A stretch of DNA of 52,936 bases, taken from positions 1 to 52,936 of the forward strand of contig NZ_JACJJP010000025.1 of assembly GCF_016900095.1 (NCBI RefSeq), read 5' to 3'. This document shows positions 1-52,936 of the stretch, piece after piece. The notes below the pieces were generated by a model. The model was not told where the DNA came from and did no database searches. It was given only the letters and a program-made list of their open reading frames with translations. Source of the stretch: Gemmiger formicilis (GTDB taxonomy: Bacteria > Bacillota > Clostridia > Oscillospirales > Ruminococcaceae). A program made the position numbers and the translations under genes. Positions within the stretch are counted from its first letter, which is position 1; every line of letters starts with the position of its first letter.

Positions 1-129
1 GGCTTCACAGATGCCGTAATAGGCCACGCCGCAGGGCCAGTCCCAGGTCATGTCCATGCGCATGGTGCGCTCCACAATGGCGTCCATCGTCTTTTCAATC
101 TGTTCTTTATCAAAAATCAATCCGGCCAT
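1..129 (-). CDS. GH105/GH88-like unsaturated glycuronyl hydrolase, N-terminal 43 residues only
   Basis: Only the first 43 codons are present; the gene runs off the left edge. The protein starts MAGLIFDKEQIEK and contains MTWDWPCGVAYYGICEA, which resembles the start of the alpha/alpha barrel of YteR/YesR-type unsaturated rhamnogalacturonyl hydrolases (GH105). These cytoplasmic enzymes remove the unsaturated uronic acid from oligosaccharides made by pectate or rhamnogalacturonan lyases. The start is supported by AAAAGGAGATTGGCAAA just upstream. It lies downstream of a sugar ABC transporter on the same strand, which fits import followed by intracellular cleavage. No active-site residues can be checked in this fragment. 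Confidence 0.72.
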   Translation of the reverse strand, partial: MAGLIFDKEQIEKTMDAIVERTMRMDMTWDWPCGVAYYGICEA

Positions 130-173
130 TTTGCCAATCTCCTTTTCGGTATATGTAGATTTGGGGCCCTTTC

Positions 174-202
174 ATTATAAAATGCACGGAGGAAAGGAAC
201 AA
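174..202 (-). promoter_or_regulatory. Sigma-A-type promoter for the GH105 gene
   Basis: Minus strand: TTGTTC (197-202), 17-base spacer, perfect TATAAT (174-179), about 45 bases before the GH105 start. It would let this gene be expressed apart from the transporter genes. The -35 box is weak (3 of 6). Confidence 0.5.
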
Positions 203-213
203 GACAAATAAGG

Positions 214-244
214 GCGCGGGGCCGCTTTTTCAGCAGCCCCGCGC
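214..244 (-). terminator. Hairpin after the solute-binding protein gene
   Basis: Inverted repeat GCGCGGGGC / GCCCCGCGC with a 13-base loop, 38 bases after the lipoprotein stop. On the minus strand it is followed by CCTTATTTGTCTT, a poor U tract, so it may be a partial terminator or an mRNA-stabilising hairpin. Confidence 0.5.
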
Positions 245-281
245 GCAGACGGCGTATCTGCCGCTTTATCGGGTCAAAGAT

Positions 282-1955
282 TTACTGGGGATAGATGACG
301 GAACCGGCGTCGATCAGAGCCTGCTTCTCGTCCAGAATTTCCTGGTAGCCGGCATCCAGGTATTCCTGGCTGTATTCGGCGTACAGGGAATCAAACTCTT
401 CGGGGGCGCAGGTGATGCAGGCAACGTAGGCTTCCTGCCACAGGCTGGTCAGGTCGGCGGTGTAGTCGCTGCTGGATTCCACCACGCTGGTGAAGATGGG
501 GCTGATCAGGCCGTTGCTCTCGTTGGCCTTGCACATGTCGTAAGACTGCTGGATCAGGTCTTCATAGCCGGCGGGGGCCAGGGTCAACTTGTTGGATTCC
601 AGATCCTTGGCTTCGTCGCCATAGCTGATGGATTCCACAACCAGGCACCAGTAGTCCTTGTTCTGGTTCTGGGACAGGGCGGATTCGCCGGTGTAGTCGG
701 TGACCAGGGCGTTGATGCCGTTCTCGTTGACGGTGTAGGTTTCACCTTCCACGCCGTACTGCATGAAGGTCAGGTTTTCGGGCTGGCTCAGCCATTCCAG
801 ATACATGTAAACGGCGGCGCGCTCTTCATCGGTGCTGTCGGCGTTGATGCCCATGATCATGCCGTAGGAAGGATACTCGTAGTAGTACGGGGTGTAGCCG
901 TCGGCCACGATGGGCGGGGTGGAGTTCAGCACGGCCACTTCGGCGTCGGGGAAGTTGGCCAGCAGGCTGGAGATGGCGTCGGTGCCGTTGGAGATGTAGA
1001 AGCTGTAGGTGCCGCATTCACCGGACACGAACTTGCTCTTTTCCATGGTGTCGTCGGTGGTCAGGTAGAAGTTGGGATCCAGCTCACCGTTGTTGTACTG
1101 CTCGTTCATGGCGCGCAGATAGTTTTCGGTGGCGCTCCAGGTGAAGGGGGCCACGTTCAGGTCCAGATACAGGGCCAGTTCTTCCTGGTTGGCGGCGGAG
1201 TCGGCTTCGATCCAGGGATAGAAGTAGGTGAAGGACTTGGTGATCAGCTCATGGTTGATGGTGCCCAGGCCGGCTTCTTTCCAGGCGTCGGCTACGGCGT
1301 TGAGCTCTTCCCAGGTGGTGGGAACGGCCATGCCCACCTGGTCGCACCAGTCTTTGCGGATCAGGGTGACGTAGTTGTAGTAGATGGGATCACGCTCGGC
1401 AAAGATGAAGGCCTTGTCGTCGTTCACGGTGCCGTAGGTCTCGATGGTGTCCTTCATCTTCTCCCAGTAGGTGGGGGCGTAGAAAGCCACTTCGTCGTAA
1501 TCGATGGTCTGCAGAGCGCCCTGGTCATAGTAGGCAACGGCCTGGGGCATGTCGTAGTGCATGATGATGTCGGGGGCGGTGCCGGCGGCGATCATCTGCA
1601 TGTAGTCGGTGACTTCGTTGGTACGGGAGATGGCCACAAACTGCACATCCACGTTGTACTTTTCACCGAATTCCTGCTGCACCCACTGGGTGTAGTAGTT
1701 GTTGGTCACGTCCCAGTTTTCGAAGCCGCGGTCATAGACCGGGATCTGCAGGGTGACCCGCTCGGGGAAACCGGCCGAATAATCGGTGTAGGAACCGGTG
1801 GATTCGGTGCTGGTTTCACTGGTGGCGCTGCTGTCGGTGCCGGTGCTAGTGCTTGTGGCGGTGGAGTCGCCCGAACCGCCGCAGCCGGCCAGCAGGGTGG
1901 TGGACATTGCGGCGGCCATCAGCAAAGCGGCTGCCTTTTTCCATGTGTTTTGCAT
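282..1955 (-). CDS. Extracellular sugar-binding lipoprotein of an ABC transporter (LplA/family 1 type)
   Basis: 557 residues. A lipoprotein signal peptide ends in LLAGC with Cys25 as the lipidation site, followed by a Ser/Thr-rich linker (about 28-55) and a long periplasmic-binding-protein type II body. Size and style match LplA/YtcQ-like proteins that feed LplB/LplC permeases. The ribosome site AAGGAGGAAAAC lies just before ATG. It is the third gene of a minus-strand operon after two permeases, separated from them by a small hairpin that could raise its expression. Given the adjacent GH105, GH28 and AraC genes, I infer an oligogalacturonide or rhamnogalacturonan fragment as ligand. The substrate cannot be read from sequence. 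Confidence 0.9.
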   Translation of the reverse strand: MQNTWKKAAALLMAAAMSTTLLAGCGGSGDSTATSTSTGTDSSATSETSTESTGSYTDYSAGFPERVTLQIPVYDRGFENWDVTNNYYTQWVQQEFGEKYNVDVQFVAISRTNEVTDYMQMIAAGTAPDIIMHYDMPQAVAYYDQGALQTIDYDEVAFYAPTYWEKMKDTIETYGTVNDDKAFIFAERDPIYYNYVTLIRKDWCDQVGMAVPTTWEELNAVADAWKEAGLGTINHELITKSFTYFYPWIEADSAANQEELALYLDLNVAPFTWSATENYLRAMNEQYNNGELDPNFYLTTDDTMEKSKFVSGECGTYSFYISNGTDAISSLLANFPDAEVAVLNSTPPIVADGYTPYYYEYPSYGMIMGINADSTDEERAAVYMYLEWLSQPENLTFMQYGVEGETYTVNENGINALVTDYTGESALSQNQNKDYWCLVVESISYGDEAKDLESNKLTLAPAGYEDLIQQSYDMCKANESNGLISPIFTSVVESSSDYTADLTSLWQEAYVACITCAPEEFDSLYAEYSQEYLDAGYQEILDEKQALIDAGSVIYPQ

Positions 1956-2000
1956 TGTTTTCCTCCTTATACTTGAACTTGAAAAAGAGAACCTATAGAA

Positions 2001-2019
2001 GCCGGGCAGGAAACCCGGC
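2001..2019 (-). other. Intercistronic hairpin between permease and binding-protein genes
   Basis: GCCGGG / CCCGGC stem with a 7-base loop between the second permease stop and the lipoprotein start. No U tract follows on the minus strand, so it is more likely a processing or stabilising hairpin that lets the binding protein be made in excess, as is common in such operons. Confidence 0.4.
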
Positions 2020-2036
2020 GGTTTCCGGAAAGAAGA

Positions 2037-2969
2037 TCAGCCCTTGACGGCGCCCACCATGGTGCCCTGGACAAAGTATTTCTGCAGGAAGGGGTACACG
2101 CAGATGATGGGCACGGCGGCGAAGATGATGCAGGCGGCCTGCAGCACGTCGGGGTTGGTCATGACGGTGGAAGAGATACCTTCGGACTGGAAGCTTTCGC
2201 TGGCGGCCACGATCAGGTAGTACAGTTTCAGCTGCAAGGGGCGCAGGTCCACCCGCTGCTTGATGTAGTACAAGGCGTCGGAGTAGGCGTTCCAGCGGCC
2301 CACCGCGTAGAACAGGGCGATGGTGGCGATGATGGGCTTGGACAGCGGCACCACGATGCGGCCCAGGATGGTGAAGTGGCTGGCGCCGTCCAGGCGGGCG
2401 GACTCAATCAGGCTTTCGGGGATGGAACCCTGGAAGTTGTTCTTCATGATGAGCAGGTTGTAGGGGGCAAAGCACAGGGGCAGGATCAGGCACCAGATGG
2501 TGTCCAGCATGTGCATCTCGCTCATCAGCAAGTAGTCGGGGATGGTGCCGGCGGTGAAGTACATGGTGAACATGATCATGAAGGTCATGACCTTGCGGCC
2601 GCGCAGCTCGGGGCGGGTCAGGGCGTAGGAAGCGCAGATGGTCAGGAACATGCCGATGGCGGTGAAGATGACGGTGACCTCGATGGTGACCCACAGAGAA
2701 GTGATGATGGAGGAATCGTGGAACACGCGGTTGTACGCTTCCAGGTTGATGCCGGTGTCGCTCATGGGCCAGAGCACCACGCGGTGGGCGGCCACATAGG
2801 CGTTGTCGCTCAAGGACTTGGCCAGAATGTTGATGAAGGGGAGGATGCAGCTCAAAGAGGCGATGGCCACCACGGCCATGCACAGAAAGTCGACGATGAG
2901 ATCCAGCACGCGGGCCTTGGTCCAGGGCTTCTTACGCACGGGAATCGCTTCGGGGGTGGATGTGTTCAT
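2037..2969 (-). CDS. Carbohydrate ABC transporter permease (LplC/YtcP type)
   Basis: 310 residues from the ATG at 2969, chosen because AAAGGAGGAAGCCGC precedes it (a longer frame lacks such a site). It has six predicted membrane segments and a MalG-like EAA cytoplasmic loop, ESARLDGASHFTILGRIVVP, which docks on the ATPase. It follows the other permease by 16 bases, so the two are translated together and likely form the heterodimeric channel. No ATPase gene is in the operon. Transporters of this subfamily usually borrow a shared MsmX/MsmK-type ATPase encoded elsewhere; that is family knowledge and not seen here. Confidence 0.92.
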   Translation of the reverse strand: MNTSTPEAIPVRKKPWTKARVLDLIVDFLCMAVVAIASLSCILPFINILAKSLSDNAYVAAHRVVLWPMSDTGINLEAYNRVFHDSSIITSLWVTIEVTVIFTAIGMFLTICASYALTRPELRGRKVMTFMIMFTMYFTAGTIPDYLLMSEMHMLDTIWCLILPLCFAPYNLLIMKNNFQGSIPESLIESARLDGASHFTILGRIVVPLSKPIIATIALFYAVGRWNAYSDALYYIKQRVDLRPLQLKLYYLIVAASESFQSEGISSTVMTNPDVLQAACIIFAAVPIICVYPFLQKYFVQGTMVGAVKG

Positions 2970-2985
2970 GCGGCTTCCTCCTTTC

Positions 2986-3933
2986 TTACAGCAGTCCGCC
3001 TTCGCCCAGCTTCTTGGCCACACGGTCGGAAACCAGAACCAGGATCAGGCCGATCACCGACTGGAACAGGCCCAGGGCGGTGGATTCGCTGAATTTGTTG
3101 GACTGGAACCAGCGGTAAACCAGAACCGGGATGGTGGTGGTGAATTCGGTGGCTTTGGCGTTGGACAAAGCCAGCACACGTTCGAAGCTGCCGCCCATCA
3201 GCTTGCCCAGCTGCATGATCAGCATGACCACGATGGTGGAGCGGATGCAGGGCAGGGTGACGTGCAGGCACTGCTGCCAGCGGTTGGCGCCGTCCACCTT
3301 GGCGGCTTCGTACAGTTCGGCGTTGACGTTGGTGATGGCGGCCAGGTAGATGATGGTGCCCCAGCCCATGGTCTGCCAGATGCCGATGACCACGTAAGTA
3401 AACAGCCACCAGCCGTCTTCCTGCAGGAAGGGAATGTCGGAACCGCCGGCGTTGGTGATCAGCACGTTGATGATGCCGGTGCCGGTGGTGAACATCTGGT
3501 AGGCGGTGGCGCCGATGACCACCCAGGAAAGGAAGTGGGGCAGATACAGCAAAGTCTGGGTGGTGCGCTTGAACCACTTGACCCGGATTTCATTGAGCAT
3601 CAATGCCAGGATGATGGGCATGGGGAAGCTGAAAATCAAATCCAGGATGTTCAGCAGCAGGGTGTTGAAAACGGCCTTGCCGAAGTCGCGGTGGTTGAAG
3701 ACTTTTTCAAAAATTTCCAGTCCCACAAACTCGCTGCCGGCGTAGCCGCGGGCCACCTTGTAATCAAGGAAGGAGACCGACAGGCCGGTGTAGGCCAGAT
3801 ACTTGAATACGATGATGAAGACCATGGGCAGCAGCATCAAGGCGTACAACTGCCAGTCGCGCTTGAAGTAGAACAGCGCGCCCTTTTTTTGCAGCGGAAG
3901 GGCTTCCGCCGGTTTGCTTTTGGCGAACGGCAT
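2986..3933 (-). CDS. Carbohydrate ABC transporter permease (LplB/YtcO type)
   Basis: 315 residues from ATG at 3933, preceded by AGGAGGAAATGAG. The open frame continues upstream, but this start has the ribosome site and gives the usual N-terminus, a short polar lead before the first membrane segment (about residue 28). Six membrane segments; EAA loop ELYEAAKVDGANRWQQCLHV with LP following. It is the first gene of the minus-strand transporter operon and pairs with the downstream permease. It is divergent from the AraC-type regulator across a 379-base AT-rich region that probably carries both promoters. Confidence 0.92.
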   Translation of the reverse strand: MPFAKSKPAEALPLQKKGALFYFKRDWQLYALMLLPMVFIIVFKYLAYTGLSVSFLDYKVARGYAGSEFVGLEIFEKVFNHRDFGKAVFNTLLLNILDLIFSFPMPIILALMLNEIRVKWFKRTTQTLLYLPHFLSWVVIGATAYQMFTTGTGIINVLITNAGGSDIPFLQEDGWWLFTYVVIGIWQTMGWGTIIYLAAITNVNAELYEAAKVDGANRWQQCLHVTLPCIRSTIVVMLIMQLGKLMGGSFERVLALSNAKATEFTTTIPVLVYRWFQSNKFSESTALGLFQSVIGLILVLVSDRVAKKLGEGGLL

Positions 3934-4312
3934 CTCATTTCCTCCTGTCTTTTGGAATTTGTGGGTCAAGCTGTCCACAAATTTTCGAATTTGTCTGAAT
4001 TTATTATGCACAATCACAAGTGCGGAATCTTGGCTTTTTTTGACAAAAACTATGCAATTTCGATTATTAACCCTTTTGTCATAAAAGACAAAAGTCTATT
4101 GATCGGCAAAAAATGTGCATATACGGAAGAAATATTTCAATATTTTTAGCGGTAGCGCACAAGCGAATGTGCATTTCTTTGTGGGATATACACACAAATC
4201 GCCGTTTTTGATAAATTGGACTGGCATTTTGTTCCATCCGGGGGTATAATGGGGCCAATCGCTCCGCCGTATGGCGGCGCCAAACCCCGAAAACAGCAGA
4301 AGGAGGTGTGCC
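3934..4312. promoter_or_regulatory. Divergent control region between transporter operon and araC-type gene
   Basis: AT-rich compared with its flanks and without a plausible gene. On the plus strand TATAAT (4245-4250) sits 63 bases before the regulator start, with no good -35 box. On the minus strand CATAAT near 4005-4015 is a possible -10 for the transporter operon. It contains an 8-6-8 inverted repeat (4073-4094), a further GACAAAA at 4052, and AATGTGCAT twice about 57 bases apart (near 4111 and 4168). These repeats are candidates for binding by the adjacent regulator. Confidence 0.55.
4073..4094. promoter_or_regulatory. Inverted repeat CTTTTGTC-N6-GACAAAAG, candidate operator
   Basis: Perfect 8-base arms with a 6-base centre, inside the divergent control region. 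A third copy of GACAAAA lies 35 bases to the left (4052). Position and repetition suggest a regulator site, but no binding protein is proven. Confidence 0.4.
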
Positions 4313-5242
4313 ATGGCAAGGCATCCCAAAACCGTCATCGAGTACCGCAACTATGAGCTGCCGGCTCATTTTCCTATCCAGATCCTCACCGGGGAACATT
4401 GGAGAATTTCAGACAAACCGGCGGGAGTACTGCACTTTCACAACTGCCTGGAAATCGGGCTGTGCGAAAGCGACGGCGGGATCCTGGCCTTCCAGGGGGA
4501 GGAACGGGCCTTCCACGCCGGGGACGTGACCGTCATTGCCGGGGACGTCTTGCACACCACCTGGTCGGACCCCGGCACCGCCAGCAAGTGGAGCTACCTC
4601 CACCTGGACCCCACCGAGCTGGAACGGCCCTTCTTTCCGCCGGAGGCCATCCCCAACACCGCTTTGCTGCAGCAGGTGCTGCAGGGACATTATTACATAT
4701 TGTCCCCGGAGGAATACCCCCAGGTGCAGGCGCTGGTGCGGGCCATGCTGCGGGAGATGGAAGAAAAACAGATGAACTACCAGGTCAGCGTGCGGGGACT
4801 GATACTGACCTTCCTCATCGAGCTCATGCGCATCAACGCCCGGCAGGGCAGCGCCAACATGGCCGGTACCATCCCGGTGGCCCCTGCGCTGGAATACATC
4901 TACCACCATTACATGGAGGATTTCCCCATCGAGACCCTGGCGGAAATGTGCGGGATGAGCCAGTCCCATTTCCGCAAGGTGTTCAAGGAACTGATGAATG
5001 TGGGACCGCTGGAATTCCTCAACCGCACCCGCATTCTCAAGGCCTGTTCCCTCATGCGCATGAGCGATGCGTCCATCCTGTCCATCTCCAGCCAGGTGGG
5101 GTTTCTGTCCCTGTCCAGCTTCAACCGCCACTTCCAGGCCGAGATGGGCACCAGCCCCAGCCGCTGGCGGGCCGCCGCCGGCAACAATCCCAAAACATCC
5201 ATCCTGAAATACAGCGGATGGCTCACACCGCCCAAGATGTGA
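4313..5242 (+). CDS. AraC-family transcriptional regulator with N-terminal cupin
   Basis: 309 residues from ATG at 4313, which has AGGAGGTG seven bases upstream; the longer frame starting at 4271 lacks one. Residues about 20-110 form a cupin sensor domain (LHFHNCLEIGLCE, FHAGDVTVIAGDVLHT). The C-terminal ~100 residues hold the double helix-turn-helix (IETLAEMCGMSQSHFRKVFKELM and LSISSQVGFLSLSSFNRHFQ). It is divergent from the transporter operon and 34 bases upstream of GH28, so it most likely activates both in response to a pectin-derived sugar. The inducer is unknown. Confidence 0.92.
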   Translation: MARHPKTVIEYRNYELPAHFPIQILTGEHWRISDKPAGVLHFHNCLEIGLCESDGGILAFQGEERAFHAGDVTVIAGDVLHTTWSDPGTASKWSYLHLDPTELERPFFPPEAIPNTALLQQVLQGHYYILSPEEYPQVQALVRAMLREMEEKQMNYQVSVRGLILTFLIELMRINARQGSANMAGTIPVAPALEYIYHHYMEDFPIETLAEMCGMSQSHFRKVFKELMNVGPLEFLNRTRILKACSLMRMSDASILSISSQVGFLSLSSFNRHFQAEMGTSPSRWRAAAGNNPKTSILKYSGWLTPPKM

Positions 5243-5276
5243 ACCCCGCTTCAATCTTACTGTACGGAGGTTTGTC

Positions 5277-6620
5277 ATGGCTGATTTCAACATTCTGGAC
5301 TACGGCGCCCGCCCGGATGGCACCACCAACAACGCCCCGGCCATCCAGCAGGCGGTGGACGCCGCCTGTGATGCCGGTGGCGGCCGGGTAATCATTCCGG
5401 CGGGACGGTTCCTCAGCGGCAGTGTGCTGCTCAAATCCAACGTGGAACTGCACCTGCAAAGCGGGGCGGTGCTGCTGTCCAGCCTGCGGCCGGAGGATAT
5501 CCAGCCCTTCCGCAGCGCCGACGCCGACAACGATATGGACGGCTGGGGCGGCGGGTTCTTTCTGGGGGCCTGCGGCGCCCACAACGTGACCATCTCCGGC
5601 AATGGCACCATCGACGGCCAGGGGGACAAGGTCTTTTTTGACAAGGACGAGGACAACGGCTTCCACGAATGCCCCAAGGTAGCAGCGGAGTTCCGCCCCC
5701 GGATGATGCTGTTCGAGAACATCACCGACTTCACCGTCTGCGACGTCACCCTCAAGGACGCCGCCTTCTGGACCCTGCACATGGCGGGGTGCAAGCGGGT
5801 GCGCATCCGGGACATCCGCATCCTCAACGATGACCGGGGCGCCAACAACGACGGCATCGACCCGGACTGCTGCCAGGACGTGGTCATCAGCGGGTGCATC
5901 ATCCACACCGGGGACGACGCCATCGTGGTCAAGGCCACCGGCCCCATGACCCGCCGCTACGGTCCCAGCCGCAACATCACCATCACCAACTGCGTGCTCC
6001 ATTCCCGGGACTCCGCTCTCAAGATCGGCACCGAGACCTGGGGCGACATCCGGAACATCACCTTCGGGGACTGCGTGGTGGATGACTGCTCCCGGGCTGT
6101 GGGCATCTGGGTGCGGGACGGCGGCACGGTGGAAAACATCCGCATCCACCACCTGGTGGGGGCGGTGCGCCGCTACGCCGACCGGTACACGGTGCCCGGG
6201 GCGCCGGGCTGGTGGGGCAAGGGCGAACCGGTCTTTGTCAGCGCCACCCGCCGGGCCGGGCGGGACAACTTCCCCGGGGTGATCCGCAACGTGAGCGTGG
6301 ATCATCTGACCCTGACCGCCGAAAGCTGCGTCTTCCTGGCCGGGGAGGCCGACTGCCCGCTGGAGAACATCTCGCTGGAGGACCTGGACCTGACCATGCG
6401 CCATCAGGGCACTCAGCCCGGCGGACTGTTCGATGAGCAGCCCTCCGCCCGGCATGTGTATCCCCACGAGATTCCCGCCCTGTACGCCCGCAGCGTGCAC
6501 GGCCTGCAGGTGAGGAACTGCCGGGTGCGTGCCCGGGGGGATTCCGACTGGAGCGGGCGGGTGACCTGCCTGGAAGACTGCCTGGACGCCCAGGTGGAAA
6601 TGGAGGAGAAGACCATATGA
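5277..6620 (+). CDS. Glycoside hydrolase family 28 (polygalacturonase-like), cytoplasmic
   Basis: 447 residues with no signal peptide, so it acts inside the cell on imported oligosaccharides. It has the right-handed beta-helix pattern of GH28. The catalytic Asp motifs are visible: NNDGIDPD (190-197) and GDDAI (212-216). The usual Gly-His-Gly motif is not present; the equivalent strand reads LHSRDSALKIGTE (241-253). That substitution points to a GH28 subgroup with altered catalysis or substrate (for example a rhamnogalacturonan or substituted galacturonide exo-enzyme). Start is supported by ACGGAGGTTTGTC before ATG. The stop overlaps the next gene by four bases, so the two are translationally coupled. 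Confidence 0.88.
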   Translation: MADFNILDYGARPDGTTNNAPAIQQAVDAACDAGGGRVIIPAGRFLSGSVLLKSNVELHLQSGAVLLSSLRPEDIQPFRSADADNDMDGWGGGFFLGACGAHNVTISGNGTIDGQGDKVFFDKDEDNGFHECPKVAAEFRPRMMLFENITDFTVCDVTLKDAAFWTLHMAGCKRVRIRDIRILNDDRGANNDGIDPDCCQDVVISGCIIHTGDDAIVVKATGPMTRRYGPSRNITITNCVLHSRDSALKIGTETWGDIRNITFGDCVVDDCSRAVGIWVRDGGTVENIRIHHLVGAVRRYADRYTVPGAPGWWGKGEPVFVSATRRAGRDNFPGVIRNVSVDHLTLTAESCVFLAGEADCPLENISLEDLDLTMRHQGTQPGGLFDEQPSARHVYPHEIPALYARSVHGLQVRNCRVRARGDSDWSGRVTCLEDCLDAQVEMEEKTI

Positions 6621-7318
6621 AGGAAACGGATGTGAAAAGCAACCGTCCCGTCTATCGGTTTGAGTGGCGGGGCCGGCTGGACGGCGGGGACGAGGCGGCC
6701 CGGCAGGCCGCCCTGGCCGCCTGCAAGGAGAACGCCGCCCGGGAAATCCGGGAAGGGCGGCTGATGACCGCGGCCCTGTACTATTACGGCCGGCAGCTGT
6801 TTTTGTATTATGAAGCCCTGGGCGAACCCTGCGGCCCCGAAAGCTTTATGGCGCCGCTGGAACCCCTGCTGGCCCGCTGGCCGGAAAAGGAGGAGACCAC
6901 CCCCTGGGCGGCCATGTATCCCATCTACTGGCACAACCTGCCCCAGGGGGAGGCCGACTGGCGCCGTCCGGTGCGGCCGGAACGGCGGCGGGGACGCATC
7001 GCTCTGCTCAAGCACGAAACCATGTTCGAATACTGCTACCACCATTTTGCCATTGTGCAGGAAGGTCTTCTGCTGGGGGACAAGTACCAGTTCATCTCCC
7101 TGCATGAGGACATCCTGTTCAGCTATTTTGAGGAGCCCCGCACCAACGTGAACATCCGGCGGGACCCCACCCAGCCATCCAAGGCCATCGATGCCTGGAC
7201 GGCGGTGGACCCCGAAGCCCATTTCGAACGTCTGCCCGGCAGCACCGGCAACTTCCTCTTCCTGCCCGACTACTTCAACCTGGGGCAGGAGGATGTCTGC
7301 CCGCCGGAAGAACAATAA
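6617..7318 (+). CDS. Uncharacterised protein, possible tandem RhaM/dabb-like sugar mutarotase
   Basis: 233 residues, start ATG overlapping the GH28 stop (ATGA). I do not recognise it as a named family. The two halves look alike: a helix followed by a strand ending in LFLYYE (61-66) and LFSYFE (167-172). The second half has [12 protein letters not shown] (138-149), which lines up with the EYxxxHxAIxxE helix of L-rhamnose mutarotase as I remember it, and ends in FLPDYFNL like that family's terminal strand. The first half lacks the histidine. I infer two fused ferredoxin-like (dabb) domains and a role in sugar anomer or epimer conversion beside AraD. This is inference from a few motifs; a novel fold is also possible. 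Confidence 0.5.
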
Positions 7319-7329
7319 GGAGAAACGCC

Positions 7330-8031
7330 ATGCTGAAAAAACTGCGCAGCCAGGTCTATGCGGCCAACATGGAACTGCCCCGCCTGGGGCTGGTCACCTT
7401 CACCTGGGGCAATGTGTCCGGGGTGGACCGGGAAAAAGGGCTCATGGTCATCAAGCCGTCGGGGGTGGCCTATGAGGAGCTGACCCCCGCCGACCTGGTG
7501 GTGGTGGACCTGGCCACCGGGGCGGTGGTGGAAGGAGAACTGAATCCTTCCAGCGACACCAGGACCCATCTGGAACTGTACCGGGCGTTTCCGGACATCG
7601 GGGGAATCGTGCACACCCACAGCCCCTACGCCGTGGCCTGGGCCCAGGCCGGGCAGGACATTCCCTGCTACGGCACCACCCACGCCGACTACTTCTACGG
7701 CCCGGTGCCCTGCGCCCGCAGCCTGAGCGCCGCCGAGCTGGAGGAGGATTACGAGAAAAACACCGGCAAGGTCATTGTGGAGACCTTTACCACCCGGAAC
7801 ATCGACCCGGCGGCGGTGCCGGGGGTCATCTGCCGCAACCACGGGCCCTTCACCTGGGGCAAGGACGCCGCCCAGGCGGTGTACCACGGGGCGGTGCTGG
7901 AGGAGGTGGCCAGAATGGCCCTGCTGACCCGGCAGGTCAACCCCGGCGCCCTGCCCGCGCCCCAGTACCTGCAGGACAAGCACTACCTGCGCAAACACGG
8001 CCCCAATGCCTACTACGGCCAGAAAAAATAA
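7330..8031 (+). CDS. araD: L-ribulose-5-phosphate 4-epimerase
   Basis: 233 residues, close to the 231 of the E. coli enzyme. Class II aldolase fold: GNVSG phosphate-binding loop, [16 protein letters not shown], zinc ligands in IVHTHSPYA and [19 protein letters not shown], and the family's terminal [14 protein letters not shown] with the catalytic Tyr. It converts L-ribulose 5-phosphate to D-xylulose 5-phosphate. AAGGAGAAACGCC precedes ATG, 11 bases after the previous stop, so it belongs to the GH28 operon. In this setting it could use pentose from rhamnogalacturonan side chains or from a uronate route; UlaF/SgbE paralogues have the same motifs. Confidence 0.93.
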
Positions 8032-8046
8032 TCCCCACAGGAAAGG

Positions 8047-8086
8047 GCGGCCGGCACGCAAAAACTTTTGCGTGCCGGCCGCTTTT
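8047..8086 (+). terminator. Strong terminator of the GH28-araD operon
   Basis: Perfect 17-base stem beginning GCGGCCGGCACGC, single-base loop region around 8065, then TTTTGTCT. It lies 16 bases after the araD stop. Confidence 0.9.
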
Positions 8087-8182
8087 GTCTGTATAAACCT
8101 TTGTCTGCTGAGCCACACTAACCGTAAATCGAAACCGCGGGCGCTGCCCGTGCCGGTATTTTGCAGCAAAGGACGGGGGAAG

Positions 8183-8929
8183 ATGAACAGCTTCAAAGCA
8201 TTTTTCAAGCAAAGAGGATTATACCTGGTCTGCCTGGCCCTGCTGCTGGTGGCCACCATCACCGGGGTGGTGGCCATCCGCAGCGTGGTGCGCAACGTGG
8301 CCGACCTGACCGAATCACGCCAGAAAGCCCTGGAGGAGGATGCCGCATGGAATCAGCCGGATACCATTGTTACCAATCCCGCCGAGGACGTACCGGTGCA
8401 GACCCCTGGGCCTGTGCCGCTGCCCTCTGCACAGCCCTCCGAGTCGCCTGCGTCCTCCTCGGCGCAGCAGCCGTCTGGGGCAGTGTCCGGCGATGGGGCC
8501 GGCTCTGGCGCCTCTGCGGCCTCCTCAGCCGCCTTGTCCATCTCGCCGGCGGATACTGAGCCGGTGCAGATGTTCAGCGGCAGCGAGCTGGTGTACAATG
8601 AAACCCTGGGCGACTGGCGCACCCACAACGGGGCGGACTACGCCGCCGAAACCGGGGACAAGGTCCACGCGGTGGCGGCGGGCAAGGTGCTCACCACCGC
8701 CGAAGACCCCCTGTGGGGCACGGTGGCGGAGATCCAGACCCCCGAGGGAGGCACCTGGCGGTACTGCGGCCTGGACAAGGCCCAGGTGAAGGCCGGGGAC
8801 GAGGTGCGCCAGGGGGATGTGCTGGGCACCGTGGGGACCATCCCCAGTGAGAACGACGGCCAGACCCACCTGCATCTGGAATATCTGGACGGGGACGGCA
8901 ACTACCAGGACCCCGAAAAGATGAAATAA
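8183..8929 (+). CDS. Membrane-anchored M23/LytM-type peptidase, SpoIIQ-like
   Basis: 248 residues from ATG at 8183 (GGACGGGGGAAG upstream; the frame is open further 5' but has no ribosome site there). Short cytoplasmic tail, one membrane helix (about 13-35), a low-complexity Ser/Ala/Pro linker (about 70-125) and a C-terminal LytM domain. The zinc motif is complete: HNGAD (HxxxD) and HLHLE (HxH), so it may still cut peptidoglycan peptides. SpoIIQ of B. subtilis has lost the first His; clostridial SpoIIQ retains it. The layout fits SpoIIQ, but a general cell-wall hydrolase is equally possible. It stands alone between two terminators. Confidence 0.8.
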   Translation: MNSFKAFFKQRGLYLVCLALLLVATITGVVAIRSVVRNVADLTESRQKALEEDAAWNQPDTIVTNPAEDVPVQTPGPVPLPSAQPSESPASSSAQQPSGAVSGDGAGSGASAASSAALSISPADTEPVQMFSGSELVYNETLGDWRTHNGADYAAETGDKVHAVAAGKVLTTAEDPLWGTVAEIQTPEGGTWRYCGLDKAQVKAGDEVRQGDVLGTVGTIPSENDGQTHLHLEYLDGDGNYQDPEKMK

Positions 8930-8932
8930 AAA

Positions 8933-8962
8933 GGCCCCGGGCCCGTAAGGGTCCGGGGTTTT
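8933..8962. terminator. Bidirectional terminator between the M23 gene and the metal ATPase
   Basis: Stem CCCCGGGCCC / GGGTCCGGGG with GTAA loop, flanked by A5 on the left and T4 on the right. It can serve both converging genes. Confidence 0.85.
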
Positions 8963-8972
8963 GTGTTGTATT

Positions 8973-10838
8973 TTACAGGCGGTAGGCCCGGGTGGAGAGC
9001 ATCCGGGTGGCGTTGAGCACCGCCAGCACCATCACGCCTACATCGGCAAACACCGCCCACCACATGTTGGCGATGCCCACCGCGCCCAGCAGCAGGAACA
9101 GAATCTTGATGCCCAGGGCAAAGACGATGTTCTGGTACACGATGCCCATGCACCGGCGGGCCACCCGCATGGCCAGGCCGATCTTGGCCGGGTCGTCGTC
9201 CATGAGCACCACGTCGGCGGCCTCGATGGCAGCGTCGCTGCCCAAAGCGCCCATGGCAATGCCCACGTCCGCCCGCATGAGCACGGGGGCGTCGTTGATG
9301 CCGTCCCCCGCAAAGGCCAGGTTGCCCCGGCTCTTGTCCGCCAGCAGCGCCTCCACCCGGCGGACCTTGTCGTCGGGCAGCAGCTCGGCGTGGAAGTCGT
9401 CAATGCCCAGCTGGGCCGCCACCCCGGCGGCCACGGCTTTGCTGTCGCCGGTGAGCATGACGGTGCGCACCCCCTGGCGATGCAGGCTGTCCATGGCCTG
9501 GCGGGCGGTCTCCTTCACCTCGTCGGCGATGAGCACCGATCCCAGAAACGCCCCGTCGCAGGCCAGATACACCACCGTGCCCACCCCGTCATCGGGGATG
9601 AAGGCGATGCCCTCGGCCTGCATCAGCTTGGCGTTGCCGGCCAGCACCCGGCGGCCGTTTACCAGGGCGGACACGCCCTGCCCGGCAATCTCCCGGGCGT
9701 CTTCCGCCCGCAGGGAGCAGTCGGGGCAGGCTTCCCGCAGGCTTTTGCTGATGGGATGGCTGGAATAGCTCTCCGCCGCGGCGGCCAGCTCCAGCACTTC
9801 CTTCTCGGTGTGGCCGGGGGCCGGGGTGACCCGGCTGACCCGGAACACGCCCTTGGTCAGGGTGCCGGTCTTGTCAAAGACCACCGTGCCGGTGTGGGCC
9901 AGGGCTTCCAGATAGTTGCTGCCCTTGACCAGAATGCCGCAGCGGGACGCCCCGCCGATGCCCCCGAAGAAGGTCAGGGGAATGCTGATGACCAGCGCGC
10001 AGGGGCAGGAGATGACCAGGAAGGTCAGCGCCCGCTTGACCCACATGGCCCAGCCGCCGCCCAGCACCAGAGGCGGCAGCACCGCCAGGGCCAGGGCCGC
10101 AAAGCAGACGGCGGGGGTATAATACCGGGCAAACTTGGTGATGAAGTTTTCGGCCTTGGCCTTTTTCAGGCTGGAATTTTCCACCAGGTCCAGGATGCGG
10201 GCCACGGTGGACTGGCCGTAGGCCTTGGTCACGGTGACGCGCAGCAGGCCGTCCCCGTTCACGCTGCCGCTGATGACCGCCTGCCCGGGGCGGGCCGCCC
10301 GGGGGCGGCTCTCCCCGGTGAGGGCGGCGGTGTTCAGGGTGCTTTCCCCCTCCAGCACCGTGCCGTCCAGGGGAATCTTCTCCCCGGGGCGCACCACGAT
10401 CACCGCACCCACCGGCACTTCCTCCGGGTCCACGGTGCGCAGACTGCCGTCGGCTTCCTCCAGATTGGCGCTGTCGGGGCGGATGTCCATCAGCCCCGCA
10501 ATGCTGCGGCGGCTCTTGCCCACGGCGTAGCTCTGGAACAGCTCACCCACCTGGTAGAAGAGCATGACGGCCACGCCCTCGCCGTATTCGCCCAGGCACA
10601 TGGCGCCCACCGTGGCCACCGCCATCAGGAAGTTTTCATCGAACACTTCCCCGTGCACCACGCCCATCACGGCCTTGCGCAGTACGTCGTACCCGATGAC
10701 AAAGTAGGGGATCAGGTAGCACAGCGCCTGCACGGGCCAGGGCAGGCCGGCAAAGACGCCGCACACAACGGCCGCCGCCGCATACAGCACCGCCGCCACA
10801 AGGATACGCCGCAGCGTCTTTTTCTGCTTTTTGGTCAT
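8973..10838 (-). CDS. P1B-type heavy-metal-exporting ATPase (ZntA/CadA type)
   Basis: 621 residues from the ATG at 10838 (GGGAGGAATCATTCC upstream). All P-type hallmarks are present: TGES (174-177), the metal-translocating CPC in SCPCALVIS (278-280), phosphorylated Asp in DKTGTLTKG (322-330), SHPISKSL and GDGINDAP. Membrane pairs flank these. There is no N-terminal metal-binding domain; a separate 71-residue HMA protein is encoded just upstream and probably substitutes for it. With an SmtB-type sensor at the head of the operon, Zn/Cd/Pb export is the most likely role. Confidence 0.93.
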   Translation of the reverse strand: MTKKQKKTLRRILVAAVLYAAAAVVCGVFAGLPWPVQALCYLIPYFVIGYDVLRKAVMGVVHGEVFDENFLMAVATVGAMCLGEYGEGVAVMLFYQVGELFQSYAVGKSRRSIAGLMDIRPDSANLEEADGSLRTVDPEEVPVGAVIVVRPGEKIPLDGTVLEGESTLNTAALTGESRPRAARPGQAVISGSVNGDGLLRVTVTKAYGQSTVARILDLVENSSLKKAKAENFITKFARYYTPAVCFAALALAVLPPLVLGGGWAMWVKRALTFLVISCPCALVISIPLTFFGGIGGASRCGILVKGSNYLEALAHTGTVVFDKTGTLTKGVFRVSRVTPAPGHTEKEVLELAAAAESYSSHPISKSLREACPDCSLRAEDAREIAGQGVSALVNGRRVLAGNAKLMQAEGIAFIPDDGVGTVVYLACDGAFLGSVLIADEVKETARQAMDSLHRQGVRTVMLTGDSKAVAAGVAAQLGIDDFHAELLPDDKVRRVEALLADKSRGNLAFAGDGINDAPVLMRADVGIAMGALGSDAAIEAADVVLMDDDPAKIGLAMRVARRCMGIVYQNIVFALGIKILFLLLGAVGIANMWWAVFADVGVMVLAVLNATRMLSTRAYRL

Positions 10839-10866
10839 GGAATGATTCCTCCCGCCGCGGACAATG

Positions 10867-11082
10867 TCACAGCTCGATCTCGAAGTCCGGCTCAATCTTT
10901 TTGGCCGCCTTCACCGCCTGCTTCAGGATGGCGTCAAACTGGCCGTCTTCCGCTTCCAGCAGCATCTTCTGGGTCATGAAGCTCACGCTGGCGTTCTGCA
11001 CACCGGGCAGGGCCTTCACGGCGGTTTCGATCTTGGCGGCACAGTTGGCGCAATCCACTTCGATGTTGAATTTCTTCTGCAT
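10867..11082 (-). CDS. Free heavy-metal-associated (HMA) domain protein
   Basis: 71 residues, a single ferredoxin-like HMA domain with CANC (Cys11, Cys14) as the metal site and a Glu/Asp-rich C-terminus. ATAAAAGGAGAATGTATC precedes ATG. It sits between the ArsR-type sensor and the ATPase, which lacks such a domain, so it is likely the metal donor or accessory domain provided in trans. CopZ-like copper chaperones have a similar shape; the operon context favours zinc or cadmium. Confidence 0.88.
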   Translation of the reverse strand: MQKKFNIEVDCANCAAKIETAVKALPGVQNASVSFMTQKMLLEAEDGQFDAILKQAVKAAKKIEPDFEIEL

Positions 11083-11115
11083 GATACATTCTCCTTTTAT
11101 CTGAAAAATTACGGG

Positions 11116-11499
11116 TTACTCTTCCACGTGTTCCATGCCCAGGGCGATCATGCTGCGCACATGGTCGTCATCCAGGCTGTAAAACACCGTCTTGCCGTCC
11201 CGGCGGAACTTCACCAGCTTGCTGGCTTTCAGCACCCGCAGCTGGTGGCTCACCGCGCTCTGGGAAAGCCCCACCGCCTGGGCAATGTCGCCCACGCAGA
11301 GCTCGCTCTCAAACAGGGCGTACAGAATCTTGATGCGGGTGGTGTCCCCGAAAATCCGGAACAGCTCCGCCAGATCGTACAGCACCTCGTCGTCGGGCAG
11401 TTCGGCGCACACCCGGGCCAGGGCCTCGGGGTCACCGGGACAGCCGGGGTCACACACCGGCAGGGCGTCGGCGGCGCGGGGGTCTTGGGAAATGGACAT
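11116..11499 (-). CDS. ArsR/SmtB-family metal-sensing repressor
   Basis: 127 residues from the ATG at 11499 (AAAGGATGTCAGACC upstream; an ATG six codons earlier has no ribosome site). Winged helix with recognition helix LSQSAVSHQLRVLKASKLV. Two candidate metal sites are visible. The alpha-5 zinc site is complete: Asp111-x-His113, His124, Glu127, matching the SmtB/CzrA pattern DxHx10HxxE. A CadC-like alpha-3N site is partial: Cys16, Cys20 and Cys68 in ELCVGD, with Gly70 where CadC has its second Cys. It should release the operator when zinc (or cadmium) binds, turning on its own operon. Confidence 0.92.
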   Translation of the reverse strand: MSISQDPRAADALPVCDPGCPGDPEALARVCAELPDDEVLYDLAELFRIFGDTTRIKILYALFESELCVGDIAQAVGLSQSAVSHQLRVLKASKLVKFRRDGKTVFYSLDDDHVRSMIALGMEHVEE

Positions 11500-11514
11500 G
11501 GTCTGACATCCTTT

Positions 11515-11570
11515 CATATGAGCACTCGTTCATATGTATGTATCATATACCCTTGTCGGTCCCCTGTCAA
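11515..11570 (-). promoter_or_regulatory. Metal-operon promoter with overlapping ArsR/SmtB operator
   Basis: Minus-strand promoter TTGACA (11565-11570), 17-base spacer, TATGAT (11542-11547). At the expected transcription start lies a 7-8-7 inverted repeat (11515-11536) with arms CATATGA/TCATATG; the inner bases extend it to ATGAGC-ACTC-GTTCAT, one mismatch from symmetric. This is the usual form and position of an SmtB/CzrA operator, so binding would block initiation. Confidence 0.85.
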
Positions 11571-11593
11571 TAGGAAAACGGGGGAGTTGGCAA

Positions 11594-11623
11594 CAAAAAA
11601 GCCGTTCCCCCGCAGGGAAACGG
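11594..11623 (-). terminator. Terminator of the glpP-glpK operon
   Basis: Minus strand: stem ACCGTTTCCC / GGGGGAACGGC followed by TTTTTTG, 71 bases after the glpK stop. Confidence 0.85.
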
Positions 11624-11693
11624 TAAAAAAGCAGATGGTTAGCGAAAAAACGGAAGGATTTTCCACCAAAAACGGGTCTGTTGTGGAAAAAAG

Positions 11694-13184
11694 TCAGTCC
11701 TCGGCCCAGCCCCGGGCCCGCTCCACCGCCTTGTGCCAGCCGGCCCGCAGACGGGTGCGGTCGGTTTCGCTCATCTCGGGTTCGTACAGCCGGTCCAGGG
11801 TCCACTGGCTGCGGATGTCGTCCAGGTCCCGCCACACCCCGGTGGCCAGCCCCGCCAGATAGGCCGCGCCCAGGGCGGTGGTTTCCCGGATCATGGGGCG
11901 GCGCAGGGTGCGGCCGATGATATCGGCCTGGAACTGCATGAGGAAGTTGTTGGCCGAAGCCCCGCCGTCCACCCGCAGTTCCCGCAAGGGCAGCCCGGCG
12001 TCCCGCTCCATGGCCTGCAGCACGTCGGCGGTCTGGTAGGCGATGGACTCCAGTGCCGCCCGGATGATGTGGTTGCGCCCGGCGCCCCGGGTCAGCCCCA
12101 CCATCACACCCCGGGCGTACATGTCCCAGTAGGGGGCGCCCAGTCCGGTGAAGGCGGGTACCAGGTACACCCCGGCGCTGTCCGGCACCTTTTTGGCAAA
12201 GTATTCGGTGTCCGATGCCTCGGTGATCAGGTGCAGTTCGTCCCGCAGCCACTGGACCACCGCCCCGCCCACAAACACGCTGCCTTCCAGGGCGTACCGG
12301 ATGCGGCCGTCCACCCCCGAAGCGATGGTGGTGATCAGGCCGTTGCGGCTGCGGAAGAGCTTGTCTCCGGTGTTCATCAGAAGGAAGCAGCCGGTGCCGT
12401 AGGTGTTTTTGGCCTCGCCTGCCTCAAAGCAGGTCTGGCCGAAGAGGGCGGCCTGCTGGTCCCCCGCAATGCCCGCGATGGGCACCTCCACCCCCTGGAT
12501 GTTTACGGTGCCGTAGATCTCGCTGCAGGAGCGCACCTCGGGCAGCATGTTCATGGGAATGCCCAGCCGGTCGCAGATGGTCTTGTCCCAGCACAGGTGT
12601 TCGATGTCGAACAGCATGGTGCGGCTGGCGTTGGTGTAGTCGGTCACATGGGCGGCCCCGCCGGTGAGCTTCCAGATCAGCCAGGTGTCCACCGTGCCGA
12701 AGAGCAGCCGCCCCGCCTCCGCCTGCTGCCGGGCCCCGGGGACGTTGTCCAGAATCCACTTGATCTTGGTGGCGGAAAAATAGGCGTCGATGAGCAGCCC
12801 GGTGCGCTGCTGTACATAGTCGGTGAAGGCGGTGTCCCGCTTCAGCTCCTCGCACAGGGCGGCGGTGCGGCGGCACTGCCATACGATGGCGTTGTGCACC
12901 GGGCGGCCGGTCTCTTTGTCCCACACAATGGCGGTTTCCCGCTGGTTGGTGATGCCGATGCCCGCAATCTCCTGCACGTCCACCCCGCTTTTGGCCAGCA
13001 CCTCCATGAGCACCCCGTACTGGCTGGAATAGATCTCCATGGGATCGTGCTCCACCCAGCCCGGGTGGGGATACTGCTGGGTGAACTCCTTCTGGGCCAG
13101 CTCCACAATGTTCTGGTCCTTGTCAAACAGGATGCAGCGGCTGCTGGTGGTGCCCTGGTCCAGGGCAATCACATACTTTTTCAT
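11694..13184 (-). CDS. glpK: Glycerol kinase
   Basis: 496 residues (family about 498), starting [21 protein letters not shown] with the FGGY-family ATP-binding loop. Other hallmarks: [52 protein letters not shown] and [17 protein letters not shown]. It phosphorylates glycerol to sn-glycerol 3-phosphate in the cytoplasm. The start has GGGAGGACCCACC upstream; the open frame runs on 5' through glpP in another frame. It lies 19 bases downstream of glpP in one operon. No glycerol facilitator gene (glpF) is adjacent, which is unusual for a glpK operon. Confidence 0.96.
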
Positions 13185-13203
13185 GGTGGGTCCTCCCGTG
13201 GTG

Positions 13204-13776
13204 TTACATCTCCCAGACCGCAGGGCTGGAGGTGGAAACGGCCGCCGCTCCCGCACGGATGGCGGCCATGACTTCTTCCTTGTATTTGACCAGGCCCCCC
13301 GCAATGATGGGGGTGGCGGTCTTTTGGGCCAGTTCGGCAATGACCCGGGGCATGATGCCAGGCAGAATCTCGATGAAATCCGGCTTGCCCACGCTGAGCT
13401 GGGCGGGCAGGTTGTCCAAAGACAGGGAATCCAGGATAAAGGCCCGCTGCACCGTGAGCAGACCCAGCTGCCGGGCCCGGCGGATGAGGGGCGGCCGGGT
13501 GGAGATGACCCCGTCCGGCCGGCACAGGCTTTGCAGGGCGTCCACCGCCACTTCCCGGGCGGAAAGGCCCTCCACCAGGTCGATGTGGACGATGGCCAGC
13601 TTGCCGCTGCGGCGGACTTTTTCCACCAGCACAGGCACGCTGACGATGGTGCCGAACAAGAGGAACACCACTTCACACTCGCTGTGCAGCGCCTGTTCCA
13701 GCCCGGCTTCGTCTTTCACGGCGGCGATCACCGGGCAGTCCAGCAGCCGGGCACGTTTTTCTTCCAGGGTATCCAT
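13204..13776 (-). CDS. glpP: Glycerol-3-phosphate-responsive antiterminator
   Basis: 190 residues from ATG at 13776 (GGAAGGGAGTTTTGC upstream). TIM-barrel GlpP family: [67 protein letters not shown] and [14 protein letters not shown]. With glycerol 3-phosphate it binds leader mRNA and prevents early termination of glycerol genes. It precedes glpK, and its own leader has a terminator upstream of the start, so it is probably autoregulated. Two other leaders nearby have similar terminators. Confidence 0.94.
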
Positions 13777-13811
13777 GCAAAACTCCCTTCCGTCCCCCAG
13801 GACGGCCAAAT

Positions 13812-13844
13812 AAAAAAGCGGGGCGCACCTTCGTCCGTCCCACT
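13812..13844 (-). terminator. Leader terminator upstream of glpP-glpK (candidate GlpP target)
   Basis: Minus strand: stem AGTGGGACG / CGCCCCGCT (one mismatch, one wobble), 10-base loop GACGAAGGTG, then T6. It lies after the promoter at 13866-13894 and before the glpP start, so most transcripts would stop here unless antitermination occurs. Confidence 0.75.
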
Positions 13845-13865
13845 CCCTACTCTGTGAACAAGCCC

Positions 13866-13894
13866 ATTATGGCAGGTTTACCGGAAAAAGTAAA
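13866..13894 (-). promoter_or_regulatory. Promoter of the glpP-glpK operon
   Basis: TTTACT (13889-13894), 17-base spacer, CATAAT (13866-13871). The predicted start lies about 15 bases before the leader terminator stem. Confidence 0.7.
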
Positions 13895-13973
13895 GCGGTT
13901 TGCACAAAAATAGCCATTGTGCTAAAAGCAATTGCTTCTTTTTGTAAGAAAATGACAATTTATTTTTTGAGTA

Positions 13974-14003
13974 TTGACACAAAACTGTGCAAGGTGGTAG
14001 AGT
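13974..14003 (+). promoter_or_regulatory. Promoter of the alpha/beta hydrolase gene
   Basis: Consensus TTGACA (13974-13979), 18-base spacer, TAGAGT (13998-14003). The -10 box is imperfect. Confidence 0.6.
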
Positions 14004-14039
14004 GGGGGCAATGAAGGTGCGCGGAGAACGGAGCACAGG

Positions 14040-14077
14040 CGCAAAGACAGAAAGCGGTTCTGTCTTTGCGTTTTTTT
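14040..14077 (+). terminator. Leader terminator upstream of the alpha/beta hydrolase gene
   Basis: Perfect 13-base stem CGCAAAGACAGAA / TTCTGTCTTTGCG with a 5-base loop, then T7. It sits between the promoter and the GTG start at 14136, so expression needs read-through. The leader just upstream carries GAAGGTGCGC (14013-14022), also present in the glpP leader. Confidence 0.85.
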
Positions 14078-14135
14078 ATGTCTCCGCTGCATCTGAAACG
14101 GAACGGCAAATGGAAATTGACAGGAGGAATCAATC

Positions 14136-15998
14136 GTGAAACAAAAGAAAAATTGTGCCCGGATATGGCTCTGCGTGGCACTGGTTCTGTGTTTGATCAG
14201 CATGGTGGGATCTTCCCTGATCCAGACCGGAAATCACAGCATCCGCATCAAGAAAATGTACTGGGAAAGCCCGGCGGGGGCTTTGCTCAGCGCGGACTTG
14301 TGGATTCCGGCCAACGCTACGGCGGAAAACAAGGCTCCCGCGGTGGTCACGGTGGAAGGCTGGTATAACAACAAGGAGATGCAGGACGCTTACACTCTGG
14401 AACTGGCCCGCCGCGGGTATGTGGTGCTGACGCTGGACCTCCACGGTCACGGCAACTCCGAAGCATTGCCCCAGGACCGTCTGTATGACGGTGCTGTAGG
14501 TGTAGACGGTGCGGTACAGATGGTGGCCAGTTTGCCCTATGTGGATACGGCACGTATCGGCGTGACCGGCCATTCCAGCGGCGGTACGGCAGCCAACATG
14601 GCAGTGGCTCTGGACAACGAACGGGAAACCCCTCTCATCGCCTGTGTTCTGCAGCAGGCGGGCGACTGGCAGGATGATACCGGCGGGGACCACAGCGGTG
14701 ATTACGGTACCCGCAGCGTGGGAATCATTGCCAGCGAATATGATGATTTCTATTTCGGTACGTATGACGATGCGGGCAATATGCTCACTACGCCCAAACA
14801 GTTCCTGGAGACCGAGGGTGCTCAGAAATTCCTGAATTTCAACGAGGATGTTTCCACTTTTGAAGGACCCGCGGAAGGCGGCAAGTATTATACCCGGGAT
14901 TTTGACGGCAAAACGGCTCTGCGGGTCATCTATCGCCCCACCTGCATCCATCCTGCGGTGACTTTCTCCAGTGAGTGTGTGGGCTATGCCATTGATTTCT
15001 TTGAGCAGACTTTGGGGGCGCCCAATGCTTTGCCGGCGCAGGATCAGATCTGGCCGGTGAAGGTGGCATTCACAGCCCTTGGCCTGGTGGGCTTCTTCCT
15101 GTTCATGGTCGGCTTCGCCATCTGTCTGCTGGATACGGAGTATTTCTCGGCGCTGAAAGCGCAGGACAAGGTGCTGGCAGCTCCGGTAAAGGACGGCGCG
15201 GGCAAACTGTGGTTCTTCGGTTTGATGATCGTTTCCATGCTGTTCTCCGGATTCAGCTATATTTACTGTATGCGGCATGTGTACTCCAACACCACCAAAT
15301 TCTTCCCCCAGACCGCTTCACTGACCATTGGCGTCTGGTCGCTGGCGTGCGGCGTGTTTGCCTTGATCCTGATGGTGGTATATTACTTTGCTTACGGCCG
15401 CAGCCATGGGTTCAGCGCTTCTGCGACCGGTCTGTGCCTGCCGCTGAAAAAGCTGTGGCGAACCATCGTGCTGGCGATACTGGTCATTGTGTGTTCTTAT
15501 GGCATTGTGTTCTTTGCGGACTATTTCTTCCAGACGGATTTCCGTATCTGGGTGTTCGGCATCAAGGTGTTCGGTTCTGACAAGGTTCTGATTGCCCTGC
15601 GCTATCTGCCCTTCTTCCTGGCTTTCTATGTGATCAACTCCATTTCGGTCAACTGTTTTAACTACAATACAATTGGCGGCGAGGTGGGCAACACCCTGCT
15701 GGAAGCACTGGCCAACTCCTTCGCCTGCATGGTTATCGTGGCAGTTCAATACGGATATTTCTATGCGACCTCCCGCCAATTCTTCGGCTTGACCGAAGGG
15801 GAGCGCATTCTGCCCATCTGGCTGTTTACTGTTATTCCCATCCTTTTCGGTGCGGCGGTTATTTCCCGTATCCTGTATAAGAAGACCCGGAATCCCTACC
15901 TGGCAGGCTTTATCAACGCGATGTTCGTTACTTTGTTTACCTGTACCAATACCTTTACCACACTGAGCGCCGGGACTTTGATCGCTACCACTTTCTGA
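14136..15998 (+). CDS. Alpha/beta hydrolase fused to a C-terminal polytopic membrane domain
   Basis: 620 residues, GTG start with ACAGGAGGAATCAATC upstream. An N-terminal membrane anchor (about 9-29) is followed by an extracytoplasmic alpha/beta hydrolase domain (about 40-290) with DLHGHGNS, nucleophile Ser147 in GHSSGG and a probable catalytic His in TCIHPAVT. From about residue 310 there are roughly seven membrane segments. The exact substrate is unknown; a lipase/esterase-like activity outside the membrane is likely. It lies between the two halves of the glycerol locus, and its leader terminator suggests co-regulation, so a glycerol-releasing esterase is a reasonable guess. Third codon positions are visibly less GC-rich than in neighbouring genes, which suggests a different history. 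Confidence 0.8.
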   Translation: MKQKKNCARIWLCVALVLCLISMVGSSLIQTGNHSIRIKKMYWESPAGALLSADLWIPANATAENKAPAVVTVEGWYNNKEMQDAYTLELARRGYVVLTLDLHGHGNSEALPQDRLYDGAVGVDGAVQMVASLPYVDTARIGVTGHSSGGTAANMAVALDNERETPLIACVLQQAGDWQDDTGGDHSGDYGTRSVGIIASEYDDFYFGTYDDAGNMLTTPKQFLETEGAQKFLNFNEDVSTFEGPAEGGKYYTRDFDGKTALRVIYRPTCIHPAVTFSSECVGYAIDFFEQTLGAPNALPAQDQIWPVKVAFTALGLVGFFLFMVGFAICLLDTEYFSALKAQDKVLAAPVKDGAGKLWFFGLMIVSMLFSGFSYIYCMRHVYSNTTKFFPQTASLTIGVWSLACGVFALILMVVYYFAYGRSHGFSASATGLCLPLKKLWRTIVLAILVIVCSYGIVFFADYFFQTDFRIWVFGIKVFGSDKVLIALRYLPFFLAFYVINSISVNCFNYNTIGGEVGNTLLEALANSFACMVIVAVQYGYFYATSRQFFGLTEGERILPIWLFTVIPILFGAAVISRILYKKTRNPYLAGFINAMFVTLFTCTNTFTTLSAGTLIATTF

Positions 15999-16018
15999 GA
16001 AGGTCGGAAAGATTTTTC

Positions 16019-16046
16019 TTGCAAGTTCCCAAAAGTATGGTATGAT
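16019..16046 (+). promoter_or_regulatory. Promoter of the glycerol-3-phosphate dehydrogenase operon
   Basis: TTGCAA (16019-16024), 16-base spacer, TATGAT (16041-16046), starting 20 bases after the hydrolase stop. Confidence 0.65.
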
Positions 16047-16073
16047 AAAGTAAAAGGATAACTGCTTGTGATC

Positions 16074-16127
16074 AGAGTAAAGCAGATACCGGCCAGAGGG
16101 CGCGGTGTTTGCTTTGCTCTTTTTTTG
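16074..16127 (+). terminator. Leader terminator of the glycerol-3-phosphate dehydrogenase operon (candidate GlpP target)
   Basis: 18-base stem (AGAGTAAAGCAGATACCG with CGGTGTTTGCTTTGCTCT, three wobbles), 11-base loop GCCAGAGGGCG and T7. It is downstream of the promoter and 21 bases before the first start codon. It may also end hydrolase transcripts. In Bacillus the equivalent gene (glpD) is controlled by GlpP at such a leader. Confidence 0.85.
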
Positions 16128-16148
16128 TAAGAAAACGGGAGGCAACAT

Positions 16149-17597
16149 ATGTATGACGTGATCATCATCGGCGGCGGCGTCATCGGCGCGGCCGTGGCCC
16201 GGCGCCTGGCCCGCTGCCCGCTGAAGGTGGCGGTGCTGGAAGCCCAGAACGATGTGGCCAACGGCACCACCAAGGCCAACAGCGCCATCATCCACGCCGG
16301 CTACGACCCCGAGCCCGGCACCCTCATGGCCCGGCTGAACGTGGAGGGCAACCGGATGATGGGGCCTCTGTGCGAGGAGCTGGACGTACCCTTCCGGCGC
16401 ACCGGGTCGCTGGTGCTGGCCTTCGGGGCCGACCAGCAGCCCAGGCTGGAGGAACTCTACCGCCGGGGCACCGCCAACGGGGTGCCGGGGCTGCGGCTGC
16501 TTTCCGGAGCAGAGGCCCGGGAACTGGAACCCAACCTGTCCCAAGAGGTGACCGGAGCGCTGCTGGCACCCAGTGCGGGCATCGTGGACCCCTGGGGCCT
16601 GGCTCTGGCTTTGCTGGAAAACGCCGTCACCAACGGGGTGGAACTTTTCCGCCGCTGCCCGGTCACCGCCGTGAAGGCGGACGGTGAGAACTTCGTGCTC
16701 ACCACCCCCCGTGGGGACTTTGCCGCCCGGCATGTGGTCAACGCGGCGGGGGTGGACGCCGACAAGGTCCGCGCCCTGCTGGAATCCCCCGACTATACGG
16801 TGCGCCCCAACCGGGGTGAATACTATCTGCTGGACAAGACCGAGGGCAACCAGGTGAGCCGGGTGATCTTCCAGTGCCCCGGCCCCGAGGGCAAGGGGGT
16901 GCTGGTGGCCCCCACCGTCCACGGCAACCTGCTGGTGGGCCCCAACGCCGAGGCGGTGGAGGACCGCCGGGACCTGGGCAACACCGCCGACGCCCTGGAC
17001 TTTGTCCGCCGCCGGGCATTGCAGAGCGTGCCGGGGCTGAACCTGCGCCAGAACATCCGCAACTTCAGCGGCATCCGGGCCAACACCGACCGGGGAGACT
17101 TTGCCATCGAGACAAGCAAGGCCCACCCCCACTGGCTGGACCTGGCGGGCATCTGCTCTCCGGGCTTGAGCAGCGCCCCGGCCATCGCCGACTATGCGGC
17201 CCGGCTGCTGGCCGAACAGGGGCTGCCCCTGGAAGAAAAGCCGGATTTCCGCCCCCGGCGGCAGGCGGTGCCCCGCTTTCGGGAGCTGAACGCCGAACAG
17301 CGGGCGGAATTGATTCAGAAAGACCCCCGGTTCGGCCGGGTGATCTGCCGGTGCGAGACGGTCACCGAAGGGGAGATCGTGGCGGCGCTGCACAGCCCGG
17401 TGCCGGCCTGCAGCATCAACGGCATCAAGCGCCGGTGCAACGCGGGCATGGGGCGGTGCCAGGGGGGCTTCTGCGGGCCCCGGGTGCAGGAGATCATTGC
17501 CCGGGAGCTGGGCGTGCCCATGACCGATGTGCTCATGGACCAGGACGGTACCTGGGTGCTGGCCTGTGAGACCAAGACCGGAAAGGAGGAGGGGTGA
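16149..17597 (+). CDS. glpA: FAD-dependent glycerol-3-phosphate dehydrogenase subunit with BFD-like Fe-S domain (GlpA type)
   Basis: 482 residues. An N-terminal Rossmann FAD site, DVIIIGGGVIGAAVARRLA, starts a DAO-family oxidoreductase body (about 1-370). The C-terminal ~90 residues are a BFD-like [2Fe-2S] domain with CRCETVTEGE and RRCNAGMGRCQGGFC. This architecture is typical of the catalytic subunit of the anaerobic GlpABC-type enzyme, which oxidises glycerol 3-phosphate to dihydroxyacetone phosphate. AACGGGAGGCAACAT precedes ATG. It is the first gene of three coupled genes; the set in Firmicutes usually pairs it with an FAD/NAD protein and a DUF1667 protein, as here. L-2-hydroxyglutarate oxidases share the fold, but the neighbours favour glycerol 3-phosphate. 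Confidence 0.88.
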   Translation: MYDVIIIGGGVIGAAVARRLARCPLKVAVLEAQNDVANGTTKANSAIIHAGYDPEPGTLMARLNVEGNRMMGPLCEELDVPFRRTGSLVLAFGADQQPRLEELYRRGTANGVPGLRLLSGAEARELEPNLSQEVTGALLAPSAGIVDPWGLALALLENAVTNGVELFRRCPVTAVKADGENFVLTTPRGDFAARHVVNAAGVDADKVRALLESPDYTVRPNRGEYYLLDKTEGNQVSRVIFQCPGPEGKGVLVAPTVHGNLLVGPNAEAVEDRRDLGNTADALDFVRRRALQSVPGLNLRQNIRNFSGIRANTDRGDFAIETSKAHPHWLDLAGICSPGLSSAPAIADYAARLLAEQGLPLEEKPDFRPRRQAVPRFRELNAEQRAELIQKDPRFGRVICRCETVTEGEIVAALHSPVPACSINGIKRRCNAGMGRCQGGFCGPRVQEIIARELGVPMTDVLMDQDGTWVLACETKTGKEEG

Positions 17598-17599
17598 CC

Positions 17600-18898
17600 A
17601 TGGCGAATCCCTATGAACTCATCGTCGTCGGCGGCGGCCCCGCCGGTCTGGCGGCGGCCTGTCAGGCCTGGGAGAAGGGCCTGCGCCGCATCCTGATCCT
17701 GGAGCGGGATTCCGAGCTGGGAGGCATCCTGAACCAGTGCATCCACAGCGGGTTCGGGCTCCAGCGCTTTCGGGAGGAGCTCACCGGCCCGGAATACGCC
17801 GGGCGTTTTATTGAGATGCTGGCCGACACCGGGGTGGAGACCAGCCTGGACACCATGGTGCTGCAGATCGTCCCCGGGGAAAAGGGCGCGCTCCACCAGG
17901 TGCACGCCGTCAGTGCCAGGGACGGGTACCGGGTGCTGGAAACCCGGGCCGTGGTGCTGGCCATGGGCTGCCGGGAACGCACCCGGGGGGCCATCTCCAT
18001 CCCCGGCGAGCGGCCGTCCGGCATCTTCACCGCCGGCGCGGCCCAGCGGTATCTGAACATCGAAGGGTACATGGTGGGCCGCCGGGTGGTCATTCTGGGC
18101 TCCGGCGACATCGGCCTGATCATGGCCCGCCGCATGACCCTGGAGGGGGCCAAGGTGCTGGCCTGCGTGGAGCTCATGCCCTATTCCGGCGGGCTCATGC
18201 GCAACATTGTACAGTGCCTGGAAGACTTTGACATCCCGCTGTATCTCAGCCACACCATCACCGACATCAAGGGCCACAACCGGGTGGAACAGGTGACGGT
18301 GAGCAAGGTGGGGCCGGACCGACGGCCCATCCCCGACACCGAGATGGTTTTTGATTGCGACACCGTGCTGCTCAGCGTGGGGCTGATCCCCGAAAACGAG
18401 CTGACCCGGGCCGCCGGGGCCCGGATGGACCGGCGCACCAACGGCGCCATGGTGTACGAGAACATGGAGACCAGCATTCCCGGCATCTTTGCCTGCGGCA
18501 ACGTGGTGCACGTGCATGACCTGGTGGATTATGTCTCCGCCGAGAGCGAGCGCGCCGGCGCCGCCGCGGCCGCTTATGTGCAGGGGCAGCGGGCGGAAGA
18601 GAACGCCCGCACCGTGGAACTGAAAAACGGGGACGGGGTCAGCTACACCGTGCCCCAGACCGTCCGGGCGGACGCCGCCGGCAGGACGGTGGAGGTGTTC
18701 TTCCGGGTGAACCGGGTCACCGGACCCGCCGCCATTGCGGTGCGGGACGCGGACGGGAACTCCCTCACCGGGTTCCGCCGGGCCCACCTGGCCCCCGGCG
18801 AGATGGAACACATCCTGCTGCCGGGGGACCTGGTGCGTGGCGCCAGTGGACCCGTTACCATCGCCATTGAGGAGGACAAAGGGGGTGCAGCGCAATGA
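17600..18898 (+). CDS. FAD/NAD(P)-dependent oxidoreductase partner of GlpA
   Basis: 432 residues. The ATG at 17600 is chosen because GGAGGAGGGG is nine bases upstream; an in-frame GTG at 17594 would be too close. Two dinucleotide-binding folds are seen: LIVVGGGPAGLAAACQA near the start and VVILGSGDIGLIMARRM in the middle, plus FACGNVVHVHDLVDYV near the FAD-binding end. A C-terminal beta domain of about 90 residues follows. It probably passes electrons from GlpA to NAD(P) or to the Fe-S partner. The stop overlaps the DUF1667 start by four bases (ATGA), consistent with equal production of complex subunits. Confidence 0.85.
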   Translation: MANPYELIVVGGGPAGLAAACQAWEKGLRRILILERDSELGGILNQCIHSGFGLQRFREELTGPEYAGRFIEMLADTGVETSLDTMVLQIVPGEKGALHQVHAVSARDGYRVLETRAVVLAMGCRERTRGAISIPGERPSGIFTAGAAQRYLNIEGYMVGRRVVILGSGDIGLIMARRMTLEGAKVLACVELMPYSGGLMRNIVQCLEDFDIPLYLSHTITDIKGHNRVEQVTVSKVGPDRRPIPDTEMVFDCDTVLLSVGLIPENELTRAAGARMDRRTNGAMVYENMETSIPGIFACGNVVHVHDLVDYVSAESERAGAAAAAYVQGQRAEENARTVELKNGDGVSYTVPQTVRADAAGRTVEVFFRVNRVTGPAAIAVRDADGNSLTGFRRAHLAPGEMEHILLPGDLVRGASGPVTIAIEEDKGGAAQ

Positions 18899-19248
18899 AA
18901 GAACTGGTGTGCATCGTCTGTCCCCGGGGCTGCCGCCTGCAGGTGGATGAGCAGAACGGCTACGCCGTCACCGGCAACAGCTGCCCCCGGGGGGCCGAGT
19001 ACGGCAAAAACGAGCTGCAGCACCCCACCCGGGTGCTGACCACCACCGTGCGGGTGACCGGGGGCGTGCACTGCCGTCTGCCGGTCAAGACCAGCACGGC
19101 CATCCCCAAAGACCTGCTGTTTGACGCCATGAAGGTGGCCGACGCCGTCTGCGTGGCGGCGCCGGTGCAGCCCGGGCAGGTGATTGTGGAGAATCTGCTG
19201 GGCACCGGGGCGGACCTCATCGCCGGGCGGGGAATTGAAATGGCGTAA
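18895..19248 (+). CDS. DUF1667 small Fe-S protein of the glycerol-3-phosphate dehydrogenase set
   Basis: 117 residues. Begins MKELVCIVCPRGCRLQV and has Cys6, Cys9, Cys13 and Cys30, a likely iron-sulphur ligand set (CxxCxxxC plus C). The remainder is a small beta-rich domain ending in LLGTGADLIAGRGIEMA. DUF1667 proteins are regularly encoded after the GlpA-like and FAD/NAD genes and are presumed to relay electrons in place of GlpC; that role is inference from gene order. Translation is coupled to the previous gene. The stop codon lies inside a short direct repeat linked to the next repeat element. Confidence 0.87.
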   Translation: MKELVCIVCPRGCRLQVDEQNGYAVTGNSCPRGAEYGKNELQHPTRVLTTTVRVTGGVHCRLPVKTSTAIPKDLLFDAMKVADAVCVAAPVQPGQVIVENLLGTGADLIAGRGIEMA

Positions 19249-19260
19249 CGTTCCCCTTGA

Positions 19261-19398
19261 GCCTCCCCTGTGTAAGGGGAGGTGCCGCGCAGCGGCGGAG
19301 GGGTTGTGAAGCCGGATCTGTTTTCCGTTCACGGGCAATGGCGGAACGTTACCAACCCCTCAGTCAGCTTCGCTGACAGCTCCCCTTACACAGGGGAG
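19261..19398. repeat. MITE-like palindromic repeat, copy 1
   Basis: Its two ends carry a 19-base sequence (19264-19282 and 19380-19398) that is a perfect inverted pair; each end is also self-complementary (CTCCCCT / AGGGGAG). The first 50 bases (19261-19310) recur at 45869-45918 with two differences. Inner segments GGGGTTG and CAACCCC also pair. Small non-autonomous palindromic elements of this kind sit in intergenic spaces of related genomes, as I recall. No coding potential. Confidence 0.8.
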
Positions 19399-19424
19399 CC
19401 GGTCTGTACAGCAACAAACAAAAA

Positions 19425-19460
19425 CCCCGCCGATTCCTTACGGGAACCGGCGGGGTTTTT
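19425..19460. terminator. Bidirectional terminator between the glycerol operon and gdhA
   Basis: Stem CCCCGCCG / CGGCGGGG with further inner pairing, flanked by A4 and T5, so it functions for both converging units. Confidence 0.88.
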
Positions 19461-19486
19461 ATCTTGTTATGAAGTGCTCGTCAGAA

Positions 19487-20851
<1,365 letters not shown>

Positions 20852-20873
20852 CTAATTTCTTTCACCGGTTTTT

Positions 20874-20902
20874 ATACTAGCACGTCTGGAAAGCTTTGAC
20901 AA
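20874..20902 (-). promoter_or_regulatory. gdhA promoter
   Basis: TTGTCA (20897-20902), 17-base spacer, TAGTAT (20874-20879), giving a leader of about 35 bases. Confidence 0.7.
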
Positions 20903-21091
20903 GGTTTTTGAAAAACTTTTGTTGCCGTGGCGGGTCCATGTGTGCGCGAATAAAGTACAAAATATACAGTTTTTGTAAATTTTCACAAAATATGTAGGCG
21001 CGATGTACATATGTGGTGTATAATGGACAAAAAGCCGGTTCGCCGGCAATCGAAGGTCTTACGGTTGTCTTTTTCAAGGAGGAAACTTCTT

Positions 21092-23368
21092 ATGCAATCT
21101 GCAATTTCCGAGCTTCTGGCCCAGATGACGCTGGAAGAAAAAGCCGGGCTGTGTTCCGGGGCGGATTTCTGGCACACCAAGGCGGTGGGGCGCCTGGGCG
21201 TGCCCGCCATGATGGTATCCGACGGCCCCCACGGCCTGCGCACCCAGAAGGAGGGCGGCGGCGTCAACGAGAGCATCACGGCGGTGTGCTTTCCCGCCGG
21301 ATGCGCCGCGGCTGCCAGCTTTGACCCTGAGCTGCTGCGCCGGGAAGGCGCGGCCATCGGCGCCGAAGCCCGGGCCGTGGGCGTGGGTGTGGTGCTGGGC
21401 CCGGCGGTGAACATCAAGCGCAGCCCTCTGTGCGGCCGCAACTTTGAATACTATTCCGAGGACCCCTGCCTGGCCGGGGCCCTGGCCGCCGCCTACATCC
21501 AGGGGGTGCAGGACCAGGGGGTCGGCACCAGCATCAAGCATTTTGCGGCCAACAGCCAGGAATACCGCCGCTTGACCTGCTCTTCCAACATGACCGAGCG
21601 CACCCTGCGGGAGATCTATCTGCCCGCCTTTGAAACGGCGGTGAAGGAAGCCGCCCCCTGGACGGTGATGTGCAGCTACAACCGCATCAACGGCACTTAT
21701 GCCAGCGAGAACAAGACCCTGCTCACCGACATCCTGCGCAAGGAGTGGGGCTTTACCGGATTTGTCATGTCCGACTGGGGCGCCGTGGCCGACCGGGTGC
21801 GGGGGCTGTGCGCCGGGCTGGACCTGGAAATGCCCGGCTGCGGCGGCGTCAACGATCAGAAGATCGTGGCGGCGGTGCGCGCCGGCACCCTGGACGAATC
21901 GGTGGTGGACAAGGCCGCCGGGCGCATCCTGAACATTGTGCTGCGCCATGCCGATCTGGCGGGGGCCGCCGTGGGTGCCGAGCTGGACCTGGCCGGGGAC
22001 CACGCCAAGGCGGCGTCCATGGCCGCGGAATGTGCGGTGCTGCTGCAGAACCGGGGATCGCTGCCCCTGAAACAGGACCAGAGGGTGGTGTACATCGGCG
22101 GCTTTGCCGATGCGCCCCGGTACCAGGGCGGCGGTTCCAGCCATGTGAATTCCTTCCGGGTGGAAAGCGCCCTGGCGGCGGCCCGGGCCCGGGGCCGGGC
22201 GGTGGAGTATGTGGAAGGATTCCCCGCCGACCGTGACCAGCGGGAGGAAAGCGAGTTCCTGAAAGCGGTGGAGGCGGCGGAAAACGCCGATGCCGCCGTG
22301 ATCTTTGCGGGCCTGCCCGAAAGCTTTGAGAGTGAGGGCTACGACCGGCGGCACATGCGCCTGCCGGACGCCCAGAACAACCTGATTGCCCGGGTGGCGG
22401 CGGTGCAGAAGAACACCGTGGTGGTGCTGCACACCGGCAGCCCGGTGGAGTGCCCCTGGGCCGAGGATGTGTCGGCGGTGCTGTGCATGTACCTGGGCGG
22501 CGAAGGGGTGGGACGCGCCACCGACGCCCTGCTGTACGGCGAGGCCGAGCCCTGCGGCCGCCTGCCCGAAACCTGGCCCCTGCGGCTGGAGGACACCCCC
22601 TGCTATCTGGACTATCCCGGGGACGGCCGCACCGCCTACTACCGGGAAGGTGTCTTTGTGGGCTACCGCTGGTACGACGCCCGCAAGATGCCGGTGCGCT
22701 GGCCCTTCGGCCACGGGCTGTCCTACACCGGGTTTGTGTACAAGTCGGCGTCGCTGTCCTCCACCGATCTGGCCGAGGACGGCAGCGTGCAGGTGTCGGT
22801 GACGGTACGCAACTCCGGCGCCCGGTTCGGCCGGGAGGTGGTGCAGCTCTACATTGCCCCGCCGGAAAACGCCGTGCCCCGCCCGCCCAAGGAACTGCGC
22901 CACTTTGCCAAGGTATCCCTGCAGCCCGGGGAGGAGACCACCGTCACCTTCACCGTGACCAGGCGGGACCTGTGCTACTATGACGAGGAGCTGGGGGACT
23001 GGTACGCCGAACCCGGGGAATACAAGGTGCTGCTGGGCCATTCCAGCCGCAACATCCCCACCGTGCTGCCCCTGCATTACACCACCGCCCACCGCCGCCC
23101 CCTGACCGTGGACGAAAACACCCCCATCGGCGACCTGCTGCGGGACGACCGCACCGCCTCCATCGTGCGCACCATGCTCACCCGGTTTGGCGGGCTGATG
23201 GGCGCCAACGGCGGGGACGCCATCACCGAGGAAGCCGGTCTGCAGATGATGGACGGCATGCCTTTGCGGTCAATGGTGGCCTTCGGCGGCCCCGAAGCCG
23301 CCGCTGCCCTGCCCGGATTGCTGGCCGCCCTGCGGGGCGCCGTGCGGCCCCGGGAGGAGCGCACCTGA
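21092..23368 (+). CDS. Glycoside hydrolase family 3 beta-glycosidase
   Basis: 758 residues from ATG at 21092 (CAAGGAGGAAACTTCTT upstream; the open frame begins earlier but without a ribosome site). No signal peptide, so cytoplasmic. Domain order: GH3 N-terminal barrel with KHFAANSQEYRR and nucleophile Asp in GFVMSDWGAVADR; GH3 C-terminal sandwich (about 310-540); fibronectin-III-like domain (about 590-680, SVTVRNSGARFGREVVQLY). A further ~80 residues (from about 675) are rich in Asp, Arg and Gly and lie beyond the usual end. It probably removes terminal beta-glucose or xylose from short oligosaccharides; specificity cannot be told. TATAAT occurs at about 21017, with a poor -35 box. Confidence 0.93.
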   Translation: MQSAISELLAQMTLEEKAGLCSGADFWHTKAVGRLGVPAMMVSDGPHGLRTQKEGGGVNESITAVCFPAGCAAAASFDPELLRREGAAIGAEARAVGVGVVLGPAVNIKRSPLCGRNFEYYSEDPCLAGALAAAYIQGVQDQGVGTSIKHFAANSQEYRRLTCSSNMTERTLREIYLPAFETAVKEAAPWTVMCSYNRINGTYASENKTLLTDILRKEWGFTGFVMSDWGAVADRVRGLCAGLDLEMPGCGGVNDQKIVAAVRAGTLDESVVDKAAGRILNIVLRHADLAGAAVGAELDLAGDHAKAASMAAECAVLLQNRGSLPLKQDQRVVYIGGFADAPRYQGGGSSHVNSFRVESALAAARARGRAVEYVEGFPADRDQREESEFLKAVEAAENADAAVIFAGLPESFESEGYDRRHMRLPDAQNNLIARVAAVQKNTVVVLHTGSPVECPWAEDVSAVLCMYLGGEGVGRATDALLYGEAEPCGRLPETWPLRLEDTPCYLDYPGDGRTAYYREGVFVGYRWYDARKMPVRWPFGHGLSYTGFVYKSASLSSTDLAEDGSVQVSVTVRNSGARFGREVVQLYIAPPENAVPRPPKELRHFAKVSLQPGEETTVTFTVTRRDLCYYDEELGDWYAEPGEYKVLLGHSSRNIPTVLPLHYTTAHRRPLTVDENTPIGDLLRDDRTASIVRTMLTRFGGLMGANGGDAITEEAGLQMMDGMPLRSMVAFGGPEAAAALPGLLAALRGAVRPREERT

Positions 23369-23400
23369 TTTTTGCCCGGATTCGCCCGGATGAATAAGAG

Positions 23401-23437
23401 AAACCGGCCCCGCAGGCATTGCCTGCGGGGCCGGTTT
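23401..23437. terminator. Bidirectional terminator after the GH3 gene
   Basis: Perfect 18-base arms beginning AAACCGGCCCC with almost no loop. T-containing flanks on both sides serve the GH3 gene and the converging small gene. Confidence 0.82.
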
Positions 23438-23446
23438 GCTGCTGCG

Positions 23447-23896
23447 TCAGATGAATTCCCGCCAGGTGGTCTCGGCCCGGGTCTGGAAATCGCACAGCTC
23501 CTGCATCAGCTTGTGCGCCCCCGGGGAGGCCAGCGGGTAGTCGGTTTCCGCCCGCTTGCAGTCCAGCACGCCCTGGCTGCTGCCTTCGGCCAGCATGGTG
23601 GCAATGTTGCGGGTGGATTTGTCCAGCATGGTGCGGGTGCGGATGCCCATGCTCACGCTCATGCGGGCGGCGGCGCTCTGTCCCTTGGCTTGGCGGCCGA
23701 TGGCGTCCAGTGCCGTGTGGGCCTGCTGGTTCAGGCGGCGGTACTCGTTGCGCTGGCGCATCATCTCGGATTTCAGGGCCTGGTCATGGGTCAGGCCCAT
23801 GAGCTCCTCCAGCGTGTTCTTGCCCATCTCGGTGTTCTGCACCACTTCCTGCAGCATGCTTTCGTTGTCGTTTTGCATCTTTTCCTGTTCAGACAT
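23447..23896 (-). CDS. Small helical protein of unknown function
   Basis: 149 residues from ATG at 23896 (CAGGGGGTTTTGTT upstream). It is predicted almost entirely helical and Met/Gln-rich, with MLQEVVQNTEMGKNTLEEL, NRxY-like RRLNQQAH, MLDKSTRNIATMLAEGSSQGV and a C-terminal amphipathic helix. I recall similar ~150-residue proteins in many Clostridia without an assigned function, possibly ferritin-like four-helix bundles. I see no clear metal ligands. It is monocistronic, next to a degenerate GGDEF gene on the same strand (89 bases apart). Confidence 0.75.
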   Translation of the reverse strand: MSEQEKMQNDNESMLQEVVQNTEMGKNTLEELMGLTHDQALKSEMMRQRNEYRRLNQQAHTALDAIGRQAKGQSAAARMSVSMGIRTRTMLDKSTRNIATMLAEGSSQGVLDCKRAETDYPLASPGAHKLMQELCDFQTRAETTWREFI

Positions 23897-23985
23897 AACA
23901 AAACCCCCTGTGTACATCGTTGACCGCACCTTTGGCGGCACGGTTAGTATGCGTACACAGGGGGATCGTTATACAAAAAGGGAAC

Positions 23986-24783
23986 TCAGCCGCCCAGGCG
24001 CTGCTCCGCCAGGCTGACCATCCAGTCCCAGCTGCCGGTCTCGGCCCAGTCGGCGGAAACCACCGTGGCGGTGAACTCGCCACGGCGGGCCAGGGTGATG
24101 GAGAAGGTGCGCCGGGCGGAATCCATGGCGTCCCGCAGCCGGTGTTCCAGGCTCTTGGCGTCGGTGCCGATGCCCACCACCAGGAACACGCCGTCTTCCA
24201 GGCGCACCAGCGGGGTGTTCTCCTGCTCCGGCCCCACGGCCAGGCTCAGGATGCCGGCGGCGGTGGTCAGGCAGCGGTCGGCGGCGGCCACGCTCTCGGT
24301 GCGGCACAGCCGGGCGTACTCATTCACCCGCACCATGGCCACGCTCACAGCCTCCCCGGCTGCAGCGGCCTTGGCCACCCGGTCCCGGAACTCGGCGTCC
24401 AGGAAAGAGCGGTTGTACACGCCGGTCACATAGTCCCGGCACATCTCGCTGTGGCACTGGGTCAGCATGCGGGACAAGGCCGAAGCCTCCCGGCTGCCCA
24501 TGTTCAGCTGCTCGGGCAGGGTGTACACCGCCACCAGCACGCAGGGGCGGTGTTCCAACAAAACACTCCAGTACAGGGCCATGGAACCGTCGTTCTGGCC
24601 GTACAGGGGCCGCCAGGCGCGGCCGTTGTTATCCAGATCCGGCACCGATTCCACCGTTTCGGTGGGCTGCATGGTCTCCAGGTCCAGACGACGGCTGGCC
24701 CCTGCATCCACCACGAACACCTCATCAAACAAGCGGCTCAAAACGGCAATCTGGTCCATCAACTGCGAACGGGTATACTCCAT
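23986..24783 (-). CDS. Degenerate GGDEF-domain protein
   Basis: 265 residues from ATG at 24783 (GAAGGAGAGGCAACAGC upstream). The N-terminal ~110 residues are a small sensor-like alpha/beta region. From about 115 a GGDEF fold begins with RDYVTGVYNRSFLDAEF, matching the D-x-LTGLxNRR start of diguanylate cyclases. Where GGDEF should stand the sequence reads RLEDGVFLVV, so catalytic residues are missing and cyclic-di-GMP synthesis is unlikely. It may bind nucleotide or act as a signalling scaffold. Similar degenerate GGDEF proteins are frequent in related gut Firmicutes, from memory. Confidence 0.78.
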   Translation of the reverse strand: MEYTRSQLMDQIAVLSRLFDEVFVVDAGASRRLDLETMQPTETVESVPDLDNNGRAWRPLYGQNDGSMALYWSVLLEHRPCVLVAVYTLPEQLNMGSREASALSRMLTQCHSEMCRDYVTGVYNRSFLDAEFRDRVAKAAAAGEAVSVAMVRVNEYARLCRTESVAAADRCLTTAAGILSLAVGPEQENTPLVRLEDGVFLVVGIGTDAKSLEHRLRDAMDSARRTFSITLARRGEFTATVVSADWAETGSWDWMVSLAEQRLGG

Positions 24784-24897
24784 GCTGTTGCCTCTCCTTC
24801 GCTCCAACGTTTCATATCCCGCGGCCCGCAGAACGGGGCCGCCTTTATTTCTCTTTTATATTTTAGCACAATGTGTTCAATCTTTCACCATCCGCCT

Positions 24898-24919
24898 TGT
24901 ACAAAGAATTCTTTGTACA
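24898..24919. promoter_or_regulatory. Perfect 22-base palindrome upstream of the degenerate GGDEF gene
   Basis: Arms TGTACAAAGAA and its exact complement, with GAATTC at the centre, 115 bases upstream of the GGDEF-like gene and 35 after the lipoprotein stop. No U tract follows on the minus strand. A dimeric regulator site is the simplest reading. Confidence 0.45.
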
Positions 24920-24953
24920 GATGTGAAAAGTTGGCTTGTTTGCCGATAAGCAC

Positions 24954-26369
24954 TCAGCTTTCGCTCTCCGTGTCACCGGCGGGCACCAGCGCGGCCAGCA
25001 CCGAATCCCGCCAGCTGTCCCGGTCGGTGCGGGCAAATTCGGTGCGGAAGGTGCTGTCCTCGTTGAACAGCAGGCTCTGCCCGGCGACGCCCAGCGCTTC
25101 GGTCTGGGCAGGGGTCAGGGTCACTTCGGGCAGGATGCCCGCGCCCACCTGGTCGATCTGCATCTGGCAGACGGCGCTGTCGTTGGAGGCGGTGCCCCAG
25201 GGGGTGATGAGACCCAGGGTCTCGGTGAGGGTCTCCTCCCCGGGTTCGCTGGTGTACAGCCACAGGATGGCCGCCGCGGCCGCGTGCACGCCCGCCTCGT
25301 CGGTGCCGGCGGGAATGGCCAGCCAGGCGGAGGTGGCCAGGATGGGATAGTTCATCAGGCCGGTGAGGTTGTATTCGGAGGAAGTGTCGATGTCGCTCTC
25401 CACAAAATCACATTTCAGGGGCAGGCAGACCAGATTGTCCTGCAGGTCGGTACCGGTGTGGACCAGCAGGTCCGCCAGGGTGCTGCGGCAGAACAGGGCC
25501 TGGCCTTCCTGGGCTTCCAGGGCGGTGTCGGCCTGCAGGGCGGCGGCCGCGTTGGCCTGCCCGGGCAGGACAGAAAGCTCCCGGTTGGTCAGTTCCAGGG
25601 TCAGGGCGCTATACAGCCCGTTCAGCGGACCGGTCAGGCCGTCTTCCGAAAGGTTATCCCCGGCGGCCAGCAGCACCCCCGTGTAAGCCGCGGCGGGGGA
25701 CTGGGCCCCGGCCGGGTCCAGGGGCAGGGTGAACACCGCTGTCAGGTCGGCGGCGGCCTCCGGCTTTTCTGCCGGCAGGGTGTAGTCGGTGCCGTTCAGG
25801 GTGACGGTGGTCTCGGCGGGTTCGGCCAGCCAGGCGGTCACCGTCTCGGCCAGGTCGCTCCACTCGCTCCAGGTGGCGGCTTTCAGGTCGGTCACCAGGG
25901 TGTCGGTGTCCTCGATCTGGAACAGGGCGCCCAGCACCCGCTTGTCTGCCCAGTAGCCGTACAGCGTCTTGCCCAGGGGCAGGGCGGTCACGGCGGACAC
26001 GGCGGTCTCGGCGTCCACCCCGGCCCGGATGGCGGCGGTGGACAGCAGGCTGTCGGTGCCCATGTTCAGCCAGGCCTCGTCATCGGCGGCGGGGGCGGCG
26101 TTCAGCACCGCCAGGTCCGCCTGGGCGGGGTCGGTGTCGGCACCGGGGGTGAGCACTTCCAGCTCCACGCCCTGGGCGTCGGCATAGCGGTTCAGGGCTT
26201 CGGCCGCGGCGGTGTCGGCACCGGCTTCGTAATAGACGGTCAGCTGCTGGGGCGCCGCAGTGGGGGCGGGGGCCGTCTCGGCGGTTTCGGCGGTGGCGGT
26301 GCTGCCGGACAGCGGCGCACAGCCGGCCAGAAGACCCAGGGCCAGGACCGAACAGAGGATACGTTTCAT
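24954..26369 (-). CDS. Solute-binding-like lipoprotein
   Basis: 471 residues from ATG at 26369 (AGGAGAATCAGACAT upstream). Signal peptide MKRILCSVLALGLLAGC with Cys17 as the lipid anchor, then an Ala/Thr-rich linker. The body resembles a diverged type II periplasmic binding protein: LTVYYEAGADTAAAEALNRYA at the start and YPILATSAWLAIPAGTDEAGVHAAAAAILWLY late. No transporter genes are adjacent, so it is either an orphan binding protein or a sensor partner. I cannot name a ligand. Confidence 0.75.
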   Translation of the reverse strand: MKRILCSVLALGLLAGCAPLSGSTATAETAETAPAPTAAPQQLTVYYEAGADTAAAEALNRYADAQGVELEVLTPGADTDPAQADLAVLNAAPAADDEAWLNMGTDSLLSTAAIRAGVDAETAVSAVTALPLGKTLYGYWADKRVLGALFQIEDTDTLVTDLKAATWSEWSDLAETVTAWLAEPAETTVTLNGTDYTLPAEKPEAAADLTAVFTLPLDPAGAQSPAAAYTGVLLAAGDNLSEDGLTGPLNGLYSALTLELTNRELSVLPGQANAAAALQADTALEAQEGQALFCRSTLADLLVHTGTDLQDNLVCLPLKCDFVESDIDTSSEYNLTGLMNYPILATSAWLAIPAGTDEAGVHAAAAAILWLYTSEPGEETLTETLGLITPWGTASNDSAVCQMQIDQVGAGILPEVTLTPAQTEALGVAGQSLLFNEDSTFRTEFARTDRDSWRDSVLAALVPAGDTESES

Positions 26370-26414
26370 ATGTCTGATTCTCCTAAAAAACGGGTTGGGC
26401 GATATATATCCACC

Positions 26415-26463
26415 ATTATACCGGATTTGCCTGTTTTTTTCTACCCCGGTTTTATGATATAAT
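26415..26463. promoter_or_regulatory. Divergent promoters of the lipoprotein and alaX genes
   Basis: Minus strand: TAGAAA (26438-26443), 17 bases, TATAAT (26415-26420) for the lipoprotein. Plus strand: extended -10 TGATATAAT (TATAAT at 26458-26463) for alaX. The two overlap in a 90-base AT-rich gap. Confidence 0.65.
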
Positions 26464-26506
26464 AAATGCCATATGACGCCCGGGACACCCGGGCTGCCCG
26501 GAAAGG

Positions 26507-27676
26507 ATGGGACCCCTGTTGCAGCCGACCGTAAAACTGTATGAGAATGACGCCTATCTGCGCCGGTTTTCCGCCGCCGTCCTGGCCTGTGAGCCGGAGG
26601 GCCAGAGCTGGCGGGTGGCACTGGACCGCACCGCCTTCTACCCAGAAGGGGGCGGCCAGCCCGCCGACACCGGCACCCTGGGCGGCGCCCGGGTGGGGCA
26701 TACCTTGGTGCGGGAAGGCGTCATCTGGCACCACACCGACGCCCCCCTGACGGTGGGGGAGCAGGTGGACGGGGAAATCCACTGGGAGCCCCGGCGGGAC
26801 CACATGGAGCAGCACACCGGGGAGCACATCCTCAGCGGCACTTTGCACCGGCTGTTCGGGGCGGAGAATGTGGGCTTCCACATCGGGGACCCGGCGGTGC
26901 GCATGGACACCGACATCCCCCTGACCCCGGACCAGCTGGCCCGGGCGGAAGCCGAAGCCAACGCCGCCGTGCGGGCGGACGCCCCGGTGCGGTGCTGGTA
27001 CCCCGAACCGGCGGAGCTGGCGGCCCTGACCTACCGCAGCAAAAAGGAGATCGACGGGGCGGTGCGCCTCACCGATGCGGGCGGGGCGGACCTGTGCGCC
27101 TGTTGCGGCACCCATCTGAGCAGCACCGGCCAGGTGGGGCTGATCAAGATCCTCAGCGCCCAGCACTACAAGGGCGGTATGCGGCTGGCGGTGGCCTGCG
27201 GGCAGCGGGCCCAGCGGGCGGTGGCCGAAACCTGGCGGGATGCCGAGGAAGCCGGGGTGCTGCTCAGCGCCGGGCCGGGCCGCCTGCGGGAGGCCGTGGC
27301 CCACAACGCCGCCAACACCGAAGCCCTGCACCGCCGTCTGGCGGCCCTGCAGCAGGCCCTGGGGGAGGCCTGGGCCGCGGGGGCACAGCCGGGACAGCCG
27401 ACGGTGTTCTTCTGCCCCGAGGGGGACGGCGACACCCTGCGGCGCCTTTGCCTGGCGGTCACCGGCCGCACCGGCGCCCCCTGCACCGTGCTGGCCCCCG
27501 GTGGCCGGGGTCTGACCTACGTGCTGCACTGCCCCGGGGGCGATGCCCGCGCCGCCGCCCAGGCCCTGAACGCCGCCTTTGACGGCCGGGGCGGGGGCCG
27601 GGGCGAGATCTGCCAGGGCAGCCTGGCGGCCACGGATTTTGACGCCGTGCGGAACTTTTTGCTGGAACAACACTGA
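26507..27676 (+). CDS. Alanyl-tRNA editing protein (AlaX-L type)
   Basis: 389 residues. Editing domain of the AlaRS/AlaX family with zinc ligands HTGEHI (HxxxH) and CxxxH in CACCGTHLSSTGQVG; FYPEGGGQPADTG is the family's N-terminal glycine motif. It hydrolyses Ser- or Gly-tRNA(Ala) mischarged by AlaRS. The C-terminal ~120 residues resemble the AlaX-L helical tail plus a DHHA1-like domain (GRGGGRGEICQGSLA). The ATG at 26507 directly abuts AAAGG; TTG at 26519 would have better spacing from the same site, so the start is uncertain by four codons. First gene of an alaX-trmB-cmpB-like group. Confidence 0.92.
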   Translation: MGPLLQPTVKLYENDAYLRRFSAAVLACEPEGQSWRVALDRTAFYPEGGGQPADTGTLGGARVGHTLVREGVIWHHTDAPLTVGEQVDGEIHWEPRRDHMEQHTGEHILSGTLHRLFGAENVGFHIGDPAVRMDTDIPLTPDQLARAEAEANAAVRADAPVRCWYPEPAELAALTYRSKKEIDGAVRLTDAGGADLCACCGTHLSSTGQVGLIKILSAQHYKGGMRLAVACGQRAQRAVAETWRDAEEAGVLLSAGPGRLREAVAHNAANTEALHRRLAALQQALGEAWAAGAQPGQPTVFFCPEGDGDTLRRLCLAVTGRTGAPCTVLAPGGRGLTYVLHCPGGDARAAAQALNAAFDGRGGGRGEICQGSLAATDFDAVRNFLLEQH

Positions 27677-27698
27677 CAACGAGAGAGGTATCTTCATT

Positions 27699-28430
27699 AT
27701 GCGCATGCGTTTCAAACCCTACGCCCGCCCGGAGCTGCTGGCCTGCGACTTCCACGTCCACGAGCCCCTGACCCACGCGGGGCACTGGCGGGAGCTGTTT
27801 GCCCGGCCGGAACAGCCCTTCTGCCTGGAACTGGGCTGCGGCAAGGGCGGATTCCTGGCCCAGCTGGCCCCCTCCGACCCCACCCGCAACTTCCTGGGCA
27901 TCGACATCACCGACAAGGTGCTGATCCTGGCCAAGCGCAAGGTGGAAAAGGCCTATCTGGAAAAGCAGCTGCCCCCGGACAACGTCCTCATCGCCTCCCT
28001 GGACATCGAGCGGATGTCGGGGGCCTTCTCGGCCGAAGACCGGGTGGCCCGCATCTACATCAACTTCTGCAACCCCTGGAGCAAGAACGCCAGCAGCCAC
28101 AAACACCGGCTGACCCATCCTCGACAGCTGCTGCAGTACCGCAACCTGATGGACGAGGGCGCCGAAATCTGGTTCAAGACCGACGATGACGACCTGTTCC
28201 GGGACAGCCTGAGCTACTTCCCGGCGGCGGGGTTTGAGATCACCTGGCAGACCTTTGACCTGCACGCCGACGAACCCGCCTGGAACCTGCGCACCGAGCA
28301 TGAGGGCATGTTCAGCGAGCAGGGCATTCCCATCAAGGCTCTGATTGCCCGCAAGGGTCCGGACAGCACGGTGACCTGGGTGGAACCCAAGGAGCTGGCC
28401 CGCCGTCTGGACGGGGAGGAAGAGGAATGA
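27699..28430 (+). CDS. trmB: tRNA (guanine-N7-)-methyltransferase
   Basis: 243 residues from ATG at 27699 (GAGAGAGGTATCTTCATT upstream). SAM-binding LELGCGKGGFLAQLA, acidic GIDITDKV, and the family motif FCNPWSKNASSHKHRLTHPRQL, followed by IWFKTDDDDLF. It methylates G46 in the variable loop of tRNA. The N-terminus RMRFKPYARPELLA is typical. It follows alaX by 22 bases and overlaps the next gene by four bases (ATGA). Confidence 0.95.
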   Translation: MRMRFKPYARPELLACDFHVHEPLTHAGHWRELFARPEQPFCLELGCGKGGFLAQLAPSDPTRNFLGIDITDKVLILAKRKVEKAYLEKQLPPDNVLIASLDIERMSGAFSAEDRVARIYINFCNPWSKNASSHKHRLTHPRQLLQYRNLMDEGAEIWFKTDDDDLFRDSLSYFPAAGFEITWQTFDLHADEPAWNLRTEHEGMFSEQGIPIKALIARKGPDSTVTWVEPKELARRLDGEEEE

Positions 28431-29332
28431 TCTTCGGGTATACCCTGCCCCAGTATCTGGGTTTCTTTTTTGTGTATTCCATCCTGGGCTGGTGCGTGGA
28501 GGTGGCCTTTGCGGCGGTGAACACCCGCCAGCTGGTCAACCGGGGCTTCCTCAACGGCCCGGCCTGCCCCATCTACGGGTTCGGCATGGTGGGACTTCTG
28601 GCCGTGCTGGGCCCCTGGCAGCGCAGCATCCCGGCGGTGTTCTTGGCCGCGGCGGTGCTGGCCACCCTGGTGGAGCTCATCGCCGGGTATCTGCTGTTCC
28701 GGCTGTTCCACACCCGCTGGTGGGATTACACCCAGTTCCGGGGCAACCTGGGCGGGTTCATCTGCCCCCGGTTCACCCTGCTGTGGGGGCTGGGCGGCAT
28801 TGTGATGGTACGCCTGGTCCATCCCCCGGTGGCCGCCGCGGTAACGGCCATCCCGCCCACCGTCCTGGCGGTGGCGGACGGGGTACTGGCGGTGGGCTTT
28901 GCGGTGGACGTGGGCATCTCCTTCGCCCAGGCCGCCGGGCTGGAACGCCGTCTGCGCCGGCTGAAGGACTTCTCTGCCGCCATGCGCCGGCTGAGCGATG
29001 CCATGACCGAAGCCATCGGCACCCGGGCCATGACCTTCGACACCCTGCTGGATGAACAGAAGCTGCAGCTGATGCTGGCCGCCATGGAAGGGCGGGAAAA
29101 CACCGCCCCCCTGCGCCAGCAGCTGCTGGAAATGTCCGCCCGGGCCCGCGCCGTGCGCGCCGAGGTGGAGCGCCTGTCCCGCCAGAAACATTTCGGCGAA
29201 GGACGTCTGCTGAGGGCCTTCCCCCACATGAAAGCCCCCAGCTACGACGAGGTGCTGGGACGGCTGCGGTCGGCCACCGCCCGTCTGGCCCGCACCGCCC
29301 GGAACCTGAAAGACAAGGTTTCCGGCCAGTGA
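28427..29332 (+). CDS. CmpB/DUF1113-like membrane protein (putative ABC-type IV permease)
   Basis: 301 residues. Begins with the family signature FFFVYSILGWCVEV, then NRGFLNGPACPIYGFG and TRWWDYTQFRGNLGGFICP. Four to five membrane segments lie in the first ~170 residues, and a long amphipathic helical tail follows (about 180-301, likely coiled coil). The family is annotated as a putative ABC transporter permease, but no function is established. Translation is coupled to trmB by an ATGA overlap; a functional link is not evident. Confidence 0.85.
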   Translation: MIFGYTLPQYLGFFFVYSILGWCVEVAFAAVNTRQLVNRGFLNGPACPIYGFGMVGLLAVLGPWQRSIPAVFLAAAVLATLVELIAGYLLFRLFHTRWWDYTQFRGNLGGFICPRFTLLWGLGGIVMVRLVHPPVAAAVTAIPPTVLAVADGVLAVGFAVDVGISFAQAAGLERRLRRLKDFSAAMRRLSDAMTEAIGTRAMTFDTLLDEQKLQLMLAAMEGRENTAPLRQQLLEMSARARAVRAEVERLSRQKHFGEGRLLRAFPHMKAPSYDEVLGRLRSATARLARTARNLKDKVSGQ

Positions 29333-29349
29333 GAGTTGTTGTGACAACA

Positions 29350-29389
29350 AAAGCCCCGGCCCCGCGCAGAAGCGCGGGGCCGGGGCTTT
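29350..29389. terminator. Terminator between the cmpB-like gene and hsp20
   Basis: Perfect 18-base stem AAAGCCCCGGCCCCGCGC with loop AGAA, flanked by A-rich and T-rich ends, so usable by both converging genes. Confidence 0.88.
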
Positions 29390-29416
29390 GTGTTTATGGG
29401 ATTTGGAGAAAGGAAA

Positions 29417-29863
29417 TTACTCGATCTCGATCAGGTTGGGCTGCTTGGGCAGTTCGGGCGCCGCCTTGGGCAGATGGATCTTCAGGATGCCATCCTCAAA
29501 CTTGGCGGAGATGTTCTCCGGCTTCAGCTGATCGCCCACATAGAAGCTGCGGCTGCAGGCGCCGGTGTAACGTTCGCGGCGGATATACCGGCCGTTCTTG
29601 TTCTCGTCGTCCTTGTCCAGACCCTTGGCGGCGGAGATGGTCAGGTAACCCTGATCCAGCTTCAGGCTGACTTCGTCCTTCTTGAAGCCGGGCAGGTCGA
29701 TGTCCAGCTCATAGGCGTCCTCGGTCTCCCGGACATCGGACTTCATCAGGTTCTTGGCGTTCTTGCCGTACAGCGGGTTGTGATTGCCGAAGAAGGGGCG
29801 CATACCGTACATATCATCAAACATATCATCAAACAGATCTTCACCAAAAATGCTAGGCAACAT
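29417..29863 (-). CDS. Small heat-shock protein, Hsp20/alpha-crystallin family
   Basis: 148 residues. N-terminal variable region MLPSIFGEDLFDDMFDDM with Phe-rich motifs, then the alpha-crystallin domain (about 38-135): SDVRETEDAYELDIDLPGFKKDEVSLKL, YLTISA, RSFYVGD and AKFEDGILKIHLPK (the A-x-x-x-n-GvL motif). It is an ATP-independent holdase that binds unfolding proteins as an oligomer. GGAGGTTATGACTT precedes ATG. It has a strong promoter overlapping a CIRCE-like repeat, implying HrcA repression, and a structured leader of about 120 bases. Confidence 0.95.
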   Translation of the reverse strand: MLPSIFGEDLFDDMFDDMYGMRPFFGNHNPLYGKNAKNLMKSDVRETEDAYELDIDLPGFKKDEVSLKLDQGYLTISAAKGLDKDDENKNGRYIRRERYTGACSRSFYVGDQLKPENISAKFEDGILKIHLPKAAPELPKQPNLIEIE

Positions 29864-29884
29864 AAGTCATAACCTCCATTCAAA

Positions 29885-29980
29885 CCGGCCCTTGGCCGGA
29901 TGTCAAACGCTGCCCGCCCCGGCACCGTTGCGGTGGGGGGCGTTCGCCCTGGTGGGAGCTCTTTGTTTCTCTCTCAAGGT
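29885..29980 (-). other. Structured 5' leader of hsp20
   Basis: On the minus-strand transcript: an outer pairing AACGC / GCGTT encloses GCCCC / GGGGC and a CACCG-CAA-CGGTG hairpin. A separate perfect hairpin CCGGCC-N3-GGCCGG (29885-29899) lies about 20 bases upstream of the start codon. The ribosome site itself is not clearly paired, so a thermosensor role is speculative. Confidence 0.4.
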
Positions 29981-29988
29981 ACGGCTAT

Positions 29989-30031
29989 ACTATACCACCA
30001 AATTTTAGCACTGTCAAGCGTTGAGCGCTAA
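29989..30031 (-). promoter_or_regulatory. hsp20 promoter with CIRCE-like HrcA operator
   Basis: Promoter TTGACA (30012-30017), 17-base spacer, TATAGT (29989-29994). The repeat TTAGCACTG-N9-GAGCGCTAA (30005-30031) matches CIRCE (TTAGCACTC-N9-GAGTGCTAA) with two differences, and the -35 box lies within it. HrcA binding would therefore block RNA polymerase directly. Confidence 0.88.
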
Positions 30032-30130
30032 AATTCACATAAACTTAACAAATATACGAATTGTATAAACGCGGGCCCAACATCTGGGAAACGGTGCCTC
30101 CAATCTGTACAGCGGGGCAAAAAGGAGGGG

Positions 30131-31465
30131 TCAGGGGCGGGCGTACCGCCGGCGGAAGTCCAGCAGCAGCGCCGCGGCCAGCGCCGCCGCCAGCAGGGCG
30201 GTGCCGGGCTGGTTGCACCACAATCCGGTCAAACCCCAGGGCCACAGGGCGGCGATGAGGGCCACCGGAAAGACCAGCGCCACCGACACCGACAGAATGG
30301 AGGCCTGCAGCGGCTTTTCCACCGCCGAAAGAAAACTCTGGGCCGCAAAACTGAACCACCGGGTCAGGTACCCCAGGCTGAACAGCTGCAAAGCGGGCAC
30401 TGCCATGGCCAGCACTCCGCTGCCGCTGTTGCCAACGAACAGGGAGGCTGTCTGGGTGGGAAGAGCCAGCAGCAGGGCGGCCGCCGCCAGGGAGATCACC
30501 GCGCTGGCCGCAAAGCAGCGCTTCTCGATGGCCAGCACCCGGTCCCGGCGCCCGGCACCCCAGTTATAGCCCACGGCGGGCTGCAAGGAATCGCACATGC
30601 CGTACAAAAGCGGCAGCACAAAGCCGTCCACATACATCAGGATGCCGTACACCGAGATGGCGTCGGCCCCGCCCAGGCGCAGCAGCACCATATTCATCAC
30701 GATGGAGGTGACACGTCCGGCAATGTTGCTCAGGAAGGTGGGGCACCCGCAGCTGAAGATGCTGCCCACAATGTGCCGGGTGAACCGGGGCCGGTGGAAG
30801 CGCAGGGGCATCCGCCCGGCCAGGAAGGGCCCCATGGCCAGCACGGCGCAGAACGTCATGCCCAGGCAGGTGCCCAGGGCCGCCCCCGCAATGCCCAGGC
30901 GCAGCCCGTACAGAAAGAAGAATTCCAGCCCGGCGCACAGCGCCGACATGAGCACGTTCAGCCACATGCTGGTCTTGATCCGCCCGCAGATGCGCAGGTA
31001 GTTGTCCGCCGCAAAGACGATGCTGACCAGCGGGGAGAACAGGGCATACACCCGCAGATACCGCACCGCCAGGGCCAGCAGTTCGCCCTCGGCCCCCATC
31101 CAGCCCAGCAGGGTGGGGGCCAGCAGGTACATGGCTCCGCCGGTCAGGGCGCCCAGCCCCACCACCAGCAGACAGGCACAGGTGAAGAGGTTATTGGCCT
31201 CCCGGGGGCGTTTTTCCCCCAGCCGCACCGAGATGGGCACCGCCGACCCCACACCGATGAGGTCGGCCAGGGCAAAGTTGATGATGACCAGGGGCATGGC
31301 CAGGTTCAGCGCCGCAAAGGGGGTGTCCCCCAGAATGCGGCCTACAAAAATGCCGTCCATGAGCTGGTACAGGGATGATGCCAGCATACCCACCGATCCA
31401 GGCAGGGCGGCCCGCAGAAACAGGCGGTGGGGCGGGGTTTCCAGAAACAAAGTCTTCTGATCCAT
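30131..31465 (-). CDS. MATE-family multidrug/Na+ antiporter
   Basis: 444 residues from ATG at 31465 (GAAGGAGGACCT upstream; the longer frame runs into the leader hairpin). About twelve membrane segments with family features: PGSVGMLASSLYQLMDGIFVGRILG near the N-terminus, LIGVGSAVPISVRLGE, and SLQPAVGYNWGAGRRDRV in the C-terminal half. It probably exports cationic compounds in exchange for Na+ or H+. A leader of about 140 bases with a terminator hairpin precedes it, suggesting RNA-level control. The substrate is unknown. Confidence 0.9.
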   Translation of the reverse strand: MDQKTLFLETPPHRLFLRAALPGSVGMLASSLYQLMDGIFVGRILGDTPFAALNLAMPLVIINFALADLIGVGSAVPISVRLGEKRPREANNLFTCACLLVVGLGALTGGAMYLLAPTLLGWMGAEGELLALAVRYLRVYALFSPLVSIVFAADNYLRICGRIKTSMWLNVLMSALCAGLEFFFLYGLRLGIAGAALGTCLGMTFCAVLAMGPFLAGRMPLRFHRPRFTRHIVGSIFSCGCPTFLSNIAGRVTSIVMNMVLLRLGGADAISVYGILMYVDGFVLPLLYGMCDSLQPAVGYNWGAGRRDRVLAIEKRCFAASAVISLAAAALLLALPTQTASLFVGNSGSGVLAMAVPALQLFSLGYLTRWFSFAAQSFLSAVEKPLQASILSVSVALVFPVALIAALWPWGLTGLWCNQPGTALLAAALAAALLLDFRRRYARP

Positions 31466-31505
31466 AGGTCCTCCTTCATGTTTGGAAACATGGGCCGGAA
31501 GAACC

Positions 31506-31552
31506 AAAAACGCCGGATAAGGCAGGCATTTCAGCCTGTGCCTTATCCGGCG
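31506..31552 (-). terminator. Terminator hairpin in the MATE leader
   Basis: 17-base stem CGCCGGATAAGGCAGGC with a 2-base bulge and a 6-base loop, followed on the minus strand by T5. It lies between a promoter (31610-31638) and the MATE start. It could instead end ugd transcripts; both uses are possible. Confidence 0.75.
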
Positions 31553-31553
31553 T

Positions 31554-31638
31554 GTCATTTGTCGCAAACCATATAGTTCCGAATGACTTGCCCTCCGACC
31601 GACAGCCCTACCATAGCACAGCTTGCCGGCAAAGTCAA
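31554..31638 (-). promoter_or_regulatory. Promoter and structured leader of the MATE gene
   Basis: TTGACT (31633-31638), 17-base spacer, TATGGT (31610-31615). The transcript then contains GTCATT ... AATGAC (31582-31587 with 31554-31559), a six-pair stem closing a 22-base loop with a weak inner AAC/GTT pairing, immediately before the terminator. This resembles an attenuator or a small riboswitch, of no class I can name. Confidence 0.55.
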
Positions 31639-31648
31639 GAGCCGTTCC

Positions 31649-32833
31649 TTAATCCCGGCTGTACAGGTCCCGGGTGTACACTTTTTCCGCCACATCGTCC
31701 AGTTCCGGGGCGCGGCGGTTGGCCAGGATCACATCGCATTCCCGCTTGAAGGTCTCCAGGTCCCGCTCCACCCGGCTGCCGTAGAAATCGTCCCCGGTCA
31801 GGGTGGGCTCGTACACCACCAGGGGCACCCCCTCGGCCCGGATGCGCTTCATGACCCCCTGGATGCTGGACTGGCGGAAGTTGTCGCTGCCCGCCTTCAT
31901 GGTCAGGCGGTACACCCCCACCACCCTGGGATGGCGGGCCAGCACCTGCTCGCTGATAAAGTCCTTGCGGGTGCGGTTGCTCTCCACAATGGCGCCAATG
32001 AGGTTCTGGGGCACCGAGCTGTAGTTGGCCAGCAGCTGCTTGGTGTCTTTGGGCAGGCAGTAGCCGCCATAACCGAAACTGGGGTTGTTGTAGTGGGCCC
32101 CGATGCGCGGATCCAGGCAGACCCCGTCGATGATGGCCCGGGTGTCCAGCCCGCGGATGGCCGCGTAGGTGTCCAGCTCGTTGAAGTAGGCCACCCGCAA
32201 AGCCAGGTAGGTGTTGGCAAACAGCTTGATGGCCTCCGCCTCGGTCAGGCCGGGGAAGAGGGTGGGAATCTCCTGCTTGCAGGCGCCCTGCTGCAGCAGG
32301 GCCGCAAACTGGTGGGCCTTGTCCACCAGCCGGGCGTCGTCCTGGGGAGCACCCACCACGATGCGGCTGGGGTAGAGGTTGTCGTACAGGGCGTGGCCCT
32401 CCCGCAGGAACTCCGGGCTGAAGAGGATGTTGGGGTTGTGCATTTCCTTCCGGATGCGGGCGGTGTAGCCCACCGGCACGGTGGATTTGATGATGACGGT
32501 GGCGTCGGGGGCATACTGCCCCACCAGCCGCAGCACATCCTCCACACTGGAAGTATCAAAAAAGTTCTTCTTTTCGTCGTAATTGGTGGGGGTGGAGATG
32601 ATGACCCAGTCCGCCCCGGTGTAGGCGGCTGCGGCGTCGGTGGTGGCGCGCAGGTCAAGCTCCCGTCCGGTCAGGTACTGCTCCAGCTCCTTGTCCGCCA
32701 GGGGGCAGCGGCGGTCGTTGATGTCCTGCACCCGGGCGGGGACCACGTCCACGGCCCACACTTCATTGTGCTGGGCCAGCAGCACCCCGTTGGAAAGCCC
32801 TACATAGCCCATGCCGGCCACGGCAATCTTCAT
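31649..32833 (-). CDS. ugd: UDP-glucose 6-dehydrogenase
   Basis: 394 residues (typical of the short type). N-terminal NAD fold [51 protein letters not shown], catalytic Cys in [15 protein letters not shown], and C-terminal domain with [18 protein letters not shown]. It oxidises UDP-glucose to UDP-glucuronate for capsule or other surface glycans. No other glycan-synthesis genes lie beside it, so the end product is unclear. Ribosome site AGAGGTGCCATGCT precedes ATG. Confidence 0.95.
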
Positions 32834-32868
32834 AGCATGGCACCTCTTTCACAGCATAAATTATCCTC

Positions 32869-32877
32869 ATTATACCA
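32869..32877 (-). promoter_or_regulatory. ugd promoter, extended -10
   Basis: Minus strand TGGTATAAT (TATAAT at 32869-32874) 36 bases before the start. No -35 match; the TGn extension would compensate. Confidence 0.6.
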
Positions 32878-32942
32878 CATACGCCGCCGCCCCGGTAGAG
32901 GCATTTTCCGCGTTGTTCACACAAATTTTACGCCGCGGTTAT

Positions 32943-32971
32943 TTGACACACTGTACAACAAAGCGTATAAT
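32943..32971 (+). promoter_or_regulatory. gltA promoter, perfect consensus
   Basis: TTGACA (32943-32948), 17-base spacer, TATAAT (32966-32971). The leader is about 135 bases, with a small GGTCC/GGACC hairpin near 33003-33021 and an AT-only stretch near 33040-33058. Confidence 0.92.
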
Positions 32972-33112
32972 AAAAGCATGTATTCTGTTTTCGGCCTTGC
33001 AGGTGGTCCCGGCGCGGACCGGGATGTATCCGATAGTATATATTATATTATATATTAAAAAGGTAGAAGAGCATTGCCGGCGTAAGAAAAGAGAAAAGGG
33101 AGGTTATTTGAT

Positions 33113-34471
33113 ATGGGTGAATATGCAGCCATCGAAAAGGAAGCGCAGGTCTTTACCGAGCTTTGCCTGAACAACGACAAGATCGACCCCGCCCTGTTTG
33201 ACCAGTACGGCGTCAAGCGCGGTCTGCGCGACAAGGACGGCAAGGGCGTGCTGGCGGGCATCACCAACATTTCCCGCATCGACGCCTTTGAGGAGCGCGA
33301 CGGCAAAAAGACCCCCTGTGAAGGCAAACTGTGGTACCGCGGCTACAATGTGTATGACCTGATCAAAGGCCTGCGGGGCAAGCGCTACGGCTTTGAGGAA
33401 GCCGCCTACCTGCTTCTGCTGGGTGACCTGCCCACCGCGGAACAGCTCAAGACCTTCAACGAAACCCTGGTCAAGTGCCGGGACCTGCCCACCAACTTTA
33501 TCCGGGACGTGATCATGAAGGCCCCCACCAAGGACCTGATGAACAGCCTGACCCGCAGCGTGCTGACCCTGGCTTCCTACGATGATTCGGTGGGGGACAA
33601 CAGCCTGCAGACCCAGCTGGAACAGTGCCTGAAGCTGATCAGCGTCTTCCCCATGCTGGCGGTGTACGGCTACCACGCCTACAACTACTATGTGAACATG
33701 GGCAGCATGTACATCCATCGGCCCCGGCCGGAACTGTCCGCCGCCGAAAACCTGCTGCAGATGCTGCGCCCCGACCAGAGCTACACACCCCTGGAAGCCC
33801 ACGTGCTGGACATCGCCCTGCTGCTGCACATGGAGCACGGCGGCGGCAACAACTCCACCTTCACCACCCGCGTGGTCACCTCCTCCGGGTCGGATACCTA
33901 CTCGGTCATGGCGGCGGCCCTGTCCAGCCTGAAAGGCCCCAAGCACGGCGGCGCCAACATCAAGGTCATGGAAATGTGCGAGGACATCCGCAAGAACGTC
34001 CACGACGTTACCGACGACGAGGAACTCAAGGCCTATCTGGGCAAGATCGTGGACAAGGAAGCCTTTGACCGCAAGGGCCTGATCTACGGCATGGGCCACG
34101 CGGTATACTCCCTGTCCGACCCCCGTGCGGTGGTGTTCAAGGGCTTTGTGCAGCAGCTGGCCGAAGCCAAGGGCCGCAAGGAGGACTTCAACTTCTACAA
34201 CGCCATCGAGCGCCTGGCCCCCCAGGTCATTGCGGAAAAGCGTCACATTTACAAGGGCGTTTCCACCAACGTGGACTTCTACAGCGGCTTTGTGTACAAC
34301 ATGCTGGACATTCCGGTGGAACTGTACACCCCCATCTTCGCGGTGGCCCGTATCGTGGGCTGGAGCGCCCACCGTATGGAAGAGCTGGTCAACGTGGACA
34401 AGATCATCCGTCCCGCTTACCAGAGCATCATGGAGACCCGGGAGTACAAGCCCCTGGACCAGCGCGGCTGA
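33113..34471 (+). CDS. gltA: Citrate synthase
   Basis: 452 residues, GGGAGGTTATTTGAT before ATG. Family motifs: WYRGYNVYDLI, LLLGDLPT, LLLHMEHGGGNNSTFTTRVVTSS, LKGPKHGGANI and GMGHAVYSLSDPRA, with active-site His residues in HGGGNNS and GHAVY and a C-terminal Asp (VDFYSGFVY). It condenses acetyl-CoA and oxaloacetate. It is monocistronic with a perfect promoter and a strong terminator and no adjacent aconitase or isocitrate dehydrogenase gene. It probably serves 2-oxoglutarate synthesis for glutamate. A 2-methylcitrate synthase is a less likely alternative. Confidence 0.95.
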   Translation: MGEYAAIEKEAQVFTELCLNNDKIDPALFDQYGVKRGLRDKDGKGVLAGITNISRIDAFEERDGKKTPCEGKLWYRGYNVYDLIKGLRGKRYGFEEAAYLLLLGDLPTAEQLKTFNETLVKCRDLPTNFIRDVIMKAPTKDLMNSLTRSVLTLASYDDSVGDNSLQTQLEQCLKLISVFPMLAVYGYHAYNYYVNMGSMYIHRPRPELSAAENLLQMLRPDQSYTPLEAHVLDIALLLHMEHGGGNNSTFTTRVVTSSGSDTYSVMAAALSSLKGPKHGGANIKVMEMCEDIRKNVHDVTDDEELKAYLGKIVDKEAFDRKGLIYGMGHAVYSLSDPRAVVFKGFVQQLAEAKGRKEDFNFYNAIERLAPQVIAEKRHIYKGVSTNVDFYSGFVYNMLDIPVELYTPIFAVARIVGWSAHRMEELVNVDKIIRPAYQSIMETREYKPLDQRG

Positions 34472-34488
34472 TTCCCCGATTTTTCAAA

Positions 34489-34525
34489 GCGGGCCGTTCC
34501 CCTGTGGGAGCGGCCCGTTTTTTTT
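34489..34525 (+). terminator. gltA terminator
   Basis: Stem CGGGCCG / CGGCCCG with extra inner TTCCC / GGGAG pairing, followed by T8. Confidence 0.92.
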
Positions 34526-34653
34526 GCGGCCTGTATCCGATACTCTTTCTCGGTTGCGGGCCTTGCAATCGGGGAAAACTCCTGTTACTCTTATAAATAT
34601 AGAGACTGTGACCGCCTGCGGCGGTCAATCCTGTGCGAAGGAGGACACCCCCC

Positions 34654-36588
34654 ATGAACCAGAACCGGAAGGATCTGCCGGTCTATACCGGCAACGACCT
34701 GGGCGCGGTCTATGCAAGGCGGTCCACCACCTTCACACTGTGGGCGCCCACGGCGGCATCGGTCACCCTGCGCCGGTACACCACCGGCACCGACACCGAA
34801 CCCGGCGCCCGGGAACTGGACCCGGTGCCCCTGCGCCGGGCGGAACAGGGAACCTGGCGCGCCACGGTGGGCGGAGACCTGGCCGGGCAGTATTATGTGT
34901 ATGACCTGACCTTTGCCGATGGCTGCACCGCCACGGCGGTGGACCCCTATGCCCGGGCCTGCGGCTGCAACGGGCAGCGGGGGATGGTGCTGGATTCCGC
35001 GGCGGCCGAGCCGGAAAACTGGGCCGCCGACCGCCGCCCCGCCCGGGCCAACGATCCCGCCGCCCGCAGCGTGTGGGAGGTGCATGTGGCGGACTTTTCC
35101 GCCGACGAGCACAGCGGCATCCGCCCCGAATGGCGGGGCAAGTTCCTGGCCTTTACCCAGGAGGATTCCACCCTGGACTGTGAGGGGGAGCATCCCACCT
35201 GCCTGAACTATCTGCGGCAGCTGGGGGTCAGCCACGTGCAGCTGCAGCCCATCTTTGACTTTGCCACGGTGGACGAGAGCACCGGCGGCTACAACTGGGG
35301 GTATGATCCCCTGAACTACAACCTGCCCGAAGGCTCCTATGCCACCGACCCTTACCACGGGGAAGTGCGGGTGCGGGAATGCAGGGCCATGGTGGCGGCG
35401 CTGCACAAGGCCGGGCTGGGGGTCATCATGGATGTGGTGTACAACCACACCTACTACGCCGACAACTGGATGGAGCGCATCGTGCCGGGGTACTGGCTGC
35501 GCCGCCATCCCGACGGACGGCTGACCAACGGGTCGGGCTGCGGCTGCGACCTGGCCAGCGAGCACCCCATGGTGCGCAAGTATCTGGTGGATTCGGTGAT
35601 CTACTGGGCCACCGCCTACCACATCGACGGGTTCCGGTTTGACCTGATGGCCCTGCACGACGTGGACACCATGAACGCCATCCGCGCCGCCCTGGACGCC
35701 CTGCCCGGGGGCAAGAACATCCTGATGTACGGCGAGCCCTGGCAGGGCGGGGCCACCTGCATGGAGGCGGGGGCCATTCCCGCCGACAAGAACGCCCTGC
35801 CCCAGCTGGACGGGCGCATCGGCATCTTCTGCGACAACACCCGGGACACCATCAAGGGCGGGGTGTTTGACGCCCGGGCCCCCGGCTACGTCAACGGCGC
35901 GCCCGGTGCCGGGTACACCCTGCTCCACGCGGTGGGGGCCTACCGGGACGGAACCGAGGGCATGCAGCCCCGGAATTCGGGGCAGATCGTGCAGTACGTC
36001 TCTGCCCATGACAACTTTACCCTGTGGGATAAGCTCAAGGCGGTGGCGGGGCGCCGCACCTACGACATCTTCGACGGCGACCTGCTGGCCCAGAACCGCA
36101 TGTGCGCCGCCATCTGCCTGACCTGCCAGGGGCTGCCCTTCTGGCAGGCGGGGGAGGAGTTCGCCCGCACCAAGCACGGGGACCCCAACACCTACAAGGG
36201 GCCTTTGGCCGAAAACGCCCTGGACTGGACCCGGGCCGCCCGCATGGGAGAACTGGTGGAATTCTACCAGGGGCTGCTGGCCATCCGCCGGACCTGGCCG
36301 GAACTCACCGGCCTGACCGACCCCGCCCAGCCCGCGCCCCTGCTGCTGGCGGTGCCCGGCTGGCTCATCGGCTTTGTGCCCGAGCGGTCGGACGACGCCC
36401 CCAACCGGCTGGTGGTCTACTACAACCCCGAACGCACCGCCCAGTGGATGAATCTGCCCGGCGGCGGATGGCGCACTTTGTGCGACGGACGCCATGCCCA
36501 GGCCACGCCTTTTGGCCCGGTGCGCACCGGTCAGATGGAGCTGCCTGCCACCAGCGTGGTGATTCTGGCCGCGGTAAAAACGGAATAA
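34654..36588 (+). CDS. Type I pullulanase / glycogen debranching enzyme (GH13)
   Basis: 644 residues from ATG at 34654 (CGAAGGAGGACACCCCCC upstream). An N-terminal CBM48-like module (STTFTLWAPTAASVTLRRY, about 27-120) precedes the GH13 barrel. YNWGYDPLNYNLPEGSY is the signature of type I pullulanases. Catalytic regions: DVVYNHTY, DGFRFDLMALHD (nucleophile Asp), GEPW (acid Glu) and SAHDNFTLWDK. It cuts alpha-1,6 branches in glycogen, pullulan or limit dextrins. There is no signal peptide, so it acts on internal glycogen or imported dextrins. Single-gene unit between terminators. Confidence 0.93.
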   Translation: MNQNRKDLPVYTGNDLGAVYARRSTTFTLWAPTAASVTLRRYTTGTDTEPGARELDPVPLRRAEQGTWRATVGGDLAGQYYVYDLTFADGCTATAVDPYARACGCNGQRGMVLDSAAAEPENWAADRRPARANDPAARSVWEVHVADFSADEHSGIRPEWRGKFLAFTQEDSTLDCEGEHPTCLNYLRQLGVSHVQLQPIFDFATVDESTGGYNWGYDPLNYNLPEGSYATDPYHGEVRVRECRAMVAALHKAGLGVIMDVVYNHTYYADNWMERIVPGYWLRRHPDGRLTNGSGCGCDLASEHPMVRKYLVDSVIYWATAYHIDGFRFDLMALHDVDTMNAIRAALDALPGGKNILMYGEPWQGGATCMEAGAIPADKNALPQLDGRIGIFCDNTRDTIKGGVFDARAPGYVNGAPGAGYTLLHAVGAYRDGTEGMQPRNSGQIVQYVSAHDNFTLWDKLKAVAGRRTYDIFDGDLLAQNRMCAAICLTCQGLPFWQAGEEFARTKHGDPNTYKGPLAENALDWTRAARMGELVEFYQGLLAIRRTWPELTGLTDPAQPAPLLLAVPGWLIGFVPERSDDAPNRLVVYYNPERTAQWMNLPGGGWRTLCDGRHAQATPFGPVRTGQMELPATSVVILAAVKTE

Positions 36589-36592
36589 CGAC

Positions 36593-36626
36593 GAAAGTCC
36601 GGCTACTGCGCCGGGCTTTCTTTTTT
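36593..36626 (+). terminator. Pullulanase gene terminator
   Basis: Stem GAAAGTCCGG / CCGGGCTTTC with an 8-base loop and T6, five bases after the stop codon. Confidence 0.9.
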
Positions 36627-36718
36627 GAAGAGTTTTGAATAGTTGTTTAATTTTTCGTAACAGGAAACGCCAAAATCCACATTTTTTTGTTCAGTTTCAC
36701 GCTATGCACAAAAAGGGG

Positions 36719-36746
36719 TTGCAATCTTTGGGCAGAGTGCTATAAT
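36719..36746 (+). promoter_or_regulatory. Promoter of the V-type ATP synthase operon
   Basis: TTGCAA (36719-36724), 16-base spacer, TATAAT (36741-36746). The predicted start, about 36752, coincides with the first base of the leader RNA stem. Confidence 0.8.
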
Positions 36747-36751
36747 TGAGC

Positions 36752-36857
36752 GCGGAAAGAACCGAGGCGTCCGCAGTGCGCTGAAATGTTCACCGTGCGG
36801 CAATGGGGCGCTGGCTTTACACCGTCAGGTGTGGGCCCGCCCCGTTTCCGCTTTTTT
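36752..36857 (+). ncRNA. Candidate three-way-junction leader RNA ending in a terminator, upstream of the ATP synthase operon
   Basis: P1 pairs GCGGAAA (36752-36758) with TTTCCGC (36845-36851) and is followed by T6 (36852-36857), so P1 is also a terminator stem. P2 pairs CCGCA (36771-36775) with TGCGG (36796-36800), with inner GTG/CAC and loop CGCTGAAATGTT. P3 pairs GGGGCG (36805-36810) with CGCCCC (36838-36843), with inner GGC/GCC and an ACACC-GTCA-GGTGT tip. Unpaired AACCGAGGCGT and CAAT join the stems. The form is that of a transcription-terminating riboswitch. In view of the operon, a Na+ or similar ion sensor (for example the Na+-I/DUF1646 class) is a candidate. From 36858 to 37011 I see only the ribosome site. 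Confidence 0.7.
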
Positions 36858-37011
36858 AGAGGGATTTGTGATAAAAGAACCCGCGGCAGACCGCGTACCG
36901 GGAGCATGGACGCTTCCGGACGCTGTTTGCCGCGACGTTTCCCCCGGCAAAACCGGATGCGGCCGGTGCCGGGGCCGACAGACCGCACAGGCGTCTTTTC
37001 GAGGTGTTACT

Positions 37012-37353
37012 ATGAAAGATTTGAACGAATTGATGCAGGCGATCCTGGATATGGACGCCGCCCAGCGCAAGGCGGCCGATGAGGCACAGAGCGAGCGCGC
37101 CGCCCGGCTGGCCGGGCTGGATGAAGAGCGCCGCCGCATTGCCGCGAAGGCTGCCGAAGAGAGCAAGGCCCGCGCCGATGCTGCCGCCAAGCAGGCGTCC
37201 GAAGCCAACACCGCCGCCCTGGAAGAACTGGCCGAAAACCGCGCCGCTGCCGAACGAAATCTGCAGCAGCGGGCCGAAGCCTGCACCGACCAGTGGGTGG
37301 ACGAACTGTGCCGCCGGGCTCTGGCCGGCACGGGTGCCGGGGGTGAGGCTTAA
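37012..37353 (+). CDS. V-type ATP synthase peripheral-stalk subunit (H/G type)
   Basis: 113 residues from ATG at 37012 (GAGGTGTTACT upstream; the open frame upstream is in the leader). Nearly all heptad-pattern coiled coil, rich in Ala, Glu and Arg (RKAADEAQSERAARLAGLDEERRRIAAKA), as in AhaH/NtpF stalk subunits that pair with subunit E. It is the first gene of the operon and its stop shares one base with the start of subunit C (TAATG). Identity is inferred from position and composition, since such coiled coils have little conserved sequence. Confidence 0.8.
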   Translation: MKDLNELMQAILDMDAAQRKAADEAQSERAARLAGLDEERRRIAAKAAEESKARADAAAKQASEANTAALEELAENRAAAERNLQQRAEACTDQWVDELCRRALAGTGAGGEA

Positions 37354-38450
37354 TGCTGCCGCTTCCGCTGCCCATGAAAACCCGGGCCAGCAACGCTGCG
37401 CTGGCCAAAGCCCGGGCCATGTACGGACGCCGCCTGACCACGGCGGACTACAAGCGCCTGGCCGCCTGCCGCACCATGCCGGCCCTGGCGGCCGAGCTCA
37501 AGGCGCTGCCCATGTATGAGGAAGCCCTCAAGAGCGTCAACGCCCCCACCGCCCGCCGCGCCCAGCTGGAAGCCATGCTGCGCCAGGCCATCTTTGACCG
37601 GTGCGACAGTCTGTGCCGGTACGAGCTGTCCAGCGGGCATCTGGTGTACGGGTACTTCACCACCAGCTGCGAGGTGGACGAAATCTTGTCCTGCCTGCGC
37701 TGTCTGGACGCCGGACGCCCCGGCGACTACCTGTACAAACTGCCGGACTTCCTGCAGCAGCGCTGCACGGTGGACCTGTACGCCCTGGCCCGGGTGACCG
37801 ACGCCAAGAGCCTGCTGGCCGCATTGGCCGGCACCCCCTACCAGAAGATGCTGGCCCCCCTGGCCGAACTGCCTGAAGGGTCCAAGCTGCTGGTGTACGC
37901 CGAACCGTACCTGGAAAACTGGCGTCACAAGGCGCTGGTTTCCCTGGCGCCGGAGGGCACGGGGCCTTCCGCCCCCGGTGCTGAGCCCGGCGTGCGGGAC
38001 TTTATTGCGCTGGAGTGTGACGCAGCCGCCATCTCCAACGCGGCACGCCTGATTCGCATGAACGCGTCGGTGGCGGCGGTGGACGCCGCTGCCCGGCGGG
38101 ACTGCACCAACCTCAGCGAGGCGGAGTGGAACGCCATGCTGGGCGCCAAGGACATCGAAGCCTTCCGCGCCGCGCTGGACAAAAACCGCTACGGCCGCGC
38201 TTTGCGGCGGTACAACTACCGCATCCTGAAGGAAGGGCTGCAGATGTACCGCTACGACTGGTGCGAAAAATGGCTGCGCTTTTCCACCGACCCCAGCCTG
38301 GTCATGTTGTGTTATATCTACCTGGCCCGGTGCGAGGTTCAGAACCTTGATCATATTATCGAGGGCGTTCATTACCACATGCCTGCCGACGAGCTGCTGT
38401 CCATGGTGGTCGGCTGCCGGGCAGAAACTGAAAAAGGGAGGGTGAGTTGA
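37353..38450 (+). CDS. ntpC: V-type ATP synthase subunit C
   Basis: 365 residues. All-helical AC39/subunit-d family: N-terminal KARAMYGRRLTTADYKRLAACRTMPALAAELK, a repeated three-lobed pattern, and the C-terminal FSTDPSLVMLCYIYLARCEVQNLDHIIEGVHYHMPADEL that is typical of the family. It links the central stalk to the membrane ring. ATG at 37353 overlaps the preceding stop; a second ATG at 37374 is possible. The family normally ends near residue 330-360. Confidence 0.92.
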   Translation: MLPLPLPMKTRASNAALAKARAMYGRRLTTADYKRLAACRTMPALAAELKALPMYEEALKSVNAPTARRAQLEAMLRQAIFDRCDSLCRYELSSGHLVYGYFTTSCEVDEILSCLRCLDAGRPGDYLYKLPDFLQQRCTVDLYALARVTDAKSLLAALAGTPYQKMLAPLAELPEGSKLLVYAEPYLENWRHKALVSLAPEGTGPSAPGAEPGVRDFIALECDAAAISNAARLIRMNASVAAVDAAARRDCTNLSEAEWNAMLGAKDIEAFRAALDKNRYGRALRRYNYRILKEGLQMYRYDWCEKWLRFSTDPSLVMLCYIYLARCEVQNLDHIIEGVHYHMPADELLSMVVGCRAETEKGRVS

Positions 38451-38451
38451 T

Positions 38452-40392
38452 TTGGTCGAACGCATGAAGCTGGTCCATGTGCAGGGCACCCTGCCGCACC
38501 TGGACGAATTCTTGGGCGCCTGCTGTCTGGACGGACGGTTCGGACTGGAGCCTGCCGCCGACTACATGTCCGCCTCGCTGGGCTATGCCCCGCTGAATGA
38601 GGAGGACCCCTACACGCCGCTGGTGCAGCGTGTACAGACTCTGGCAAAGGAGGTTGGCCAGGATCTGCCGGACAACGCGCCGGAAAAGACCCCCGCGGAC
38701 CCCGAAACCAAGGAGTTCCTGGACAGCCTGACCCAGCGCATCGACGCGCTGCGCAACCAGAAGTCCAGCCTGCTGGAACAGCAGAAACTCTGCCAGGAGG
38801 GCATCGAACAGTACAGCCACTTCCTGAGCCTGAAAGCCAACATTGACGACATCGGCAACTGCAAGCACGTGAAGGTGCGGTTCGGCTTTTTGCCCAAGTC
38901 CGGCTACAACAAGCTGATGAGCAGCTACGCCGACGATCCGTACATCCTCTTCGTGCCCTGCAGCCAGACCAATGACGGCTACTGGGGCGTCTACTTCACC
39001 CCCCGCAGCAAGGCCCAGGAAACCGATGGTATCTTCTCCATGCTGTTCTTCGAACCCCTGCGGGTGCCCGGCGCCGCCGGCAGCCCTGAGGAGATCGTGG
39101 AGCACTTCCGGGAAAACCTGGAAGTGGTGCAGCAGAGCATCGACAGCCTCGATACCCGCCTGAAGGAAGTCTGGCAGGAAAACCTGGACAAGGTGCTGGC
39201 CATCTACAACGGCGCCCGGTACAACGCGGCGGTGTTCAGCCTGCGTCAGTACGCAGCCGTCAAGGGGGCGCACTTCTTCTGCGTGGGCTGGGTCCCCGCT
39301 TCCCAGATCGCCGAAATCACCGAGCTGGCCAAGGCCATCCCCAGCATCCGCGTCACCGTGGACGACCCCGACAAGGTGGGCCGTCATACACCGCCCACCA
39401 AGCTGCGCAATGCCTGGTTTTTCCGCCCTTTTGAGTTCTTTGTCGAGATGTACGGACTGCCCAACTATGACGAAACCGATGTGACCGCGTTCGTCGCCGT
39501 GACCTTCACCGTACTTTTCGGCATCATGTTCGGGGACGTAGGGCAGGGGCTGGTGCTCACCGCATTCAGCCTGTTTATGTGGAAGGTCAAAAAGAATCCG
39601 CTGTTTCACCTGATGATCCCCTGCGGCATCGCCAGCACCCTGGCCGGTTTCGTCTACGGCTCGGTCTTCGGGTTTGAGGAAGTCCTCAACCCGCTGTACC
39701 TGGCCATCGGCCTGCCCGGCAAGCCGGTGTCGGTCATGGAATCCATCACCGGCATCCTGCTGTGCGCCGTCTACATCGGCGTGGTCCTGGTGCTGGCCGC
39801 CATGGGCATGAACATCTACACCCAGGCCAAGCAGGGCCACACCGGGGATGTGCTCTTCGGCACCAACGGCGTGGTGGGTGTCATCACCTACGTGGCCGGC
39901 GTGGATCTGATCAGCGCCTTCATGGGTGCCACCGTCTTCATGCCGGTGTGGCTGGCCGCCATCCTGCTGGTGCTGGGCCTGGTGGCCCTGCTCTTTGCGG
40001 GGGTTCTGGCCCCCCTGGTCAACGGTGACCCCGACTGGAAACCCGCCGACGGCTGGAGCGGCTATCTGATGCAGAACTTCTTCGAACTGCTGGAAAGTGT
40101 GCTCAGCTACCTGTCCAACACCATCTCCTTCCTGCGTGTGGGCGCCTTTGTCATCGTCCACGCCAGCATGATGATGGTTGTCTTCACTCTGGCCGGCACC
40201 CCCGCCAACCCGGTGGTGGTCGTGCTGGGCAACCTGGTGGTCATCGCGCTGGAAGCGCTGCTGTCCGCCATCCAGGGCATCCGTCTGGAATTCTACGAGA
40301 TGTTCAGCCGCTTCTATCAGGGCGGCGGACACAAGTTCCGCGCCCTGGACCTGAACGACGCGTCCACCGTCGTTCCCACCGATGCTTCCTGA
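38452..40392 (+). CDS. ntpI: V-type ATP synthase subunit I (membrane a subunit)
   Basis: 646 residues with a TTG start (GGGAGGGTGAGT ten bases upstream); ATG at 38464 is the alternative but is too far from that site. The N-terminal half (about 1-330) is cytoplasmic with coiled coils (TQRIDALRNQKSSLLEQQK) and two alpha/beta lobes. The C-terminal half has seven to eight membrane helices, beginning FVAVTFTVLFGIMFGDVGQGL. The essential Arg for ion release lies in SYLSNTISFLRVGAF (about residue 562). It forms the two ion half-channels beside the K ring. Confidence 0.94.
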   Translation: MVERMKLVHVQGTLPHLDEFLGACCLDGRFGLEPAADYMSASLGYAPLNEEDPYTPLVQRVQTLAKEVGQDLPDNAPEKTPADPETKEFLDSLTQRIDALRNQKSSLLEQQKLCQEGIEQYSHFLSLKANIDDIGNCKHVKVRFGFLPKSGYNKLMSSYADDPYILFVPCSQTNDGYWGVYFTPRSKAQETDGIFSMLFFEPLRVPGAAGSPEEIVEHFRENLEVVQQSIDSLDTRLKEVWQENLDKVLAIYNGARYNAAVFSLRQYAAVKGAHFFCVGWVPASQIAEITELAKAIPSIRVTVDDPDKVGRHTPPTKLRNAWFFRPFEFFVEMYGLPNYDETDVTAFVAVTFTVLFGIMFGDVGQGLVLTAFSLFMWKVKKNPLFHLMIPCGIASTLAGFVYGSVFGFEEVLNPLYLAIGLPGKPVSVMESITGILLCAVYIGVVLVLAAMGMNIYTQAKQGHTGDVLFGTNGVVGVITYVAGVDLISAFMGATVFMPVWLAAILLVLGLVALLFAGVLAPLVNGDPDWKPADGWSGYLMQNFFELLESVLSYLSNTISFLRVGAFVIVHASMMMVVFTLAGTPANPVVVVLGNLVVIALEALLSAIQGIRLEFYEMFSRFYQGGGHKFRALDLNDASTVVPTDAS

Positions 40393-40460
40393 CAGTGCCC
40401 GCCAACCGGTGAGCCCCGTCTTTTGGATACTAAACCGACCAATCACAGGAGGGTATTATC

Positions 40461-40835
40461 ATGAAAACCAACGCTCGTAAACTGATCGCTTCTCTGTTTA
40501 TCGTCTTTACCCTGGTCTGCTTCGGCTGCTTCGCCGCCAGCGCGGAAGGCACCGACACCGCCAGCACCACCCAGACCACCGCTTCCGAGGAAGTCAGCCC
40601 CGAAAATGAACACAACACCAGCCTGAGCATCGGCCTGGTGGCCGCTGCCCTGGCCACCGGCCTGGCCGGCATCGGCGGCGGCATTGCCGTGGCCGCCGGC
40701 GCCCCGGCTGCCATCGCTGCCAACAGCGAAAACCCCAAGACCTTCGGCAAGAGCCTGATCTTCGTCGCCCTGGGCGAATCCATCGCCCTGTACGGCCTGG
40801 TCATCTCCATCATGATCCTGAGCAAGCTGGTGTAA
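40461..40835 (+). CDS. ntpK: V-type ATP synthase subunit K (ion-binding c ring)
   Basis: 124 residues with CAGGAGGGTATTATC upstream. An N-terminal signal-like segment (about 7-28) and an acidic linker precede one hairpin of two helices: SIGLVAAALATGLAGIGGGIAVAAG and FVALGESIALYGLVISIMIL. The ion carboxylate is Glu106, followed by Ser107 and Tyr111 (ESxxxY), a pattern seen in Na+-binding rings. The helix-1 Gln of typical Na+ rings is not obvious; Gly-rich residues stand there, so the coupling ion is undecided. The length is a single-hairpin, F-type-like form and not the duplicated NtpK of Enterococcus. Confidence 0.94.
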   Translation: MKTNARKLIASLFIVFTLVCFGCFAASAEGTDTASTTQTTASEEVSPENEHNTSLSIGLVAAALATGLAGIGGGIAVAAGAPAAIAANSENPKTFGKSLIFVALGESIALYGLVISIMILSKLV

Positions 40836-40838
40836 ATT

Positions 40839-41144
40839 ATGCGCTTTTATCTGATCAGCGATAACTCCGATGCCATGAACGGCCTGCGCCTGGCCGGTAT
40901 CGAGGGAACCGTCGCCCGCAGCGAGGACGACGTTCGCGCCGCGTTGCGCGCCATCGCCCGGGAAAAGGATATCGGCATGATTCTTGTCACCGAGAAAATT
41001 TCCGAAATGTACGGCGAGGCTCTGGGCCCCGTCCTGGGCAACGCCGGCGGTCCGCTGCTGGTCACGGTGCCTTCCACCGGCGGTTCCGCCGGCAAGGACC
41101 GCATCACCCGCTACATCCGCGAAGCCATCGGCATCAAGGTCTGA
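40839..41144 (+). CDS. ntpF: V-type ATP synthase subunit F
   Basis: 101 residues; MRFYLISDNSDAMNGLRLAGIEGTV and the IGMILVTEKISEMYG core match the small Rossmann-like F (NtpG) subunit. The C-terminal helix includes GKDRITRYIREAIGI. It binds the central stalk subunit D and can modulate ATP hydrolysis. It starts three bases after the K stop with no clear ribosome site, so it relies on translational coupling. Enterococcus calls this subunit NtpG. Confidence 0.92.
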   Translation: MRFYLISDNSDAMNGLRLAGIEGTVARSEDDVRAALRAIAREKDIGMILVTEKISEMYGEALGPVLGNAGGPLLVTVPSTGGSAGKDRITRYIREAIGIKV

Positions 41145-41218
41145 GCCACGGCTTTGCCCGGCCCGGCGGTACCGGGAATCGTTCAACCACACAAATTCGT
41201 TTTTTGGGGGTGTACCAT

Positions 41219-41803
41219 ATGCTGGAATTGAACGTCCGCGCCGAACAGTTCCTCGCGTCCATCCGGGCCGAGGGCGAACGCCAGTGCGCCGAAATCCGCG
41301 AAAAGACCGACGCCGAAGTTGAGGCCGCGCTCAGCGAAGCCCAAAAGACGGAGGCTGCCCGTGCGGAATCCACCGTCGCCTTTGAGACGGCCCGCGCCAA
41401 GACCCAGGCCAACCGCGCCCTGAGCGCCGCCCGCACCGAAGCCCGGGGCGTTTTGGCCAAGCGCCGCGCCCAGCTGGCCGACGATGTGTTTGCCAAGGCA
41501 CAGCAGAAACTGGCCGATTTTACCCGCACCGACGAGTACGGTCCCTGGCTGCGCGCCAGTGCCGCCGCCCTGGCCAAGCGCCTGGGCGAAGGCACCGTGC
41601 TGTATGCCCGGGCCGCCGACCTGCCGCTGCTCACCGATCTGCCCGCCGGCTGCACCGTGCAGGCAGACGCCGCCAACACGCTGGGCGGCCTGCGCGCCGA
41701 AAACCCGGCTGCCGCTCTGGCCGCCGACGACACCCTGGCCGCCCGTCTGGCGGCCCAGCGCCCCTGGTTCCTGGAGAACGCGGGTCTGGAGATCGCGCTG
41801 TAA
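41219..41803 (+). CDS. ntpE: V-type ATP synthase subunit E
   Basis: 194 residues from ATG at 41219 (GGGGGTGTACCAT upstream). The N-terminal ~100 residues form a long coiled coil (FLASIRAEGERQCAEIREKTDAEVEAAL), and the C-terminal domain holds the alpha/beta head that contacts the catalytic hexamer (ADLPLLTDLPAGCTVQADAANTLGGLRAEN). With the H/G-type subunit it forms the peripheral stalk. The 75-base gap after subunit F contains no clear structure. Confidence 0.9.
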   Translation: MLELNVRAEQFLASIRAEGERQCAEIREKTDAEVEAALSEAQKTEAARAESTVAFETARAKTQANRALSAARTEARGVLAKRRAQLADDVFAKAQQKLADFTRTDEYGPWLRASAAALAKRLGEGTVLYARAADLPLLTDLPAGCTVQADAANTLGGLRAENPAAALAADDTLAARLAAQRPWFLENAGLEIAL

Positions 41804-41827
41804 GGCTACAAAGAGGGAAGGATCACC

Positions 41828-43615
41828 ATGCAAACCTACAAACTTCACAGCATCAACGGCCCGGTGGTCACCGTCAAAGGCCGCACCGGTCTGTCGATGA
41901 TGGAGATGGTCCATGTCGGCAACCAGCGTCTGGTGGGCGAAGTCATCCGCCTGGACGCCGATGCGGCCACCATCCAGGTCTACGAGGAGACCGGCGGCCT
42001 GCGCCCCGGTGAACCCGTGGAACCCACCGGCGCCCCGCTGTCCGTCACCCTGGGCCCCGGCATCCTGCGCAACATCTACGACGGCATCCAGCGCCCGCTG
42101 CCTGCCATCGAAGCCGCCAGCGGCAGCTTTATCGGCCGCGGCGCCCAGGCCCCGGCCCTGGATACCGAAAAGAAATGGGACGTGACCGTCATCGTCAAGC
42201 CCGGGGATACCCTGGAACCCGGCCAGGTCTATGCCACCTGCCCGGAAACCCCGGCCGTCACCCATCGCTGCATGCTCTCGCCGCTGTACAGCCGCTGCAC
42301 CGTCACCTGGGTGGCGGAAAACGGCCCCTACACCGTGGAAGAGCCCATCGCCAAGGTCAAGGATGAGGCCGGCAACGAGCACACCCTGACCCTGTGCCAG
42401 AAATGGCCCATCCGTACGCCCCGCCCCACCGCGGCCCGTATGACCTCGCCCAAGCCCCTGATCACCGGCGAACGTGTCATCGACACCATGTTCCCCCTGG
42501 CCAAGGGCGGCGCCGCCGCCATCCCCGGCGGTTTCGGCACCGGCAAGACCATGACCCAGCACCAGCTGGCCAAATGGTGCGACGCCGACATCATCATCTA
42601 CGTGGGCTGCGGCGAACGCGGCAACGAGATGACCCAGGCCCTGCAGGAGTTCAGCGAACTGACCGACCCCCGCACCGGCAACAGCCTGATGGACCGTACC
42701 GTGCTCATCGCCAACACGTCCAACATGCCCGTGGCCGCCCGTGAGGCCTCCATCTACACCGGCATCACCCTGGCCGAATATTACCGCGACATGGGCTACC
42801 ACGCCGCCATGATGGCCGACTCCACCTCCCGCTGGGCCGAAGCCCTGCGTGAGATCTCCGGCCGTCTGGAAGAGATGCCCGCCGACGAAGGCTACCCCGC
42901 CTATCTGCCCAGCCGTCTGGCTGAGTTCTACGAGCGCGCCGGCTACTTCAAGACCCTGTGCGGGGAAGAAGGCTCGGTGTCGGTCATCGGCGCCGTCAGC
43001 CCTCAGGGCAACGACTTCTCCGAGCCGGTCACCCAGAACACCAAGCGGTTCACCCGCTGCTTCTGGGCTCTGGACAAGAGCCTGGCCTATGCCCGCCATT
43101 ATCCCGCCATCAACTGGAACGATTCCTACAGCGAATACCTGGGGGATCTGTCCGAGTGGTACTACGACAACGTGGGCAAGGACTTCATGGACTGCCGCGG
43201 CCGTCTGGCCGACCTGCTGCTGCAGGAGACCAACCTGATGCAGATCGTCAAGCTGATCGGTTCCGACGTCCTGCCCGATGACCAGAAACTGACCATCGAG
43301 ATCGCCCGCGTCATCCGCGTGGGCTTCCTGCAGCAGAACGCCTTCCATCCGGTGGACACCTACGTGCCGCTGGAAAAGCAGCTGAAGATGATGGAGATCA
43401 TCCTGTACCTGTACGACAAGTGCAGCGCCCTGGTTGCCAAGCAGGTGCCGGTGAGCACCCTGCTGGCCACCGGTCTGTTCGACACCCTGGTCAAGATGAA
43501 GTACGACATCCCCAACGATGATTTCAGCCGCTTCGACGCCCTGCGCGCCGAGATCGATACCAAGCTGGCCGCCGCAGGGGCGGGGGCCGGCAGCAAAGAA
43601 GGGGGCAACGCCTAA
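41828..43615 (+). CDS. ntpA: V-type ATP synthase catalytic subunit A
   Basis: 595 residues, normal for A subunits. Beta-barrel start [13 protein letters not shown], the A-specific bulge domain (about 115-190), Walker A GGFGTGKT (about 234-241), catalytic GERGNEM, Walker B region [33 protein letters not shown], and [19 protein letters not shown]. Three copies alternate with B and convert the ion gradient to ATP or the reverse. CAAAGAGGGAAGGATCACC precedes ATG. The last base of the stop is the first of the subunit B start. Confidence 0.97.
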
Positions 43616-45045
43616 TGATTCTGGAACATATTGGTCTGAGCCAGATCAACGGCTCCCTGGTTGTGCTGGATGATGTGCCCGGCGTCAGCTACGACGAGGT
43701 CGTGGAGCTGCGCCTGGACAACGGCACCACCCGCACCGGCCGTGTGGTCATGGTGGAAGAGAACCGCTGTGTCATCCAGGTGTTTGAGGGCTCTTCCGGC
43801 CTGAGCCTGGTCAACACCCGCACCGTGTTTACCGGCCATCCCATGATGATGGACCTTTCGCCCGAACTGCAGGGCCGTATTCTGGACGGCCTGGGCCGCC
43901 CCATCGACGGCCAGGGCGATATCTACCCGGTGGCCCGCCGCGACGTGAACGGCGCCCCCATCAACCCGGTCAGCCGTGTGTATCCCCGGAACTACATCCA
44001 CACCGGCATTTCTTCCATCGACTGCCTGACCACCCTGATCCGCGGCCAGAAGCTGCCCATCTTCTCCGGGTCCGGCATGCGCCACAATGAGCTGGCCGTG
44101 CAGATCGTGCAGCAGGCCAGCGTGTCCGACGGTTCCGACTTCGCCATCGTCTTTGCCGCCATGGGCGTCAAGAACGACGTGGCCGAGTACTTCCGGGATT
44201 CCTTTGTCAGCACCGGCGCCATGGACCGGGTTGTCATGCTGCTGAACCTGGCCAACGACCCCATCATCGAACGTATCATCACCCCCCGTGCCGCTCTGAC
44301 CGTGGCCGAGTATCTGGCCTTCGACCTGGGCAAGAACGTGCTGGTCATCCTCACCGATATGACCAGCTACTGCGAGGCTCTGCGTGAGTTCTCCTCCTCC
44401 AAGGGCGAGATCCCCGCCCGTAAGGGCTTCCCCGGCTACCTGTACTCCGACCTGGCCAGCCTGTACGAACGGGCCGGCATCATCAAGGGCAGCACCGGTT
44501 CTGTGACCCAGATTCCCATCCTGACCATGCCCGGCGACGACATCACCCACCCCATCCCCGACCTGACCGGCTACATCACCGAAGGCCAGATCGTGCTGGA
44601 CCGTGCCATGGACGCCACCGGCATCTATCCCCCCGTGGCGGTTCTGCCCAGCCTGTCCCGTCTGATGAAGGACGGCATCGGCGCCGGCTACACCCGTGAC
44701 GACCACGTCACCCTGGCCAACCAGCTGTTTGCCTGCTACGCCAAGGTGCAGGACGCCAAGGCACTGGCCAGCGTCATCGGCGAGGAAGAACTGTCCGAGA
44801 GCGACAAGCTGCTGATGCAGTTCGGCCGCGAATTCGAACACCGGTTCATCGGCCAGGGCAACACCAACCGCACCATGGAAGAGACCCTGGACCTGGGCTG
44901 GGAACTGCTGGCCGGGCTGCCCCGCGCCGCCCTGGACCGCTGCGACGACCAGCCCCTGGACACCTACTATGAGCCCGCCCGCAAGCGCCGCCAGCAGCGC
45001 CAGCAGGCCCTGCTGAACGCCCAGCCGGCGCCCCAGGCGAAATAA
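43615..45045 (+). CDS. ntpB: V-type ATP synthase regulatory subunit B
   Basis: 476 residues. Non-catalytic nucleotide subunit: [13 protein letters not shown], degenerate P-loop [76 protein letters not shown] and [19 protein letters not shown]. It starts at the TAATG overlap with subunit A, which helps keep the 3:3 ratio. Confidence 0.97.
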
Positions 45046-45086
45046 TGGCGTACCAACAACATTCCGGCAAAGGCAGGTGATTCATC

Positions 45087-45698
45087 GTGCAGCAGGTATT
45101 TCCCACAAAATCCAACCTGATGGCCACCAAGCGCAGCCTGGCGCTGGCCGAGCAGGGCTATGAACTGATGGACCGCAAGCGCAACATTCTGGTGCGCGAG
45201 ATGATGCGCCTGATCGACCGTGCCGCGTCGATCCAGGACAAGATCAGTGCGTCCTACGCCGAAGCCTACGACGCCTTGCAGCGCGCCAACATCACGCTGG
45301 GCTCGGTGGGCGAGTTCACGGCCAGTGTGCCGGTGGAACATGGGCTGAACATCGAGCGCCGCAGCGTGATGGGCGTGGAACTGCCCACCGTCACCCTGGA
45401 CCCCAGCGCCCCTCTGGGCCTGTATTACGGCCTGGAATCCACCAACGGACTGCTGGACGCCGCCTACCTCAAGTTCAACGAGGTCAAGAAGCTGACCGTG
45501 GAACTGGCCGAGGTGGAAACCAGCGTCATTCGTCTGGCGGAAGCCATCCGCAAGACCCAGAAGCGCGCCAACGCCCTGGGCAACGTGCAGATCCCCCAGA
45601 TGGAAGCCACCGTCAAGTTCATCGACGATGCGCTGTCCGAGAAGGAACGGGAAGAGTTCAGCCGCCTCAAGGTCATCAAGAACCAGAAAAACAAATAA
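45087..45698 (+). CDS. ntpD: V-type ATP synthase central-stalk subunit D
   Basis: 203 residues, GTG start (AAAGGCAGGTGATTCATC upstream). Long antiparallel helices with the family N-terminus PTKSNLMATKRSLALAEQGYELMDRKRNIL and C-terminus RRVNALExxxIP-like KRANALGNVQIPQMEATVKFIDDALSEKEREEFSRLKVIKN. It is the rotating shaft within the A3B3 ring. Last gene of the operon, followed by a terminator. Confidence 0.95.
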   Translation: MQQVFPTKSNLMATKRSLALAEQGYELMDRKRNILVREMMRLIDRAASIQDKISASYAEAYDALQRANITLGSVGEFTASVPVEHGLNIERRSVMGVELPTVTLDPSAPLGLYYGLESTNGLLDAAYLKFNEVKKLTVELAEVETSVIRLAEAIRKTQKRANALGNVQIPQMEATVKFIDDALSEKEREEFSRLKVIKNQKNK

Positions 45699-45708
45699 CT
45701 GCTTTTTC

Positions 45709-45747
45709 GGCCGCCGGTCCCGTGTGGGGCATGGCGGTCTTTTTTTG
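45709..45747 (+). terminator. Terminator of the ATP synthase operon
   Basis: Stem GCCGCCGG-TCCC / GGGG-CATGGCGGT with GTGT loop, followed by T8. Confidence 0.9.
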
Positions 45748-45750
45748 CCC

Positions 45751-45866
45751 GGGCGGCTATGCCGCCCGATGGCGCACAGCGCCATGCAAAAAAAGCAACG
45801 CGCAGCGTTGGTTCCGAAATCGGTCGGCCGCGAAAAGCGGCCCATGGTCCGGGGCAGCAGCCCGGA
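45751..45866. repeat. Train of five perfect hairpins
   Basis: Consecutive inverted repeats: GGGCGGC-TAT-GCCGCCC (45751-45767), ATGGCGC-ACA-GCGCCAT (45769-45785), CAACGC-GCA-GCGTTG (45796-45810), GGCCGC-GAAAA-GCGGCC (45826-45842) and TCCGGG-N7-CCCGGA (45848-45866). All have very short loops. No gene is plausible here. It forms the left part of a 770-base non-coding region with other structured repeats. Confidence 0.7.
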
Positions 45867-45868
45867 AA

Positions 45869-45918
45869 GCCTCACCTGTGTAAGGGGAGGTGCCGCGCAG
45901 CGGCGGTGGGGTTGTGAA
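45869..45918. repeat. Palindromic repeat, copy 2 (partial)
   Basis: 48 of 50 bases identical to 19261-19310. Only this left end is present; the 19-base inverted right end found in copy 1 is missing. Confidence 0.85.
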
Positions 45919-45948
45919 CCCTGCCCTGTTTTATGTTTCGGAGAATCT

Positions 45949-46130
45949 GGCGGGCGGGTGCCTGCCGGGAAGCTGTCGCTTTTTGGCGTCAAAAAGCGAC
46001 GGAAAAACCGCCACCGTTTCGATGCGGTGGACGCCGACCAGGGCTGCGGCCCTGGACCCGGGGTGTGCGGCCACCTGACGACGGCCTACTCAGGTCCTGG
46101 GGGACCTGAGCAAGGAAGATTTTTTAAAAG
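45949..46130 (+). repeat. Multi-hairpin element, copy A
   Basis: Five hairpins in order: GGCGGGC-GGGT-GCCTGCC (45949-45966), TCGCTTTTT-N6-AAAAAGCGA (45976-45999), CCACCG-N8-CGGTGG (46011-46030), CCAGGGC-TGCG-GCCCTGG (46038-46055) and CTCAGGTCC-TGGG-GGACCTGAG (46089-46110), ending in CAAGGAAGATTTTTTAAAA. A 22-base unpaired-looking block (46066-46087) is identical in copy B. Stem sequences differ between copies while pairing is kept. Confidence 0.8.
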
Positions 46131-46191
46131 CCATAAGAGGAAGTCTGTCGCAACCCATGGTCTGCCCTTAGCAGCTGTTGTTGGGAAATGG

Positions 46192-46368
46192 TTTTAAAAT
46201 TTTTCCTTGTTCACCGGCCCCCAGGCCGGTGAAGAGGCCGTCGTCAGGTGGCCGCATCTTGGGGTCTGGGGCCGCAGCCCCAGCCGGCGGCCGCCGCATC
46301 GGAACGGCGGGACTTTTCGCTTCCTTTTGGTCACAAAAGGAAGGACTTCCCCGCAGACTCTTGTCTGC
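46192..46368 (-). repeat. Multi-hairpin element, copy B (inverted)
   Basis: Read on the minus strand it has the same five hairpins as copy A: GCAGAC-AAGA-GTCTGC (46353-46368), CTTCCTTTT-N6-AAAAGGAAG (46320-46343), CCGCCG-N8-CGGCGG (46291-46310), CTGGGGC-TGCG-GCCCCAG (46266-46283) and TTCACCGGCC-TGGG-GGCCGGTGAA (46210-46233), ending CAAGGAAAAATTTTAAAA. Loops TGCG and TGGG and the 22-base block (46235-46256) are identical to copy A. The two copies are 61 bases apart in opposite orientation. Confidence 0.8.
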
Positions 46369-46442
46369 CAGAAAGCACCCAACCAACCAAAAAGAAAACC
46401 AGCCGCCTTCCGGCAAAAGCTGCCCTTTTCCGCCGCGGCCCC

Positions 46443-46471
46443 TTGCCAAAACGGCATGGCCGCGTTATAAT
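46443..46471 (+). promoter_or_regulatory. aspS promoter
   Basis: TTGCCA (46443-46448), 17-base spacer, TATAAT (46466-46471), 45 bases before the start codon. Confidence 0.85.
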
Positions 46472-46515
46472 TAAGTTTCAGCAAATAAGATTCCACCAAA
46501 AGGGGATAGAGAGTT

Positions 46516-48297
46516 ATGGAAACGATGGGCAATCTGCGCCGCACCAACTATTGCGGCGAAGTCAGCCTGGCCGACGCGGGCAAGGAGATGACCGTTTGCG
46601 GTTCCATCGCCCGTGCCCGTGACAAGGGCGGCATCATCTTTGCCGACCTGCGGGATACCACCGGCATTTTGCAGATGGTCTTTGACGAGGACACGCCCAA
46701 GGACGTCTTTGCCAAGGCCGAAAGCCTGAAGAGTGAATATGTGGTCATTGCCCGGGGCACCCTGCGGGAGCGCGCCGCCAAGACCGATAAGATCGCCACC
46801 GGCGATGTGGAACTGTATGTGAGCGAACTGCGGGTGCTGAGCGAAGCCCAGACCCCGCCCTTCGAGATCCGGGACGGCATCAACGTCAACGATGATCTGC
46901 GCCTGCGCTACCGCTACCTGGACCTGCGCCGCCCGTCCATGCACGAGCCCATCGTGCTGCGGTCCAAGATCTGCCAGGTGGTGCGCAACTACTTCTACGA
47001 CCAGCATTTCTGCGAGATCGAGACCCCCACCCTGATCAAGTCCACCCCCGAAGGCGCCCGTGACTATCTGGTGCCCAGCCGTGTGCAGCCTGGCCACTTC
47101 TACGCCCTGCCCCAGAGCCCCCAGCTGTACAAGCAGATCCTGATGCTCTCCGGCTTTGACCGGTACTTCCAGGTCGCCCGCTGCTACCGCGACGAGGACC
47201 TGCGCGCCGACCGTCAGCCCGAGTTCACCCAGATCGATGAGGAGCTGTCCTTCGTCACCGAGGACGACATCATGACCATCAACGAAGGGCTCATCAAGCG
47301 TCTGTGGAAGGAAATCCTGAACATCGACGTGCCCACCCCCTTCGTGCGTATGCCCTGGGATGAGGCCATGAGCCGCTTCGGCTCCGATAAGCCGGATACC
47401 CGCTTCGGCCTGGAGATCCAGGATGTGAGCGGCGTCTTTGCCGGTACCGGCTTCAAGCCCTTCGCCGATGCCCTGGCCGCCGGCGGCACCATTCGTGCCA
47501 TCAACGCCAAGGGCATGGCCGACCGCCTGACCCGCAAGAACATCGACAAGCTGGGCGAGGTGGCCAAGACCTACGGTGCCAAGGGCCTGGCGTACAGCCG
47601 CCTGACCGCCGAGAGCACCACTTCCAGCTTTGAAAAGTTCCTCACCGAGGAGGAAAAGACCGCCCTGTACCAGGCTCTGAATGTGGAGACCGGGGACGTG
47701 GTGCTGCTGGTCAGCGACACCGACTGGGTGCGCGCCTGCACCGCCCTGGGCCAGGTCCGCCTGGAGATGGGCCGTAAGTACGAGCTCATCGACAAGGACG
47801 CCTTCAACTTCCTGTGGGTGGTGGACTTCCCCCTGTTTGAGTACAGCGAGCAGGAAGGCCGCTGGATGGCCATGCACCATCCCTTCACCATGCCCAAGCC
47901 GGAAGACCTGGACAAGGTGGAAAGCGACCCCGGTGCCTGCCGTGCCCTGGCGTACGACATCGTGCTCAACGGTGTGGAGCTGGGCGGCGGTTCCATCCGC
48001 ATCAACGACCCTGCCCTGCAGGACCGCATGTTCCACGCCCTGGGCTTCACCGAGGAGAAGGCCCGCGAAAGCTTTGGCTTCCTGATGGATGCCTACAAGT
48101 TCGGTGCACCCCCCCACGGCGGTATGGCCTACGGCCTGGACCGTCTGGTCATGCTCATGCTGAAGAAGGATTCCATCCGGGATGTCATCGCCTTCCCCAA
48201 GGTGCAGAACGCCGGCGAACCCATGTCCGGTGCGCCCGACGTGGTGGACCCCAAGCAGCTGCAGGACCTGTCCATCGCCCTGGTGGACAACCACTGA
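46516..48297 (+). CDS. aspS: Aspartyl-tRNA synthetase
   Basis: 593 residues, the long bacterial type. N-terminal OB-fold anticodon-binding domain (about 18-105, ADLRDTTGILQMVFDED), class II motif 1 near CEIETPTLIKSTPEGARDYLVPSR, motif 2 FQVARCYRDEDLRADRQPEFTQIDEELSF, a GAD insertion (about 280-400), and motif 3 GMAYGLDRLVMLMLKKDSIRDVIAFPK. It charges tRNA(Asp); whether it also charges tRNA(Asn) depends on GatCAB, which is not seen here. Ribosome site AGGGGATAGAGAGTT precedes ATG. Confidence 0.97.
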   Translation: METMGNLRRTNYCGEVSLADAGKEMTVCGSIARARDKGGIIFADLRDTTGILQMVFDEDTPKDVFAKAESLKSEYVVIARGTLRERAAKTDKIATGDVELYVSELRVLSEAQTPPFEIRDGINVNDDLRLRYRYLDLRRPSMHEPIVLRSKICQVVRNYFYDQHFCEIETPTLIKSTPEGARDYLVPSRVQPGHFYALPQSPQLYKQILMLSGFDRYFQVARCYRDEDLRADRQPEFTQIDEELSFVTEDDIMTINEGLIKRLWKEILNIDVPTPFVRMPWDEAMSRFGSDKPDTRFGLEIQDVSGVFAGTGFKPFADALAAGGTIRAINAKGMADRLTRKNIDKLGEVAKTYGAKGLAYSRLTAESTTSSFEKFLTEEEKTALYQALNVETGDVVLLVSDTDWVRACTALGQVRLEMGRKYELIDKDAFNFLWVVDFPLFEYSEQEGRWMAMHHPFTMPKPEDLDKVESDPGACRALAYDIVLNGVELGGGSIRINDPALQDRMFHALGFTEEKARESFGFLMDAYKFGAPPHGGMAYGLDRLVMLMLKKDSIRDVIAFPKVQNAGEPMSGAPDVVDPKQLQDLSIALVDNH

Positions 48298-48332
48298 ATA
48301 ACTGAATAAGGACCCGCCGCCGGGTGGGTTGC

Positions 48333-48391
48333 AAAAAACGCTGGGCTTTGCGTCGTAGGCCATTGAAGACGCAAAGTACCGGCGTTTTTTT
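48333..48391 (+). terminator. aspS terminator
   Basis: Long stem AAAAACGCTGG-GCTTTGCGTC / GACGCAAAG-TACCGGCGTTTTT with small mismatches and a 14-base loop, ending in T7. Confidence 0.9.
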
Positions 48392-48440
48392 GTATGTTCG
48401 GCCCGGCGCGGGGACAGACTGACAAGAAGGAGGCAAAACC

Positions 48441-49781
48441 ATGAACCATACAAATCCGACCCTGCGGGCCGAATTCGGCCGCTATGCGGTGCTCAGCGTG
48501 CTGGGCATGATGGCGGTGTCCTGCTACATTCTGGCGGATACCTTCTTTGTGGCCCAGGGTCTGGGCAGCGAGGGCCTGGCCGCCCTGAACCTGGCCATCC
48601 CCGTCTACAACGTCATCCACGGCATCGGCCTGCTGCTGGGCATGGGCGGCGCCACCCGGTTTTCGGTGCTCAAAAGCCAGAACGCCGGGGCGGAAGCCAA
48701 CGTGGTCTATACCCACACCCTGGCCATGGCCGCGGCGGCTTCGGTTGTCTTTGTGCTGGCCGGGCTCACCGTTCCCGGCCCCCTGGCCGCCCTGCTGGGG
48801 GCCGCCGGTACCGTCCACACCATGACCACCACCTACCTGCGGGTGCTGCTGGTCTTTGCACCGGCGTTTCTGCTCAACGATGTGCTGCAATGCTTTGTGC
48901 GCAACGACGGCGCGCCCCAGCTTTCCATGGCTGCCACCGTCACCGGCAGCCTGGCCAACATTGTCATGGACTATATCTTTATCTTTCCCTTCGGGCTGGG
49001 CATTCTGGGCGCGGTGCTGGCCACCGGCATATCCCCGGTCATCGGCATCCTGATCCAGGCGCCCCACTGGGCCAACCCCCGGTGCGGGTTCCGCCCGGTG
49101 CGCTGCCGCCCCCACCCCCGCACCGCCGCCCGCGTGGCGGCCCTGGGTGTGCCTTCGCTGCTGGAACAGCTCTCCGGCGCGGTGGTCATGGTCACCTTCA
49201 ACTTCCTGATCCTCCGCCTGGCGGGCAACACCGGCGTGGCTGCCTACGGGGTGGTGGCCAACCTGTCCCTGGTGGTGCTGGCGGTGTACTCCGGCCTGGC
49301 CCAGGGCATGCAGCCCCTGGTCAGCCGGGCCTGGGGCCACGGACGGCGCCCCGACCTCTTCCGGCTGCTGCGCTACGCCCTGCTCAGCATGGCGGTGGTG
49401 TCGGCGGTGGTATACCTGGGCATCTTTGCGGGGGCGGGGATCATTGCCGCCGTCTTCAACAGTGAGGGCGACCCCACCTTGCAGGCCATTGCGGTGCAGG
49501 GCCTCAAACTCTACTTTGTCGGGGCGCCCTTCGCCGGGGCCAACGTGATTCTTTCCATCTGGTTCACCTCGGTGGAACGTCCGGTACCCGCCCAGACCAT
49601 CTCCCTGCTGCGGGGACTGATCCTCATTGTGCCCGCCGCCCTGGTGCTGGCCGCCCTCTTCGGCATGCCCGGGGTGTGGCTGGCCTTCCCGGTGAGCGAA
49701 GCCCTGGTTGCTGCCGTGGGCTGCGGTCTGTTTTTGAAACATCGGGGACGGCTGTATCCCCCTTCCCACGAATCGGCATAA
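48441..49781 (+). CDS. MATE-family efflux transporter
   Basis: 446 residues, AAGAAGGAGGCAAAACC before ATG. About twelve membrane segments; N-terminal half AVLSVLGMMAVSCYILADTFFVAQGLGSEGLAALNLAIP and GATRFSVLKSQN, C-terminal half SGLAQGMQPLVSRAWGHGRRPDLFRLL. It belongs to the same superfamily as the gene at 30131-31465 but is only distantly alike. Likely a drug or metabolite/Na+ antiporter; substrate unknown. Monocistronic, probably reading from the short gap after the aspS terminator, where no clear promoter is visible. Confidence 0.92.
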   Translation: MNHTNPTLRAEFGRYAVLSVLGMMAVSCYILADTFFVAQGLGSEGLAALNLAIPVYNVIHGIGLLLGMGGATRFSVLKSQNAGAEANVVYTHTLAMAAAASVVFVLAGLTVPGPLAALLGAAGTVHTMTTTYLRVLLVFAPAFLLNDVLQCFVRNDGAPQLSMAATVTGSLANIVMDYIFIFPFGLGILGAVLATGISPVIGILIQAPHWANPRCGFRPVRCRPHPRTAARVAALGVPSLLEQLSGAVVMVTFNFLILRLAGNTGVAAYGVVANLSLVVLAVYSGLAQGMQPLVSRAWGHGRRPDLFRLLRYALLSMAVVSAVVYLGIFAGAGIIAAVFNSEGDPTLQAIAVQGLKLYFVGAPFAGANVILSIWFTSVERPVPAQTISLLRGLILIVPAALVLAALFGMPGVWLAFPVSEALVAAVGCGLFLKHRGRLYPPSHESA

Positions 49782-49786
49782 AAGAG

Positions 49787-49814
49787 GCCCCCGGCGCCGT
49801 GCGGCGCCGGGGGC
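49787..49814. terminator. Terminator between the MATE gene and the DUF4349 gene
   Basis: Perfect 12-base stem GCCCCCGGCGCC / GGCGCCGGGGGC with GTGC loop. The T tract is weak on the plus side (GTTT) and better on the minus side (CTCTTTTAT). Confidence 0.78.
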
Positions 49815-49825
49815 GTTTGGGTGTC

Positions 49826-50851
49826 TCAGTATTTGGGGGTGCCTTCCTCCGGATTTTGGGGTGCAGTGTCGGGGGTGGCGGGCGGCGCGTACACAGCTGC
49901 CCCCTGGGGCGGAGCGGCCTGCCGGGCAGCCTGCCGGGCTTTCCGGCGGGCCAGGCGGGCGGGCCGGGTGAGGAGCAGCACCGCGACGATCACCGCAGCC
50001 AGCACCACCAGCGGCCACATATAGACCACCGCCAGCACAAAGCCCTGCACAAAGTCCACAAAGCCGTCCCAGCCTTCCCCGAAGGCCCGGCCCAGCTTCT
50101 CCCCGAAGGTGGCGGGGGTGACCGGGGTCAGGGTGGCCACCTCATACAGGCTGATGTCCACGGTGGAATAGGTGATCTGGTCGTCCATGGCCCGCAGCTG
50201 GCGGGTGTAGTTCTCGATCTCATACTGCACGTCCGAAAGCTGGCTTTCGATCTCCAGCAGGTCGGCGGTGGTCTGGGCGGTTTCGGCCAGGGCATTCAGC
50301 CGGTCCCGCTGGTTTTCCAGGGCGGCCAGGCGGGCTTCCACATCCACATACCCGGCGGTGATGTCGTTGGCATCCTCGCTCAAGTACCGCTGGTTGCCTG
50401 CCCGGCCCGCGGCGTCCAGAAAGGCCCGGTAGTTTTCGGCCGGGACCCGCACGGTGCAGTACAGGCTGCGGTTCTGGTCCTCGGCGCTGCCGTTCTGGCT
50501 GCTGTGTTCCAGATACCCGCCCTGGGCGTCCACCGCCGCCAGCAGGGCGGTGCGGGTGGCGTCGAAATCGGTGGCTTCCATCTCCAGGCTGGCGGTGTAG
50601 ACGATCTTGCGGGCGCTTTCGGCGGTGGAACCCGGGTCCAGGGTCACCGCCCCGGCGCCGGACTCAGCCTCGCCGGTGACGGCGTCGGCGGTGGTGTTCT
50701 CCTCGGGGACGGTGGACTCCACCGAGGGGGCGGCATCGATGGTGCCGGTGACCTTGTCCATGCTGGCCGCCCCGCAGGCGGTCAGGGAAAAGGCCAGGGC
50801 CAGGGCGGTCACAAAGGCCGCCGGGCGACGGAACAGGGAACTGCGTTTCAT
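49826..50851 (-). CDS. DUF4349 lipoprotein
   Basis: 341 residues, GGAGGAGATCCC before ATG. Lipoprotein signal peptide with Cys26 in LTACG, a Thr/Glu-rich linker, then the DUF4349 domain (about 80-290): RKIVYTASLEMEATDFDATRTALLAAVDAQGGYLEHS, a coiled coil (DVEARLAALENQRDRLNALAETA...ESQLSDVQYEIENYTRQL), and YSTVDISLYEV. A membrane helix (about 272-296) is followed by a basic, Pro/Ala-rich cytoplasmic tail. So it is anchored at both ends. DUF4349 proteins have no established function; envelope sensing or stress roles are guesses. Confidence 0.9.
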   Translation of the reverse strand: MKRSSLFRRPAAFVTALALAFSLTACGAASMDKVTGTIDAAPSVESTVPEENTTADAVTGEAESGAGAVTLDPGSTAESARKIVYTASLEMEATDFDATRTALLAAVDAQGGYLEHSSQNGSAEDQNRSLYCTVRVPAENYRAFLDAAGRAGNQRYLSEDANDITAGYVDVEARLAALENQRDRLNALAETAQTTADLLEIESQLSDVQYEIENYTRQLRAMDDQITYSTVDISLYEVATLTPVTPATFGEKLGRAFGEGWDGFVDFVQGFVLAVVYMWPLVVLAAVIVAVLLLTRPARLARRKARQAARQAAPPQGAAVYAPPATPDTAPQNPEEGTPKY

Positions 50852-50889
50852 GGGATCTCCTCCTTTACAGGGGTTGTTTCCTTGTCACC

Positions 50890-50898
50890 AGTATAACA
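50890..50898 (-). promoter_or_regulatory. Promoter of the DUF4349 gene, extended -10
   Basis: Minus strand TGTTATACT, with TATACT at 50890-50895, 39 bases before the start; -35 match is poor. Confidence 0.5.
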
Positions 50899-50940
50899 CG
50901 GAAAAGGCCGCCGCACGTTACAAATTGATGCCAAAAACAA

Positions 50941-50971
50941 AGCGGGAACGCCATTTTTCGGCGTTCCCGCT
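50941..50971 (-). terminator. hisS terminator
   Basis: Perfect 12-base stem AGCGGGAACGCC / GGCGTTCCCGCT with a 7-base loop, then TTTGTTTTT on the minus strand. Confidence 0.88.
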
Positions 50972-50989
50972 AAATATCTGGGATGGTTT

Positions 50990-52240
50990 TCAGTCCTTTT
51001 TACCAAGGGCCTTGATGTCCTCGTTGTCCGCAAAGGCCACGGCGTTGAACCCGGCGTTCTCCAGCGTGCCGAACTGCTTGCCCAGCTTCTTGGCCTGGGG
51101 CAGCACGGTCACGTCGTAGTCGGTGCGCAGGCCCTCGGCCTTGGTGAGCACCTCGGCAAAGTCGGCTTCGGGCAGATAGAGCAGGGCCAGCTTGGGCTTG
51201 GCGCCGGGGATGGAATATCCCTGCTCAAGCAGAATGCCGCAGACCCGCTCGAACCCGATGGAGAAGCCCACCGCCGGCACCTGCTGGCCGATGAACTTGC
51301 CCACCATGTTGTCATACCGGCCGCCGCCGGCCACCGCGCCGGAGAACTGGGGGCAGGTGACCTCGAACACCATGCCGGTATAGTAGCCCTGGCCGCGCAC
51401 CAGGCTGGGGCAGTAAGCCACGCCGTAGCGCCCGGCGGCCAGCTTTTCGGCGGTGGCCAGCACATAGCGCAGGTCGGCGGTGAGGGCGGGGCCCTTCTCG
51501 CCGCAGGCGGCGGTGACGGCTTCCAGGCTGAAGTCGCCCCCGCGCAGGAAGGCGTCCAGGGCGTTGACGGCCTCGGCGGGGAAGCCCTTTTCCTCCAGCT
51601 CACCCCGTACCCCGTCGGCGCCGATCTTGTCCAGCTTGTCAAAGCTGATGCACACCGAATCCAGGGTATCCTCGGCAAAGCCCATGCCGGCCAGCATGGC
51701 CCGCAGGATGCGCCGGTCGTTGATGTTCACGGTGAAGCCGGAAAAACCGATGCGCAGCAGCGCCCGGGCGGTCACGTCGATGAGTTCCACCTCGGCGTTG
51801 GGGCTTTCGTCCCCCAGAATGTCGATGTCGCACTGCACGAACTCCCGCAGACGGCCCTTCTGGGGACGCTCGGCCCGGTAGACCCGGTCGGTCTGGATGA
51901 CCTTGAAGGGGTGGGGAAGGGAATTGCGGTTGGCCGCATAGTAGCGGGACAGGGGCAGGGTCAGGTCGTACCGCAGGCCCATGTCCGAAAGCTGGGCTTC
52001 GTCCCCGCTGCGCAGGGCGGCGGCCAGCTTTTCGCCCCGCTTGAGCACCTTGAAGATCAGGTTCAGGTTGTCGCCGCCGTCGCTCTTGTTCAGGTTCTCC
52101 ATATCCTCCAGGATGGGGGTGGAAATGCGCTGGAACCCGGCGGCACGGTAGGTGGCCAGGATCTCGGCCTGGATGTGGTCGCGCAGGGCCTGCTCGTGGG
52201 GCAGCAGATCGCGCATACCTTTCAAGGGTTGGGTTTTCAT
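50990..52240 (-). CDS. hisS: Histidyl-tRNA synthetase
   Basis: 416 residues, AAGGAGCTGCCAAGCC before ATG. Class II core: KGMRDLLPHEQALRDHI, motif 2 with FKVIQTDRVYRAERPQKGRLREFVQCDIDILG, the HisRS-specific LVRGQGYYTGMVFEV and GGRYDNMV, motif 3 AVGFSIGFERV, and a C-terminal anticodon-binding domain (about 330-416). Single-gene unit with its own promoter and terminator. HisZ, the shorter paralogue, lacks the complete anticodon domain, so hisS is preferred. Confidence 0.95.
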   Translation of the reverse strand: MKTQPLKGMRDLLPHEQALRDHIQAEILATYRAAGFQRISTPILEDMENLNKSDGGDNLNLIFKVLKRGEKLAAALRSGDEAQLSDMGLRYDLTLPLSRYYAANRNSLPHPFKVIQTDRVYRAERPQKGRLREFVQCDIDILGDESPNAEVELIDVTARALLRIGFSGFTVNINDRRILRAMLAGMGFAEDTLDSVCISFDKLDKIGADGVRGELEEKGFPAEAVNALDAFLRGGDFSLEAVTAACGEKGPALTADLRYVLATAEKLAAGRYGVAYCPSLVRGQGYYTGMVFEVTCPQFSGAVAGGGRYDNMVGKFIGQQVPAVGFSIGFERVCGILLEQGYSIPGAKPKLALLYLPEADFAEVLTKAEGLRTDYDVTVLPQAKKLGKQFGTLENAGFNAVAFADNEDIKALGKKD

Positions 52241-52326
52241 GGCTTGGCAGCTCCTTACTCTGTTTGAAATATCCGCCCGGGGCGGGAAACATCATTCTGG
52301 CGGCACCTGGCCGCACTGTACTGTAT

Positions 52327-52356
52327 ATCATAGCCCCCGGCCGGTGGTTTTGTCAA
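52327..52356 (-). promoter_or_regulatory. hisS promoter
   Basis: TTGACA (52351-52356), 18-base spacer, TATGAT (52327-52332), giving a leader of about 80 bases in which I see no T-box-like stem-loop. Confidence 0.8.
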
Positions 52357-52431
52357 CCAAAAGGGCCTGGCGGCGGGGAATTTCCGCCCTTTTGGCGGGG
52401 CATACTGAAAGGAAGCAAAGGGGGCAACAAA

Positions 52432-52936
52432 GTGAAACAATCCAAAGGCGCGCCGCAGATTCTGGCCGCGGGGGCGGCGGTGCAGCTGCTTACCGGCATT
52501 CCGGCGGCGTGGGGGGTGTTCCAGCGCCCGGTCATGGAAGAATACGCCCTCACCCGGGCCCAGGCCAGCATGGTCTTTGCGGTGCTGGTGGCAGGCTACG
52601 GGGTGGGATGTGCCATCGGCGGGCTGCTGCAGGACGCCCGGGGCCCCCGGTTCGCCGCCGGATGGGGCACGGTGCTCATGGGCGGGGGATTCCTGCTGGC
52701 GGCAGTTCTGCCTGCGGGCAACGCCCCGCTGTTCCTGATGGCCTACAGCCTGCCCGCGGGGGTGGGCAGCGCCTTTCTGGCCCCGGCGGTGCTGGCCTGC
52801 GCCCAGAAATGGTATGCCGGGCGCAAGGGCCTGGCCACCGGGGTCACCGGGGCGGCCATGGGGCTTTCGGGGGCCTTCCTCACCCTGTTTGTCCGGGGCA
52901 TCGGGGGAACCTTCGGCATGCGGGTCTGCTTCGGGG
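52432..52936 (+). CDS. MFS transporter of the oxalate/formate antiporter (OFA) type, N-terminal part
   Basis: 168 residues, continuing past the right edge. GTG start with AGGGGGCAACAAA upstream; reads KQSKGAPQILAAGAAVQLLTG. Membrane segments follow, with AWGVFQRPVMEEYALTRAQASMVFAV and the MFS loop DARGPRFAAGWG (D-x-x-G-x-R type). LPAGVGSAFLAPAVLACAQKWYAGRKGLATGVTGAAMGLSG is typical of OFA members, which move carboxylates such as oxalate, formate or lactate. The substrate is not determined by this part. It is divergent from hisS. Confidence 0.82.
   Translation, partial: MKQSKGAPQILAAGAAVQLLTGIPAAWGVFQRPVMEEYALTRAQASMVFAVLVAGYGVGCAIGGLLQDARGPRFAAGWGTVLMGGGFLLAAVLPAGNAPLFLMAYSLPAGVGSAFLAPAVLACAQKWYAGRKGLATGVTGAAMGLSGAFLTLFVRGIGGTFGMRVCFG

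What the first reader, a model, noticed from the sequence alone, without database searches (positions are those of the whole stretch)
45949..46368. Two inverted copies of a five-hairpin element with compensatory base changes
Copies A (plus) and B (minus) share order, spacing and loops (TGCG, TGGG) of five hairpins and an identical 22-base block, yet the stems differ in sequence and keep pairing. Examples: CCACCG/CGGTGG versus CCGCCG/CGGCGG; CCAGGGC/GCCCTGG versus CTGGGGC/GCCCCAG; CTCAGGTCC/GGACCTGAG versus TTCACCGGCC/GGCCGGTGAA; TCGCTTTTT/AAAAAGCGA versus CTTCCTTTT/AAAAGGAAG. Such covariation points to selection on a folded RNA or on cruciform DNA. Each copy ends in an A/T tract. It could be a mobile structured RNA, a processed small RNA family or a transposable palindromic unit. 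I know of no named family that fits.
Basis: seen in the sequence. Interest (0 to 1): 0.85.

Follow-up and report, generated by a model that had tools for sequence, protein, structure and literature searches.

The report
Inverted pairs of pseudoknotted mobile repeats
A gut bacterium of the Gemmiger group carries dozens of copies of a non-coding repeat that comes in mirror-image pairs and folds into hairpins with two interlocking contacts, and whose pairing stays nearly exact, more as a DNA fold would than as a typical RNA fold does.

Summary
The window copies (A 45946-46130 +, B 46192-46372 -) are one inverted pair of a dispersed, non-coding repeat family. Model matches: 42 in this genome, 49 and 56 in two close relatives, 14 of 35 genomes of the genus; a second model finds it in 13 of 126 genera of the family, some weakly. 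Neighbouring full arms face each other in 43 of 44 cases. Over 95 arms 99.7% of cells pair. Two contacts not in the finding also covary (H2 loop with a 3-nt tail; H3 loop with a downstream base) and recur in genomes not used to find them.

Changes are nearly all Watson-Crick: 3 G-U cells of 1,235 at variable pairs (55 of 1,330 if RNAalifold's extra H5-tip pair is counted), against 230 of 1,048 for RNase P RNA of the genus. This favours a fold of single-stranded DNA, or function on both strands, over an ordinary RNA. Hairpins switch as whole alleles. One whole pair is present in one species and absent in its neighbour, beside a T-run.

Best reading: a REPIN-like non-autonomous mobile DNA element with pseudoknotted ends and an unknown enzyme. 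No Rfam match; no description in the papers searched. Folding strand and mobility are inferred.

The parts
45946..46130 (+). Arm A of the inverted pair (outer end 45946, inner end about 46130)
   Evidence: query; covariance-model hit 46011-46115
46192..46372 (-). Arm B of the inverted pair
   Evidence: C17:46192-46372:-; covariance-model hit 46205-46310
45949..45966 (+). Arm A hairpin H1 (outermost, variable; holds one G-T pair)
   Evidence: sequence, fold
45975..46000 (+). Arm A hairpin H2, A/T-rich tip, loop GCGT 45986-45989 (allele that does not match its tail CCG)
46001..46010 (+). Arm A A-rich linker and 3-nt tail (46008-46010) that in most other arms pairs with the H2 loop
46011..46030 (+). 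Arm A hairpin H3; loop base 46019 (T) covaries with 46037 (A)
46038..46055 (+). Arm A hairpin H4
46066..46087 (+). Arm A 22-nt conserved core (short GGCC/GGCC hairpin)
46089..46110 (+). Arm A hairpin H5 (most variable stem), followed by CAAGG
46116..46204 (.). Spacer between the arms
46210..46233 (-). Arm B hairpin H5
46235..46256 (-). Arm B conserved core
46266..46283 (-). Arm B hairpin H4
46291..46310 (-). Arm B hairpin H3 (loop C pairs with downstream G)
46320..46343 (-). Arm B hairpin H2, loop TGAC complementary to its tail GTC
45087..45698 (+). Upstream neighbour: third gene after two ATPase subunit genes, taken as V-type ATPase subunit D (name recalled, not scanned)
   Evidence: ORF list
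46516..48297 (+). Downstream neighbour: aspartyl-tRNA synthetase-like gene (name recalled, not scanned)
   Evidence: ORF list; DNA matches in 31 of 35 genus genomes

Best explanation
This is a non-autonomous, non-coding mobile DNA element. Its unit is two ~185-nt arms in inverted, facing orientation around a spacer (62-249 bp between matched arms). Each arm, as a single DNA strand, folds into a fixed array: H2 locked by a loop-tail pseudoknot, H3 locked by a loop-downstream contact, then H4, core and H5. The fold is the recognition signal for an enzyme supplied in trans, which inserts the pair in intergenic DNA just after T-runs or terminators. Copies then exchange whole hairpin alleles by gene conversion. 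Shown: dispersal, facing pairs, the fold and both extra contacts by covariation, rarity of G-U, whole-allele differences at orthologous loci, one clean presence/absence of a whole pair. Inferred: that the folding strand is DNA, that the pair moves as a unit, that exchange is by gene conversion, and that an enzyme reads the fold.
For: Facing pairs: 43 of 44 neighbouring pairs of full arms within 600 bp, 1 tandem, 0 back-to-back. Intergenic: 0 of 58 clusters overlap a gene call. Whole-pair presence/absence next to a T7 run, G010 L097 against G000 L398. T-run of 5 in the outer flank of 78 of 112 arms, A-run in 16 of 112; about 10% each in random 85-mers. Terminator-like sequence outside 35 of 102 arms, 8 of 102 on the other strand, 103 of 3,000 random. 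Fold: 99.7% of 2,755 cells paired, covariation 0.339 against 0.123 shuffled and 0.116 at best slid. Across 10 genomes: 121 double-change cells, 0 one-sided. H3-loop contact: 190 of 193 parsed of 200 arms, sorting independently of the stem it is threaded through. H2-loop contact: 8 of 13 distinct types with a 4-nt loop exact, 1.08 expected, 0 of 100,000 shuffles as high. Out of sample: 10 of 14 parsed of 16, and 7 of 7 parsed of 16. DNA-like: G-U 3 and A-C 2 of 1,235 variable cells against G-U 230 and A-C 6 of 1,048 in RNase P; one-sided against two-sided changed cells 2 to 377 in arms, 106 to 37 in RNase P. Orthologous loci: 61 paired positions changed on both sides, 4 on one, over 17 arm comparisons.
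Against: No mobility gene was identified. The Y1 transposase family is not found in several element-rich genomes. No pair with a coding middle among those held, but no directed search was made. No target duplication is evident in the one clean empty site. Four other orthologous sites without the element hold other repeats, in one genome a shorter H1-H2 remnant, not clean empty sites. The arms are not independent, so cell counts overstate events. The H2-loop contact fails in all 27 arms with a 4-nt loop and tail CCG, window arm A among them, and overall 34 of 186 parsed arms do not show it. One tip pair of H5 that RNAalifold adds is T-G in 52 of 95 arms, and a T-G closes the H3 loop in all 95. 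Listed copies in this genome sit on few contigs, unlike a freely dispersing element.
Confidence: 0.5

Rival explanations
1. A structured RNA family: arms are transcribed (as small RNAs or 3' UTR ends) and the RNA fold is selected. G-U pairs are avoided because both strands are transcribed and must fold.
For: Pseudoknots and an A-rich linker beside the H2 stem look RNA-like. Terminator-like sequence lies outside arms more often in the sense than the antisense direction (35 against 8 of 102). Convergent gene gaps hold 24 of 58 clusters, against 22 of 176 gaps of any size and 9 of 37 gaps of 300 bp or more. RNAalifold's extra H5-tip pair is T-G in 52 of 95 arms.
Against: G-U at 0.2% of variable cells (4% with RNAalifold's own structure) against 22% for RNase P in the same genus, and 0 one-sided changes across 10 genomes. 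No Rfam match. Arm orientation is not fixed relative to neighbouring genes.
Confidence: 0.22
2. The exact pairing is mutational, not selected: template switching inside hairpins copies one stem half onto the other, and gene conversion spreads the corrected hairpins.
For: Almost no intermediates. Whole hairpins differ at orthologous loci. One H5 hairpin is present in flipped orientation (L089:9877-9980).
Against: It cannot explain the loop-tail and loop-downstream contacts, whose partners are not the two halves of one hairpin.
Confidence: 0.13
3. A true REPIN/REP system mobilised by a REP-associated tyrosine (Y1) transposase.
For: Inverted doublets with a spacer, extragenic, hairpin-forming, with compensatory changes, as described for REPINs (PMC3116915: abstract and passages seen). 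Y1 transposases exist in G000, G009 and G010.
Against: No conserved tetranucleotide at the H2 foot (commonest 15 of 97; GTAG anywhere in 9 of 97 arms). Y1 found in none of the element-bearing G021, G007, G012, G032 and G033, several of them incomplete. Among the 12 Y1 loci fetched (not all Y1 places) the only arm hit is 12 bits at E 4.5. Arms are about 185 nt rather than 20-50.
Confidence: 0.1

Closest known systems
REPINs / REP-BIME elements, as described in Pseudomonas, E. coli and others (passages of PMC3116915, and PMC8266576)
   Same: Non-coding, extragenic, inverted doublets with a spacer; hairpins in single-stranded DNA; compensatory changes; many copies per genome.
   Different: Arms several times longer, with five or six hairpins and two pseudoknot contacts; no GTAG-type foot; no consistent Y1 transposase.
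MITEs / foldback elements (recalled)
   Same: Inverted terminal arms, no coding capacity, presence/absence in intergenic DNA.
   Different: Arms are structured arrays of short hairpins rather than plain inverted repeats; no target duplication or parent transposon seen.
Ends of IS200/IS605-family elements (passages of PMC8266576)
   Same: Folded single-stranded DNA with extra pairing outside the hairpin that selects the cleavage site.
   Different: Those guide contacts join a tetranucleotide 5' of the hairpin to the cleavage site; here a hairpin loop pairs with a 3' tail.
BOX elements of Streptococcus pneumoniae (recalled)
   Same: Modular, hairpin-rich, intergenic.
   Different: As recalled, no pseudoknot contacts and not arranged as facing pairs of full units.

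Membership tests
REPIN / REP (RAYT-associated) | Doublets in inverted orientation with a spacer, extragenic | tested here: met
   43 of 44 neighbouring pairs of full arms facing; 0 of 58 clusters overlap a gene call
REPIN / REP (RAYT-associated) | 20-50 nt palindrome preceded by a conserved tetranucleotide, mostly GTAG (PMC8266576) | tested here: not met
   GTAG in 9 of 97 full arms; commonest 4-mer at the H2 foot 15 of 97; arms about 185 nt
REPIN / REP (RAYT-associated) | Y1 transposase (RAYT) in element-bearing genomes | tested here: not met
   PF01797 in 19 of 35 genus genomes but none found in element-bearing G021, G007, G012, G032, G033; these assemblies are 81-98% complete
REPIN / REP (RAYT-associated) | Single-strand cleavage and transfer by the transposase | not testable with these tools
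   needs biochemistry
MITE | Inverted ends, no coding capacity, insertional presence/absence | tested here: met
   only one clean empty site
MITE | Target-site duplication | tested here: inconclusive
   none evident in the one clean empty site
MITE | Ends shared with an autonomous transposon | not tested
   no arm pair with a coding middle among those held (spacers 62-249 bp), but no directed search was made
Structured RNA (Rfam family) | Match at gathering score to a curated family | tested here: not met
   0 matches in the whole window and in 16 relative loci
Structured RNA (any) | Strand-asymmetric tolerance of G-U over A-C pairs | tested here: not met
   3 G-U against 2 A-C of 1,235 variable cells with the named structure; RNase P control 230 against 6 of 1,048. 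With RNAalifold's structure of the arms 55 G-U against 3 A-C of 1,330, nearly all in one H5-tip pair

The most novel reading that the evidence does not exclude
A widespread class of bacterial mobile element whose ends are recognised as a pseudoknotted fold of single-stranded DNA, kept by covariation at nearly exact Watson-Crick level across genera of a bacterial family, and moved by an enzyme not yet known.
Probability: 0.33. Interest if true: 0.85.

Novelty: new variant of a known kind. Interest (0 to 1): 0.62.

Why it matters
Covariation is normally read as evidence of a functional RNA. Here strong covariation, including two pseudoknot contacts that hold out of sample, comes with very little G-U wobble, which a same-genus RNase P control suggests is abnormal for RNA. 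If the fold is DNA, structured-RNA searches may be mislabelling DNA folds, and the G-U against A-C ratio is a simple test to tell them apart. It also gives a concrete hunt: which enzyme moves and reads these elements in gut bacteria of this family.

Tried and rejected
Coding origin: several frames overlap the arms on both strands (for example 45628-46197 +, 189 aa, and the end of 44967-45992 -, 341 aa), but the codon-usage caller puts no gene there or over any of 58 clusters; no protein search was made. Known RNA: Rfam at gathering score and at permissive score (7 matches, E 0.41-8.3, all far below gathering). Hammerhead: the core holds CTGACGA, which resembles the hammerhead box (recalled), but the G is T, A or C in other arms, so dropped. 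Y1 transposase link: no clean link. Regional clustering explained by replication position: 40 windows of G026 showed too little synteny; left open. Mixed assembly as cause of clustering: contig C9, without known copies, matches G033, G010 and G009 at 82-88%, but C7 shares 6.4 kb at 99.6% with G026; not excluded. Literature: searches are search listings of open-licence PMC papers; none listed describes this element by title or abstract start. Only passages of PMC3116915 and PMC8266576 were read; the papers on bacterial structured-RNA discovery listed were not opened.

Rows dropped: A2 used 77 of 112 core hits (11 short, 2 with N, 21 nested or without clean H2-H3, 1 duplicate). A3 used 95 distinct arms of 110 hits at 100 bits or more (7 unparsed, 8 repeats). 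A5 used 24 of the 34 arms listed. One search compared 17 of 22 listed orthologous arms (5 had no row in A3). One search used 58 of 87 clusters (both neighbours held). The permutation used the 13 loop/tail types with 4-nt loops; 7 further types with loops of other lengths (one arm each, one complementary) were left out. In one search, 14 of 16 were parsed for the first contact and 7 of 16 for the second; one of the seven (G332) does not look like a true H3. The H2 and H4 parser prefers near-perfect stems, so the G-U argument rests. A3 rows were chosen with a pattern that admits G-T and A-C at the variable H3 position; in A5, H3 and H4 were part of the model that found the relatives, H2 and both extra contacts were not. 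In the large searches only the best 11-20 candidates per genome were scored, so absences there are weak.

Full report
What is there. The window lies between a V-type ATPase operon end and aspS (names recalled; ORFs). Between them sit two inverted, facing arms, 45946-46130 (+) and 46192-46372 (-). Each arm and the whole pair fold much better than shuffles.

It is a repeat family. In the window's own genome (3.26 Mb, 98 contigs) blastn gives 53 pieces, with 40 of 81 first-look candidates scored, and a covariance model 42 matches. The 21-nt core occurs in 5 of 61 genomes, all of the same genus, with 0 hits for the reversed control. In an independent collection the contigs of these relatives, recognised by their lengths, are titled uncultured Gemmiger sp. 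(G009, G010, G033) and Faecalibacterium sp. UBA1360 (G032). With the covariance model 14 of 35 genomes of the genus have matches at E 0.01 or less: G009 56, G010 49, G021 49, G000 42, G025 29, G007 22, G005 19, G033 9, G032 8, G012 7, and 1 to 3 in four others. In a sample of the taxonomic family the same model finds 3 of 197 genomes. A second model, built across species of the genus, finds 18 of 347 family genomes in 13 of 126 genera, the own genus included, and 3 of 197 genomes of the order, the own genome included. Several of the weaker ones (G332, G261, G319, G320, G449) do not look convincing in sequence.

Architecture. Of 140 arms in the held stretches 120 are full, 11 are H2-H3-only halves and 9 are other fragments. 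There are 44 neighbouring pairs of full arms within 600 bp: 43 facing, 1 in tandem, none back-to-back. The spacer between matched arms is 62-249 bp, median 80; 34 full arms are unpaired, 8 of them near a sequence end. A miniature H1-H2-H3-H2'-H1' sits at the same V-ATPase/aspS site in G009, while G010 carries the same full pair upstream of aspS as the window. None of the 58 clusters with two neighbours held overlaps a gene call. Convergent gene gaps hold 24 of 58 clusters, against 22 of 176 gaps in general and 9 of 37 gaps of 300 bp or more; divergent gaps hold 9 of 58, against 24 of 176 and 14 of 37. The outer side of arms is marked by a T-run (78 of 112, against 16 of 112 for A-runs and about 10% of random 85-mers) and in a third of cases by a terminator-like hairpin plus T-run (35 of 102, against 8 of 102 on the other strand; in 33 pairs, 6 on both sides, 13 on one, 14 on neither). 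At one locus G010 has the whole pair and G000 has none, at a T7 run, with flanks aligned on both sides. At four other loci the genome lacking the full element holds other repeats, in G009 at one of them a shorter H1-H2 remnant.

The fold. In 95 distinct arms (H3 to H5 plus the H3-loop contact, 29 pairs) 99.7% of 2,755 cells pair. The covariation score is 0.339 against 0.123 in shuffles (0 of 500 as high) and at most 0.116 when partners are slid; 377 cells changed on both sides, 2 on one. In 24 arms from 10 genomes (H2, H3, H4 and both contacts) 96.8% of 694 cells pair, with 121 double-change cells and no one-sided change.

Two contacts were not in the finding. First, three bases of the 4-nt H2 loop pair with the three bases just before H3. 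Allele pairs are GAC/GTC, GCC/GGC, CAC/GTG, AAC/GTT, CGC/GCG and CAG/CTG. By arm, 152 of 186 parsed show it. By distinct type, 8 of 13 types with a 4-nt loop match exactly, 1.08 expected, none of 100,000 shuffles as high. The failing types are the four with tail CCG (27 arms, window arm A among them) and one TCCC/GAG. Second, the third H3 loop base pairs with the base after a downstream CG: T-A 124, C-G 66, other 3, unparsed 7 of 200 arms. This contact is threaded through the H3 stem yet sorts independently of it: among 77 arms, 6 have an A-T stem with the C-G contact and 5 a G-C stem with the T-A contact. Simple block inheritance does not give that. Out of sample, 16 hits outside the training genomes (two from the genus, the rest from other genera) were found by a model without these contacts. 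The first contact is present in 10 of 14 parsed (3.3 expected, none of 20,000 shuffles as high). The second is present in 7 of 7 parsed, one of them doubtful, and now includes G-C pairs never seen in the training set.

DNA or RNA. With the structure named here, in the 13 variable pairs of the 95 arms 3 of 1,235 cells are G-U and 2 are A-C. In RNase P RNA of 30 genomes of the genus, with a structure predicted by RNAalifold, 230 of 1,048 variable cells are G-U and 6 A-C. Against this reading: RNAalifold's own structure for the arms adds three pairs. One closes the H3 loop and is T-G in all 95 arms. One at the tip of H5 is T-G in 52, C-G in 40 and T-A in 2. Counted that way 55 of 1,330 variable cells are G-U. 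Whether these tip pairs form is unknown. By kind of change, arms have 2 one-sided and 377 two-sided cells, RNase P 106 and 37. So the arms largely lack the mark that a folded RNA leaves. Either the folding molecule is DNA, or both strands must fold. H1 was not in these counts and has a G-T pair in window arm A.

How it varies. Hairpins come in a few alleles that are mixed between copies. At orthologous loci with 81-94% identical flanks, 17 arm comparisons show 61 paired positions changed on both sides and 4 on one side, beside 111 of 987 unpaired positions; a three-genome set of single arms showed no paired change. This looks like gene conversion, and it means that cells are not independent events. 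Template switching could produce such exact stems without selection, but not the two loop contacts.

Mechanism. The most likely reading is a REPIN-like non-autonomous mobile DNA element whose folded single strand is the substrate of a trans-acting enzyme that targets T-runs after genes. It works like a REPIN: inverted doublets, extragenic, hairpins in single-stranded DNA, compensatory changes (PMC3116915, abstract and passages seen). It is not filed as one: the tetranucleotide foot described for REPs (PMC8266576, passages) is absent. A Y1 transposase is not found in several element-bearing genomes (19 of 35 genus genomes have one; none found in G021, G007, G012, G032 or G033), though these assemblies are 81-98% complete.

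Limits. No expression, mobility or binding data exist here. Only one clean empty site was seen. The copies cluster: the G000 matches listed lie on 8 of 98 contigs and on 6 in the part of the list shown. Of 40 further pieces fetched, 29 from contigs without known hits and 11 from gaps between hits, none held a copy. This is unexplained.

Noticed in passing
window 45736-45858: A second structured repeat (palindromes around GCCCGGGCGGCTATGCCGCCC, CAACGCGCAGCGTTG and GGCCGC..GCGGCC) stands next to the element; the same or a similar sequence is found inside some arms of other copies in place of part of H4 (for example L071, L075, L085, L107).
   Followed up: partly
window 45870-45914 and about 19230-19390: A third repeat family (CCTCCCCTGTGTAAGGGGAGGTGCCGCGC... 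and its partner), also seen in facing pairs; in G000 it occupies sites where relatives carry the element.
   Followed up: partly
G000 contigs C14, C16, C17, C22, C24, C25, C34, C39: Listed copies are confined to these contigs; 29 pieces from contigs without known hits held none. Position on the chromosome could not be determined.
   Followed up: partly
L089:9877-9980 (-): One H5 hairpin has the loop CCCA where most others have TGGG: the hairpin is flipped as a whole, a hint of DNA-level inversion or template switching.
   Followed up: no
H2 and following linker (window 45991-46007): The number of A's in the linker after H2 seems to match the number of A's in the H2 tip (3, 4, 5 or 6) across species, as if length or a triplex-like contact were constrained (read by eye; not tested).
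   Followed up: no
window 46031 (A3 column 21): The base after H3 is A with the A-T stem allele (41 of 42 arms) and C with the G-C allele (35 of 35) although it has no pairing partner in the model.
   Followed up: no
arms with tail CCG, for example window 45986-46010: All 27 arms with a 4-nt H2 loop and tail CCG (loops CCGC 13, GCGT 12, ACGT 1, TCGT 1) lack the exact loop-tail contact yet are common in one clade; they may use another register.
   Followed up: no
G407:C200 5797-5866 (+) and 6385-6456 (-), loci L465 and L467: A weak facing pair of the same kind lies in a genome of another family of the order (E 7.5e-4 and 8.8e-4); the loop-tail contact is present in one of the two.
   Followed up: partly
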